Shown piece by piece: positions 1-64,000 of a stretch of 64,000 bases of DNA. The stretch covers positions 434,001 to 498,000 of the forward strand of contig CAJNOJ010000013.1 of NCBI GenBank assembly GCA_905250025.1, given 5' to 3'. The stretch is from Adineta ricciae (lineage: Eukaryota; Rotifera; Eurotatoria; Adinetida; Adinetidae). Position 1 is the stretch's first letter. Each line of letters starts with the position of its first letter. Both the position numbers and the translations under genes were made by a program. The notes beneath the pieces were generated by a model, which was given only the letters and a program-made list of their open reading frames with translations, was not told the DNA's origin and made no database searches.

Positions 1-326
1 ACGACTCAACAAACGGTTAGAAGATGTTATTGATTAATATTTCATTTCTATCAGTATTTGTTCGTTCTCTCGTTAGTCTTACAATGATGATTATTATTCA
101 TAGATNNNNNNNNNNNNNNCAACACGACGAAGAACAAGACAGTTTGCCTGTTCGTTGTTGACCCTCGGTGAGAATTTTAAATCTCTGAAGGCATTGCTTT
201 ATGCCCATAGATTCAATTCAAACGACTCAACAAACGGTTAGAAGATGTTATTGATTAATATTTCATTTCTATCAGTATTTGTTCGTTCTCTCGTTAGTCT
301 TACAATGATGATTATTATTCATAGAT
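1..326. repeat. 105-bp direct repeat flanking an N gap
   Basis: Positions 1-105 and 222-326 read as the same 105-bp sequence. Between them lie a run of 14 N (106-119) and about 100 bp of unique sequence. A perfect copy on each side of a short scaffold gap is the usual mark of overlapping contig ends that were not merged, so the true locus may hold one copy. A genuine short tandem duplication cannot be excluded. No coding content was seen. Confidence 0.9.
106..119. other. Assembly gap (14 N)
   Basis: Fourteen undetermined bases. The identical 105-bp sequence on both sides suggests that the gap size is arbitrary or even negative. Confidence 0.99.
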
Positions 327-1828
327 GTTTCAAGTGACCAGAAAGAATGAAATAGTAAAAAAAGGGAAAGAGAGAAAGCGAGCGAGTAAGTGAAAGAAAC
401 AGAATGAAGTATAACATGTTGGATCGATTGACCTCCTTCTTCTTTTCTTCATCTTCATCTTCTTCTTTATCGTCTTCTTCAAGCTTGAGGTAAATGTGTT
501 GCTAAATGCTGAGAATAATGAACAGATCGTTGCATATTGAATTGAAGTAAGTCAAATGCTTAAAGTTACCAATGATATCATCGCTCATTATCCTTGCGTA
601 GATAAGTGAGAAAGAAAACTAGTATCCATTTTGACAAGGACACCGACTTGACTATGACGGGCAGACAGCGCACGGGAAAACGCTTGCCCTTTTCTTTTTC
701 GTCTATTTTTTTACATATTTAATGTATTTGATTACACTTTTAACATTGCAAATACGCAAAGAACACTAACGAAAGATAAACAAGTTCGAACTCCTTTTTC
801 TTTCGCTATCAGTTTGTGGATTGATCGGATCGATGCGACACACAACTGAACATCTGTCAGTGCTGACTGCTCAAGTATTTGTTTATTTTGGTTTTCATAG
901 TCTATAAAGACGAGAATAGTCAGCAAGTAAACGAGGGCAGGTGATCGCCTCTAACATCATCTCTCGCCAAGACGTAGAAAGTGGAGTTCTTTTTCATTAA
1001 GCGAAGAATAAGTGCGCTCGTACGGATTCCATTATCATCATGATCATATCGACGTAAGGTATTGCATGGATAAACATAAAACACTTTATATATTGTGTAC
1101 GAGATATTTGTATGTGCAGTTGTAAGATGGCAGTTAGGCCTGAAGTCAATTTGCTTGAATGACAATGAACGGTGCATTAATGGGAAGGGCGTCGGGTGCA
1201 ATTACACGAAAGCAGATATGAGAAATGATGCTCATATTGGCGGCATCTTATTTTATGATGAGAGAGAAGAAGAGAGAGAGAGGGGAGGGAAAAAATTGAT
1301 TAAAACTGTGCGAGTATTCGTAGGTCATATTGAGACAAATAAGTGTACATCGTAACAACATCGTCATCTCCTTCTCTTGATCCTATTCTTGACAACTTTT
1401 TTTTAATCAAACTAGAGATTTATACATGGGATAAGAGAATATCTTTTGAAGAAATCTCGTACAGTTAATACTTATTGATTCATTTTACTTTTGTTCGCAA
1501 TGAAAATCGAAAGAAGAAGACAAGTGACAGACCCTTCAGACCACAAGGCATACGATCAAATGTTTTTAATTGTCACGACATCATTTCTTCTCTATCAATG
1601 CTAACGTTTTCCTCCTGAAGAGTTCTGTCTCATATTACGCCTGCCTCGACTTGCTTGTTGTCAATAAAGTCAAATATGTCATTTCCTCGAGAACGTAATG
1701 ATCATTTCTACAGCAACTTCTCGTTCTCTGACATTCAATCCGCGTCCATCGAAGAATCTAACTCAATCATTTCGTTTGTTTTAGAATGATATGATTCAAT
1801 TGAACATTTCTTCTCTGTTCATCATGCC
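327..1828. other. Noncoding 5' flank of the protocadherin gene
   Basis: Only short open frames of under 95 codons are present, with no recognisable domains and no convincing splice structure. There are purine-rich and pyrimidine-rich stretches, for example an AGAG-rich run near 1260-1290. It probably holds the promoter and 5' UTR of the gene at 1829. I see no RNA gene or transposon. Confidence 0.5.
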
Positions 1829-4800
1829 ATGCCTTCATTTATCATTATTCTCTTCGCATTGCTGATGTTCTTTTGTTGTTGTTGCGATTGTCAACAACAA
1901 GATGATCGATATCTTATCCGTACAAAAGAAAAGCTACCTGTACAAACTGAAGTAGTCAATCTTCGACGATTGTTTTTGCCGAAAAATTTCACCGACAACA
2001 TCAATGTCGATTTCACTTTAGCCAAACGTGATGAATTTCCTTACATGTATTTTATCATCAATCACTCATCACGTGGCATCTTAACTATCCAAAAGGAAAT
2101 TGATCGAGATGAACTGTGCCGTTTACGTCGTTGCCGTTGTGATACATGGTGTGACTTAGAATTAGAAATACTTATCAATAGTGAACAATTCAATATCGAA
2201 TTGATTACCATACGTATTCTTGATCGAAACGATCATAAACCAACATTCACACACAATCAATTGAATTTGACTATTGTCGAACATGCACAAATTGGGGCAA
2301 TGATCAAACTAGATGCAGCGATAGATCAAGATCAAGGAAATAACAGTATCATTGGTAAGTACAATCGAACCAGTGATTTGCTTTGTCAATCTAAGTTTTC
2401 TCTTCAAAGGTTATTCGATTGCCTCATCAATATCACTTCCATTTTCTCTTCGTTATGATTTATTACGTGGTGATTTATCACTTGTCGTTGAGCAAATACT
2501 TGACCGAGAGATCACATCATCATATCAATTCGATATTATTGCCCGTGATGGTGGCAATCAAACAGGAACGTTACACGTTTCAATAACAATCACCGATATC
2601 AATGATTGTGCACCAAAATTTGATCAACCAATCTATATTCTGAATAATATCAGCGAAACTCTGCCGATCGGTTCGATCGTCAGTCGTGTACACGCGAAAG
2701 ATGATGACGATGGTATAAATGGTGAAATAAATTATCATTTAATCAATCAAGACCATTGTTTGGAGATTGATCAAGTTACTGGTGATATACGTGTGAAATG
2801 TCAGTTAGATTATGAGACAAAATCCACACATCGATTGGAAATCGAAGCACGTGATCGAGGAGAAGGCTATAAAACCGATTTCTGCATGTAAGATTCGATT
2901 TAATAACTTCAATTGCAGATGTGCGAAGAATTTGTCTAATTTCAGAGTATTAGTTCATATCTTCGATGAAAATGATAATTCACCTATGATTGATATTTAT
3001 CCTCCAAGTAAATTAGATAATACATCAAATTCGATCGAAATTGATTTGAGTGAATCTATACCACTTCATTCATTAGTATTATCATTGACGATAGTTGATC
3101 GAGATTCCGGTGATAATGGTCGTGTGACATGGAAGTTACTACAATCACCTTCAACGATTCCTTTCGATTTGATTCGTTTAAGTGAAAACACAGGTGAAAT
3201 ACGTACAAAAGAGTTACTTGATCGTGAGCGAATCGAGATGTACAATTTAACATTGGAAGCAACTGATCATGGACGATCAATGTCGAAATCGACGTTTTTG
3301 AACATTAACATTCGTATCCTTGATGAAAACGATAATGCACCTCAGTTTCGTCAAACAAATATGACCGCAACGATAAATGAACATGTCAAATCAACAAATT
3401 CAAAAGGCTATGATATCTATCATTTACACGCAATAGATTACGATCATGGTATCAATGGAGAAATTCGTTATTCGATACAGAATAATGATGAAAATCTCTT
3501 TCAAATCGATCCGAAAACAGGAATTATCCGAGCTATATTGGAATTCGACCGAAAAAAACAAGAGACTTATGTGATTCAGGTCGAAGCAAGAGATCAAGGT
3601 ACAACTTACAGATCACATGATCTATTGAGATTAGTCTTATGACACGAAAAGAACGGTGTTCTTCTGCAAGGTTAATATAGCGAAGAATAGGTCATAGAAA
3701 GAGGATATGGAGTCGAGTTGTTTTCGAGGATTAGTTATATTTCTTAGTGAGAAAATACTTGTTAGAGCGGAATGAATAGAGTTCAATAAGAAATTTATAT
3801 GTAAATCTGTCGATGTCTTGAAATTTCTCAAAGATATGCGATTATGTAAGAGATTAACCTTTACACGAACGAATCATCATTAACATTTGAGAAAAGTATT
3901 GAAGATTATATAAGAACACTTCTTTTTGTTGTTATTTTCAAAAGGTAAACCTTCATTATCAACTCAAGGAACAATAATATTTACAGTTATTAGTCGAAAT
4001 GAATATTCTCCTGTATGTAATGTCGAACAGAATATTACCTGGACAGTTAGGGAAAATAGTGAAACCGGTACTGTGATTGGGACAATATCCTGTCGTGATG
4101 ATGATAAAGATGAACTCAACGGACAAATCAGTGTCTACCCTCATTGGCTATCACAAGAGAAAAATGATAAACAATACCAATCTGATATTCCTTTTGCTAT
4201 CTCAACTCAAAAAAGTAATACGTCTCAGGTAATGCTTGCTTACAGCGAAGATACAGCAAATACGCTGAATTTTTTGTTTGTTTGTTATTAGTCAACAACG
4301 TATATTATCATTTCAACCAATGGTACAATTGATCGTGAAAAACTTTCTTCCTATCCATTATTTCTGACTGTATCCGATAATGGCAATCCCCGTCAATCGA
4401 TAAATATATCCATCACTATTGAAATCCTTGATGAAAACGATCATTGTCCACAATTACACATCGAATCGTCGTTTATAATTATCAATCGTGATTTAACACC
4501 GAAAGATTTTCTTATACATTTAATCGCAACAGATAACGATCAAGATTCGAATGGAAATGTCACATTCGAATTGTCACCTGTCACATCGCCCGAATACATT
4601 CATTTATTACCGAACGGTACATTAATCGTTCAAACAGACTCCGATTTAATTCTCGATAATTCACTCACTGTTTTACATGTCCAAATACGCGATCAAGGCG
4701 AACCCACTCCATGTCTGATTGTGGAAACTTTGCGTTTGTTTATTGGTTCGAACGCAACAGACTGGATTACAGTGGTGAAAAATAATAATTATGACGACAC

Positions 4801-5933
4801 ATCCTTGGTAAGCTGTCAAATACTTGATAATCATGAGTACATTAGCGAGTTCAATGTTATCAATTGTTGTATTCACGCATGTTCTATTCGTTAACAGATG
4901 AATAAGCCTATTCATGAGAAACTCATTGATGAGAAAATTACAAAATAATCTCGTATAAAAACCATAATTTGATTTTTCACAAGCTTTGATGTCTAAATAT
5001 CCGAGTGCTCATTAAGTTTGACATTGCATTTAGGTAGAAAAACTTTCTTCGATAACGAGCTCTTGAGAAACCTCATGATGGACATAGATAAATTAGAATT
5101 TTCTGAATAGGCATTTCGACAAATAAAAAGTGCTTCTATTGTGCGTTCATCGAATGATGTCATGTATTATTTAAATAAGTATAAATAATTACGAATATCA
5201 TTTGAATAAAAAAAGCACCAGACGCAGTACTGATCACCTATGTTTTATTAAAGATATTTGTTTGTTTTTCGAGAGATATTATACAACTATAATGTATATT
5301 TGCTTCTACTTTTAGCGTCTCGCCACTGAAGAATTCCAACAAGACAAACGTATGGCTCATGCGTACTCCGTTTCGCCATCATTACCCCTGTCTTCCCCTC
5401 TGTTTCAATATCCGTCATCAATAGCTTCATTAGCTACACGAAAACAAATGTTCGGCGTCTTCATCGGCCTATCGGTTTTGATGTTCATTGTTATATTAAC
5501 AATGGTTTTATGTTTTATTGACTGTACACAAAAGAAATCCAAGAAAAATCGTGCCATGTCCATGCTCAGATCCAACGGCTTTAGTTCTCATGATTCAACA
5601 TCCTCGACCAATGGAAAATACAGTCTAACACCTTTACCATGCGAAATCAACAATATCTATGAAAATGGTTCCACAGCGCATCGTTATAAAGGTTTCAAAG
5701 GAATGACAAATATCAAGCCAGTTGTTATTCTTTCTTCATCTACGTATTCTCGTTCATCATCATCGATTGATTCAACAACACGTGCCAATACAGAACATAA
5801 TCGCGCTCGGATCAATACATATACATACACAGCATTAAGCACGAGCGATGATTTCATGCCAATTGATTTTGACGATCGTTTAGGCAGCACTTACGACGAA
5901 AACGGCATTGAACTAAGGATGACGACTGTTTAA
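1829..5933 (+). CDS. Protocadherin-like cell adhesion protein
   Basis: A single-pass cell-surface cadherin, expected to mediate calcium-dependent adhesion. I join six exons: 1829-2354, 2410-2887, 2946-3598, 3945-4228, 4292-4807 and 5316-5933. This gives 1,024 residues with every splice phase consistent. The N-terminus is a hydrophobic signal peptide followed by Cys-rich residues. About six to seven extracellular cadherin repeats follow, each marked by calcium-binding motifs such as DRNDHKP, DINDCAP, DENDNSP, DENDNAP and DENDHCP, and by LDRE motifs. The first repeat has the Cys-rich DRDELC pattern typical of protocadherins. One transmembrane helix (starting at MFGVFIGLSV) leads into a cytoplasmic tail of about 150 Ser/Thr-rich residues. 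I saw no catenin-binding region of classical cadherins. Introns 3 and 5 (346 and 508 bp) are long for this window. The start at 1829 is chosen because the upstream ATG at 1824 is out of frame. Confidence 0.9.
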
Positions 5934-6012
5934 GATAGAAAACTAACAACAATTGTAGATTTCTTTATGATGAATGTATTTTTTTAGTTATATTATTCGC
6001 AAAAAAGAAACG

Positions 6013-6018
6013 AATAAA
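6013..6018 (+). terminator. Polyadenylation signal AATAAA
   Basis: A canonical AATAAA lies about 80 bp after the protocadherin stop codon, on the same strand. Confidence 0.55.
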
Positions 6019-6751
6019 GCAGAGGAGCAACAGTATCAAATGTTCTTTTGTAACGGCCCCATATTACATCCACTTCTTACTCCATAATACTTCTCTTAAC
6101 TTTTGAAACGCTTAGAAAACTGAGAAATTATCATGTCTATAATGTCAAATATCATCCTTCAGATTCTTGTTATTATTTCAAGGTAAACATACATCAAAAG
6201 AACGCTTGAACACGATATATTTTTATGATGAATATACTGTTTTAGCTAATCAGAGTTTATCAGATATGATAACAATTAGACTTTCAATGGAAAACAAAGT
6301 ACCGATAATTAATGCGTACTAATCATTTCGTACGGACTTGGTATTCCATTGACGATGACAAAATTCTCTTTCATAATAGACTTTGCACACCATGCGAAAC
6401 CTCATACCGGGTTTATTCGACCTATTTCAATAATTAAATACAAACTATTCGTATTAAATTACACAGCAGATTTACTAGATAAATCTTTCGTTTATCACTG
6501 ATCTGACTCATATTTACATCATAGGATCGAATGTTCTATGTCGTCAAACAGAACATTGTTTCGTGTTGTATTTTGATAATCAGATATTCTTATCTTGTTC
6601 ATCTTGAAATGGATGCGTGATGAAGTTTCTCATTTAACTCACACTTCAGTTGTTCTTATAACATACAGAATAGTTAGTCACGATGATTAATAGTTCTCGT
6701 ATATAAAAGAAGCGGAATTATTTGCTCGAGATACCATTATTAAATAATAAC
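6019..6751. other. AT-rich intergenic stretch
   Basis: No supported gene. Stops are frequent in all frames and the sequence is AT-rich. It separates the protocadherin from a possible small spliced gene. Confidence 0.5.
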
Positions 6752-7171
6752 ATGAATAGAAAATCAGAGCTCGCGGTGTTTAATGCCTCATTTCATCCAC
6801 AGAAGGTAAGAAAACGAAGTTATATAAGCAGTGTTATGCTCAACTTTGTTTGTTCAGAAAAATACGAATTCGTCTATCTATAATTCATCACGAACATCGA
6901 AAGTTCGCCATACTCGAACAATGTATCAACATCGAAGAGGTATGTCCAATTTATTTAATGAATTTTCTTGTCTATCATTCGATTTTCTTTAGCAAATTCA
7001 AATTGCATTTCAAAATGCTTGTCTTCACCAACGCTCAAGAAATGTCAAATTGAAAAAATGACGAAAACACATTTATTCGACTTTCACATCCACAAAAAAC
7101 TGTGTCGTGTGAAACAATGGTACAATTATCTTAACAATTTGATGTTTAACTGTGTGATTAGTACTCCATGA
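6752..7171 (+). CDS. Possible small three-exon gene, unrecognised
   Basis: Two canonical introns of the usual local size (6806-6857, GTAAGA...CAG; 6940-6992, GTATGT...TAG) divide this stretch into exons 6752-6805, 6858-6939 and 6993-7171. Joined from the ATG at 6752 they read 104 codons and then a stop, all in phase. The same exons read from the ATG at 6783 give a 57-residue basic peptide that ends at 7061, so the frame is uncertain. Neither product resembles a family I know. The paired well-formed introns are the main reason to believe a transcript exists. It could also be a spliced noncoding RNA or the remnant of a larger gene. Confidence 0.35.
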
Positions 7172-7774
7172 ATGAACATTCACTGTTTCGATCGAACATT
7201 CTAGAATCTTTCTCAAAAATCGCCAAATAATTTTGTTATATATGTTGATGTTTCTTTCACATAAATAAATTTGTTGTTGAAAAACACGAATACACATCTA
7301 TATATTCGAAACACGAGCATTTATTCTGTAACCTTAAGCGTAATTACATTTTGCTATTTAACAAAGTCTACCTTGAAATAACTGTATTCAAATGTTAATC
7401 CACATAGGTAACATTAGTTGATTAGTGTTCGAGTAGAATAACAATGTTGATCGAATGACAGATGTCGCAGCTATCTCACTCTCTCATCAAACGAACGGGA
7501 AGACCCTATTGCAACGCTTTCGATTGCTCTGTTGCTTATCCAATACAAGAATCTTGAATTTTTACTTTTTCCTTTTCTATTGTTTGTCGTTATAAGTAAA
7601 TGATTAAATTTAACTTGTCGTCATCCGCTCTTTTACGAGCTACTCGTTGTCATCTAAAATGACTACGTTCTTTGCTTGCGTTCTCTATGCAAAGTTCTGT
7701 TCGATTTCATTCTAGATACTCAATGCTCTTTTTATTTTTGTATGTATATTTAAATCAAATTCATTAGATTAGTG
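7172..7774. other. Intergenic, upstream of ARL5
   Basis: No supported gene. It holds the probable promoter and 5' UTR of the ARL5 gene, including a pyrimidine-rich stretch that ends in TTAG near 7766-7769, close to the start codon. Confidence 0.45.
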
Positions 7775-8362
7775 ATGGGATTTTTATTTTCGAAATTATG
7801 GGCACTTTTCGGTAACGAAGAACACAAGATCATCATTGTTGGTCTTGACAACGCTGGTAAGATCAATCGAACTATGCGTTCGTTCGATTTGCTTGTTTCT
7901 TTCGAAGGTAAAACAACCATTCTCTATCAGTTTTTAATGAATGAAGTCGTTCATACATCTCCAACAATCGGCTCCAATGTTGAAGAAGTTGTTTTCAAAA
8001 ATATTCATTTTCTTATGATGGATATTGGAGGGCAAGAATCATTACGTTCATCGTGGCAAACATATTATGCTCACACGGAATATGTTATCTTAGTCATTGA
8101 CAGCACTGATCGTGAACGCTTGCCTTTATCTAAAGAAGAATTATTCCATATGTTACAAAGTGAAGAATTACGTTCCGCATCTGTTCTTATTCTTGCAAAT
8201 AAACAAGATATCAAAGATGCAATGACTTCAGCTGAAATCTCGAAACAGTTGTGTTTAACTTCGATTAAAGATCAGGCATGGCATATTCAAGCATGTTGCG
8301 CTTTAACGGGTGAAGGTTTATATCAAGGTTTAGATTGGATTGCATCGCGAATAAAACGATAG
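7775..8362 (+). CDS. ARL5: ARL5-type small Arf-like GTPase
   Basis: An Arf-like GTPase of the ARL5 group, which works at the trans-Golgi in endosome-to-Golgi traffic. Two exons, 7775-7856 and 7908-8362, encode 178 residues, against about 179 in animal ARL5. Gly2 (MGFLFSK) supports N-myristoylation. The P-loop GLDNAGKT is rebuilt across the intron. DIGGQE (switch II) and NKQD (base recognition) are present. ARL5 proteins usually have WDIGGQE and here the residue is Met (MDIGGQE). The start at 7775 is preferred to an upstream in-frame GTG because it places Gly at position 2. The 51-bp intron has no stop in frame, so an unspliced transcript would still be open but with the P-loop broken. Confidence 0.93.
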
Positions 8363-8596
8363 GTTTGAGTTTTTGTTAGGTGGGAATCGATGTTCTCTTT
8401 CGTCGATCATCTATTTAATGTCTTCTGTTTGTTTTTTTTTCTGTGAAAAACTTTGCAACCAAAGTATCTAGAGAATATTCATCTAAATGTGCATATATGA
8501 AAAGTCGGTTTTCTTTGCATTTGTATGTGTATACGGAGAATGGAAATAGATGTTGTATGAATGCTCAAATTGACTTATTTATTTTACGTAAAATCT

Positions 8597-8623
8597 TCTT
8601 TTTTTTTCTTCTTCTTTTTCCAG
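8597..8623 (+). promoter_or_regulatory. Strong splice acceptor just upstream of the ENT start
   Basis: A long pyrimidine tract ending in CAG at 8621-8623 lies 27 nt before the ENT start codon, and ARL5 ends 261 bp further up on the same strand. It fits either a 5' UTR intron or a spliced-leader trans-splice site. Trans-splicing is documented in bdelloid rotifers. Confidence 0.5.
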
Positions 8624-8650
8624 ATGATTTAATAGAATTCGATTGATCGA

Positions 8651-10286
8651 ATGGACAGTTCAGATGATTATCCACGCGTGGCCACTGCAGCGACACCTTT
8701 GATTGGATCGATTTATCATCGAACGTGGACTTACATTGCATTTATATGGCTTGGCTTAGGTACGACTTTACCATTCAATTTCTTTATCACCGCGGATCCT
8801 TATTTCCGTTACAAATTACACGATCCGTCCGTAAATACATCGATGTCACCTTTGGAATTTTATTATGAGAATTCCGTGACCATATGTGCATCTTTAACGA
8901 ATCTACTGACAGTAGTTTTAGTTACATATGTGTATGTACCATACATTCATAAAACTCGTATATACACATCGTTGTCCGGTGTAACTTTATGTTTATCCGT
9001 TTGTTGTGTATTAACTGTAATCAATGTTCAACAATGGCGTGCAATATTCTTTGCTGTGACGATGTTACTTGTGATGATACAAAGTATCTGTAGTGCAGTG
9101 TTATTAAATTGTTTGTTTTCGTTGGCGGCAACGTTGCCTAGTCGATACATTCAAGGTAAAGTTTGCATTCGATAAAAACCAGTAGACTGCAAAGTTTGAC
9201 GCTATATATATCATATCACTAAAGAACCTCTGGATATAATTTTAGAAAAAAAAATTAATCTTTTTCACCGTATGTCGGAGATATGCAGCGAAAGAGGAAA
9301 GATCATATTTTTCATGAATTTGGATTTAAGTGTAGATTCTCTGTTCTATAGGACTAATTTCTGGGCAAGCAATTGGTGGCATTTTTGTGGTGGTATGTTC
9401 GATCATATCAATAGTTGTGTCAAGTAATATATCAACAGCTGCATTAATCTATTTTCTTCTGGCAATATTGGTTTTAATATCGAATATAATCATTTACTTC
9501 TTCTTGGAAAAATCTCATCTGTTCCAAATCTACTCATCGGCTGTATGGGAAATAAACAATGAGTACGAAGTATTCTTCCACGAATCCTCATCGCACAATG
9601 ATGGTTCTCATCCCACGATGAGTATAACATCTTTGGCTATTCGCCAACGTTTGTATGTCGCTTATAAACACATCAAATGGAACTTCTTTGGAGTATTTTT
9701 CACATTCATTTCAACTTTGTCGCTATTTCCAGGATATTTATCAAAGATTCAACCGGCTTATCCATCAACCGAATACCCGAATTCATTGTGGACGAAACGT
9801 TTATATGCTCAAGTTATGACATTTCTTCTTTTTTACATCGGAGACACATTTGGACGAATGATATCACTCAAATTCCAGAAACCATCTCTAAGATATCCAC
9901 GTGTGCTTTTCTTCATATGCCTATCGAGATTCGTATTCATAGTCTTCTTTGGCTTTTGTCATTTTCCCAATGCCAACGGATTTCCATACCTATTCAAGCA
10001 CGACGCTATCTATACTACAATAATGTTAATCTTTTCTATATCACATGGATATTGCCATTCGCTTAATATGATGTATGCACCACAGCGAGTTCACTCACAA
10101 TTGACCAGTACAGTCGGAGCATTGATGACAATGGTATGCAAAGAGTGAATTCGAAAGGAAATTATGTTTAAATTTTTGTATGTTTAGGCGTTGGCTTCAG
10201 GTACGTTTATTGGTTCAGTATTATCGTTTGGTGTTGTGACCATGTATGGTGATAGCACACCGATGATACGCGAGTATCTTCGATGA
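8651..10286 (+). CDS. Equilibrative nucleoside transporter (SLC29 family)
   Basis: A multi-pass membrane transporter that moves nucleosides down their gradient. Exons 8651-9155, 9352-10133 and 10188-10286 join in phase to 461 residues, close to the roughly 456 of human ENT1. The N-terminal part has the family opening in which the first helix runs into GLGTTLPFNFFITA. The second exon supplies QGLISGQAIGGIF after the splice. It also contains the ENT signature around GDTFGR, followed by conserved basic and aromatic residues. Hydrophobic helices run throughout and a hydrophilic loop sits in the middle, as expected for 11 transmembrane segments. It lies between ARL5 and an RBR ligase on the same strand. 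Which ENT subtype it represents cannot be settled by eye. Confidence 0.9.
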
Positions 10287-10643
10287 TACACAGCGCTTTT
10301 TTTAATCGTCTAAACAAGAAGAGAATGAATTATTTTTGCTCCCAATGTCTTGAATGACTGAAATTAATAAATGCAAAAGTTACTTTTAGTTCCATTATTA
10401 GTGAGACAGGTAGGTGAACTTGTTTGTAATTGCGTCAGATAAGTTTTCATAAAGATTTCCACGAACTGTATCAAGAAAGAAAAAAAACGCAGTCCAATGA
10501 GAATTTGTTCCTTTTTCTTTCCTTTCGCTTTTCTTCCTTTTAAACGCCCCTTTTGTTTTTCAAAATAAGCCGTTCTTGCATGTTTCATTTCTTCGTTTCA
10601 TATAAGAGATTCTTGATCGAGACGTTTTACTCCGACTTAAAAA
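10287..10643. other. Intergenic between ENT and RBR genes
   Basis: A 357-bp gap. There is no coding signal on the plus strand. A basic 74-codon minus-strand frame here looks fortuitous. It probably contains the ENT 3' UTR and the promoter or 5' UTR of the RBR gene. Confidence 0.45.
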
Positions 10644-11651
10644 ATGACGACGAATCCAGTAGAAAATACAGGAGCATCATCATCGAATAATAAAGAAAAG
10701 AAAAAGACAATCTGCGGAGCCTGTGAATCAGAGTTAGAACCTGATCATGCTGGAATACAATGTATACAAGGCCATCATTTTTGTACGGAGTGCTCCAAAA
10801 ATATCGTAAAATTGTTTTTTTCCGACCCTCATCTTTACATCCCTTTACGTTGCGTTCAATGCCACGTGGATTTGAATCCAAGCGTCTTCGAACGGCAATT
10901 AACAGCTGACCAATTTGACTTCTACGATCAAAACATGTTCGCCCTGGTCTACGTCAAAACACACATCGGAGAAGATGAACGATTGGACAGTTGTCCATTT
11001 TGTAATTTTGCTGTTATACATAACCTAGACTATCAGGGTTTCCTCTTTTGTGAACATCAAGACTGTGGTAAAACGTCGTGTTTAGTTTGTCGGAAAGCTT
11101 TACCTCCAATTCAAAGTGATCACATCAACGATGAACAGGAAGTCGAAATTTTCAAGCATTTTACTTGTCAAGAGCTAGCAGATGACAAGAGAGAATTCGA
11201 TTCTGCAGTGGAATTCGGTCAAAAAGTTCCATGTCCCAGCTGTGGCCTGGCCGGTATGAAAGATGACGCTTGTACACACATGACATGTCCAACATGTTCG
11301 CAAATTTGGTGTTATTTTTGCGGCAAACGAATGGAAGATTGCGATAAAAAACCCGGTGGAACGAATGGCATCTATGATCACAATCACAATTGGCATGCTA
11401 ATCCCAATCGATGTCCGATGTACTTTACTCAAATACAAGATGTTGATGAACGATGGCCAGGTGATGAGGAGCAATGCTTGATGATATTTCATCGGATTCG
11501 TTCGTTACGTTTGTTGCGTGAATTTGTAAATAAGCTCGGAAAGGATCGCGTAGCGAAATTTGAGAAGCATTTCCACATTTTGAATTCATGTGGCTTTACA
11601 ATGGAAGAAATTCTTAATGAAGACCTAACTCTTATACGTGGAAGAGGATGA
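10644..11651 (+). CDS. RBR-type E3 ubiquitin ligase (RING-IBR-RING)
   Basis: A single-exon protein of 335 residues. RING1 is at about residues 24-73 (CGAC...CIQGHHFCTEC...CVQC). An IBR-like module is at about 117-149 (CPFC...C...CGKTSCLVC). RING2 is at about 197-226 (CPSCGLAGMKDDACTHMTC...CYFC). In RBR enzymes the Cys in the GCxHM position of RING2 accepts ubiquitin. Here that residue is Cys210 in DACTHM, so the enzyme looks catalytically competent. A His/Cys-rich stretch and an unrelated C-terminal helical tail follow. It is shorter than parkin or HHARI and has no UBL or Ariadne domain that I can see. The subfamily is not assigned. The IMP4 start is only 120 bp downstream. Confidence 0.87.
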   Translation: MTTNPVENTGASSSNNKEKKKTICGACESELEPDHAGIQCIQGHHFCTECSKNIVKLFFSDPHLYIPLRCVQCHVDLNPSVFERQLTADQFDFYDQNMFALVYVKTHIGEDERLDSCPFCNFAVIHNLDYQGFLFCEHQDCGKTSCLVCRKALPPIQSDHINDEQEVEIFKHFTCQELADDKREFDSAVEFGQKVPCPSCGLAGMKDDACTHMTCPTCSQIWCYFCGKRMEDCDKKPGGTNGIYDHNHNWHANPNRCPMYFTQIQDVDERWPGDEEQCLMIFHRIRSLRLLREFVNKLGKDRVAKFEKHFHILNSCGFTMEEILNEDLTLIRGRG

Positions 11652-11721
11652 TTCTGCCGAAATTAGCGTGGTCAAAATGGGAGAGCCAATTATTATCGCA
11701 AAGAACTTTTTTTATTTCGAA

Positions 11722-11727
11722 AATAAA
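11722..11727 (+). terminator. Polyadenylation signal AATAAA
   Basis: AATAAA lies 71 bp after the RBR stop and 45 bp before the IMP4 acceptor. This arrangement is expected where 3' end formation of one gene is coupled to trans-splicing of the next. Confidence 0.5.
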
Positions 11728-11752
11728 TTGAAAGAGGAAGTAATAATCAACA

Positions 11753-11771
11753 TTTCTTCCTTTTTTTTCAG
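11753..11771 (+). promoter_or_regulatory. Splice acceptor abutting the IMP4 start codon
   Basis: A C/T-rich tract ends in CAG at 11769-11771, immediately followed by the IMP4 ATG. With only 120 bp back to the previous stop codon there is little room for a promoter and a cis-spliced 5' exon. A spliced-leader trans-splice site is the simplest reading. Confidence 0.55.
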
Positions 11772-13038
11772 ATGTTGAGAAGACAAGCTCGTTTACGACG
11801 AGAGTATATCTATAAAAAATCGATTGAACAACGTCAGAAAACAATCGAAGACAAAAAGAAACGATTGAAACAAGCGATTGATGGTAATATTCTAGATTTT
11901 TGCATGATAAATAGAAAGAAATGTTTTTTTTTGTTATTAGAAAATAGAAAAATACCAACAGATCTTCGTGACGAAGCATTGAAATTACAACAACAAACCG
12001 ATTGGGACGATGCTGGCGCAGAAGGTCCGTTCGATTGATCGTTCGAGAGATCAAAACTCACTTGTTCTACTTTCTGATAGGTATTATTTCACCTGAAGAT
12101 GATGAATATCGCTGGGCTGGTGTCGAAGATCCCAAAGTAATTATAACAACATCACATGATCCTAGTTCAAAATTAAAACAATTTTCCAAAGTACTTGACA
12201 GAAATATATCGGCTACTGGAATTCATCTTGTTTCTCGTTGTTTAGGAACTGAATCGTTTGATACCTAATTCTCAACGTATCAATCGTGGTAACTATAATT
12301 CACGGCAAATCGTCGAAGCTTGTCGTAGCAATCAAGTGACCGATCTCATTCTTGTTCAAGAAACCAGAGGCGTACCAGGTTAGTTCATAATTGACTACCA
12401 TTTCACATATGAATTCCTAATTGTTTCAGATGTTATTCAAATCAGTCATTTTCCATACGGGTAACTCTTCGATGTGCTGTAAAATAGACTTCTTTCTTTC
12501 TGTCGATTAGACCAACTGCATCATTTTCATTGAGTAATGTCGTGATGCGGCATGATGTGCCGGATGTTGGTCCGATGTCTGAGCAATATCCACATCTAAT
12601 ATTCTCAAATTTAACTTCGAAATTAGGACAGCGAACGAGCAACATTTTGAAATATCTGTTTCCTGTGCCAAAAGAAGACAGTCATCGAACGATTACATTT
12701 GTTAATCAAGATGATTTCATTTCATTTCGGTTCGATAATAGGAGAGAATGTTTCGTATTTGCACTTCGACTTTCTTTCGTTTCGTAGGCATCATGTGTAC
12801 AAGAAAAAAGAAGGTCAAATTGAACTAACAGAACTCGGTCCGCGTTTTGAAATGAAATGTAAAAAAGATACAATTGAAATTCTGCTCAATGAACTTGATG
12901 TTTGTTTTTCTAGTGTATCAAATCAAACTAGGTACTATTGATCAATTGGATGCATGCGATACCGAATGGCAATATCGTCCGTTTATGAATACAACAAAGA
13001 AACGGCAATTTCTTGCCAAGGAAAATGATAAAGAATAA
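11772..13038 (+). CDS. IMP4: IMP4, U3 snoRNP protein (Brix domain)
   Basis: A nucleolar Brix-domain protein of the Mpp10-Imp3-Imp4 complex, which helps U3 snoRNA base-pair with pre-rRNA during small-subunit processing. Eight exons join in phase: 11772-11883, 11941-12024, 12081-12190, 12246-12378, 12430-12460, 12511-12729, 12788-12858 and 12914-13038. They give 294 residues against about 291 in human. Diagnostic stretches are the basic N-terminus [47 protein letters not shown] and [11 protein letters not shown], all in family order. Exon 5 is only 31 nt. The intron after 12024 starts GTCCG, a weak donor, but the joined frame and the homology both demand it. Confidence 0.95.
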
Positions 13039-13268
13039 AGAAGAAAAATTTGTTCTTCTGTGTTTTTTTTTCTTCTTTCTTTTTTGTTTGTTTATCATAG
13101 AAAAGTTATGGTTTCTGTGTAAAGAAGAGAAGGAAAAAAGAAAAATTGTTGTTTTGTGTTTCAGATTGGTTCTTTTTGTTTTAATGCTCGATCGATCAAA
13201 GCATATTGAAATAGTTTGATTATGGTGCTAGAAGGATCATTCTAAGAACATTTCTACCAAGTAGAGAC

Positions 13269-16200
13269 ATGTCATTATTCAAAGCGCGTGAATGGTGGTC
13301 CTGTCAAGTTGGTTCGGGTGAACAATTTGATTATGGTTGTTTGAAAACTGGTTCATTTAATGAAGACTCGAACAGTGAGTTTGAGTGAACTACTTGACAT
13401 TTTCAGTTTTCGAATGTTTAGATAAAATTATCGTCGGAAGTCAATCGGGTATATTGCGGATTTATAATCCAAGTGGTTCAGAAGGCGATTCGTTGACGCA
13501 TAATCATGCCACTGATCTTCTTTTGGAAAAAAATCTCGGCATGCCAATCGTTCAAGTAGAAATAGGAAAATTTATCAGGTAAATCAGTGGAAAACTATCT
13601 TTACTTATGTATGAATGAGTTTGGAGATGTTGATTATGTACTTCCGATTTGCATAGTCAATGAAATTGAATTTCCAGCAGTTGGTGAGATTTGACAAGCT
13701 TTTTCTCTGTTGTATTTTAGTACATCATCAATCAATCAAATTGCCGTCTTGTTTTCGCATAAGCTTTCAGTTTACGATTATACTGGTAAATAGATTTGGT
13801 AATCGAAGAGTGAAATGATGAAGATTTGATTTTTGTTAGAACATTCTGGTGTGGCCGAACATGGTCGACAGATTGATTTAGAATTAAATTATGAGCATAA
13901 CTTGAATCGTCCAACGTTTAACATGTGTAAAGGACATTTTGGAAGCGGCGGAAGAGGAAGTAAGAAAAACTATTTACATATATGTGGAGTTGCATTCAAT
14001 ATTTTCCTAGATAAAGATTCGCCTAATCAGGAGTACATTTGTGTTCAAACACTTGACGGTGTTTTGTTTGTTTTCGAACACGAACGACAATCGATGGTGA
14101 AGTCTCTTCCAAATACGTATATTCCTGGTCCACTGTGTTACCTCTCCCGATCGGATGCATTTTTAACTGTTTCAAGTAGCTATCGTCTTGAGTGTTATAA
14201 GTAAGTGAAAAGAAAAGAAAAAGAGATATTCAACATCGATTCCAAATTAGATATCAAACTTTGGCAATATCAAGTGGAGTTGATCATGGATCGAATAACA
14301 ATGATGTACGACGTAAAGGTGTTGAAGATGAATCTTCGCTCTCTGTTTCTCAATCGTCGAAGCGAGTCCTACCAGAATGGACATTCAATTTAGGTGAATG
14401 TGCCCTGGGAATACAGACGACACAACGAGTGAGAAATACACCACAAACGATTATAGTTCTAGGTGAGAAGACGAATGATAAGCGTAACTATTTCTTATGT
14501 ATGTATCCTTCTTAGGTGAACGGAATTTATTTTGCTTGAGCGACAACGGACAATTAATATTTATGAGTAAATTCGAATATAATCCAAGTTCATTTATTAT
14601 TTATAACAGTGAAAATAATAATGGTAAGATAACCGTCAGAAATCAATCAAGCAAAAACAACACTCTTCTGACGAACATCTTCTCCTAATGTTCCTATTTA
14701 GTTCAACAATCGGATTCATCCACTTCAAGTGTTCGATACATCATTGGCACACACTCTCACACTTTGTTTATCGTCCAAGATGCGCACATTCGTTGGGCAG
14801 CACATGTGGATTCAATACCCGTTCAAATTGAAGTATGCACCCTCCAGTAAGTTCATTCAGTTGCGAAAACAACCACATGTTGGAACTTTTCTTCCTAACA
14901 AATATTGCTTTGCAGAGGAATACGTGGAATGATCTGTACATTGAGTGAAACAGGTTTATTACAATGTTGTTATTTGGGTACGGATCCTGTATCCACATCT
15001 ATTCCAACTATCATGCCAAGTACAATGATCAATGTGCAAGATGCTGAGGAACAATTAGCGAAATTGAATAAACAAATCAAGCAAGCAATGAATGATCCAA
15101 GTAAACTACAATCGAATTATCTATGATTGATATGAGAGAAAAGCCTTTTGTCTTTAGCTTTGGTCGTCAAACGAAAAGCTAATGCCCAGGTGCTTATTCA
15201 AATCGAAGATACTCATCAATATTCGGTTTGTACTGAAAAATTCCTTGATCTATAATAATATCGCTTGAAAACATTTAGATGACAGATGAAACACGATTTC
15301 AAAGAAGTGATGTTGAATCGAATGTACCAACATTGAATTTGAATGTTCGAGTAAAAAGTAATGAAGCTATTCAAAATGTTCTCTTGACTGTTCATGTCAA
15401 CAGTCCATTATGTGCACAACCAAATGAAATTCGAATGGGAAATATCGGTGGTTTGTATCGAATTAATAACATCGAATACAAAGAAGAGCGTTCGTTTAGG
15501 TACAGCCGCTGTTGGTACAGGAACAGTTGCTTTTTGGATGAGAGAAGATCTCACACCGTGGAGTCTCGAAGCGACATTTACGATCTCATACAACGCAATG
15601 TCAGATAGTAAACGAAGTTTTAACTGAATAACAAGATCAACATGTTAATGAAATTTCCTTTTTACATTCAGATGTTTGCCATACGATTCAAAAAGCATAC
15701 AAATTACCATTGAAACTAGTAGCACGTTCATTTCAGCAAGTAGCATCATCTGCAGCTGGTAGCCAATGTAAAATAACATTAGGTGCCAACAAACCTGTCG
15801 TAGATTTGAACTTACTCTTTCCAGGTAAGGATTGTTTTTCTTTTTCCAGATCATATTGACCTACTTCCTTCTTCAGAACTCTCATCGGGCGATAGCAATC
15901 AACAGCAAGGTTTAACTACTCGATTTTATGGTTCGAATGAAAGTATTTCCATCTTAGCTTCATCGAAATCACGTAAAAGCTTCTTAGAACACTTTGGCGT
16001 ACTAAACTTTCCCCTCGTCTTCTAGAAAAATATCGTTTTCAAGCTGATTCTCTTGCTAGTATTTGGCTATTTTGTCATTTACTTATCGAAAGATTACATG
16101 CATCATCTCCGACAATTGATTTTGAATTTGGCGATCCATTACCATTGGATGATTATTTTCTCTTAATCGATCGTCATTATGAATTACGTGTCGAATGCGA

Positions 16201-17540
16201 ACAGATCAATTCAACACTAGATGTATGTTCAAAACAATTTCGGGCGATACAAAAACGTTTATTAAACAAATTCAAAGATAAAACACCTACATTACTCGAC
16301 AATTTAGATATTTTATTAGAAAACACCAATCAACAGGTAAATACTACCCTTGAGAAAGCTAACTTTCATCGCTTAATTATGTTAAATTTTCAGATTCTTG
16401 CATTAGCTAACCGATACGAACAGTGTCGTTATGAATTAAATCGTGCTTCACATGATTTATCATGTGCAACCAAACTCATCTGCCTTCTTTTGAAAACTAG
16501 TGTAAATTTATCAAATGAAAACGCACAATTACTTAATGCTATTCTATCACCCGTTACTTCAGATGACAATGAACAGGTATGATGAAAGTAGGCATGAGTA
16601 CATTCTCGAAAATGTTTCTTCCTCTTCTGAAAAATCATTTAAAACAAATTATCCATTATTCATAATAGAAACGGAACCGTTTCGCTAATCAAGTAGCTAT
16701 TCATTCTAAATGTTCGTTTACATAAAAGAGAAAAAACAACAAGAAAGAATTATAACAACATATGCGATTACGAGTAATCCGTTATACATACGTTTATCTC
16801 TAGGAGAATATGATCACCAGAGCTATGGTTCGTATTGAGTACACAATATTGTTTTCGATTCTTTTTTTCCCCGGAGGATCTAATTATTTCCTATTCGAAG
16901 AGATCGATCAAATGACATTTTCTCGATTCCCATGTTAGTGAATAATTTTATTGAGTCTAGTTCATATTCCACGAGCATAGTTTCGAAAACGATTTTCGTG
17001 AGGATGAATTTATCAACCGATTGTTTACTTTGATCCAGGGTTGGGAGGAAACTGTTGATGCATCAGTCAACTATGCGTTGCGTACTGTTCTCGCACGTTC
17101 GAAAAATACTGATCTGGGTACGACACCAAGTACAATTGGTAATTCCACAGCCAATTTGGATATAAGTCGTTTAAAGAAGCGTATCCAGACATTATGTGAA
17201 CGTTTAGAAAAAGGTGGTTCGTTAGTTTCATCAAGTTCGTCTACAGATCATAATAATTCAACAGATGGTATGCTGTATATTGAAATTCTTCCTCAGAACT
17301 ATCGTTATCTGTGTTGTAGCATATAGATCAACAAGACAATCGAAACCACTCACATCCAATTATGGTGAAGATGATGATGAATTACCTAATGGTGATGATG
17401 ACAGTAAGATATTCGAATTTCCCTTGACAGAACACGAAAAGATTCCTGCTATTTTGCTAGGTCCATTTCGTCTCTTACCGTCCAATAATTCCCGTACACA
17501 GTATAACAATAATAATAATAATAACGATGATGATGATTAA
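13269..17540 (+). CDS. BBS9: BBS9 (PTHB1), BBSome subunit
   Basis: A core scaffold subunit of the BBSome, which carries membrane proteins in and out of cilia. Eighteen exons can be joined with every phase consistent to 941 residues (human is about 887). Exon bounds are 13269-13374, 13422-13578, 13721-13785, 13840-13959, 14011-14200, 14251-14462, 14516-14623, 14702-14846, 14916-15100, 15158-15225, 15279-15447, 15500-15607, 15672-15824, 15877-15972, 16026-16336, 16394-16576, 17039-17267 and 17320-17540. The start MSLFKAREWWS is diagnostic. The N-terminal beta-propeller contains KIIVGSQSGILRIYNP, VQVEIGKFI, QTLDGVLFVFEHE and GERNLFCLSDNGQ. The C-terminal half has the KDKTPTLLDNLDILL and GWEETVDA helices. 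It ends in an Asp/Asn-rich tail. Most introns are 47-70 bp; intron 16 is 462 bp. Confidence 0.95.
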
Positions 17541-17915
17541 TAATTATCAATATTTCTTTGTGAATGTTTTTATTCTCTAATCCTCCGTCCAATTTTTTTG
17601 TTTGGTTATTCTATTTTTTATACGTTGTCTTATTCTACGCTTTTCTCTCTCTCTCTCTCTCTCTCTCTTCTACGTTCTTACTTGATGTTGTTCCTTGTTG
17701 TACTGCCGGCTTTTTATGTATCATGATGAATTCTTTTTTCTTCTACGCGTGAGTTTGTCTTCTGGGAAAAAATGAGAAAAAAAGTCTACAGATTTTGTTC
17801 GTTCTCTCGCTCTGTCGCTCACTATATATATATATCATCCGATTGGAAAGAAAGTCAGAGACATTTGCATTTTGTTCCAAGAAAAAGAAAACGTTCGACA
17901 CTATCGACAAAACCC
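17541..17915. other. Intergenic with CT dinucleotide tract
   Basis: No gene supported. It contains a CT-repeat tract at about 17645-17668 and a short TATATA run near 17824-17834. It probably covers the BBS9 3' UTR and the promoter of the next gene. Confidence 0.5.
17645..17668. repeat. (CT)n simple repeat
   Basis: An uninterrupted run of about twelve CT units between BBS9 and the next gene. It is a common promoter-proximal microsatellite and may act as a GAGA-type element. Confidence 0.9.
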
Positions 17916-18694
17916 ATGGCGCTTCAACTGACTCTATCATGTGATTCGGATAAAACCGAAAGTGGTCCCGTGCTCATTCATTCAACTGGAGTTGAGCATT
18001 ACAAAATTCCACCGGATGTGGTAGGTACACAGGAGTTTCTAAGGTCATTGGATGCTAAACGAGAAGTTGAAGTCGATAGTCAAACTCAGTGAATTGTTTT
18101 GCATTGCTGAACAAAGTTTTGTTTTTGACACATTTTCTCGTTATAACAGTATTATCAATGAGTGAATTTTATATTAGCCACAAAAAAAAGAATGAGAAAT
18201 AGGATCGACCGTTGATATTATTTTCCATATTTAATAGTGTAAGTTAATAATAAAAACTGAATTTCCCTGGAGATTGTGATATTCAATAATAATAGTTTTT
18301 CATAGTCCGTAATGCAGAAAAAAAGCAGAAATGAAACTTTACAAGCATGAATTTGTCTTAGATTCGCATATTACAAGAAACTTTGACGAACGAATTGTTA
18401 TCTGACCATGCCGATGGTGTACTCTGTAACGAAGGTTCTCAACGGGTTCTCGATATTCTTCTTCAAAATGGATTTACGTTACAGAATCAATCTGATGAAG
18501 ATGGTAAGACGACGTGGGTAGTTGAAAAAGGTGGTGATGGTGAAAGTGATCGTTCGGTTCAACCTCCGGATAATTCCAATACAACAGGTGACGATGAAAA
18601 TGGAGATGATGCTGGAAATGAAGATCAAGGTGGTGGCGAGGAAGGCGGTGAAGAAGGTGGCGAGGAAGGTGGTGAAGAAAAGGAAGAAGAATAG
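17916..18694 (+). CDS. Unknown protein with acidic Gly/Glu-repeat tail
   Basis: I do not recognise the family. The first coding block from the ATG at 17916 begins MALQLTLSCDSDK and contains EHYKIPPDVVGTQEFL. The second block (from about 18362) contains LLSDHADGVLCNEGSQRV and DGKTTWVVEKGG, and ends in repeated GGEEGGEE units. The obvious donor at 18089 and the acceptor at 18361 are out of phase with each other: that splice gives an early stop. A GTAGGT donor inside the first block (about 18019) would be in phase with the acceptor. The exact junction is therefore unresolved, and two isoforms are possible. The protein is small, soluble and very acidic at the C-terminus. Confidence 0.55.
18630..18691 (+). 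repeat. Gly/Glu-coding tandem repeat
   Basis: A short imperfect tandem repeat of a GGC/GGT-GAG/GAA pattern within the coding sequence, encoding the GGEE tail. The unit boundaries are exact enough for slippage-driven length polymorphism. Confidence 0.7.
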
Positions 18695-19223
18695 ACAAAG
18701 ATACATTGAAACTTATCATTTATCAAAAACAACAATAACTCTTCGCTTGATTCATCTTTTAGCATTCATCTTCTATAGCTATATATATATATATATCTTA
18801 TCGAATAAAGCGTATATATACTTTTCTCATGCTTTCTTCAAGAATAAAACAATTGACTTTCTGATTCATTTATTAAATGTAATAATAACCAAAGAGAAAT
18901 CAAGAGCTTTATAAATCATAGTTCGGAATAGTTTCTTCTATGTTTTTCTCAAGTATAATACTCACACCATAGCCGAAAAGTCTCAAGTGATTTAGCTATG
19001 AATGTTGACCAGGGATTGACGCAAATATTGCTAATTAAAAGTACACTTTTTACAACGATAACAACTAATTTAACAGTCAAAGATACAAATAAAAAGATTC
19101 CTTTCGTATTCAAATGATAGAAGCTTTGAGTGTTGAACTTTTGTTTTTGTATGTATGCATCACTTTCCAATTTTTATTAAATATTTATACTAGAAAAAAG
19201 AATGAGGAGACATTTTCGATCAC
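18695..19223. other. Convergent intergenic region
   Basis: It lies between the 3' end of the acidic-tail gene (+) and the 3' end of CFAP74 (-). AT-rich, with a TA dinucleotide run near 18780-18797 and several AATAAA-like signals. No gene is supported. Confidence 0.5.
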
Positions 19224-22200
19224 TTAGGTGGGACTCTCAATTTCTTGTAAAGATTCTTGTAGTGTCAACTGTTGACTAGCACCAGTGACGGACGCATTGG
19301 AACGAGTGCTCGTTGCTATAGTTAATCGATGTTTTGACGGTCGTAATAATCGTTTATCCGAAAGTGAAGCTGGATCGACAAAACCAATTAAAACAACGCG
19401 CCATGTTCGTGTGACATCGCCTTTGGTTATCACAGTGACTGTTGCTCGAGAGGCTTCATTCACCTAATAAAAAGATATAAGAAACCAATCAGTTCGAAAA
19501 CGACAAAACTTGCATCGAAGTTTGATGGTGGTGTCCAAGTAATTTTTACAGCTTTTTCTGTACCCATTTCTACGGAAGTCTAAAAAGTAAAGCAGAGACA
19601 AAACATAGATACTCTTCAACACTCATTAAATATATACCTTAGGATTATCCACAATGAAACCTTCGTTATTAATATCTTTCATATTATCGAATGAATAATC
19701 ACCATTCTACAATCATAAATCTTTCTACGATTGAAATGAAACTATGGTAGATCTTACTCGTTTAGTTCCACTTGTTGCCGCACAGCCGATCATCAGTTCA
19801 CGTTGAGCAGGTACATATTTACCATTGGCCATCTGCGCACAGAGTAAAACAACAATGTTATTCGGCGCTCCTTTTTCAGTCGGATCTAAAAAAAGTAAGT
19901 TCGTGAGTACCACTATGAACAAAAAATTCGATTTAAATCAAATCTAACCAATGGCTTGCATTTGCGAAGTTACAATATCGCTGATATTCGGTAGGAGACT
20001 TTTCTGCACAACATTGGCATTATCTAGTGGTCGAATAAACATGGTATTTTGACGACCACTACCACGCAAACGAAATTCGAGTTTCACAGGCTATAAAAAT
20101 TTATTTAGAATATAAATATTCAAATTTTATGTTTTAAGACCAACCTGATCCGAGATAGTTATACGAACAAGATCCGAAAAGAAGTCAGAGTCATGGTCAG
20201 GACTGAAGATTACGGTCAGTTGCTTCTTACTGCCAGCTGGAATGACTCCATTCACTGGGGTTATGTCAAACACGGATCGACCACTTAAATTTTGTGGACC
20301 TAAGAAGTTATTCATGCGTCAGAAGAGAACGATCATTTGTATTCTACCTAACTTACCGATCATGTGTTTATTCGAGTCAAACGTAGCACCCCATACATTT
20401 TTATTTTCTTGTTCAATTCGATTATTTACATATTGACTGGCTAAATCAACCCGAAATGTAACTTCAGTCTCTGATTGATTAATAATCTATAGAAAATGGA
20501 AATTTTTATCAAATATTGACAACATCAATCAAATATAGAAACAAGAATGATCAACTATGATGACAACAAAGCTCTTTCTTTCATTCTCTCTGCATCTTTT
20601 TCAATAACATTGACACCTTTACCAGCGAATTTCTCGGGCCCCAGTTCTGTCACTTTAAATCCTCCACTGCGATACTTGGCACTCGGTCGCTTTCCAGGAA
20701 ACGAAAATATTGCATTGAACCATGTTTCTTTTACATACCAAGGCTCGAAAAAGTAGCCCGTACGCTGATATCGACCGTCTTTGGTCATTGGACAAGAGCG
20801 TGAAGCCTGACCGCGCTTATCTGGATAGATACGTGGTAGTGCGCAATGTACGAGAAGAAAAGCTCGACAACGAAAGAAAAATATTGTCAATTGTTTTATC
20901 CAGTGCGGTGGTTGCTCAAACCCCATAGCTAAACGAAGTCTTTCGTCTACCAGTGAAATGAACACTTTTCGAACCAATTTCCGCATACAATTTGGATATA
21001 TCGAGAGTAGTAATTCTATTGTTGCTTCTCCACATATTTGATTATCTTTCGAATAAGTCATATGTTGGATTTCATAATTGACTGACCAAGTTTCTAAGTC
21101 TTTTAAAGTCAATGGAATATTTTCAATACCCATTCGCGCACCTAATTCTCGCCAGAAGAAAACTCGTGCTTCGCCTTCAACGGGTGCAAGAGGTCGCCAG
21201 TCATATTTAACTGCCCAACGGCAAGGTTCAAGTACGAATAAACTTAGTGTATAAAGCATATCATCATTACTTATTCGACCTCGGTACAGATTGTGAAGAT
21301 AATTTATACGCGCTGTTGCCATTCGAGCTCGAGGCGAATCGAGATCATTTTCAAAACATTCAGAGAGAAGAACACCGGTATCTTCTGCTCGACGACCAGC
21401 TACTTCTAATCGAGCTAATTGATCAGTTTGAACAAGTAAGCGTGAAATGCTCGGAATGCCATATGTTTTAAAGAGAGCAAATGATATCGATAAACCAGAT
21501 ATATAGGGCATGTCGAAGAAAGTAGATAGCCGACTGATTTCATGTCCTTTTTGATAATCAAGAGTGTTTATGTCGTATTGATTCAAGATTGACTGAAGAC
21601 GACGAAAACGAAAATAACGGCAGGCTAGTAAATATGTGAACAAAAGCGCGAGAAATAAAGTTGTAGTACAAATTGCCACCATTACTAGATACCCGACTCG
21701 ACGGAAAGTATGTATTTGTAAGATTATGAAGTATGAGTGGAAAAAGAATCGTTATAGGCAACGTTTTCAACAAGGTGAATAAACATGCAGAACGAATACA
21801 ACACGTGTACAAGATAAAGAAAATCTTTGCTTTCTTTTCTATTTAGCTCACATAATGCAATATGAGTGATGATTTCTCGAAACCGGTTTAGTTATTGATT
21901 AGATTCTGTCTTACCTGAAATGATTTTTCAATGTGATCTTTGGCGAGAACACAACCCATTTGAAATGGAGTGTTTGTATCAAACGATAATTGAACATTAG
22001 GTTTAAGACCCACTCCTAATAGAAATGATCATCAAAATTGCTTTTTCAGAGAGATCAGCGAATTTCTACCTTTGAGACATAATGTTAACTTTGAACTTTC
22101 ACTAGTCAATTCAAGTGTTTCTAAAAACTATTGGAAACATGCGTTAGTGATGGTAAAAGATATTCTATTTCTATGTTTTGAACACACCTCAACGGTGGCA

Positions 22201-25200
22201 TTTGGTGTAAATGTTAATTTGATTGGCGCTGTACCACCTGGTTCTATCTTTCGTAGGGCATTCAATAATCGGAATGGTCCATCGATATTCAATAGAGCAC
22301 TACGTAACTAAATCACTCGATATGTTAAGACGAAAGATTGTCATTTAGTTGAGATTTACTTGAATTGGTTTATCAGTGATATTTTGTACGAGAACTGTTC
22401 GTGACAGTTCTTGACCAACTGACGCCGATCCAAAATCAATCGTAGTCTGTCCGTAATCGGAGATAACGATCAATTCTGGTTTAACAATTGGACAATGAAC
22501 TTGGAGAAACAGAGTATTAGCCACACTATTCATATGTTTATCTATTAAACGACAGAGAAATTGGTAAATATTCTTACTCATAGTTTAATATGCCAGGCCG
22601 TTGACATTCACCCGATGCAACATAACATGGAATAAGAAACGACGCCAACGATGATGGAAATGATTTCATCATAGATAATTGAGCCAGTGACCATTCATTT
22701 GAACTAAACATTGAAATGATTAGACAAAGAAAGCGATATAATGTTCAGTAAAGGTGACTAACTGTTCTGGTGCCGGTGAAATAATGTCACCACTGGTACT
22801 TGTAGTTGTATCACGTCGTCGACTGATGGTATTTGATCTATGTTTTGACTAGAATCATCTAGTGTGAAGAAAATCGATGGAAAATCTGAATATTCTTACG
22901 TCGCCTTTGTTTGGTGAATCTTTTCCATCCGCTTGTCGCCTCGCGTCCGCTTCTTTGATGCGAATAGATTCAGTACGTATATCAGCAGGATCCAATTTCG
23001 GTGCCAAGCGAACCGTTATCTTTTGTCTCTAAACAGCAACGGACGAACACGTGAATGACTAACTATTAGGGAACAAAAAACTGACCGTGCCAGGTTCAAC
23101 TGTACCAACAAGGGGTGAGATAGTAATTGGTGCATTTTCTGGCACTTCAAATTGAAAGGATGTTGGGCCAACGGCAGCAAATTCGCCTGAACAAGCGTGT
23201 TTTAATATATGTGTCTGTTAACAAAAGAGAAAAGTGTTCTATACCGTTGCCAATACGTGGTACCGGATGTCGAAAATGATTCTTATCTAAATGCCGATTA
23301 TCAACGTAGAAAGTAGCAATCGATTGATCGTTGATTGGTGTTGCAGGAAAGTGAATAACAGTCGACGAAAGTGAGAGAGGTGGTAAAACACCAACGCCTT
23401 GACAATCGAAAGTAAACTCTCTGGAAGAAAACCACATATCTCATGTCAATTACACAAAAAATACAAACGCACCGATTGATTAGAGATCTACAGGTCAATG
23501 TGCACTGATACTCCTTTGTTGCCGAAGGACTGAAGAGAACATGTAAAGGAATCGTTTCTTCCGGTAGTAATGTACCGAAACCATCGTTTGGTTGCACTTG
23601 AATGTACTACACGCAAGAGAAACAGTATATGCCAATGGAAACGCGAATGTTAACTTACATCTGGGAGATTCACAAATCCAAATGGTTGAGCCAGTAATGA
23701 ATTATTTTTTAAATGTATCTTCGCCACAACACTTTCGGTGGTAGTACAACATCCAAAATCGATATGTTCAACATCAAATTGTAGATCACTGGTGGTTAGT
23801 ACTGCACTTATACTGAATGGAACTGTTCGAATTTGATCGGCTACTTTGATTTCCAATGGCACAATCAATGTGCTATATGTTGGATCGAATATTTCAATCG
23901 GTAAACCATCATCAACGATTGACGGACGAGCAGTTAGTTTGATCTGTAGATTGAAACTTGATTTTGCTTGAATGTAGGCTGTGCGTGGAACAATTTCAAT
24001 ATGATTCTGTAAGGCGCGCGGTTGGATATCAACGGACACACGAAGTGCGGCCGAACTTCGATTACGAAGCACCAGTGCATCTTGATACAGACGATCGAAC
24101 ATGCAAATTTTAAAATCAGTGGAAGGATTTTCAACCCAAACAGGAACGTCAATTGATTGAGCATTGATTGAGAATTTCAACTGAAACAAAAAAACCAGTG
24201 ATTCGACAAGAAATGAATATTTATCATTAAAAATACTTCGGAATGATTTTGGTCAAACGCAATAGTATATTCTTCATGGAATGTTCCAGCTACCGGAGCA
24301 GTGAACTCAATTGGAAACGATATCGATGAATGTGATGCAAGGAAGCCCTGATCAGCCGCTTTTATGGTAAAAACTTCAACGTATTCTTTCTGAACAAGAT
24401 CGGCTACATCTGCAAGACAACATTCATCTTAATTTAATATGGATTTCCAAAAATACCTGGCGTAGATGCTGGTTCTTTTGTTTTCTTCTGATCTTTCTCG
24501 TTTTCGGCTTGTTCACGACGCAACACACTTGTTTTCACCAAACGATAATTCGTACCCAGTCCACCATTGTTACGCAAGGTAATACTTTGATGAAGACGTT
24601 CATCAACAACTGTTGTTCCAACATTGACTGATGTTTTATCCAAGGATAACTAAACATGAAAATATTTGAACGATAATTGCTGATCAAAATACAAACAAAA
24701 TTTTGTCTTCGCTAAATTGTTTATCTACCTCAACTTTCTTGATTTCACAACGAATTGGAACAGTAAACATGCCTGTTTGGGCAAGAAATTTGATTTCACC
24801 ACGAAGATTTTCATTGATCTATGAAAACAGAATTGATCCAAGATAAAAATATCAAAACCGCTCTATTCACCTTCGGTTCGAAAGTAACATGAAGATAACA
24901 CGACATTCCAGCCGAAATCATTCCTGGTGGTTCAAATCTATGAATAATCAAAGAATTGCAAGAAAACCATTTCGAGAAGCAAATAAAAATACTTCAGTGT
25001 AATGAAATCTTTCAACGATTCTGACAGATCGACTAATTTGAGTGTATTGATTGTTAAGGTTACATTGGTCAACGTTACTCGTGTTCGATATATTTTTCCG
25101 ACATCGAAATCCTACAGAAATGAACACATATCCATCAAACAGATAAGCTTTGTTTTGGACAAACTTTGAAATAAATTTCTGTTGGGTCACTTTTGAACGG

Positions 25201-27521
25201 TACAGTTCCTTCATACCGTTTTGTTCCAACAACTTGTTCACGAACAACATTCTCTTTTAATCGAGTTAGTGTTCGTTGCAAGATGTCCTTTGAGAAAGGA
25301 AGAAACACAAAAACTGAATTCATTTCTCTAATCATAAGAATGATTACTTTATCCATTTTTGTTTTCCAATATTTCGATCGATTAAAAAGTGGATCGATTT
25401 CTTGTTTGGCTGGTTGTTTATCCCACAGACCATTGAATTCAGGTTGAGCCAAATCAACATCCATATCTATGCAACAAAATCATTTATTTTTAGATAACTT
25501 GAGCAAAAATATGTTACCATCTTCGAATTCATCATGATGAAAAGTTGATGTCATCGATGATGCATATTCAATTGGATCAATATCGGCTTGAGTCGTTGGC
25601 ACAAGTTGTGGTGCTATTGTTGACTGAACGTCGGCAACGGATTGAGTTTGTGACATAGAATAAACAAAAGCAGTCAGCATGTATTCTTGATTTCGTACGA
25701 AGTTCAGTTCAACTTACTGACTAACTTGAGAAGAGATATCTTTGGCTTTGGTCATCGATGGTTTCGTGTTAGTTTTATAAAGTTCAGGATATAATTTACG
25801 TTTTCTCTCTTTCTCATTTTCTTCTTTGAGAATTTTGTCCACGATGACTAAACGATTTTGTTCTTGTTGATCAGCGAAACGTTTTTGCATTTGTTCCAAT
25901 TTCTCATTTCTCTCTTTACGAAGCATATAGAATAAGCCATTCTGTCCTTCGGTTTCAATCGATTGTTGTTCACGCTTTTTAGCATCCTGTGAATCTCGTT
26001 CTTGAGCTCGTTTTTGTGCTAATTTAATTGTTATCGCATCTTTATTACGTTCGATAGCATTGCGAAGATTGAGCAAACTTTTGATTTTTCTTTCAGTTTC
26101 TGCACGACTCGCGTCCTCTTCAATGCGTTTTTCTGTTCGAACTCTAAAATAAGGAAAAAAAACGTAGCGATGATAAGTCATTATGATCATGATGTACACT
26201 ACTTTTCGAATGTTTGCTGTAAATATTTATGCGCAACTTTTTTACTACGACGTGCTTCATCCAATGCAAATCGCTGGGCAGCTGCTTGCTGCTCGAGAGC
26301 TTGTTTTTGAGTGCTAAAATTAGATTTGGAAGTGTAAATTAATCGCCTCTCTCATTTCAACTATACTTTAATGTTGACTGATGTGCTCGTTTCAGTTGAG
26401 TAACTTTCCAATCTTCTTGCCGTTGTCGTAGTTGTACCAATGATTGTTTCTGATCGATTAAAATCGTTTCCTTTTCTCGTAGAAGGCTGTCTTCAGCATT
26501 GTAACGTCCTCGTTCAACAATCGCTCTAGTTCGATGCATTCTAAAATCGAGAAAGTGAGTTTGATTCGATTAAAAACGAATAGTTAACATACTCGGCAAC
26601 ACCGAGTTTTTCTTGCAGATCTTTCAAAACGTCATGTTCAAGAATGATTTCATGTTCGACACGATTCAATTCGCTGGAAAGTCGATTGACGATTGTACTA
26701 AACAGAAATATAATGCGATCATTCAAAGATCGTATACAATCGAGTGAAATATTTGGTATTACAAATGGAATAATCGAGTAGTGTGCTTTTCTTTTCTCAC
26801 GAGTGACTTACACGTTCCGTTGGTCTTGTGCGTGCGCAATATTTGTTTCCAATTGTGTTTTATTCTGTTCCATTTTCGTAATCTTTTCTTTAGTCAAATA
26901 AATTGATTGACTGAAAAATGAATGAAAAATCGAAGTGATCTATGTTTGAAATGATCGGATTCTACCGAATTTGTTGAACGGCATCATCTTTCTCTTGTAC
27001 TTTTAGATCAAGTTGAGTGATAAATGCTCGTGCACGAATCATTTGACCTTCTTCTTTCGCCGTAATTTTCGCTTTCTTCTTGTTGATTACTTCATTTATG
27101 ACAGATTGTTCCTCTTCCTCGTCTTCTTCTTCTTCACCGCCGTCGCTGATTAAACTATCGTGAAAGAATACTTCTTAGTAGAGAGAAAGAGAAGAAAAAG
27201 AAGTTCAACAATTCCATACCTTGAATAAGTCGTTGATCGACTGGTTAAATAACTATCTTCGCCTTTGGTACCACCGATTTCTTTCTCTTCTTCAACGACA
27301 TAATCGATCAAATTTGCATCGTCATTCAATGACGTTTGACTCTTATCTCGTGTCGCATGATTATTTCGAGTAACTTCCTGTCGTTGTTCATCATCATCAT
27401 CGTCACTGTCTTCATCACCATTCCCGTACATTTCGACATGTTCATCATTCATCTCGTCTCCTGCATAGTCATACTCATCATAATTCACTGGAGCTTCATC
27501 TGCATATGATAATGAAGACAT
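19224..27521 (-). CDS. CFAP74: CFAP74, ciliary central-apparatus protein
   Basis: An axonemal protein of the central-pair projection with hydin/ASH-type Ig-like domains. Translation starts at 27521. The N-terminus is highly acidic (about 100 residues). A long coiled coil covers roughly 27155-25740 (for example LSSELNRVEHEIILEHDVL). A run of ASH/MSP-like beta domains follows, with stretches such as FEPPGMISAGMSCYLHVTF, CMFDRLYQDALVLRNRS and NDGFGTLLPEETIPLHVLF that match CFAP74 in order. It uses many short exons with introns of about 50-100 bp. An apparent stop at 25714 is removed by a GTTAGT donor just before it, joined in phase to an acceptor about 100 bp on (CAG before about 25627). One intron (20487-21914, 1,428 bp) is far larger than the rest because it holds a complete unrelated gene. 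The CFAP74 start lies 51 bp after the TPGS1 stop. Confidence 0.9.
20487..21914 (-). other. Oversized CFAP74 intron hosting another gene
   Basis: The donor is read at 21914-21913 (GTAAGA) and the acceptor ends at 20487 (CTATAG). The flanking exons join in phase as ...EKSFQ then IINQSETEVTF..., a continuous ASH strand. At 1,428 bp the intron is over twenty times the local norm, and 1,128 bp of it is the mpaB-like reading frame on the same strand, with 232 bp before the frame and 68 bp after it. Confidence 0.85.
20555..21682 (-). CDS. ER-bound oxygenase of the mpaB / DUF2236 family, intronless
   Basis: A single open frame of 375 residues, unlike any neighbouring gene in having no introns. The N-terminus is a membrane anchor (MVAICTTTLFLALLFTYLLA followed by Arg-rich residues). 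The body carries the family pattern seen in fungal mpaB-like and rubber-oxygenase-like proteins: HEISRLSTFFD, ALFKTYGIPSISRLL, ARINYLHNLYRG, ISNDDMLYTLSLFVLEP, YDWRPLAPVEGEA, then an Arg-Leu-Arg-x-Ala-Met-Gly stretch with a Pro-Pro pair and LPRIYP. Family members are haem- or di-iron-type oxygenases that cleave carbon chains; in Penicillium mpaB acts at the ER on a farnesyl side chain. The substrate here is unknown. It sits wholly inside a CFAP74 intron on the same strand. Horizontal acquisition, probably fungal-type, is an inference from the family, the lack of introns and the position. Confidence 0.85.
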   Translation of the reverse strand: MVAICTTTLFLALLFTYLLACRYFRFRRLQSILNQYDINTLDYQKGHEISRLSTFFDMPYISGLSISFALFKTYGIPSISRLLVQTDQLARLEVAGRRAEDTGVLLSECFENDLDSPRARMATARINYLHNLYRGRISNDDMLYTLSLFVLEPCRWAVKYDWRPLAPVEGEARVFFWRELGARMGIENIPLTLKDLETWSVNYEIQHMTYSKDNQICGEATIELLLSIYPNCMRKLVRKVFISLVDERLRLAMGFEQPPHWIKQLTIFFFRCRAFLLVHCALPRIYPDKRGQASRSCPMTKDGRYQRTGYFFEPWYVKETWFNAIFSFPGKRPSAKYRSGGFKVTELGPEKFAGKGVNVIEKDAERMKERALLSS

Positions 27522-27572
27522 CTAAAACGAGGTTCACAAACGATAACGAAAATATTCGCTGGAAAATCTCTA
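27522..27572 (-). promoter_or_regulatory. TPGS1-CFAP74 intercistronic spacer with splice acceptor
   Basis: Only 51 bp separate the TPGS1 stop from the CFAP74 ATG on the same strand. On the minus strand the spacer ends in a T-rich stretch plus TTTTAG that touches the ATG. No AATAAA lies in the spacer. This is the expected form of a trans-splice acceptor inside an operon. Confidence 0.6.
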
Positions 27573-28755
27573 TCATGGAACTTTTTTAATAGTAGTTAAA
27601 TAAATAGACATAGCTAGAGTTTGAAATTCGTCGAAAGTCATTCGAGTTTTGGAAGTTGACGCTCGTGACGGAGACCACCGTTGTTCCAAAGTGTGTTTGA
27701 CTTGATGTGGGCTCAATTTGACGATTGATTCGTGAAGACTAGAACACAAAGTATTGTTATTCAAATGAATACTCGAGCGAGAAGTACCTGAATGTATCAA
27801 CCGGTGCTTTATTCAGTAATTCAAGTGAATTACTTAGCATTTGTAGGAGAATATCACATAAAGATCGATCGACATCTGTGTTGCTGCCAGCATGGTTAGC
27901 TAGCGAATTGTACAATGAATGAGCCGTTTTATGAAATTCTACTTTTTATAAATTACGAAATGATTCGAAAGTTGTGTTATCTCGACACTAACCTTTTGCA
28001 AGTAAAATTGCTTGAATGCCGTATTTAAAAACAGTGAAACTAACAGCATCATTTGAGCGAAGACTTAACAAGGATATCAACGTTGTTCGATGCTCATCCA
28101 AACCTGACCAGATTTCACTAGACGAAATAATTCGGTGGTCAAGTGTTCATAAATGTTCTGCTCTTCTTACTTATTGCATAAATTATGTAATAATTTATTA
28201 TATGTATCGCCTTTGAGTAATAAACCATCGTCGTTGACTAGAATAGATTAGTTTATCGAATAGAAAATGCTATTGTTCAAGTTACTTGTATCGAAATTGG
28301 AATATAGCTCAACAAGCAGCGAGTGAAATGATGGATGTTTTGGATCGGCAAGACGCAAACGAGTCAATGTTTTTTCATAAGGATCTGTTTGACATTGGCT
28401 TTCAAAGCTAGAATTTTGCAATGAGAATCGAGGAAAATGAGCTGTTTGAACTCACTAATTGTAAAGAAAATCAATGGGATTATCAGGTTTTAGTCGAGTT
28501 ACTTGTAATAAAGCATCCGAGATTATTTCTCGTGCTTTTATTCGATCTAGAAAAACATTCCAATGTCTAAGTCAAAGTTAATAAACGCTCCTTCATATTA
28601 CCAAGATACGCCTGATCACTTTCACTATTAACGTTGGCATACGCATTCAACGATGGTATCGACAATGTCGAATTTGTTATTGTGTTTGATGCCGTTGGAT
28701 TTGACGGTGTTAGTCGTCCACTCGGACCACCTTTTCCTTGAAAACGTGTAGCCAT
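27573..28755 (-). CDS. TPGS1: TPGS1, tubulin polyglutamylase complex subunit 1
   Basis: A regulatory subunit of the TTLL1-type tubulin polyglutamylase complex, which adds glutamate chains to ciliary and neuronal tubulin. Seven exons (28755-28602, 28546-28456, 28407-28286, 28237-28171, 28117-27993, 27941-27788, 27738-27573) join in phase to 292 residues, against about 290 in human. Features in family order are LQVTRLKPDNPIDFLYNYFE, LRLADPKHPSFHSLLVELY, KGDTYNKLLHNLC and, at the C-terminus, MTFDEFQTLAMSIYLT, which matches the family's final M-T-x-x-E-F-L motif. The N-terminal 45 residues are Ser/Thr/Asn-rich and not conserved. The gene is divergent to RPL34 and directly precedes CFAP74. Confidence 0.88.
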
Positions 28756-29051
28756 CCGAAGAAAATCCTGTCCTGTACACTATAGCATGTAAACCATGTG
28801 TCTACCATTCTTGTGTACTGCTTACTAGGTAACATCCTTCGAAAAGATATTTTAACATAGAAATGCATTTTGAGCGAGGTTCGTTGATTTGCATCGAATC
28901 TTCATTGGTTAACGAATATGAACCAATGAGAATCGAGATGAAGTATATTCTGTTTATTATTTATTCTTTTCACTAATTTTTTTCTTTCGGAAAAACTAAA
29001 CAATTTGATTTCATTCTTAGATCATTTGAAAGAAAATCTATCTAGAAAAAA
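28756..29051. promoter_or_regulatory. Divergent promoter region, TPGS1 / RPL34
   Basis: A 296-bp region between two genes transcribed away from each other, so both promoters should be here. No clear TATA box. A CTATCTAG stretch ends seven bases before the RPL34 ATG and could be a trans-splice or 5' UTR acceptor. Confidence 0.5.
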
Positions 29052-29615
29052 ATGGTCCAACGATTAACTTATCGTCGTCGTTTATCTTACAACACCAAAT
29101 CCAATCGGGTTCGAGTGTATGTATTCAATGAAAACTGATTTTATCGGAGGACAAACTAGACACATTTTTTATTCATTTTTCAGTGTCAAAACACCCGGCG
29201 GTAAATTAACATTTCAATATGTTAAAAAGCGAGGAACAGTCCCTAAATGTGGTGATTGTAAAGTTGAATTGCCAGGCGTAAAGTTGATTCAAAGTTTTTT
29301 GTAATTGTATCTAATATAACTGCTGATTTAGATCAAAGCATCTCGTCCAAAGGAACGTATGGCAATGACAAAACGCTTGAAAACTGTTTCACGTACCTAT
29401 GGTGGATCACGATGTGCCAAATGCGTTCGACTTCGGTATGAGATACCTTAGTATCTTTCGAAAAGATCTGATTGTTTTCGTTGTTTTGCAGTATTGTCCG
29501 AGCTTTTCTCATTGAAGAACAACGTATCGTTGCTATGGTTATGAAATCGAAAAAAGGAACTGGTGCAACTGAAACCGCCGCACCGGCACCAGCCACAAGC
29601 CAAAAATCGAAATAA
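29052..29615 (+). CDS. RPL34: Ribosomal protein L34 (eL34)
   Basis: A large-subunit ribosomal protein. Four exons (29052-29116, 29184-29277, 29332-29435, 29492-29615) join in phase to 128 residues. Diagnostic stretches are MVQRLTYRRRLSYNTKSN, CGDCKVELPG, AMTKRLKTVSRTYGGS and CAKCVRLRIVRAFLIEEQ. The four zinc-binding-type Cys residues are kept. The C-terminus ends in an Ala/Thr/Pro-rich extension that differs from the Gln/Ala/Lys end of vertebrate eL34. An AATAAA lies about 110 bp after the stop. Confidence 0.97.
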
Positions 29616-29726
29616 AGAAACACACTTCTGTTTGGCAATTCATCCTTGTTTTCGATTGAACTTCTCTCGTTTTGACATCATTTGTTACCAACTTAATATT
29701 TGAGAGATATTGAAGAAACAAAAAAG

Positions 29727-29732
29727 AATAAA
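29727..29732 (+). terminator. Polyadenylation signal AATAAA
   Basis: The first canonical AATAAA after the RPL34 stop, about 112 bp downstream. Confidence 0.5.
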
Positions 29733-30244
29733 ATTAATAAACAAACTATAAAATCTCGGATCTCCTATCTTCAACGATTATATTTCCATCCAGAGCTGCG
29801 AAAAGTGGCGGTCGAAGGAGTGATGAAATCTATTGAGATAATTGTCCAGATTTATTACTTTAGATTAAGTTTCTATGAGTAGAGTAAAGCATAATTTGAT
29901 TCTTTTTTTGCATAATCTCGTTGTGAAAAAAATATTTCCGAAGAAATACCTGTTTGAGAATTAGCATGACAACAGCGAACATAAAACATTACAATCGTAC
30001 GAAACAACAATAACAACAACAACAACAACGAAAGGATGAGCTAAGCAAAGGAAAAATAGAATCGTTTAAAGAGGAGAAAATTGATTGAGAACAATAGATA
30101 TACAATCGAGACTAAATCTGATTTAAGAGAAAGAGTGAAATAAATGTTAAAATATATATGTTTTGATATACACCAATGGCAAATGGAATATATAATTCTC
30201 ATTGATTCATCGTTTGAAATGCAAATTGAGTCGATTTGGTTAAG
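29733..30244. other. Convergent intergenic region, RPL34 / Flower
   Basis: AT-rich with an AAC-type triplet repeat at about 30006-30030. It contains the 3' ends of both neighbours. No gene supported. Confidence 0.5.
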
Positions 30245-31101
30245 TTAATGTAAGGGGGTAAAGTTGAATCCCTTATCACCCATGGCTGGTTGTGGCGGCA
30301 TTCCAGATGCGTTCATTGGTGGACCTTCAGGTACAGGTGGACCTCGAATGTTGCTACCAACACCTGCTCGTTGAAGCATCTCTTCTAATGGTGCTCTACA
30401 ATGAGAAAGATATGCTTATTGCCACATGAGCACAGAATCTGATCTTACTTTTTGCCAACAGCTAACATAAATTGAATAGCGCCGTTGACCAGTATACAGA
30501 TGAAGCCGAAGACAATACTGATTGAATGGCAAAGCAATAATGGAACTAGTGGTGGTCTAAAAATTTTCTCGCTGATCATATCCGCATGTAGGCACGAGTA
30601 TCGAACTTACACTGAATAAAGTATTGCCTTTTGCCATGGAGGACGTTGTTCCGAAAATTTTGCTGCTGGTTGAGTATATTGCACAAACTGACAGCAAACT
30701 GGTACTTCGAACATGATTAATGCGAAGCCGAGAACACTAATCAACAGTAAACTAATTGTGATTGAGAAATGTTGAAAAAGCATCAATACGTACATCATCA
30801 TCACACCAGCGATGATACAGAAAGGCGATATACTCAACGCACCAAACAATCCACAAAGCATTGCAACTGTGAAAAAGAATCAATAGCGAAGATTATGTTT
30901 TGTTTTGTCATTTAAGAGAGAAAACTTACGTAGTCCAGTGGTAACAGCAACCACCCGAATGAACCATCGGAACCAGAATGTCGTACCTTCAGGATGTGCC
31001 TGCTGATCGTCAATGTTAACAGCTGTCTGGAATGCATTCATTGCCCGCCCGGCATAATTTGCTCCCTGTGCTGCTTGACTGGCAGTAAAATTATAACTCA
31101 T
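30245..31101 (-). CDS. Calcium channel Flower homologue (CACFD1/TVP18 family)
   Basis: A four-pass vesicle membrane protein linked to synaptic vesicle endocytosis and, in flies, cell competition. The start at 31101 gives MSYNFTASQAAQGANYAGRA. Exon 1 ends at 30930 within TFWFRWFIRVVAVTTGL, the first transmembrane segment of the family. The following exons give CGLFGALSISPFCIIAGV, then FEVPVCCQFVQY with the acidic residue of the family's E-x-P-x-C-C motif, WQKAILYS, and a further helix ending in LAVGKKAPLEEML. The C-terminal tail is Pro/Gly/Met-rich. Introns are about 50-65 bp. The E-x-P-x-C-C motif is the proposed channel-selectivity region. Confidence 0.85.
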
Positions 31102-31788
31102 GTTTCATATAAATATATAGAAAACTAAATAAAAAAAACATATCACTGAATTACTTATCATTCAATCTCAAAAAGAAATTTTAACTTACAAAAATCAAAA
31201 AAGAACAAACAAATCTTCAATGTTTTCGGTACAACGATTGTCTGTTCTTAGAATCGACGAGAGAACAGGAAATAAACAATGAGTATTAGTATTTACCAGA
31301 TGGAAAGAGTGCGCCACCTCATATGTCTGATCGACATGACATGTAATGATTGCTAGAGTATCGAGAGCAGTGGTGTGGTTGGGTGTTTTCGATGAACACA
31401 GTGCACGCATTCTTCTTATACACAGAACGAGACGAGGAATAGGGTTCAAGTGCAACTTCGCTTGAAAGATGAATCCAAATGATCATAAGTGGAAAAAGAA
31501 ATATTGATCAAGACTAAGCAGTTTTGTTGAATTGAACATTCCATTCAGCTAACACACAAATTTTACTAATATATGATGCTCGATTGTGAAGTGATTAAGG
31601 AATCGGAAGAATTTTCTCACATGTATACATTGGTGTTTGTCTTTATCTATTCCAAATTAGAAAATATGTAACACACTCTAAATGCGCCAATGCCATTTTC
31701 ATTTTTTATTCTTCTTTATCAAAAGAAAAGATCACAATGATTTTTTTAATCATATTTTACAAAACCGACATTATCGGAGTCGCCAAAT
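31102..31788. other. Intergenic between Flower and LamG gene
   Basis: No supported gene. A minus-strand frame of 86 codons (31195-31455) has no recognisable features. It probably contains the Flower promoter and the 3' UTR of the LamG gene. Confidence 0.45.
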
Positions 31789-33992
31789 TCATGGATTTGC
31801 CAATACACAAATCTCTCGAGAATCTAGTTCTCGGCTGTAAATTCTGAATTCGTCAATAGCACCGATGAATGATCCAGAAACAATAGATAAAGCAGCAACA
31901 TTGCTACAACTGACCGATGCTGACGAACCTAGAGGACTGATATTACCTAACGTGACATATAATATAGTACTAAAATCTTTTATATTTAGAGTGGCCGTAT
32001 TCGATGACATAGCACTTAATTGCCCACCGACATAAAGTCGTACACCGTTCGTTTCGGAATAAACATAAGCAATATGAGTCCATGTACCTGCGGATATAAT
32101 GGGACCGTGAAATCCGTCGAAAGTGTTGTTCCAAAGCATCCACTGTGCTACTAATTGTCCAGTGTTTGTCAAAGCGAGAAGATCATAGCAGATGGATCCG
32201 TTGCCATATATTAAATTTGACATATGAATGATTGTACCACCGCCAACGTGTGAACTTGGATTGATCCAAAGTGAAAACGAATATGGTGGGTCATCTAATC
32301 CTGAATTTGGGAAACATTGTGATTGGAAGTAGCTTGTACTGGAGGTAAAATAGAGTGCTTCATTAACACGACCTGTAGATATTGTGACGGACGGTGAGCT
32401 GACACTACCGTACAGATTGATACTATGATCATTAAGTGGATCAGTTGTATCGAATGGAAAGTAAGCCGTCAGGGTTGCATCATTGAGAATTTGACAAATA
32501 GTTCGTACGATGCCGGCCGAAATCATGAAGTTGTCCACTCGCCTGTAGAATAATAGAAATGGGATTTCAAAAACAGAGAAATGTTGTTACACGAACAATG
32601 AAAAAAAATTTTCTCTACTAATATCTCAAGAGCAATATTACAAATAGAACTGGTGTACATAAGTACATACCCTTGAAAATATGTTGTCCCGTAGCCTAAT
32701 GATGAACTTCCACCGATCGTTGTTAGTGATCCAGTTGATGTGCCTTGGTAAGAAGGAACAATGCTGGTAGAGATTCCATCTATGCGACCATTTACATAAA
32801 TTCGTTGCTGATATAAAACAGCATCGTAGACTACCGTTAGATGAAACCAAATATTCGCTGAAACAAAAGTCGCTCCAGTTAATGTATAATTATTCGTCAT
32901 CATCGAATTGAACGAGACTACGAAACGTGAATTTTGTACACTTATTGATAAACAAATCGAATTCGAATCGCATTGTCCGAAAACGCCGTAGTTACCCGAA
33001 GCAGCAGAATTATAGAGCATAATCCATGTTTCAATGGTGAAACTGCGTTGAGATAAATTAACATATGGAATCGATATATATTGTTGATTCAATGAAGCGA
33101 GAGTCAATGCTTGGTATCCGACATAACAATATCCAGTGTATCCAGGTGAACTTAGTCCGAATGCAGTTCCTGTCGCATATCCACTTACATCATTTGTATT
33201 TGCATCAAAAGGGTAGATTACAGTGATCGTCGATGTACGATAAGGTGTTTCTTGACCGATGCATGTTGTAGCGTAGCATCCCGATACAGTAATATTTGTG
33301 AATGATGCTAAAGTGAAAGAGTTTTTTAGGAGAATGATCCTTGTCCAACTACAGTCTTTCCTTACATTGAGAATTAGCTGGCTGAATGATGAGATAGTAG
33401 ATTGGAAAGTAGATAATAATTGCAGTCAGAACTGAGCCAATTATAATCAAACTAATTGTCAAAATAAGGAACTTCTGTTTCCGCGTCAATTGGCTAAAGA
33501 TAAAATTTTTCATCAATACTTTCTAATTACAACCTAACACTTCATTGCTCGATTATATCGACTGAGGTCATAGTAATGACACAAGTGAAAATCTGTCTTA
33601 CTTGAAACATATTCCAGACCCAACATTAGGCTGTTTGGGATTTTTTACATTTCTGGATGTTTCCGTCTTCGGTGTTAAAATCCGAACATTAATAGGCGTT
33701 GACAATCGATTGTTGGGATCGAGGTCTACTAAGTCATGTTTGGTTTCTAATGGTGGCGGTTTTTTGGCAGGCGGAATTGTTGATGATATTGCTGTCGACT
33801 GGAAATTAGGAATGTTATTCAAATGAACATCCTGTTTATCATCAGATTGTGGATTGATCTATGGAGAGGAATTCGTGAGGAATTGCGTCTACAGATGCGA
33901 TTTATTACTTTATGTTGAATTGCAGATAGCCGTCTGGGTACAATGGCGATGGTTGGCCGATGTTTTTGAGCCGTAACTTTCTCCTTAGACAT
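31789..33992 (-). CDS. Type II membrane protein with two LamG/ConA-like domains
   Basis: Start at 33992 (MSKEKVTAQKHRPTIAIVP). The cytoplasmic N-terminal part has a Pro-rich stretch (IPPAKKPPPLETKHDL). A TM helix encoded near 33370-33490 (LILTISLIIIGSVLTAIII) follows. The extracellular part has a short Cys-containing region (GCYATTCIGQET) and two concanavalin A-like/laminin-G-3 domains. Domain 1 has SFTIETWIMLYN and YDAVLYQQRIYVNGRIDG. Domain 2 has YSFSLWINPSSHVGG and ends IGAIDEFRIYSRELDSREI, the usual close of this fold. Such domains bind glycans or proteins; the ligand is unknown. It spans five or so exons with short introns. A damaged paralogue with the same layout lies directly upstream. 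Confidence 0.8.
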
Positions 33993-34349
33993 CAATGCAA
34001 TACAACGTTCTTATTGAAGGATTCGTGTGATCGAAAAATTCCAAACTTATTCTTTCAACATTTGATGCAGATATGCACCTGTCTTGAAACTTGAAACGCT
34101 TCCCTACTTATTATGCTATTTCTCAATAATTCTATGTTCTCCTTCTATTGTATATGTTTGTAAACTTTCAATGTGGAGTTATTGATTATCGAATAGTAAT
34201 TTGTTCTCAAAAGACAAATGAGAATAAAGAAATTAAACGATATTATTATACTCATTGGCAAAAAAATTATATCTTATGTCTCGACAACGATCTGTTCCTC
34301 TAACTCATTGTACAGAAGCACTGTTCGTCTGTTGATGATATTTTCTTAT
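33993..34349. other. Intergenic between LamG gene and its pseudogene
   Basis: 357 bp, AT-rich, with no supported coding. It holds the promoter of the intact LamG gene. Confidence 0.5.
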
Positions 34350-35960
34350 TTATATATTAACAAGAGCACACAGTTCTTGTGTATTGAACTCTCGATTGTA
34401 AAGTCGAAAGTCATCGACATCGCCAATAAACGAGTCAGATACGATCGCAATCGAACCACTCTGGCACGCCACTCCATCTAATCGTGAGTAAATCACTGCG
34501 ATATGAGACCATGTATTGAACAACTAAAGCGCCAGTTAGTGTGAAAGCAAGAAAATCGTAACAGAGGAAGCCAGCATCGGATGGTACCTACATATGATGT
34601 TGGGTTAACCCAAAGTGAAAATGTGAAAGGTGGATTCGTTTTAGATATATTTCGAATGACAGGGAAAGCTTGTGCTTGAAAACAACTTATCGACGATGTA
34701 AAATTTATAGCGTGTGCGTGACGTCCACCTGACATTATCGTTGTATTGGATGCTACTCCATTGAATCGATTGACACTTTAATCATTCAATGCACTGTCAC
34801 TATCAAATGGGTAATAAGCTGTTAACGTTGCATCATTAAAAATGTGACAAACGGTTCAAGTTATGCCAAAGGACACTTTAAAATGATCAATCCGTCTGAA
34901 ACATAATTCTTTCACCGGCGAGTAAGTATAGAACATCTTCTTACCCTTGGAAATATATTACTCCAGTGCTTAGAGATCGACTTCGGCCAATATTTGTTGC
35001 TGCATTTGTCGAATTTCCTTGATATGGTAGCATGATCCCCCTTGGAAATAGCGTCGATGTGTCCATTAACATACACCGTCTGTTGATATAATGTACCATC
35101 ATACATTATCGTCAAATGCATCCATTCTCTGATGGAAACTAACCTGATCCCAACCAATGTCTTATTATTGTTATTCATCGAATCGAACGAAAGAATGAAG
35201 CGTTCGTTTATGAGACTTGTTCCTAGACAAACAAAGTTCGAGTCACAATGGCTGAATATGCCGAAAGTACCAACAACCGAACTAGCTGATAAAAAAGCCA
35301 TGTCTCTAAAGTTAAACTTTGTTTCTCGAAAATAATTCCCGGAATTTAAATGTATTGCGATGAAGTAGAATTTAGATTCAATGCTGAAGTGCCCACATAG
35401 GACTGTGCCACATACGTAGGAGCACCATACGACACTCCATTGAAACGTCCGTTCGAATCATTAGCATTTCCATCGAATGAATAAAGAATTACCACTGTAG
35501 TTATCAAATTCGACGTTTCTTGTCCAATGCATGTTGCTGATGAACATGGATTGATACTGGTAGTGTGGGAGCTAAACAGTTTCGAAAATACAATCGAAGA
35601 TTTCGCTCTAATAACTTTCTTACGAGGAGTTGTCCGATTGATAACAAGCAAAACTACAGGAGGAAAAACAGCAATGGATGCGAGGATTAGATTTGGCGCG
35701 AGTTTTTGATTGGAAGTGAATTGTCTAAAATGAATTAGTGCGGTTTTCTTCATTGTTCATGATTATATTCGATGACATTTACACACAAATGACCTACCTG
35801 TAACAACTAGGTTGAATAAACTTGTTTAGTTTTTCGGTCGCCTTTAACTTCGTATGAGTACGTGAGAGTTGTGATTGAGCTTGGTTTGGAACGATTGTGT
35901 CAGTCGCCGGCTTACTGGTCTCCGTCGTCGGGTCAACTTGGTTTCCATTATACACTTGTC
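34350..35960 (-). pseudogene. Decayed paralogue of the LamG membrane protein
   Basis: The same exon plan as the intact neighbour can be followed: a cytoplasmic exon (about 35940-35798), a TM exon (ILASIAVFPPVVLLVI), the Cys motif (SSATCIGQET), LamG domain 1, and LamG domain 2 closing with FIGDVDDFRLYNREFNTQ. It is broken at several points. A TAA at 35348-35346 replaces the Ser of the QYIS strand in domain 1. The frame shifts in a poly-A/T run near 35286-35292. A second shift occurs at the run of five C at 35037-35041. The second-domain region is also disrupted around 34500-34600. The splice sites are still recognisable, so the decay is fairly recent. No full-length product is possible from this copy. 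Confidence 0.8.
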
Positions 35961-36549
35961 TTCTCTACATATATATATCCAATAATGAAACTTTCATCAG
36001 AAAAGATCGTTCAATACCTCCGCACTAGGTACATATGCAAGATGAACAGGTTTTTTTTAGGAACACGTTACACTGCAGCCATGAATATGCGTCTATATTT
36101 GATAGCTTTTTATTTCAGCAATTGAATGGCAAAGAAACAAAAGAAATCCAGTTTTCTGTTTTAACAATAATGTGCAAATGAAATCTTTTAGATGTTTAGC
36201 TTCCAAATAATCAATAGACTCTTTTACAGTCCACAGAAGAACTTTCCAATAATTTTAATGTTTGAGTACTTTTTTAATAAGAATCCTGAGAAATATGTTT
36301 TTCGAGAGCGGAGAGAAAGTTCTTAACTCAATAGTTTCCTTTTGCGCAGATTACAAAAGAGAGAAACAGCAATGAGATTCGTTATGCAAATTGATCGCAT
36401 ACAACAGCGTCATCTGGGTTCATATTCATGCGTTTGCTGCTTATTCGACCTCTCCTCTTTCTCTTCATCTGATTGTTGTCATCCCAACAACATTACTTCT
36501 CCTGCATATTGATTTGATTTTGAGGCAAGAATCATCTGATAATTTTGAG
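35961..36549. other. Intergenic between LamG pseudogene and coiled-coil gene
   Basis: No supported gene. A plus-strand frame entering the next gene's first exon is open upstream to 36391 but reads as hydrophobic and non-conserved, so it is probably 5' UTR. Confidence 0.4.
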
Positions 36550-37996
36550 ATGATATCGTTAAATGATGCTGCTGTAAGTTAATTTAGAGGACGTTAAACA
36601 TTTAGAATTAATTCTATACTTGATTAGCACAATGCTGAGCAATATTCAGCGTACGTTGAACGACATATGGATGAGCGCCGACAACGTGTTGAACAGCTTG
36701 ATGCCTTTGTGCGCCATCGACTTCGTCTTTATCGAGAAGCACAGAATCACGTTCAACGACAAACCACAAATAAAACGGTACCATTAAATCATCACCTTTC
36801 TAATTCGCCGTACACACTACATTTCTCATATATAGATCGAAGCTGTAACTTTGCCTCCACCACTAGCACCAGCTGACACAGTTGTTGTCCTATCCCAACG
36901 AGCGACCACTCCTTTTCTTCAATCGTCCACATTCTGTCCAAACGAACTAACCAGTCGTGTCCGCCACAGTAAACAACGCTTAGCATCCAAACAACTCGTT
37001 CAGTCTGATAGTCTACCATCCACTGACGATACACCACCTGTTGGAACATGGCTCAATCCTGTTCCAGTAACACTAGTAAGGAAATAAACTCATAAAACTC
37101 TATCCTACACCTGATATGTGCTTTCTTTTTTGTAGCAAACAAATAAGAATGAACAAGAACATCTGTCATCAGGTAATCTATTTTATGATCAAATTCGAAC
37201 AAATGACCGTTGCTTTCTTAGACACGACACTGCGTCGATCGATGAGTGAAAATCAACTTTCCGTGTTTGCATTAAAAGCATTGACGGGTACGAAAATTCC
37301 TTTTGTTTCTCAATAAACTATCTCTACATATAATAGACACTCTGACCGAGGGTTTAACAAGTCTCGAAAATCGAAAACGACTTCAAGCTACACGTGCCTT
37401 GTTCATGACGATTGAACGACGACAAGTAAAGGAAGCTTTACTCCTAAGTAAACAAAACAAAGAAATGCAACGGTGAGGAGTGAAAAAAAATGCAATTCCT
37501 TTCTTTATGCAATACTATTCTTTAGTCTCGTTGAATTAAAAGAAGCAGAACGTTTGCATCAAGAACAATCTCTAGCACAGCAACAAATCTCGCCAATTCC
37601 AAGTAGATTATCAAACATGGACTTCACTCTTATTTTCAAACCATTTTTCTAGATGAAGCTGTCCTTGATGTAAATAGTGCAGATCCGAAGGAACTAGCTC
37701 GTCTTCGACAACAACGTATTCATGACCAAAAACGACGCGAAATCGAACGGTAAGTCGGTACATTCATTCTCATTATCAATCTTCCTGTTTGCAGATATAT
37801 TCGAGCGTTGAAAACAACCCTGCGTGAACGCTGTTCGAATCGTGGAATTCATGTTCCAAATTTATGCTCGTGTCATTCGACAATATGGGAAGCTGATCCG
37901 ATGACATGTTCACAGAACTGTTCATTCTACCAAAATCCTACAGCATTCGCAACATCATTACATAGTCTGTTGACATCGTGTCAAGCTACAAATTAA
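36550..37996 (+). CDS. Coiled-coil protein with Cys-rich C-terminus (CCDC15-like?)
   Basis: Exons 36550-36573, 36628-36777, 36836-37075, 37136-37172, 37222-37287 and three or so more up to 37996 join in phase. The middle is helical and charged (VEQLDAFVRHRLRLYREAQN; RALFMTIERRQVKEALLL; LARLRQQRIHDQKRREIE), typical of a centrosomal or ciliary coiled-coil protein. A Pro-rich segment contains PPVGTWLNP. The last about 50 residues are a Cys-rich module (CSNRG, PNLCSCHSTIWE, MTCSQNCSFYQNP) with conserved-looking spacing. I recall a similar tail in CCDC15-type proteins but cannot verify it. The ATG at 36550 is the first in the open frame that joins cleanly to exon 2. Confidence 0.65.
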
Positions 37997-38141
37997 TACT
38001 TTGAATTCCTTTTTTTGTGTATGAAAAGCAAGAGAAAAAGAATAATTAATAGTTATTAGTATCCAATCGGAAGAATATAATCCGTATTTTTGTTCTGAGT
38101 TTTAGATATAAAATATATTATCTCTTTTTCTCTTTTTGAGC

Positions 38142-38509
38142 ATGGTAAGTTTCATTTCATGAGACAATTTCTTTTCATCTATATTGATCTTTCGTTGAAG
38201 GCTCGAACGAATCTATCTGTTATGCCGGACGTTAATGTATGTCTTCGAGATGCTATGGATGCTATGTTCAATAATGGCAATCAAAATCGATTGGATAATA
38301 CCGATCGTACAATAATGACATCAGAAGAGAATGATGTCATCGTTGATATTGTGAATGATGATGATGATCAACAACCAATGACCGATGCTTTACAATCGAC
38401 AATTAATAAAAGAAAATTGACAAATACAAATATTACGAATCACGAGCAACATAATCATGGTGAAAATGATAATGCAAAACGCATGTGTACAATGAATGGC
38501 TCACATTAA
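38142..38509 (+). CDS. Small unknown protein, start codon alone in exon 1
   Basis: An ATG at 38142 is followed at once by a GTAAGT donor (38145). The matching acceptor (TTGAAG, 38195-38200) leads to an open frame from 38201 to 38509. The joined product is 103 residues: MARTNLSVMPDVNVCLRD, a patch of Asp residues, then Asn/His-rich sequence. No family is recognised. If the intron is not removed, an alternative start at 38159 inside it keeps the same frame. Low-complexity composition lowers confidence. Confidence 0.4.
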
Positions 38510-38722
38510 TATGCTTCTTGACGGAAAAAGGAACAATAACTGACTTTTCAGCTTTGTATTATTCTGTTACGTCTTATCGAGGTAGTTTTTTTTCTATGTA
38601 GTCATATCTAATGTAAATATAGATGTATTCAAAATAAATGTATTGATCAAGTGCAAATAAGGAAACGTCTAACAAGAAAATAAATAAAATAAATAAATGA
38701 GTTTACTCATTTGAAAGAGAAT

Positions 38723-41479
38723 TTAGTCCTCGTCCTCTATATTTTCAACAGCAGTCTTTTTCAGAGTTTTCGAATTGGATGGTAATCCATCATCACACAT
38801 TGAACGCATTCGACTCATAAAACGAAGAAAGGTTGAAATCGGTAATATTCGATGATGACTATGTAGCAGCTCGAATTTCAACGAACGATACATGGACGTT
38901 GAGTTGGCTTTGCACATACTATATAACTCAGATAGCTCCTCGCCATTGATTCCATCACAAAGAGGTACCATCGATACGAGATTCTGCTTGATTAAGAAAT
39001 CTCGAACTTTTGTTTCATTCCAACGTGAAACAGTACTGCCCAAGTTCAGTTTCGTCTCACTTTCCGATTCGAAAGCCATTTCACCTTTATTCTCTTTTTT
39101 AATATCCGCGTCGTCTGCAGCTTTTCTTTCGATTCTAAAATAATCATTTTTCCTCTAGAAGAAAACAAGTTTTCACTATTACTCATTACCTAGCAGATTC
39201 CTTCGCTTCTTTCCTCTTCTTCTTTTGTAACTGTATTTCATTGTCTAATAACCCAATTGCTTTTTCAAATTCATACGTACCAAAATCTATATACAATCGA
39301 GTCCCCAGAATGAAACCCAGCCAGCCATCCGGTGTGTACTCTTTCTTCATCTTTATTGGAACGATGTGCTTCTTTCGATTGAATGCATACTCTGCTTCCG
39401 ATTTACAGTTTGCACTTCGCTTGTATGTTTCCGACATACACATCAGAATGAACTGAGCACCATCCACTGCATTCGCCTAAACACAAATTCATCTTCTCTT
39501 CTTCTCACAGAAATATCATCTCATACCATGGCTTCGATCGTCGATCCATGCATCTGTTCTTGATCAAGCCACACTTTATAACCCAGCTTCTCAGTCAAAT
39601 GATGAAAGATTCGGTGAGCTAGATCCATATCTGCCCACGAGTATGAGATCATCAGATCATACTGTTCCTCCTCTTCTTCTTCTTCTTCTTCTGCCATTTC
39701 GCTCGTTCCATTCTCCTGTGCTCTCTTCTTTTTCTCCTGTTTCTTTCTCTCTTGCTCAGCTTGTTGTTGTTCTTTGAACTTTTCTTCTTTTTCCACTTTC
39801 CAAATGAAACCATCGGCTGCTTTTTCGAGGGTAGGATTCTTGTGTTGTTTCGCATGCTGAAGTATATGGTGAACTCTGGTAGTGAGTTTGGTATCTTGCT
39901 GAAAAGACGTGACAATATCCGGATTATCAAATGTGGACAGCCAGAGAATTTCTAGAGCGTCTTCCAATTGATTTGTTGATTGTTTTTCTGGATCTCCATC
40001 TCGGACAAACAAGACGAGATTTTCGAGACCACCTTGTTTGATAATTTCTTTCTTCACTTCCTCGTGCTGCATCAAACCTATAATAGAATATTTAAGAATA
40101 CATTGATCCGTATTACACTTATAGTACCTTTCAGAGTCGACAATGTATTATCGAGATTTGGATTGTATTCTTGTATATTTAATTGTTTCAGTTGATCAAC
40201 GAAGATTGCAGTCATTTCACTCGGATTCTCGTTGATCTCTTTTTCGTCCATAATTTCAGCAAGAATTCCAAATGCTGCTTTGCGTTGCTCGCTGTTCTCT
40301 GTCGATGCAAATGCCTTGATGGTCGAAGTCAGTTCACGTTTCTTGATGATGGCACGAATGTCAGGAGTTTTGGAAAGATCATGAAGTGCTTGCAGTGTGA
40401 CGAGAACCAATGGTTGATCTTGTGGATCCGTTGTGAGTTGAGTTTTCAAGATGGTGATAAGGTGATCGACAATGTAGTTGGCATGTTTGTCGAAGGAGGC
40501 GAGATTATGAATAGTGAGAAGTTGATGGCATCGCTCGAAGATATAAGCAAACGATACAGGCGTAAAAGGTGGTGGATTATCAGCAGCTTGTTCAAGTCGT
40601 TTTAACAACTCATCATAAACATGTTGAAGTACAGCACTCGTTTTAGGTCGGTCGGATGAAAGTTGTAATGGGGTCGAAACGAAAGGTACATATTCCCAGC
40701 AAGTATACAGAAGAAAACGATCTATATCAGAAAGCTTTTGACCATTTTGAAGTTGTCGTATTGCCTGAAGATAATCATAGGAATCGAGGCAATTCATGAC
40801 CACTAAATTGAATCATTTCTTAGTTTATCACATATGAACAGATCAACTTACGATCATCAATCAATTGCTGATTTCGTTCCATACTATAATAAAATGGGCA
40901 ACCTTGTAGTAATCTTATTGTCAGTAGACCCAGCGTACATATATTAGGATCGTCATTTATCTCTGGTTTATTGAGAACAATATCATCTACTTGTTCTTGT
41001 ACAAGAAAAAGAAAGCGTTTTGTCGCCAGTATGTCTCGTATCTTTATACGATTCTCTTCAGGATTGGTTACAGTTGCTTGTTCAGCCGCATGGACAAATA
41101 TGATTGTAATTTTCAAGAATATATCTGTCTCTTGAATATTTAATCGTTGGTTCGCACTTCTCCAATTACCTAATATATCAACAAGCATCTGATGCAAAAA
41201 CGACATCAACGGATGATAGAGAACTCGAGGATCAAGTAGCTTATAAGGTGATATGACGATAACAGCATCGGTTATCTGTTCAACAGCATCTAAAAAGATG
41301 TTCGTGGTTGCTTTTCCACTTTTCTCCATTTGTTCAAATTCAACTAAAAATTGATTAAACATAGCGCAAATATCATTCGACGTCAAATCGTGTTCTATAG
41401 AATCTTGCCGAATAGCAGCCCAGTTCTTTTGATTGACCATGATCGGTGTTGAGGGTGATGTCGGATGTTCAGTTGTCAT
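38723..41479 (-). CDS. ARM-repeat / TIR / SAM protein, copy A
   Basis: A SARM1-like building set in a different order. The N-terminal two thirds (41479 to about 39750) are helical ARM/HEAT-like repeats (for example FVDQLKQLNIQEYNPNLDNT). A basic then Glu-rich linker follows. The TIR domain begins YDLMISYSWADMDLAHRIF and contains YKVWLDQEQM, FILMCMSETYKRSANCK and CKSEAEYAFNRKKHIVPI. Counting back from IVPI, a Glu falls where SARM1 has its NADase Glu, so NAD cleavage is possible. A C-terminal SAM-like domain has WNETKVRDFLIKQNL and CDGINGEELSELYSM. Exon joins are near 40848/40802, 40129/40079, 39530/39478 and 39190/39131. It lies in tandem with copy B upstream. SARM1 itself is ARM-SAM-SAM-TIR, so this is not a simple orthologue. 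Confidence 0.85.
39301..39939 (-). repeat. Near-identical tract 1 of copy A (TIR region)
   Basis: This 639-bp stretch matches 43455-44093 of copy B at the same length, with about five base differences by eye, and includes the TIR intron. Identity falls off sharply at both ends. Confidence 0.9.
40126..40545 (-). repeat. Near-identical tract 2 of copy A (ARM region)
   Basis: This 420-bp stretch matches 44290-44709 of copy B with only scattered changes. It is separated from tract 1 by diverged sequence except for a conserved run of about 40 bp near 40037-40078. Confidence 0.88.
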
Positions 41480-42875
41480 CTCGATTAAGTCAAGTATTAA
41501 AGTATGACTACTTTAAAGTCTAAAATAGACGATATATTTTTTTAGAACATAATAATGAGAAAAAGAAGCAGTGAAGAAAATATCTAAATTTTGTTTTTGA
41601 TCACGGTGTTTACTCGCACCTCTAATCGATTCGGATGAGTGCAATTCGTTGGTATACCAACCAGAACAACAGATAGGCAAACTAGTAGAGGCACATTGCT
41701 CACAGTATCGTCAAGGTATGTATCACGTGTTTATACAGTCCCGATTGAGAGCGAATGAGTCTTTAGCAAAGAATATCAAAAACATGATGTTTTTCGCTCT
41801 GATTACGTATTAGCAATCTGCCTCGACGCATGAAACAAAATAAGAAGCTAAAGAAATCATAAAAGAGCATGAAAACAGTGGTACAATTAGTACCTCAAGC
41901 ATTTCTTGTACATATTCGATAAAATATTGCCGTTTTATTTCAGTCAAGATAATGATTTTCTCCAAAAAAAACAACCAATCGTACATTTTGAAAACAACAT
42001 GTTTTCCAAAGTGATCAATGTGATACAGCTTTTCTAACTTGCAAATAACGCGTTAGTTTATCACAATGCCATGATCATCGATTACGAAAACCGATTCATG
42101 GTGAGAAAATCAATACTATTTTACTACTCATAATTGCTTCGTTTTCACTTTCACCGACAAAACATTATTCTCAAACTGAAGAAGTCATAATTGCAGCAGT
42201 GTTATTCGAGCCTTTCTCGTCGATATATTATTCACGCGCGAGAATCGTCTATTTTCATTTAAATTACACCAAGTTATAATTGTTAGTTACGGATGAAAGC
42301 TCGTACGAGAAAATTTAGATAACAATGATGAATAATCATGAAAATAATATGTCACATCAAATTGTCGAAAAAACCCAATTAAGCACAATCATCATCAGTG
42401 ATACCTATGTCAAGTGTACGATTACATATCTGAATGACGCAGTTGATAGTCATAGAACTGAACATCGGTTGTCAAAAATCATCGCTTCTCCGATACTTTC
42501 GTGCATACAGCACTTCATATGCGACGATATGACAACAATAGATAAAATACGAGAAAAGATACGCACCTGGAAGAAATACAATGAAAATTGAGGTAACATG
42601 GGATATATAGGTGGCCGTATTTTATGTACTTGTTCGATTATTGTGAAAATTAAAATTACCTAATCCAAGTTGAGTATAACAAGAATAAGATGACATTTCA
42701 GATTGGGTACAAAATTCAGCGAAAAAAACAGTATTATCTTTTTCGGATAGTCAAGACTCATGATTGACAATAACAAAAGCTGCAAAAAATATCTATTCGT
42801 TTACAAATTTTATATAAATACAAGAAAATATATCGTAGATATTTTCTTTAAAACGAAAAAAATATTTCCGCTAGT
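41480..42875. other. Spacer between the two ARM-TIR genes
   Basis: About 1.4 kb, AT-rich. It holds the promoter of copy A and the 3' UTR of copy B. One plus-strand frame of 88 codons (42325-42591) is described separately. No transposon ends or target duplications were seen. Confidence 0.5.
42325..42591 (+). CDS. Possible small ORF, unrecognised
   Basis: An 88-codon frame that opens MMNNHENNMSHQIVEK and closes IREKIRTWKKYNEN. Composition is protein-like and it lies on the strand opposite the flanking ARM-TIR genes. There is no family match and no clear splice or promoter signal. It may be chance. Confidence 0.2.
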   Translation: MMNNHENNMSHQIVEKTQLSTIIISDTYVKCTITYLNDAVDSHRTEHRLSKIIASPILSCIQHFICDDMTTIDKIREKIRTWKKYNEN

Positions 42876-45610
42876 CTAATCAGCGTCATCTAAACATTCT
42901 GCTACCTGTCTATCACATGCGAATGTATCTAAAGGTAGACCGTTATCACAAATAGTACGTAAACGATCGATAAAGTGTAGGTACGTGGCAATTGTCAAAA
43001 CTTTATCGTGTAACCTTAACAGTTCGGATTTTAACGAACGATACATTGATACAGAATCGAGCTTACACATTGCATATAATTCAACTAATTCTCGCCCATT
43101 AATAGCACCAAAAAGCGGCAATACATCCGATAATTCTGTTTGTATAAGAAAAGTTCGAACATCAGTTGTAGTCCAGTTTGAAATATTTTTCGTATCTAAC
43201 GGTTCTGTGGTTTCATTCTGATGACTTTGAAATTCTTCTTCCATAAACTTCGTTTTCTCATCAACAGTGTTAACTACCACGTTCGTTCTAAAACCAGACA
43301 ATTCTGTACGTTTACGAGACAAATTCTACATAAGATTATTTACTTAGTATCTTGTGTTGCTTCCTTTTTTGTCTTCTTCTGCAACTGTATCTCATTATGT
43401 AACAGCTCTGTGGCTTTCTCGAACTCGTGTTCACCAAAATCTATGTACATTCGAGTCCCCAGAATGAAACCCAGCCAGCCATCCGGTGTGTACTCTTTCT
43501 TCATCTTTATTGGAACGATGTGCTTCTTTCGATTGAATGCATACTCTGCTTCCGATTTACAGTTTGCACTTCGCTTGTATGTTTCCGACATACACATCAG
43601 AATGAACTGAGCACCATCCACTGCATTCGCCTAAACACAAATTCATCTTCTCTTCTTCTCACAGAAATATCATCTCATACCATGGCTTCGATCGTCGATC
43701 CATGCATCTGTTCTTGATCAAGCCACACTTTATAACCCAGCTTCTCAGTCAAATGATGAAAGATTCGGTGAGCTAGATCCATATCTGCCCACGAGTATGA
43801 GATCATCAGATCATACTGTTCCTCCTCTTCTTCTTCTTCCTCTTCTGCCATTTCGCTCGTTCCATTCTCCTGTGCTCTCTTCTTTTTCTCCTGTTTCTTT
43901 CTCTCTTGCTCAGCTTGTTGTTGTTCTTTGAACTTTTCTTCTTTTTCCACTTTCCAAATGAAACCATCGGCTGCTTTTTCGAGGGTGGGATTCTTGTGTT
44001 GTTTCGCATGCTGAAGTATATCGTGAACTCTGGTAGTGAGTTTGGTATCTTGCTGAAAAGACTTGACAATATCCGGATTATCAAATGTGGACATCCAAAG
44101 CACTTTGAGAGCATTTTCTAGTTGATTATCAGTTTGCTTCTCTTCATCGCCATCAACCAGAAACGAAACAATTTTGTCTAAGCCACCTTGTTTGATAATT
44201 TCTTTCTTCACTTCCTCGTGCTGTATCAATACTGTAACGAGAATCAAAATGAATACGACAAGCTTGGCAGTTTTCGCTCAATCGAGTTTACCTTTCAGAG
44301 TCGACAACGTATTATCGAGATTTGGATTGTATTCTTGTATATTTAATTGTTTCAGTTGATCAACGAAGATTGCAGTCATTTCACTCGGATTCTCGTTGAT
44401 CTCTTTTTCGTCCATGATCTCAGCAAGAATTCCAAACGCTACTTTGCGTTGCTCGCTGTTCTCTGTCGATGCAAATGCCTTGATGGTCGAAGTCAGTTCA
44501 CGTTTCTTGATGATGGCACGAATGTCAGGAGTTTTGGAAAGATCATGAAGTGCTTGCAGTGTGACGAGAACCAATGGTTGATCTTGTGGATCCGTTGTGA
44601 GTTGAGTTTTCAAGATGATGATGAGGCGATCGACAATGTAGTTGGCATGTTTGTCGAAGGAGGCGAGATTATGAATAGTGAGAAGTTGATGGCATCGTTC
44701 GAAGATATATGTAAGTGATGGTGGCGCAATAGAAATTAATTCATCAATGGCATATTCTAATCGTGTTATAAGTTCATCGACCAGATAGTACACGAGGTCA
44801 ATTTCATGTATTGAAATCGAATAATTTTCTTTAGTTAAAGATCTGGAAGATAAATACTGCCAACATGTAAGAAACAAAAAATAATCCACATCGGTCAACG
44901 CTTGACCATGTTGTAATCGAAGCACAATTTGTCTATAATCGTATGAATCAAGACTATTCATGATTACTAAATTGAACAATAGATCAAATATTTCCTGACT
45001 AGATGCGAAATCACTTACGATCATTGATTAATCTTTGATTTTTGCCTAAATTATAATAGAATGGCGAACCTTGTAGTAACTTGATAGTAAGTAAACCTAC
45101 TGCCCATACGTTCGGATCTTCGTCTGAATCTTGTTTATTCAATACGATTCCATCGATTTGTTCCCGAACTTTGAAGAGTAATTGTTTCGTCGTTAGTAGG
45201 TCTTTTTTCGTTTTCTCATTTTCATTTACATTCGGCATAAATGCTTGTTCAGCTGCATGGACAAACGTAAGGACGATCTTCAATAAAATATCCGTTTCTT
45301 GAATATTGATTCGTAATTGTGACATGCACCAATTATCCAGTATGGTTATAAGCAGTTGCTGAATAAAGTGCATCAACGGATGATTGAGAACTTTGGGATC
45401 GAGTAATTTGTATGGTAAAATCGATAGAACGGCATCGATGATGTCTTCTACAGCATCGAGAAATAATTTCGTTGTTGCATGACCACTCTTTTCCATTCGC
45501 TCGAATTCAATTAAGAATTGATTAAACATGGTACAAATATCATTCGAAGAGAGTTCATCGTGAATTCTATCATGTTGAATGGCAATTAAATTCGCTGGTT
45601 TCACTATCAT
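42876..45610 (-). CDS. ARM-repeat / TIR / SAM protein, copy B
   Basis: The same exon layout as copy A. It starts at 45610 (MIVKPANLIAIQHDRI). The ARM-like region has FERCHQLLTIHNLASF and ALHDLSKTPDIRAIIKK, shared exactly with copy A. The TIR domain keeps YDLMISYSWADMDL and CKSEAEYAF with the candidate catalytic Glu. The C-terminal SAM-like domain (WTTTDVRTFLIQTEL; FGAINGRELVELYAM) is clearly diverged from copy A. The first ARM exons are also diverged. Identity with A is concentrated in two long tracts (43455-44093 and 44290-44709) that include an intron, so the two genes are mosaic paralogues. Confidence 0.85.
43455..44093 (-). repeat. Near-identical tract 1 of copy B (TIR region)
   Basis: Partner of 39301-39939. 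The intron inside it is also identical, which purifying selection on protein would not produce. Confidence 0.9.
44290..44709 (-). repeat. Near-identical tract 2 of copy B (ARM region)
   Basis: Partner of 40126-40545; the constant offset of 4,164 bp shows no indels within it. Confidence 0.88.
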
Positions 45611-46337
45611 TGAAACGCTTTTGTTTCGATACGAGAAACTATATGTTTGTCACTGATCTTGTCTAGTAAGACGTGCTCGTCGTCTGACTGAAAGAACGAG
45701 AAGGTTGATTTGAAGAGAAATGAAGCGCAATAAATATGAATGTTTCACTGATTAGTGACGAACGCTTGTTTTGCTTTGATTGAAGACGTCAATATATTTT
45801 AATAATAGAACGAACATATCTACAAATTTACCTGGAACTAGTTCTTTTCAGTTTTAAATGAAAAGATTTCGTGTTCAATAAACCTGTTGACGACGACTTG
45901 AAACCAAAGACAATGAAAACGTTTTTTTTTATTCTCCTTATGCTTACGAAAAAAAAAAGATGACATGCGTAGCTAATATGTTGTCCTTCAATTACAACAT
46001 TTAGCTGTAATTAAGAGTCTCATTCGTTTTATAAGGTCAATAAAAAACATTCGTTTGTGTCTATTAACTATTCTAGACATTAAATAAAAACCATGTAATG
46101 ATACTCCAACAATGAAGTCACTGCACTACTTAACGTTGATCGATGAATGAATTCCTTTTCATGGCCAGACGGAGCCTTGATCTTCCCACTGGTTTAATGA
46201 AATTTCTTTATCCGTCTCATCGGCTTACTCCAAACAGATAATTAAGTGTAAATGGAGTTCTTAGTATTCCAATATAATAAATTTCGAACGTAGACAAACA
46301 TAACACAACAAAGTCAAAACAGATAATTGCTTTTGCA
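45611..46337. other. Intergenic between ARM-TIR copy B and stomatin
   Basis: AT-rich, with stops in all frames. It contains the copy B promoter and the stomatin 3' UTR. A homopolymer-rich stretch lies at 45920-45960. No gene supported. Confidence 0.5.
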
Positions 46338-47563
46338 TTAAATACTCGTTGCTGCTTGGGGTGAAGCAAGTGTTTCTGTAACCATCACTGAATGATGATT
46401 AGCTGGTCTGAGCGATGTGGTTGTCGGTTTAGGTAGAAATGCGTTTGGATCAAGAGAGCATTTTTGAAAAAATGAAAATATGTCAATTGGTAAAGGAAAA
46501 ACAATCGTTGAGTTTTGTTCAGTCGCAATACCATTCAAGGTTTGAAGATAACGTAATTGCATTGCACAAGGAGATTGAGAAAGAATATCGGCTGCTTCTT
46601 TTAACGCTCGTGATGCTTTAAATTCACCTTCACTAACAATAATCTAGGAATGAGAAAGGAAAACAACAAACTAGGAGACGATCATAACTGTAAGATTACT
46701 TTGGCCCGCGCTTCTCGTGCTGCTTCCGCCTCTGCGGCCATAATACGTTGTAACATTTTTGGTAGACGTACATCTTTGATTTCTACCCGTTCAACTTTAA
46801 TACCCCAATTCGCTGTGGCTTCATCCAAGCATATACGCATCGCTCTGGAAACGGCACCACGATCACAAAGTAATTCCGACAATAACCGCGTGCCAAGGAC
46901 ATTTCGTAATGATGTTTGTGCAAGAAGACGTGTTGATTCTTGTGCATATTCAACATTAGCAACTGATACTGTTGGATTGAACACACGGTAATAGACGACT
47001 GCGTCAACTGCAACTGTAACACTATCACGTGTTAGGACTTCCTGTGGTGGTACGTCAAACGAAACCGTACGCATATCGACAAGATGAATGGTATCAATAC
47101 ATGGTAATATAAAACACATACCAGGACCACGTACGGAATTACTTGTTAGACGACCTAAACGAAATATGACTGCACGTTCATATTCTTGAATAATCTTCAG
47201 AGTGAGAAAGAGTGAAAATGGAAACAAAAGTATAATAAGACACCATGAACCAAGAATCAATGCTGTTTCACATATGGTGCGTTTAGTATCACGAATATCT
47301 TCTCCTATAACGTAGGGCACATCATATTTCGACCATAGACGACGTATACTTGATCGTGTCTGCTTCAATAAAACATCATCACGACGACGATCATCAAATA
47401 TAGCCGATATTGATGATTTTCGTGATAAACGTGATGACAGAGGCACTGTTGGTAGTAATGATTCTTGAGGTGACAACATTTGTTGTGATGGTGGTAGTGG
47501 TTGTTCATTAGCAGTTTCGTTCAGAAAAACTTCATTCGAGGAACTGTGTCGAGATGGACCCAT
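46338..47563 (-). CDS. Stomatin / MEC-2 family membrane scaffold
   Basis: A monotopic membrane protein of the SPFH/PHB superfamily that organises channels and cholesterol-rich membrane. Exons 47563-46700 and 46643-46338 join in phase to 389 residues. The N-terminal 100 residues are Ser-rich and poorly conserved. The hydrophobic hairpin ([19 protein letters not shown]) is followed by [43 protein letters not shown] and [13 protein letters not shown], all typical of the PHB domain. After the splice come [17 protein letters not shown] and [11 protein letters not shown], the oligomerisation helices. The ATG at 47563 is preferred to the one at 47620 because a TTCTAG acceptor lies between them, so the upstream part is probably intron or 5' UTR. 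Confidence 0.9.
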
Positions 47564-49324
47564 GGATAAGAACACTAGAAGAATAGAAAAGAAAACCTGT
47601 TTATGAACCTTGGCAAGCACCGTTTAAAACAACAGAATCAGCTCACTCCGTCATTTTATTCATGAGTAATGAAGAAGAACGCAAAGAATATCCGTTTTAT
47701 TTAAAACTAGAAAAATTAAGCGGAACAAGAAGTTTATCTCGGTAGATTTACACGTTCAACACGTTAATGAGAAGATAAGCAGGACAAAAGTTTATAGAGG
47801 ATTCTCCTTCTTGTCGTATTTGCGTTCATCACCAGCATGAAGATTTTTTTTCTAATATCGAATAGAATGTCATGAAGTGTGTGTATTTCAAGCGAACATG
47901 AAACTCAATTGAACAAATCAGATCGTTTGTAACTTTACTTGCTTCTCGTAGACGATGTACGATTGCTTACCGAGCGAATAGAAAAAGAATCATTTTCATA
48001 GTAATCTATGTGAATCTGCAACGAATATCGTCTTTTGATTGTCATAACATTAGACGATTTCCTTTCTCTTTTCTCTCGACGGATTGAGAAGGATTCTACT
48101 CAATACGCGAAGCTCACCTATATTTTCATCTGCGAGAAAATAGAAAAGAAGACATCAAATTACGGTATAAAACCTGGAAACATGCACAAGCAGACTTATC
48201 TGATTAAGGTTATGATTGATTGTGGATTTCTTTTACATCATCTATCTTTTCTTTGTCTTTTGTCCGTCAAGAAAACAAGAGTACGCTCTATTAGATTGAA
48301 TGACCTCATACAATTCGACCTATTCCACATTGTCTCACACATACGACTGAATTAACATAAGGAAAGGAAGTGATCGGCAATCACATTAGAGATTGCGAAG
48401 AAATCCAACGTTTGCTAACTCTTATCTAACTATTCAAATTAATCCTTGATGAAAAGTATTGCCTGAGAATACAAAATGTCGTAATAACGTGATAATTGTT
48501 TCTACTTTAAAACAGATGTGCATAGTTTGCTGCGACAATGCCAAAGATGATTGCAAGGTTAAGTAATGAAGCTCAATATTATTGTCAGTACGCTTCATTT
48601 CATTTCTTGAACGTCGCTGAATGAAATGACTTTCAGTAAATAAACCAGTGTTCTATGTAATTGACCCAACTTTGTTATTCAAACAATGCTCGTGTTTATT
48701 CTGACAATAGTCAGCGATCAAAATCTACATTTTCTCCCTTTTGATACTGTTAGTTTAGCACTTCTATAAACGAAATGTTTCTAAGTGTATTCTTCAGTTT
48801 TTCTTGCACAAATGAAAAGAACCACACTTCGTTTTTCAAGACAAATCGCACGAGTCTGTATCTTGATTAAGTTTTCTTTCCATTCTGTAAACAGTATTAG
48901 AGTTTCCTTTGCAAGTAATACTAATGAAGGTCTCATTCAAATGACTTTTTGCAATGAATGTCATGTTTGTTGTCTAATCTCGACTGTCGTTTTTCAAAAA
49001 CTTACTTTCATCTTCAAACATGATCGAGTCACCGCAAGTTTCCCGTCAGTACTTTGTCGAATGAATTCATTTATGAACAATATCTCGCTTAATATGCAAC
49101 TCATCTTTCTTTGAATAAAACACACATTTTACTCGCATCTCGAGTGATGTCTCTAGGCACAGACATGTTTCTTTTTCTCCTTGGTGTAACTGAATGAAAT
49201 CATGTAGATGAATGTCAATATATACTCGATATCTCACAGAAGCGCTTCACTAAATTTTATTTAAAAGCTAATCAATGCAAAGGAAATCTATCTCACAGGG
49301 TCTGTTAGCATTCTTAAAAATAAG
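47564..49324. other. 1.8-kb gene-poor region
   Basis: It holds the stomatin promoter at one end and the 3' UTR of the LAP1-like gene at the other. Two plus-strand frames of about 105 codons (48035-48355 and 48785-49114) have no recognisable domain, no signal and no splice structure. I see no RNA gene, repeat family or transposon. Confidence 0.45.
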
Positions 49325-50452
49325 TTAACAAATAGATAATTGATCCTCGTCAACAAAAAGTGTATGTCCACTGATACGAGACATCAGAGCGTCGACAAAA
49401 TCATGTTCACTTGGCCAATATTCCTTGAACCGTTCACGCAATTCACTTTCGTGTGGCGTTTCACTCGTAGCTGTCATAATGATCAATCGATGTGGAACAA
49501 CAGGATTTTCACCATCACAATAAGCAAATAATAAACGGGCTCGTTCGAATGCATCTGAAGATGAGTTATCGTCAATATGACGTAGGAGTACAGCTTGTAT
49601 GTCACTGCCTGACTTGAATAATAGTTGAAGATCCTGGTCCAATTGTAGTTTACCACCACGGTGTGACTTAAGATCGATTTCGGTTGATGCCTAAAACAGG
49701 CAAAGTACAAGATTGTTTAGTTTGATTTACCATCTGAAAAGCGAATGCAATTTACCGTAGTTGCGCGTGATTTTCTGTTTACAAATTTAAGTAGACATTG
49801 GGCAATTCTTGCAGCACTTTTCTCTTTTGGTGACAGAATCAGTAAAGTTGATACACCTTCTCGATGAGTTTGATCCATAATCGATTTTAGTGAAGCCGTA
49901 ATAGTATATTGTTGTTCATGTACAAGTCGATTATTTGGATCGATGTTCGAGCGCCAATCTTCTTTTTGTGAATTTGAATCTGAGTACGAGTCGGAAACCC
50001 GGGAAAATATCACTGCAATTGCTAGAAAAATCAACGCTCCGATTATGAGAGCAGAATTGTTTCCGGCTGAATTTTGCTACAAAAATGGAGTTTAGACTTG
50101 GCTGAAGTTCTATCCATCATTTACTTTGGATTGCTTTTTAGGAGATACACCATTTTCCGTTGTTTCATCCTTTGATTTTATATTTGACTCATCTGTTTTG
50201 TTTAAGTTATCAGCGCGTTTTTTCTTACTCTAAATAAAAGTGCATACATTTTTGCGAAAGTAAAAACAAATCAAATTATCAGAAAAGGATTTTTACCTGG
50301 TCTTCAGTGGTCTGGTTCCCTTCCTCTTCACCAGAGTTAGAATCAGCAGGGACAGAATACTTAGCGTCGGGTAATCCCTCCTTTTCCGGTGACTTGTTGC
50401 CAGAAGAAATGTGGCTATCTCTTTTTCCTTTGCCTTCTCCCTTATCCGTCAT
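49325..50452 (-). CDS. Torsin activator, LAP1/LULL1 (TOR1AIP) type
   Basis: A type II membrane protein of the nuclear envelope or ER whose luminal domain activates torsin ATPases. Start at 50452 (MTDKGEGKGKRDSHISS). The N-terminal part is hydrophilic, Lys/Ser/Glu-rich and disordered. A TM helix (ALIIGALIFLAIAVIF) follows. The luminal domain includes LKSIMDQTHREGVSTLLILS and SAARIAQCLLKFV, then LDQDLQLLFKSGSDIQAVLL, RLLFAYCDGENP, HRLIIMTATSE, and near the end MSRISGHTLFV. In LULL1 the matching W-S-R-I-S-x-L segment carries the arginine that completes the torsin active site, so the Arg of MSRIS is the predicted finger. It ends in Cys, as family members do. The N-terminal region is much shorter than in vertebrates. 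Confidence 0.8.
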
Positions 50453-51229
50453 GATTTCAAACCAAAAGCAGGCAGTAGATAAGTAATGATGAAAGTAAAA
50501 CGAGCTAGTAGATGAATGAATGAGGATGAGTCATAGATTTATATTAAACCTTTACAAAATATTCCATTGGACAAGTGATTCTAACCATTCTCCTTTTGTT
50601 TCTGAGTGTACATATCGGCATATTGACTGAATTCCAAAATCACATCACTCATATATCAAGAAATATGTCCCATGAAAAATCAACTGATCTCAATTATCGT
50701 CGTTTTCCATTAGTTTAAAACCGTTAGCAACTTGATACTGTTTACCCATGCAGTATATGGATAAACCATCTCGACCTGTTGATACCGTTAATCAGGTTTT
50801 CAAGTCCTGAAAAGTACCATTTTCCATCGATTTCCAGCAAGACAAGACTTTTTGGTGGGAATTCGTGTTCCAGTCAGACATGTAATAAATACATGATACT
50901 TCTGTTAAACAATATTTAATTTGAGTAACATATATTATCATTTGTACTTTGCCTTTCCTTTGCGAACATTTTTATCATTTCGGCCACTATTTGCGATCAT
51001 ATTTTGATAAAGCCATGACATTTTATCGAGTGACTCAAGATAGATGTTTTTGAAAAGGTGTCACTTGCCCAAAAACGAACTATAAAAACATTTCTGTATC
51101 GCATTTATTCTACATATCCAATACTTCAGGAATGCGTACGAATTTTTTTTCAAAGCTATACAAATTACTGTTCATTATGTTCAAGACTTCGATCATAATT
51201 TATTTTAGATACTGTCCACTACTTTCACT
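50453..51229. promoter_or_regulatory. Divergent intergenic region
   Basis: About 780 bp between the LAP1-like gene (-) and the small membrane protein gene (+), so both promoters are expected here. AT-rich, with no clear TATA box close to either start and no coding content. Confidence 0.4.
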
Positions 51230-51700
51230 ATGTTTAAACTATCATTGATAAATATTTTCTTTTTAACGACATGCATTCTGCCTGGAATATCGGTCTTTAT
51301 CTATTTGAGTATACCCGTTTACACTGTAAGGGTGTTTGGTGTTAGTATTAGTGATCAGTCCACACGTGATGCTGCGCAGCTATGGGTTCGGACAACGGCC
51401 AATGGTGATATACTTGTTTCACTATTGAGTGGTATTGCTTTGTACAAAGAATCGGATTGGAATTTTCGACAAATTGTTATTCGTGTGTGTTCAATATCGA
51501 ATTTTGTTCATTTCGCTTGCTTTCTCCTTCATCACTATTTCGTTGCACATCACCATATTGGTTTAGTTCTTGTATATTATTCAGCATTGTCGATGACGTT
51601 GCTCACTGGCTTAGGTTGGGGACTTAATTGGGATCAAATTCGGAAAAAGCAGGCGAAAAATCCCGATCAAATACAGTTGAATGTTGACACAAATGCCTGA
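51230..51700 (+). CDS. Small single-exon four-helix membrane protein, unknown
   Basis: A 156-residue open frame without introns. It has four predicted helices: IFFLTTCILPGISVFIYLS, a second around GDILVSLLSGIALY, a third around FVHFACFLLHHYFVA, and a fourth around GLVLVYYSALSMTLLTG. A conserved-looking loop, VFGVSISDQS...LWVRTTAN, precedes helix 2, and the tail is polar. The layout recalls short four-helix families such as TP53I11 or bacterial DUF proteins, but I cannot assign it. The lack of introns stands out here, though the gene is short enough for that to be chance. Confidence 0.6.
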   Translation: MFKLSLINIFFLTTCILPGISVFIYLSIPVYTVRVFGVSISDQSTRDAAQLWVRTTANGDILVSLLSGIALYKESDWNFRQIVIRVCSISNFVHFACFLLHHYFVAHHHIGLVLVYYSALSMTLLTGLGWGLNWDQIRKKQAKNPDQIQLNVDTNA

Positions 51701-51929
51701 TTGAATTACGTCTTTCATATCTTGTGTTATCATTTTGTATTCTGAAGTGATTTTTTGCTAATCAGTATGTAAATTAAATGCTCACTAATTTTCCTATACA
51801 AACCGTCAATTGATTTCGAGTGCAGAAGACTAGATAACTTAGAAAGTGCTTATTTATTTTGTACATAAAAAGAGCAAGAATACAGATTGAGATTTGACAT
51901 GAGTGTATACAGTAAGAAACGAGAGAGAT

Positions 51930-53405
51930 TTAAGTAGGAATTGAACTCGTTGGTTGTTCATTATTATCCAACACTTGATAACCATGTTCCTGTTTCTTCG
52001 TATTCTTATAAAGAATATAATGTTGAACAAGAAATATCAGATCGAATCCCATGGAAATAATTCCCAAACCCAATTTAGTTATCGAACCAAATATTGATGA
52101 CCAATCGTTGTAATTAATTGCTAATAAAACCATTTGTATGAGACTAAGTATTCCACCGAGAAAGTCTAACCAAACATTCCCAATGGACCAACCCTCCGTT
52201 GATCTTCGTCGACGATTCATGACTGCTTGTGGAATGTATTTGATACACGATGCAATTAGTTTCACATAGGAATAGAAATAGATCAGCAAAAGTAAATCCA
52301 TTCGACCAACAGCAGTTACAATTGTCGTTATAGTTAGAAATAAAACCGACAGGACTAATAAAATTGATGTGATGTACGAAACACGTTGTGTTGAACGCTA
52401 AAAACAAAACAAGTTTACAAATGAATATCTAAATCCATTGGATTTACATCATAGAAAAGACATTGAAAAATGGTTATCAATGTCGCAATAAATCCGTGTA
52501 AACCAAAAACGACATCGTTGACTAAGACAGGAATAACACCATGTGGATGTGACTTTCGATAACTATCCTATAAAACAAGAGTCGAACATTATTCTCGTTC
52601 ATCCTGTGAAACAAAACAAACCTGAACATCCCGCCATGAATACAATGCAATATTATAAATTGAATAACAGAAGAATCCCAATAGATTAAAAGCTAAGAAG
52701 TCGAAATGCAAACCCACAACGCTGAAGAAGACAAAAATATCAAGCGAGATTGTGACTGTTAATTCGTAATTTTCATCTATACCTTTGCCGCCGTATGTTC
52801 AAAACAATTTGTGGATAAAACGAGCAAGACCAAGCAGCAAAATAAAGCCAACCAACAATATTAATCAAACGATTCAATTTTGTACTTCGTGCAATGTTAA
52901 TGCGAAGAAAATCTCGTTCAGTTAGATTATTATTCAGACTGGGTGTCGCATTACAACCAACAATCAAATGACCGGGACGACGACCCGAGATTTGTAAAAC
53001 AATTTGCATAGGAGCTAAATGCCGTGGAAAATGAACCGGTTTCAACGGTTGAATGTAATCTGTTGATGGACTTCGATCAAGTCCGTAAACGAATGAAACG
53101 TTGACTGGTTCATCTTGTTCAGATCTAATAGCCAAGAGAAATGAATTTGAGACAAAACAAAAAAGCAGTAAAATCCTACACTAATTGAATCGTAGCTGTA
53201 GTATTGTGGTCAACAGCTACAGTTAAACTTGGAGGATCGAACAAAAACACGTGATTGTTAGCAGTCAATTGTTCACTGTCTAAGATATGAGAAGAAATCA
53301 AGATTTTGAGGAATTCGTCAGTTTGATTATCTTACTTGTGCGATGAAGAATAGAGATGATTAAAAGAGATAAAAGAAACATTCCTTTGAGATGAAAGGAT
53401 TGCAT
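51930..53405 (-). CDS. CTNS: Cystinosin, lysosomal cystine/H+ symporter
   Basis: Exports cystine from lysosomes. Start at 53405 (MQSFHLKGMFLLSLLIISIL, a signal peptide). A glycosylated luminal region follows, with N-x-T/S sites such as HNTTATIQL and LNNNLTERDF. Seven transmembrane segments then follow with two PQ-loops: SFYPQIVLN and KYIPQAVMN. Family stretches INIVGWLYFAAWS, LHFDFLAFNLLGFFCYSIYN, NDVVFGLHGF, STEGWSIGNVWLDFLGG and TKLGLGI occur in order. The C-terminus carries GYQVL, which corresponds to the lysosomal sorting signal GYDQL of human cystinosin. Introns are about 50-75 bp. A pyrimidine tract ending CATACAG lies seven bases before the ATG and may be a 5' UTR or trans-splice acceptor. 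Confidence 0.92.
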
Positions 53406-54500
53406 TTTTGTTCTGTATGAGAATAGAATGAGATCATTCGTATACATTTGTCATGTCAAAAAATTCAGATACAAAATAGACCAATAGGATTGCAGAACAG
53501 AGGTCATTAATCGAAATAAAATACTTCGTTACTGTTGGTCAACAAATGTCAATAGAAGTACGATCTTTTCTGTATGATGAATATAGAACATCAAACAGAT
53601 TTTTAATCTTCACTGATTATTTTCTATTTTTACTCGCTTTTCATTTTACAAATAAGGTATCGTACTACGATCAAATCCTACATCCATGCTTTCCGACGTT
53701 CGCGATTCGTCTAGAAATCTATGTTTGCGATTAACATCAACAGTTCGAGAAATTCCTTTTTTGCTAAGAAAAAGAAAAGTAACACGGCGATGGAATTTAC
53801 CCTCGGATAGAATTAACTATTATTATCAACTTCCTTTGAAACAAACGATTTTTTGCGAGAACATATTCATTTTCTTTTTCTATTTGTATCCAAGTATTAT
53901 AGAACGCTGATTTTTCTCTAATACATTCGAGGCACAGAAAAAATTTCTCGTTTAGATTATTTAATCGGATTCCAGAAGAGATCTTTTGTGCCATTTCTCT
54001 ATCGACTAATCGAGATGTCATTAATTTTTACGATGAGTCATCTTAAGACGAAGTTTCTATTCATATATCGTCTTTCAACATCTTGAAAGTACATTCTGTA
54101 CTTGACTATTCCATCAAAAGATATCCAGAAGGAATGAAGAAAAGTATGATTATAGTTTCTTCGATCGACGCACAATATCGACGATTGGAGAAAAACTAAA
54201 TCCTTGAGAAAAAAAAAAGAACAAAGAACATATTGCCGGGTATATTCTCTCGAAATAGTGGAGTATGCTCGTTAGAGAATGAAGAACAACATATGCCGAG
54301 CTTGGTGAAAACATCATTTAGAACGAGAGAAAAGAAAACTTCAGCTGTTGACGATTGAACAAATAAGACATGTCGTTGTTTTGTCGAAATAGCAATATTT
54401 ATTTGTAGATCTCTTTCTTCTTTTGATCTTTTTTTAGATTCTAATGGAGACTAGAGCTCGATCGGTATGAGAAAACGATTATTAACAATAAAATCTTCCG
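53406..54500. promoter_or_regulatory. Divergent intergenic region, cystinosin / fucosyltransferase
   Basis: About 1.1 kb between genes that diverge. Short frames on both strands (up to 74 codons) show no domain. It should contain both promoters. No repeats or RNA genes recognised. Confidence 0.45.
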
Positions 54501-56455
54501 ATGCGAACGTCGCTCAAGTGTCTCGTATTCTATTTGATTGTTGGCGTCATTGCACTCAATCTTTATTTTCTCGGTCAACTCTATATACAACATCAAAATA
54601 ATTCAGACAACGAACAACAACAAGAACACCATCTGCATCAGCATGTTAAGCAAAATTTTGAGAATATTCCTAAAGCAGATGATTCAATTGCGGACAAGCC
54701 ATCTTTTAATCTTAAAATTACCAATGAATTTCTGATATTAGATTGGACAGGTCATCAACATATTTTCCGAGAACAAGATCCAATCAAATGTAAGTTTAAA
54801 TGAATAGACGTCAAAATCAATTTAATTGTATAGAAACAGCATTATTTTGCATGACTTATATTTATCGACCGACACATCTGTGACCGTCTTTTACTAACAT
54901 TGTTTGTAGGAGTTGTCAGGCACCAGCTGTATTGATACAATGATAAACTAATACACTCTTCGATTTTGATTTCGTAAAGAAATGAAGTATCTTCATCGAC
55001 AAGACAGAATGATTGAGTAGAACAATTATAAACGAACAAAGAAATTATAGTCAGATTGATACTTCCCACATCCAAATGCTGCAGTTCGTGTCACTTCATT
55101 AAGGAATATTCGAAAGTGAACTAAATCTAAATTAACAGATTGTAGACTTCTAATTATTCCAGGGATGTATGAAAATATCGTACATATTTTAGGTGATTTC
55201 TCCGATATTACTCGTGAGCAATGTACATCAAAATTTGAAACAGTAACAAATGAAGCTCTTCGATCACATTTGATTGAACGCTGTGCGCGTTTGCCAAAAT
55301 TAACTGTTCGATGGACCGATGATCAATCGCGTCTGAAAGAAGCTGATCTTGTTTCGTATCATTCCATTCACATGCCATCAAATAGCTTACCAAAATTAGA
55401 ACGAAGTGATAAACGGCAACAATATTCAACAGTCTATGTACTTGAAAGTGAAGTACATTCATCTGGTGGTCGTGACTGGCATGAAATCGATTTTCCCATG
55501 TGGTATAATCTTGCACGTTCATATCCGGAACCAGCCACTTATTTCGATGTGAAACTCTATTTGGACAAACTTTTCGCTCCTGTCCGTGTACCATTTACCG
55601 CTAAGACAACATCTGCTCCCATTGTATGGATTATATCTAATTGGTAAGTTTTTTTAACATTGTTTGATCTTTACCGAATATTTTGTCTTCGTTCTTTAGT
55701 AACGCATACAATGGTCGTCAAACTTTGGTTCAACAATTGATGACTTATATTCGAGTCGATTCCTATGGTAGCTGTCTTAATAATGCTCAGTCAGCCCAAG
55801 CACAGGCACGTGCACAATCTAATGCCGAATTATATGCATCGTATAAATTTGTTATATCTATCGAAAATTCCAATTGTGAAGACTATGTTACAGAAAAACT
55901 AATCGATGGTTTATCATCAACAGCTGTTCCTATTGTGGCCAGTCGAAATGGCAAACCAGATTATACACGATTTGCACCGCGACACTCGTATATCAATGTT
56001 TATGATTACAAAACAGTTAAAGAACTCGCTGATCATTTGAAGTATCTATCGAATAATGAGACAGCTTACAACGAATATTTATGGTTTAGACGCGCACCCG
56101 CAAATAAATACGCGGTAAGTTCGAATAGAGTGATGAAAACGAAGTATAGCAGTTTATTTTTCTTTCCTTATTCTAGGCATCAGGCGCTACTGAACGTTCA
56201 TTGAGCGAGAATCTTCGTTTAGCGGATGAAATCTTAGGTAAAAATGCATCGATGCGTGAATGGTTATTGACAAAAGAAGCTAGTATAAACAAATATTGCA
56301 AATTAACTAAATTTATTCATATGACCTATTGGAAACTCATCTATAAGAGAAAGAAATATAATCGACCAGCAATAAATGAAGTTTGTTTACCTTCCGATGA
56401 TCTTGGCGCATATTTCACCAAACAATCTACTCCTCCTCTTGTTGCTGCTGATTAA
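54501..56455 (+). CDS. GT10 alpha-1,3-fucosyltransferase-like enzyme
   Basis: A Golgi type II glycosyltransferase that would transfer fucose from GDP-fucose to N- or O-glycans. Exons 54501-54789, 55163-55643, 55700-56114 and 56177-56455 join in phase to 487 residues. The N-terminus has a short cytoplasmic stub, a TM anchor (LVFYLIVGVIALNLYFLG) and a His/Gln-rich stem. The catalytic C-lobe has the GT10 signature YKFVISIENSNCEDYVTEKL, then AVPIVASRNGKPDYTRFAP, SYINVYDYKTVKELADHLKY and YNEYLWFR, in standard order. The acidic and Lys residues of the nucleotide-sugar site (E-N-S, D-Y-V-T-E-K) are intact. The first intron (373 bp) is large for the window. The acceptor specificity cannot be inferred. 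Confidence 0.88.
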
Positions 56456-57501
56456 AATAATGGTTGGTTGCTTGTTTTTTTTTATCCAGAAGATAAGTTG
56501 TGATTTTTCTATTTGTTGTCTGTAAGTTTTTAAAACAAAATTTCATCGCGAATAAACGTTGTTCAACAAAAAAAAAATAAGATCGATGGTAGTTGTAGCG
56601 AACTTCAATGAGATACACTTTTCGGTTGAAGTTTTTCAATACCATTGATCGTTAATGATGAAATATTCGACAGTGGTTGGTGAGTCTTAAAGTACAGGAT
56701 GAAATACAGCTTAAAATTTTTTGTAAACTACGCACGGATTTGTTTTTTTTCGTGTCATTCTATGTATGAATGAAAATTCGATAAAAAGAAAACAGAAATA
56801 ATCTGCTTAGATCTTACATTTTCTTTGGCAACGACCAAAGATACTTTGATTTTCGACGATGACAGCTGCGATCACAAATGCATTCAATATTTGCTTGATA
56901 AACGAACGTGTCCTACCTTGTTCAAATTTGTCAATGATAACATCGATGTTGCTCTACTTCTTTTGTTCTTAATTGATTTGATTTGTTTTGGTTTCGATAT
57001 TCGCGATGATATTTTCTTAATTTTATCGACTCGTAATATCGGTCCAACATCATCATCTCGTGTTCGTTGTCTCCAATACTGAATAGAATATCTCCAACAA
57101 CAAGTGAAAAGGACAATGAGAAGAAGAAAGACGAGTAGAAATGGCAACCGCCATGATAAAAATGTTTTCCATATTAGATTAGCTGGATATCTGTTATCTG
57201 TCACACAACTATCATACATAGCAATTCATCGAGAATAGACATGAAATTTCGAAAAATATGATTAAACAAAAACAAAAACAACCGCGAAATTACATAGCTA
57301 TTGGGAATTCAAAGAATATACGCAAAATAATCATTTTAAAACGTTTACAATAATAATTTATTCAACAGAATGCGGTATGATTCTGAGAAAAAACACAATC
57401 ATCAGTATGAAAGAGAAAACTACGTTCATAAGTTCATCGGCGCCGTCGGTGAATTTTTCTACGCATCAAAAATGTCATGATATGCAGATTTCATTATCGG
57501 C
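56456..57501. other. Intergenic, with one possible small minus-strand ORF
   Basis: No firm gene. A minus-strand frame at 57219-56884 is listed separately. The remainder is AT-rich and noncoding, with AATAAA-type signals after the fucosyltransferase stop (about 56552 onward). Confidence 0.45.
56884..57219 (-). CDS. Possible small single-pass membrane protein
   Basis: A 111-codon frame with a short N-terminus, one strong hydrophobic helix (PFLLVFLLLIVLFTCCW) and a long basic tail (KIKKISSRISKPKQIKSIK). This looks like a type I or III small membrane protein, but there is no family match, and the opposite strand also has an open frame here. Treat as tentative. Confidence 0.25.
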   Translation of the reverse strand: MYDSCVTDNRYPANLIWKTFLSWRLPFLLVFLLLIVLFTCCWRYSIQYWRQRTRDDDVGPILRVDKIKKISSRISKPKQIKSIKNKRSRATSMLSLTNLNKVGHVRLSSKY

Positions 57502-57510
57502 TATATAAAG
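57502..57510 (+). promoter_or_regulatory. TATA box of the secreted-protein gene
   Basis: TATATAAAG lies 72 bp before the ATG at 57582, in a good position for a core promoter with a short 5' UTR. It is the clearest TATA box in the window. Confidence 0.65.
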
Positions 57511-57581
57511 ACGGCGAAGAGCTTTGCCTGTTCCATTTTTCTCGTTAAGTTTTCTCGCTACTATTACGCAGTTGACTTGTA

Positions 57582-58010
57582 ATGTTTCTTCGATCAATTA
57601 TTATTCTATCAATCTTCGCACACTTTTCTGCTTATGGCATGGTTCTAGTCGATCCAATGTATCGCAAAGCTGAATTGGCTCTGAATCACTACAGTGCATC
57701 GTTATCTCGAAATCCAATTGTATATTCTCTGCTGAACGTTCTCATTCATGATCAACAAGCAAAAGCGTTTGTTTCTGACGAAGCGATCGAACTGGCTTTG
57801 CAACATATTAGAGAATTTGACTTGGAAATCAACGACCATACTGAGAAAATCTTTCGTCAAATCATCTACGGTGTAGATTGCGGACCTGCTGACAAAGATT
57901 GCTTGTCGAAAGAACAAGGTTCAGCCAGGACACCATCACCAGACACCCAACAACGGATTGTCGCTGCACTGGACAACTTCTTTGAAAAAAATCAAGTTAA
58001 TGAACAATGA
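57582..58010 (+). CDS. Small secreted protein, unknown family
   Basis: A single-exon 142-residue protein. It has a clear signal peptide (MFLRSIIILSIFAHFSAYG) followed by a mostly helical mature chain (LVDPMYRKAELALNHY; EAIELALQHIREFDLEI). Only two Cys residues occur in the mature part, close together in GVDCGPADKDCLSKE, and could form one disulphide. No family is recognised. A strong TATA box and a nearby polyadenylation signal make this a well-formed, probably highly expressed gene. Confidence 0.65.
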   Translation: MFLRSIIILSIFAHFSAYGMVLVDPMYRKAELALNHYSASLSRNPIVYSLLNVLIHDQQAKAFVSDEAIELALQHIREFDLEINDHTEKIFRQIIYGVDCGPADKDCLSKEQGSARTPSPDTQQRIVAALDNFFEKNQVNEQ

Positions 58011-58105
58011 GCTCTACACATAATGCGCGTTCAGAGACTTTCTTTCAAACTAAACTTCGTGGATAGATCACTGTATACAACTATGTATGTGCTGTTCTAC
58101 GTTCC

Positions 58106-58111
58106 AATAAA
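58106..58111 (+). terminator. Polyadenylation signal AATAAA
   Basis: AATAAA 96 bp after the secreted-protein stop codon; a second one is at 58152-58157. Confidence 0.5.
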
Positions 58112-58725
58112 ACGTTTGAAGTTACGATCAAAGAATTCTCTGTTGAAATCAAATAAAGTATTGTGCTTAGTGTCATATAATCAACAAAGAGCATTTTTAT
58201 TTTTAATATGTAACTGGCAGAAACACGACATGTTTCTAGGTAAAAATAATGGAATCATGAAAAATGATATTTGACACAGCTCTGTGTTTTCCTTTTTGAT
58301 TTTACACAGTTCAATCAACACGGTCATAATGATTACTCTTCCTAGTTTCTTTGACTTGCCCGAAAACAATTCTAATAAGTGTATGTCTAAAATTTCTCAT
58401 TAAAAAATGTTTTTAATGTAGAAAAAAACGCTTTCTAATGGTTCAATCTATTTTTGCTCCGTGCACCATCGTTTTATTTGACGTTTTCAAATTTATCGCC
58501 GTATGTCTTCTCTATTCTATTCAGTCAGTCTATCACAACTGTCTGACTTTTTTCCTTTCTTTCGTTCTGTCTTTCTCTCTCTCCTGCACGAATAGACATT
58601 AGCCATTCAATCGAATCTAACACCAAACAAAATATTATCTTTCACACAAACATGTATATGTTCAATCGAGCAAATGTTTCCTAAGTGATCACTGATACTT
58701 CATATTTGTCAAACGGACATCAGCA
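58112..58725. other. Intergenic, upstream of the Cys/His-motif gene
   Basis: No gene supported. It has a pyrimidine-rich stretch near 58550-58583. It probably includes the next gene's promoter. Confidence 0.45.
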
Positions 58726-60342
58726 ATGAATCCACTAACCACAACAACATGTTCACCAGTTATGGTCGATCAAATATTTCGTTCGTTGTTACAGAATAAT
58801 CCGCGATCAGATAATGTTCGAATGACCACATCCGAAACCAGACCACCATTAACTTCACCACCAGCGAAAAATACCATTCGATTCATCGAAAACGATCAAA
58901 ATAATCGCCGTGAAAAGTATGATGGTTATCGATGGAGACTTGTGTGCACATGGAACATATACGACTGTACGAATCTTGCTGGTACACGACAGTTATGTGG
59001 AAAACATAACGCTATGCAACGTCATAAAGAAGTACCGAAGAAAAAGAGACCGCCGCTATTAACAACTATATCACTACCAGTTGGTAATCACTTAGGTAGT
59101 TGATCTTCATTTATGAATTTAAACAAAGCAAATTTTTTCCCATTTTAGGAAATCTGTACAATCAGAAAAATATGCTTCATCAGAAAGAAAATCCAGCATA
59201 CAGTGACGATGATGATATTCAAATAATTGAAGAATTTTGCAAAGTAAAAATCTAGTTTCTTTCGTATAAATGTTTAGCTTCAATTTATATTTTAGAAGCC
59301 AGCGATTCGCCATTCGACGAATACTCATGTTAAGTTAGAGACGGCAGATTTTAATGTCTTTTCCGTGGATCATGTCGATGAAGCTGATACACGTTTGAAT
59401 GTGAAACCAGAACCGACGGTAAGTCATTTTTCGACGAACACTTAAGCCATCCGTATTCTCCTGTGACCGAACAGAAATCATTCATCAACTTTGTGTCAGT
59501 AACCTATGGTGAGGATCATTTAATTCTAATCAGGATGTAATCGGTTCGCATTCTCATACATTAAGCATAAGCTGCTCGATAGTTAAACGCATATGGAGAT
59601 ATCAAGAGATAATTTATGAATGGAATTCATTATCATCTCTAGATACGTCTATTCCATTCCGACTTTGTTATATTATCTCTTCTCTTCTTCTATAATTTAT
59701 TTTGATCATTGAGTATAAATCAACTTAGCACTTTCTTCTGTGAAATCATCAATCCTGTACACATACACAACGACACTTCACCTTTTACACACAGATGTTC
59801 TATTCCATTTGCTAATACTTTTAGACTTCGTCTGCTCATCGTCCAAGTTCCAGTACTGATATTGAATATCTCAGTTCCACAACACGTTCCAATGGCTTAA
59901 ATATTTCAGAATTAATCGCAAAAAAAATTCCGCCACTGACTGATTTCGAAGAAGAATATATTGCGAGCCGCTTAATGGAAAAATTTGCAACAACTTGTCC
60001 CATGCTAGATGCTCAACTGTTTCTACAGGACGAAGCGGTGAACGTTGTCAAAAAGAACTATCGTTTGAAAGTAAGTTCATTGTCCTTCATAACCTAAACG
60101 ATTTCTACATAATTACACATCGTACTTCTACTTCATAGATGGACGCAGTGGCACCTGAATACTTCTACGACTTTCTTCTTCGCCATCCACGTGTAGCTCT
60201 CCATTTTAATAATTGGTTTCTTACCTGTAAAGCTGTACCACCGACAACTGGTTGTCCTGTCGATACTAAAGTATGGACGTTGAGTATGATCGTACGTGGT
60301 GCTTTGGCAGCTGACAGAATAATTGATGAACACGACGGCTAA
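58726..60342 (+). CDS. Unknown protein with compact Cys/His motif
   Basis: Exons 58726-59083, 59149-59243, 59296-59418, 59825-60070 and 60139-60342 join in phase to 341 residues. The first exon ends with a motif WRLVCTWNIYDCTNLA followed by LCGKHNAMQRHKEV, giving C-x6-C-x9-C-x2-H, which could bind one zinc ion. The middle is acidic and disordered. The last two exons form a helical domain (LTDFEEEYIASRLMEKFAT; MDAVAPEYFYDFLLRHPRVA) that ends IVRGALAADRIIDEHDG. I do not recognise the family. The short zinc-like motif followed by a basic KKKRPP patch suggests a nuclear protein, but that is inference. Intron 3 is 406 bp. Confidence 0.7.
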
Positions 60343-60726
60343 TCTTCTCTTTCTTCTGTTTGTTTCCTTTATCTATATCATTTCGTACTTCGTTCCTTGT
60401 TGTTTTTGTAATCAATGTCACCTGTTCTTTTACGTTCTAAATCATAACCTATCTATGTTTATCCTCACTTTCTTGTCTTTGATTTGTGAATATCAGATGA
60501 AAAAAGTACAATTCATTTGAAATCATCCATTTATACAGTTCTTTCTGACTCACTACTACAAATTCTCCCGTTGAAGATTTTCAAATGACTCGAAAATACC
60601 GTTCATTAGAATAACTGGCTTCTTTCGTGAAATGAATTTATTCTACATCACACGAACCGAACAACACAAGCAACAAAAACAGGGATGCGCAAAAAATATA
60701 AATACTGACAAGCTATACAAACAAAG
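60343..60726. other. Convergent intergenic region
   Basis: 3' UTRs of the Cys/His-motif gene (+) and the Pax gene (-). AT-rich, no gene. Confidence 0.5.
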
Positions 60727-61854
60727 TTAATAGAAAGATGAGTAAGGTGTGTACGATAGACCGTAGTTCGAATACATAGCCGGAGTTACCGGTGAATCAT
60801 GTGTCGGATAGTAGTAACCATTGATCGGAGAATACGACGAATTCATTGACCCATAGGACATGGCTGGCGATGATGGCCAGTAGCCTAAAATAGAAATACG
60901 AATGACTTATGTGTCTAGCGATAAATAGAACACTCACCACTGGATGGACTAGAGGTAATCGCTGGATCGAATACAACGTCAGACATGCTCATAGGTTTTC
61001 TGTCCACCACTGGTGATTGAAATGACGGCATGGTATTTTCTTCTTCGGGTAGCACATAAGCGGGCGTGGGTGCGACTTTTCGAGTACGAGCACGACGATT
61101 GCTGAACCATATCTATTTAACCCAGTCCAACAAATATTATTGTTCTACCAGTAATAAAGTGATGCCTACCTGGATTCTATTTTCTTCAATATTCAACTGT
61201 TGCGACAGTCGCTCACGTGTAGAAACATCGGGATACGGTGTTCGAGCAAATGTTTTCTCGAGAATTTCAAGTTGCTCAGCATTGAATGACGAACGGTAGC
61301 GACGTGTATTGTTTGGTAAATTTCGTACTGGACGTAATGGCAATGTGTCACTCAATGAATTATCTAAAAATCATATAATCTCTTCGAAAACTAGTTCAAA
61401 CAGTAAGCACTCTTACTTTTGCTTTCGTCAGATTCTTCTGTCGTGCTATCGAATTCATTGAACAGCTGTTGACCATTAGTCTTCATATCCGTTCGATTGG
61501 GGCGATTTCCAATGGGACCTGGCTTGTATGAACCTGTTTCGTTGTAACGTGAAAGAATCTTCGACACACACCCATGAGACACTCGAAGCTACAAGAAACC
61601 AATTGAGTTTTTCAAATCGTCGGAACTCTTGTTACCGTACCTGACGACTGATAGCACAAGGTCGAATATCGTTTCTGGCCATTTCGATGATTTGACGACG
61701 AATATCATCCGGTAGCGGGCGACCATTGATGAAGACTCCACCAAGTTGATTTACACGACCATGACCAGCTAGAAAAAGTTCAACTGGAAATTTTATCAAC
61801 AAAAATCAATCAAATCATACCGAGAAGAGCTTCTTGTTCAGCTTGTTGATACAT
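60727..61854 (-). CDS. Pax transcription factor with PAI-only paired domain and homeodomain
   Basis: A DNA-binding developmental regulator. Exons 61854-61821, 61768-61641, 61588-61417, 61363-61170, 61112-60938 and 60884-60727 join in phase to 286 residues. The N-terminal PAI half of the paired domain is well kept ([45 protein letters not shown]). The RED half, normally about 60 residues after that linker, is missing: about 30 residues of acidic, Asn/Ser-rich sequence ([15 protein letters not shown]) lead straight to the homeodomain. The homeodomain ([19 protein letters not shown]...[14 protein letters not shown]) has Ser at position 50, the Pax hallmark, and looks closest to the Pax3/7 and Pax4/6 classes. 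No octapeptide was found. The Tyr/Ser/Pro-rich C-terminus is a probable activation domain. A non-coding first exon ends near 61880. Confidence 0.88.
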
Positions 61855-63569
61855 TGTTGAATAATCCCTAGAAAAGACTTTGATTAGAGTTTGAATAGAT
61901 TACCTTACAGCGAAAAAGAAGAACTGTATTAGAATATATGATACGATGGTTCTCTTCGAATTGTTGATGATAGTTGTACTTGTTGTTGATGTTGAATTGA
62001 TTAACTGTGATGAAGAAGTGAAGATGTACGGCTAGTTATAGGAGAAGATAAGTGTGAACAAAATTGATAAACAGAAGAGAGACAGAAGACGAAATAACCT
62101 GCTGCGTTAATAGATTGATAGAAGATGTAACCTGCATCTAATTTATTGATAGGTTGTTTTTCATCTGTGAAGACGAATCGTCTAATTTCTTATTCGATTG
62201 TTGTTAACAAGTAATCGTCAATGGATGAAATATACTTCGCATCATCATCAACATGGTGTCATTTTTGTATATTTTATGCTAGATGAATGATCAAAACTAA
62301 TCAACACCTCAGTCGGCGGTTGTATGTTTTTGATTAACTGTTCATCGAGATGAAGATGGACATGTTCGGATTGACTTTCTACGATGCTGATTCACTCGGA
62401 TAGCGTTTAGGGGAGAGACACAGTCGGTTGATTAGTAGAAAATGTTCGTGTAAATTATGTGATTAATTAGTGCAGGTGGAATGAACAAAACAGCTGCTGC
62501 CGCGGAATCGTAGTCTGTACGTTGATTTGATATGGCCACTCCTACTTGGAATGTCTATAGCAAATACTTGTGAATGAAGATAGAATGATATCCGTTTCAC
62601 CGTTTCTTGATGATAGATTCAAGTCCATAAATTTTCTTCGGATAAGAGCAGATTGACTTGGAGATTTTTTCACGAAGGACGAAAATTGAGAGTTGTGCAG
62701 ACGTCTTCGTGTGAAATGATCTAGTGTGATGTGGGTGTATACACTGGAGATTTGTAGGAACTTTCTTGTTGTTACATGAACATAGGTCATCGAGTCATAT
62801 GCCCATTACTGGTTATGAATTTAGATTGGTAGCCCTATGAAAAAGATTCGTTCGGTATATTTATTTATTGAAATTAACTAGCAGCATTAGTTACAGTTCA
62901 CGGGATTCGTTCAAATTTGGCGATATACATTTGGTTTTAGTGTAGTTGCATAATTTGATACCATCAGAGAGTAAACAGCCTTTATTTTACATAGACTTTC
63001 AGTAGAACGGTTTATTCGTCTAAATACTTAATTCTTTAATAATGGCTGCAGTAAAATTAGAATTACTTAAGCTATTGTATTCGTCTAGATGGTAATTAAG
63101 GTTTTAATAATAGATGAGCTTGTTCAAAGGCGTTATTTGTAGGATTAAATATAGTAGTTGGAAGCACATCAATGTCTAATTATTCCTTAAAGGTGAATTG
63201 TTCTTACTAGTATGCATGATGGGATTAGTGGAACTCGGACCCGCTTCTCCTATCGCTCCAGGAATGAAAAGCTGAATTCAGAAGTAAACATGAATAATAC
63301 TTGGTGTTTGTCTCAAGTTGTTGAGAGTGAAAGGCGTTTTCTTTTTGCTATGACATGCTTGATTGCCACTGCACTTGTTGCACTACGTTGTAACATTTGA
63401 AGGATACGTTACATCGTGTCTTGCTATGTAAATTAAATAGTGACGGTTGGTTGAATTATGGCGAGATTCAAAGATATTTTACATTAGATGAGAATCGAAA
63501 CGAATAACGAGAAGCATATTTATTTTTCTTCTTTTTCTCTACAACAACTATACATGAGAAACAAAAGAT
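61855..63569. other. Large 5' flank of the Pax gene
   Basis: About 1.7 kb without a supported gene. It includes a probable Pax 5' UTR exon near 61885-61910 (donor GTAAGG on the minus strand) and a long AT-rich region in which regulatory elements are expected for a developmental gene. A minus-strand 82-codon frame (62542-62790) shows no features. Confidence 0.45.
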
Positions 63570-64000
63570 TCACAAGCTTGTCAAAGTTTCTTGAACTTCG
63601 TCAATAACTATAGATGGATTGTCTTCTGTATTGGATAGTAAAACCTTCGTCACCGAATGACGCGTAGTGATTGAATATTTTCGTTGTGACTTTTGTTTGA
63701 TACTTCCGGTCATTGATGACGTTGAAAACGAGAGATCCGTTGTGTTCGCCGGATTGGAAACAACTGTCGTAAAGAGTTTGCGTCTCGTTTTTCGTTTGGG
63801 TTTGTTCACGGTTAGTAACGTTGATGGACGCTTGTCCGATTGAGTTTTGCTACTTGCACTACTTGTCGAACCTATTGATCGCACCTTGTCAAGTAAATAA
63901 GATCTGATCGAGAGTGAACGCTTGCGCGGTTCAACCTTGTAGGGTGATTTTTGAACAGTTGACTCAGTATCACTCAGTGAACTTTTGCCATTTTGATAAT
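63570..64000 (-). CDS. Partial C-terminal part of an unknown Ser/Thr/Lys-rich protein
   Basis: The frame is open from the window edge to a stop at 63570, at least 143 residues. The sequence is basic and Ser/Thr-rich (KVEPRKRSLSIRSYL; KRKTRRKLFTTVVSN; SIVIDEVQETLTSL), disordered in appearance, with possible bipartite nuclear localisation signals. No domain is visible. The N-terminal part lies outside the window, so identity cannot be judged. Confidence 0.6.
   Translation of the reverse strand, partial: YQNGKSSLSDTESTVQKSPYKVEPRKRSLSIRSYLLDKVRSIGSTSSASSKTQSDKRPSTLLTVNKPKRKTRRKLFTTVVSNPANTTDLSFSTSSMTGSIKQKSQRKYSITTRHSVTKVLLSNTEDNPSIVIDEVQETLTSL

Follow-up and report, generated by a model that had tools for sequence, protein, structure and literature searches.

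The closest described nested systems are omp in capn5 and the TipE cluster in CG18675, which resemble the locus presented here in that the guest lies wholly within one host intron. Genome duplication is reported to have copied teleost omp along with its host (PMC13378369), and the TipE clusters are described as having escaped nesting in some insects (PMC3240667). In Drosophila, host transcription is reported to ignore intronic poly(A) signals that the nested gene uses (PMC3890989). The horizontally acquired genes of bdelloid rotifers form a second point of comparison, and the present case is alike in that the enzyme gene is fungus-like and belongs to a bdelloid. According to PMC5916493, many of the foreign genes in Adineta vaga were presumably acquired before tetraploidy, and the tetraploidy is placed before the divergence of the bdelloid families. 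On the side of the enzyme, residues R164, T168, and H198 of LcpK30 are described as placing or ligating haem, with H198 as the proximal ligand (PMC5522427, PMC6311187), and the distal lysine of LcpK30 is given as conserved in just 59% of Lcps (PMC5522427). Trans-anethole oxygenase is described as a flavoprotein (PMC3774712).

The window, that is, the whole stretch of 64,000 nucleotides analysed here, comes from Adineta ricciae, a bdelloid of the family Adinetidae. The explanation preferred for its nested gene, with a probability of roughly 0.8, is that a transferred fungus-like oxygenase became nested in a CFAP74 intron before tetraploidisation and was kept after host loss. Horizontal transfer would most likely have brought a fungus-like DUF2236/MPAB oxygenase gene into the bdelloid lineage, where it would have lodged in one CFAP74 intron before the ancestral tetraploidisation. 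The guest would be an independent gene that carries a start and a stop codon of its own together with an ER-type anchor and is under purifying selection, while CFAP74 would be spliced around it and a putative promoter would drive it. On the ohnologous chromosome, the parts of CFAP74 that flank the insert on either side would have disappeared, with the guest left in place.

The nested locus and its host

The features of the locus to which the text refers are as follows.
20555..21682, minus strand: nested mpaB/DUF2236-type oxygenase ORF, 375 aa, with an N-terminal hydrophobic anchor
20487..21914, minus strand: host CFAP74 intron GTAAGA...CTATAG, phase 0, 1428 bp
21683..21914, minus strand: stretch of 232 bp from the donor to the guest ATG, putative promoter region
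20487..20554, minus strand: stretch of 68 bp from the guest stop codon to the host acceptor, without AATAAA and with one GATAAA
20357..20486, minus strand: next host coding exon, 130 nt, with two AATAAA; possible guest 3' end signal
20400..20405, minus strand: AATAAA, 152 nt past the guest stop codon, Asn-Lys codons of ENKNVWG
20367..20372, minus strand: AATAAA, 185 nt past the guest stop codon, Asn-Lys codons of SNKHMIG
21915..22015, minus strand: host exon preceding the insert, ending in KSFQ
21293..21295, minus strand: His130 codon, predicted proximal haem ligand (cf. LcpK30 His198)
21389-21391, minus strand: Arg98 codon
21377-21379, minus strand: Thr102 codon
20617..20622, minus strand: GTAAAG in Gly-Lys-Gly codons, splice-donor-like
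19222..27521, minus strand: host gene CFAP74, exons 5' of about 25466 roughly modelled only
10641..11648, plus strand: RBR ligase-like ORF, left syntenic anchor; C1 counterpart at 619954-620952
17916..18694, plus strand: small acidic gene, nearest left syntenic anchor; C1 counterpart at 621550-621923

The guest ORF is intronless and runs from an ATG at 21682 to a TAG at 20555. The enclosing intron extends from 21914 to 20487 on the minus strand between the donor TTCAG/GTAAGA and the acceptor TTTTCTATAG/ATT, so that 232 bp precede the ATG and 68 bp follow the stop codon. Its 1428 bp stand against 47-138 bp in the 29 other introns of a rough CFAP74 model. The stop-free run in the intron reaches 398 codons, whereas 500 first-order resamples reached 194 at most, with a mean of 91, and the guest frame is therefore not a product of chance. 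A complete guest thus lies inside one intron of an intact host, which is the arrangement of a nested gene. Among the neighbours, the RBR ligase-like ORF is presumably what its name says, the name being taken from the first-pass annotation and from inspection by eye, and the small acidic gene is taken, also by eye, to have two exons. Rfam and tRNA scans of the window gave no matches.

The spliced host protein aligns with solved CFAP74 (9ijj_C) at an E value of 1.6e-205 in one unbroken alignment across the joint KSFQ/IINQ. The joint was compared over 79 matches (P0129-P0207) from two CFAP74 searches, from which the eight bdelloid models P0121-P0128 were excluded and in which P0202 was kept. Seven of them, including P0202, do not span the joint; the other 72 do, and a guest-sized insert is present in none of these. 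Insertions within 12 residues of the joint reach 13 residues at most, and a few rows are gapped there. When a 326-residue CFAP74 piece around the joint was searched against the whole own genome, all eight matches fell on C13. CFAP74 is probably spliced around the guest.

The first-pass annotation had described a 375-codon uninterrupted same-strand frame wholly within a CFAP74 intron, and the ORF at 20555-21682 inside the intron at 21914-20487 bears this out. The match to 9ijj_C confirms the host as CFAP74, and the continuity of that alignment agrees with the claim that the insert landed without breaking it. The RBR-like gene, said to be without introns, is indeed an uninterrupted ORF in the window and in the ohnologous block.

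Family, predicted function, and origin of the guest

The guest scores 22.8 bits against Pfam PF09995 (MPAB_Lcp_cat), for which the cut-off is 23. Among 12 guest-bearing bdelloid proteins, four exceed the cut-off, at 27.8-29.7 bits; a fifth reaches 21.2, and the remaining seven have no match at E<=0.01. Matches at the same threshold are found in 32 of the 73 aligned guest-family sequences, an alignment that consists of the window copy and 72 of the best 120 of 377 matches, with fused models and fragments excluded. A PF09995 profile search of the own genome returned nothing at E<=0.001, whereas the protein search gave two copies; the profile, which misses both, is thus too weak here. No match to NCBIfam was found for three proteins, and none to the PDB in a phmmer search with the guest. 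The 73-sequence profile has one PDB match, trans-anethole oxygenase 8s1j (E 1.1e-6, about 200 residues), with the motif RADDT ... N..H ... D common to the two. Residues R98, D101, T102, N127, and H130 are present in all 73 aligned sequences. The triad R98-T102-H130, near-invariant in the DUF2236 family, is kept in the guest with a spacing of 4 and 28 residues, compared to 4 and 30 in LcpK30, a correspondence drawn by order and spacing and not by structural alignment.

The N-terminus of the guest has a hydropathy of 2.16 over residues 1-19, the sole region above 1.6, followed by RYFRFRR, and an N-terminal membrane anchor of ER type is predicted. Given the conserved triad, the guest most likely binds haem b through His130 and cleaves the C=C bond of a lipophilic substrate oxidatively. 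The best functional guess from these motifs would be an ER-anchored, haem-dependent, alkene-cleaving oxygenase. In base composition the guest is close to its host, with a GC3 of 0.29 versus 0.28 in CFAP74 and a codon usage correlation (r) of 0.80.

Among the best 120 of 377 matches of the protein search, 67 carry an organism name (hand count), comprising 60 fungal rows, six bdelloid rows, one amoebozoan row (Planoprotostelium, P0041), and no other animal. The 60 rows are those taken to be fungal from their organism names. Scores within the best 120 of 377 are at least 414 bits for P0001-P0028 and then 302 and below. The same 33 rows form one clade in the trees of 40, 125, and 65 rows, with supports of 99/98, 99, and 100/100, respectively; 11 of the 33 are named bdelloids or own-genome rows, and the rest are called bdelloid from their tree position. 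In the 65-row tree, composed of the 33 clade rows, 31 other listed matches, and the bacterial outgroup Speluncibacter, the bdelloid clade lies among fungi, with weak surrounding forks (88/72, 91/83). The guest is thus placed with support among non-metazoan sequences, and its named neighbours are fungal. A transfer from fungus to bdelloid is the simplest and most likely reading of this placement, with a direction that depends on the weakly supported fungal root, at which two long branches meet. The Speluncibacter relative itself (L021:956-1861) is 32% identical to the guest and has the same R..DT ... N..H pattern. The viral-contig scan yielded no relative.

The mpaB assignment of the first-pass annotation is upheld by the DUF2236 triad in 73 of 73 sequences, with a PF09995 score that is borderline. 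The foreign origin that it had proposed as one possibility gains support, as a fungus-like one, from the bdelloid clade (100/100) with fungi as named next kin, and placement inside an old metazoan clade, which it had named as evidence to the contrary, was not found among the best 120 of 377 matches. It had also suggested looking for the insert in CFAP74 of related rotifers, and this comparison, run on protein models, found guest-CFAP74 fusions in five further species. The age of the insertion, common to Rotaria and most likely older than tetraploidy, was missed.

Distribution in bdelloids, the ohnologous block, and rival readings

For the other species, protein models only were compared. The models of five further species, A. 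steineri and four Rotaria, join the guest to the C-terminal half of CFAP74. In Rotaria sp. Silwood1 (P0017), R. sordida (P0124), and R. magnacalcarata (P0125), the mpaB part continues directly into IINQ/IINH, with which the exon following the insert begins, and the mpaB-CFAP74 fusions of A. steineri (P0122) and Rotaria sp. Silwood2 (P0123) have slightly shifted joints. The upstream halves from A. steineri (P0126) and Silwood1 (P0127) follow CFAP74 until KTFQ and then end in short unrelated tails. The R. socialis model P0128 likewise has a CFAP74 part to KTFQ and an unrelated tail; it does not display the guest and is merely consistent with nesting. As the upstream halves and the fusions are listed on contigs of different lengths, guest and host are presumed to be adjacent in these species. 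The fused models in both Adineta and Rotaria indicate a nesting common to the two genera, and the insert most likely occupies the same intron in at least six of their species. The closest A. vaga copy, P0001, is sister to the window copy. The CFAP74 matches include no A. vaga model, the Didymodactylos carnosus fragment P0202 does not extend to the joint, and no monogonont occurs among the named CFAP74 matches.

A second guest copy is located at C1:622240-623349 as a complete separate ORF of 378 codons that is 58% identical to the first. Translated pieces of the window at 1.8-58 kb and of C1 at 612.2-640.9 kb follow the same order and orientation, with gaps, and the RBR-like ORF and the small acidic gene adjoin the guest in both blocks. 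CFAP74 has no credible remnant in the 96 kb of C1 examined: with a threshold of E<=1, tblastn gave a single match, of E 0.43, which is situated about 6 kb past the guest. The two guest copies differ by a dN of 0.33 and a dS of 1.27-1.29 (NG86), which is above 1 and near saturation; dN/dS is about 0.25, NG86 and LWL85 agree on this ratio, and the guest is under purifying selection. The other syntenic segments, 18 besides the guest out of 25 rows, have a dS of 1.20-3.27; three further rows have undefined dS and three are taken as antisense frames (0.24-0.78). The published mean KS of A. ricciae ohnologues, obtained with another method and assembly, is 1.27 +/- 0.146 (PMC5916493). The two copies thus lie in a collinear block and have a dS typical of bdelloid ohnologues, as an ohnologue pair does. 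The collinear C1 block and a dS equal to the ohnologue mean point to an insertion into CFAP74 that most likely predates tetraploidy. At such an age, DNA insertion and retroposition are indistinguishable. The loss of CFAP74 on C1, where the guest was kept, suggests that the guest is required in its own right, and gives indirect support to a transcription separate from that of the host.

Further features of the two blocks were also observed. A G/C-run-rich repeat of about 170-180 bp lies at C1:623649-623828 (L003 about 7650-7829), ~290 bp upstream of the C1 guest start, where the lost 5' part of CFAP74 would have been; it has 33 further matches on 27 contigs and is mobile or satellite-like. The C1 guest is adjoined by an ORF (L003:8546-9553, C1:624545-625552), presumably ankyrin-like as judged by eye, which has no window match at E<=1e-6 and is another difference between the ohnologous blocks. 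Window positions 31792-33425 and 34353-35756 (minus strand) both match C1 631.4-633.0 kb, possibly as a window-only tandem duplicate. The far end of the window, 60139-61805, has matches on C1 at 600 kb and at 661.7-662.5 kb that run the opposite way, a sign of either the edge of collinearity or an inversion.

The trees bear on whether the C1 copy could instead stem from a later, separate duplication or insertion, in which case the nesting need not predate tetraploidy. The 23 nested-type rows form one clade in the 125-row tree (SH-aLRT 95) and are paraphyletic in the rooted 65-row tree, as a later copy would allow, and their monophyly is not rejected (p-AU 0.21). In the 40-row tree, the six rows known as nested, among neighbours mostly without an assigned state, need four label changes. 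Moreover, Adineta accounts for every named row of the C1-type clade, in which four of ten rows are named or own-genome. However, a later copy would have had to arrive at the collinear place, beside the same neighbours and in the same orientation, with a dS of 1.27 that falls within the range of the other segments and at the published ohnologue mean, which makes it unlikely. Vertical inheritance of an old animal gene, lost in other animals without any transfer, draws on the width of the family, whose members occur in an amoebozoan (P0041) and one bacterium. It is very improbable in view of the 67 named rows among the best 120 of 377 matches, which are 60 fungal, six bdelloid, and one amoebozoan, with no other animal.

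The public protein models raise the alternative of a real chimera, in which the oxygenase would be a spliced-in CFAP74 cassette or the C-terminal half of CFAP74 would be made as an oxygenase fusion. The public A. ricciae model P0121 places guest residues 31-353 inside CFAP74, the models of five other species fuse both, and the predictions for some species are described as RNA-seq guided (PMC7943196). In contrast, the guest-host joints vary among the public models of the different species, and P0121 lacks the N-terminal anchor and the final 22 residues of the oxygenase along with 15 residues of CFAP74. In addition, the donor-like GTAAAG is in phase 1 and the native acceptor in phase 0, so that in A. 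ricciae a splice between the two would put the reading out of frame, and the C1 copy is complete on its own. A real chimera is accordingly quite improbable as a reading of the locus, and rare real guest-host chimeras may occur. The nested gene with its own reading frame remains the preferred reading, and the public models mis-merge guest and host in six species. The GTAAAG near the guest end is a likely cause; P0121 appears to use it, and unconstrained gene finding took it as a donor in a similar error. The bdelloid genome study that includes these species is reported to have used BRAKER, with published RNA-seq for A. ricciae, R. magnacalcarata, R. socialis, and R. sordida and RNA-seq of a related species for the others (PMC7943196). 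The public models presumably stem from that study. The listing of P0121 carries a calponin-homology domain name, and the nested gene is hidden within the chimera.

Expression signals and comparison with known systems

A search for a conserved element upstream of the two guest copies (the 232 bp versus C1) gave just chance-level matches of 7-15 bp. The 232 bp before the guest ATG contain ten AGs, none of them striking by eye as a spliced-leader acceptor. The 68 nt that separate the guest's stop codon from the host acceptor contain GATAAA only and no AATAAA, and the first AATAAA hexamers, 152 and 185 nt past that stop codon, are both in the next coding exon of the host. They are the sole ones in the 24 CFAP74 exons examined (3508 nt). 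At six other gene ends, the nearest AATAAA is 14-153 nt downstream, some offsets being off by 1-3 bases, and the C1 guest, which is among these six, carries an AATAAA of its own 81 nt past the stop codon. The two hexamers encode two of just three Asn-Lys pairs in 1167 residues, and each of the six bdelloid CFAP74 sequences compared has both pairs. Of the 72 rows other than bdelloid models, two have NK at the second site, and at the first site it is absent from the 12 commonest pairs, which cover 54 of the 72; the loop aligns poorly outside bdelloids. Codon shuffling, a test devised after seeing the data, gave a probability of 0.48 for at least two AATAAA in that exon, 0.09 for none elsewhere, and 0.047 for both, by which the hexamers are mildly unusual and the support for a role of theirs is modest. 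A tentative reading, rather doubtful at present, is that the guest lacks its own poly(A) signal and ends on AATAAA in the next host exon, in which case its lodging would have altered conserved CFAP74 sequence and the exon would serve both genes. If true, this would be a gene capture that reshaped a host protein through RNA-processing signals.

Each ingredient of this locus has precedent, and the combination is new. An acquired gene settled in the intron of a conserved ciliary gene and apparently persisted there through both a genome doubling and the split of two genera, and a guest that outlives its host in one duplicate is a natural test of its own necessity. Public annotation hides such nested genes via chimeric protein models, here in six species. 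Among the papers searched, none joins mpaB and rotifer; among the titles listed on nested genes combined with bdelloids, horizontal transfer, or host loss and duplication, none describes such a case, and DUF2236 is not mentioned in the papers checked.

As an enzyme, the guest shares the R-x3-T ... H pattern with LcpK30, its R98, T102, and H130 facing R164, T168, and H198 as reported in PMC5522427. In contrast to LcpK30, it has Asp101 in place of Lys167 and an additional N-terminal anchor. With trans-anethole oxygenase 8s1j, compared by PDB title and alignment, it has the RADDT ... N..H ... D motif in common; that enzyme is a flavoprotein according to PMC3774712, whereas the guest is predicted to be haem-dependent. 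Unlike other acquired bdelloid genes, it occupies an intron of a gene conserved in animals, and public models merge it with this host. Compared to omp and TipE, the bdelloid guest is foreign, lies on the same strand as its host, and outlived the host in one ohnologue. In teleosts the opposite outcome is reported, as the guest copy ompb was lost in some lineages while capn5 stayed (PMC13378369).
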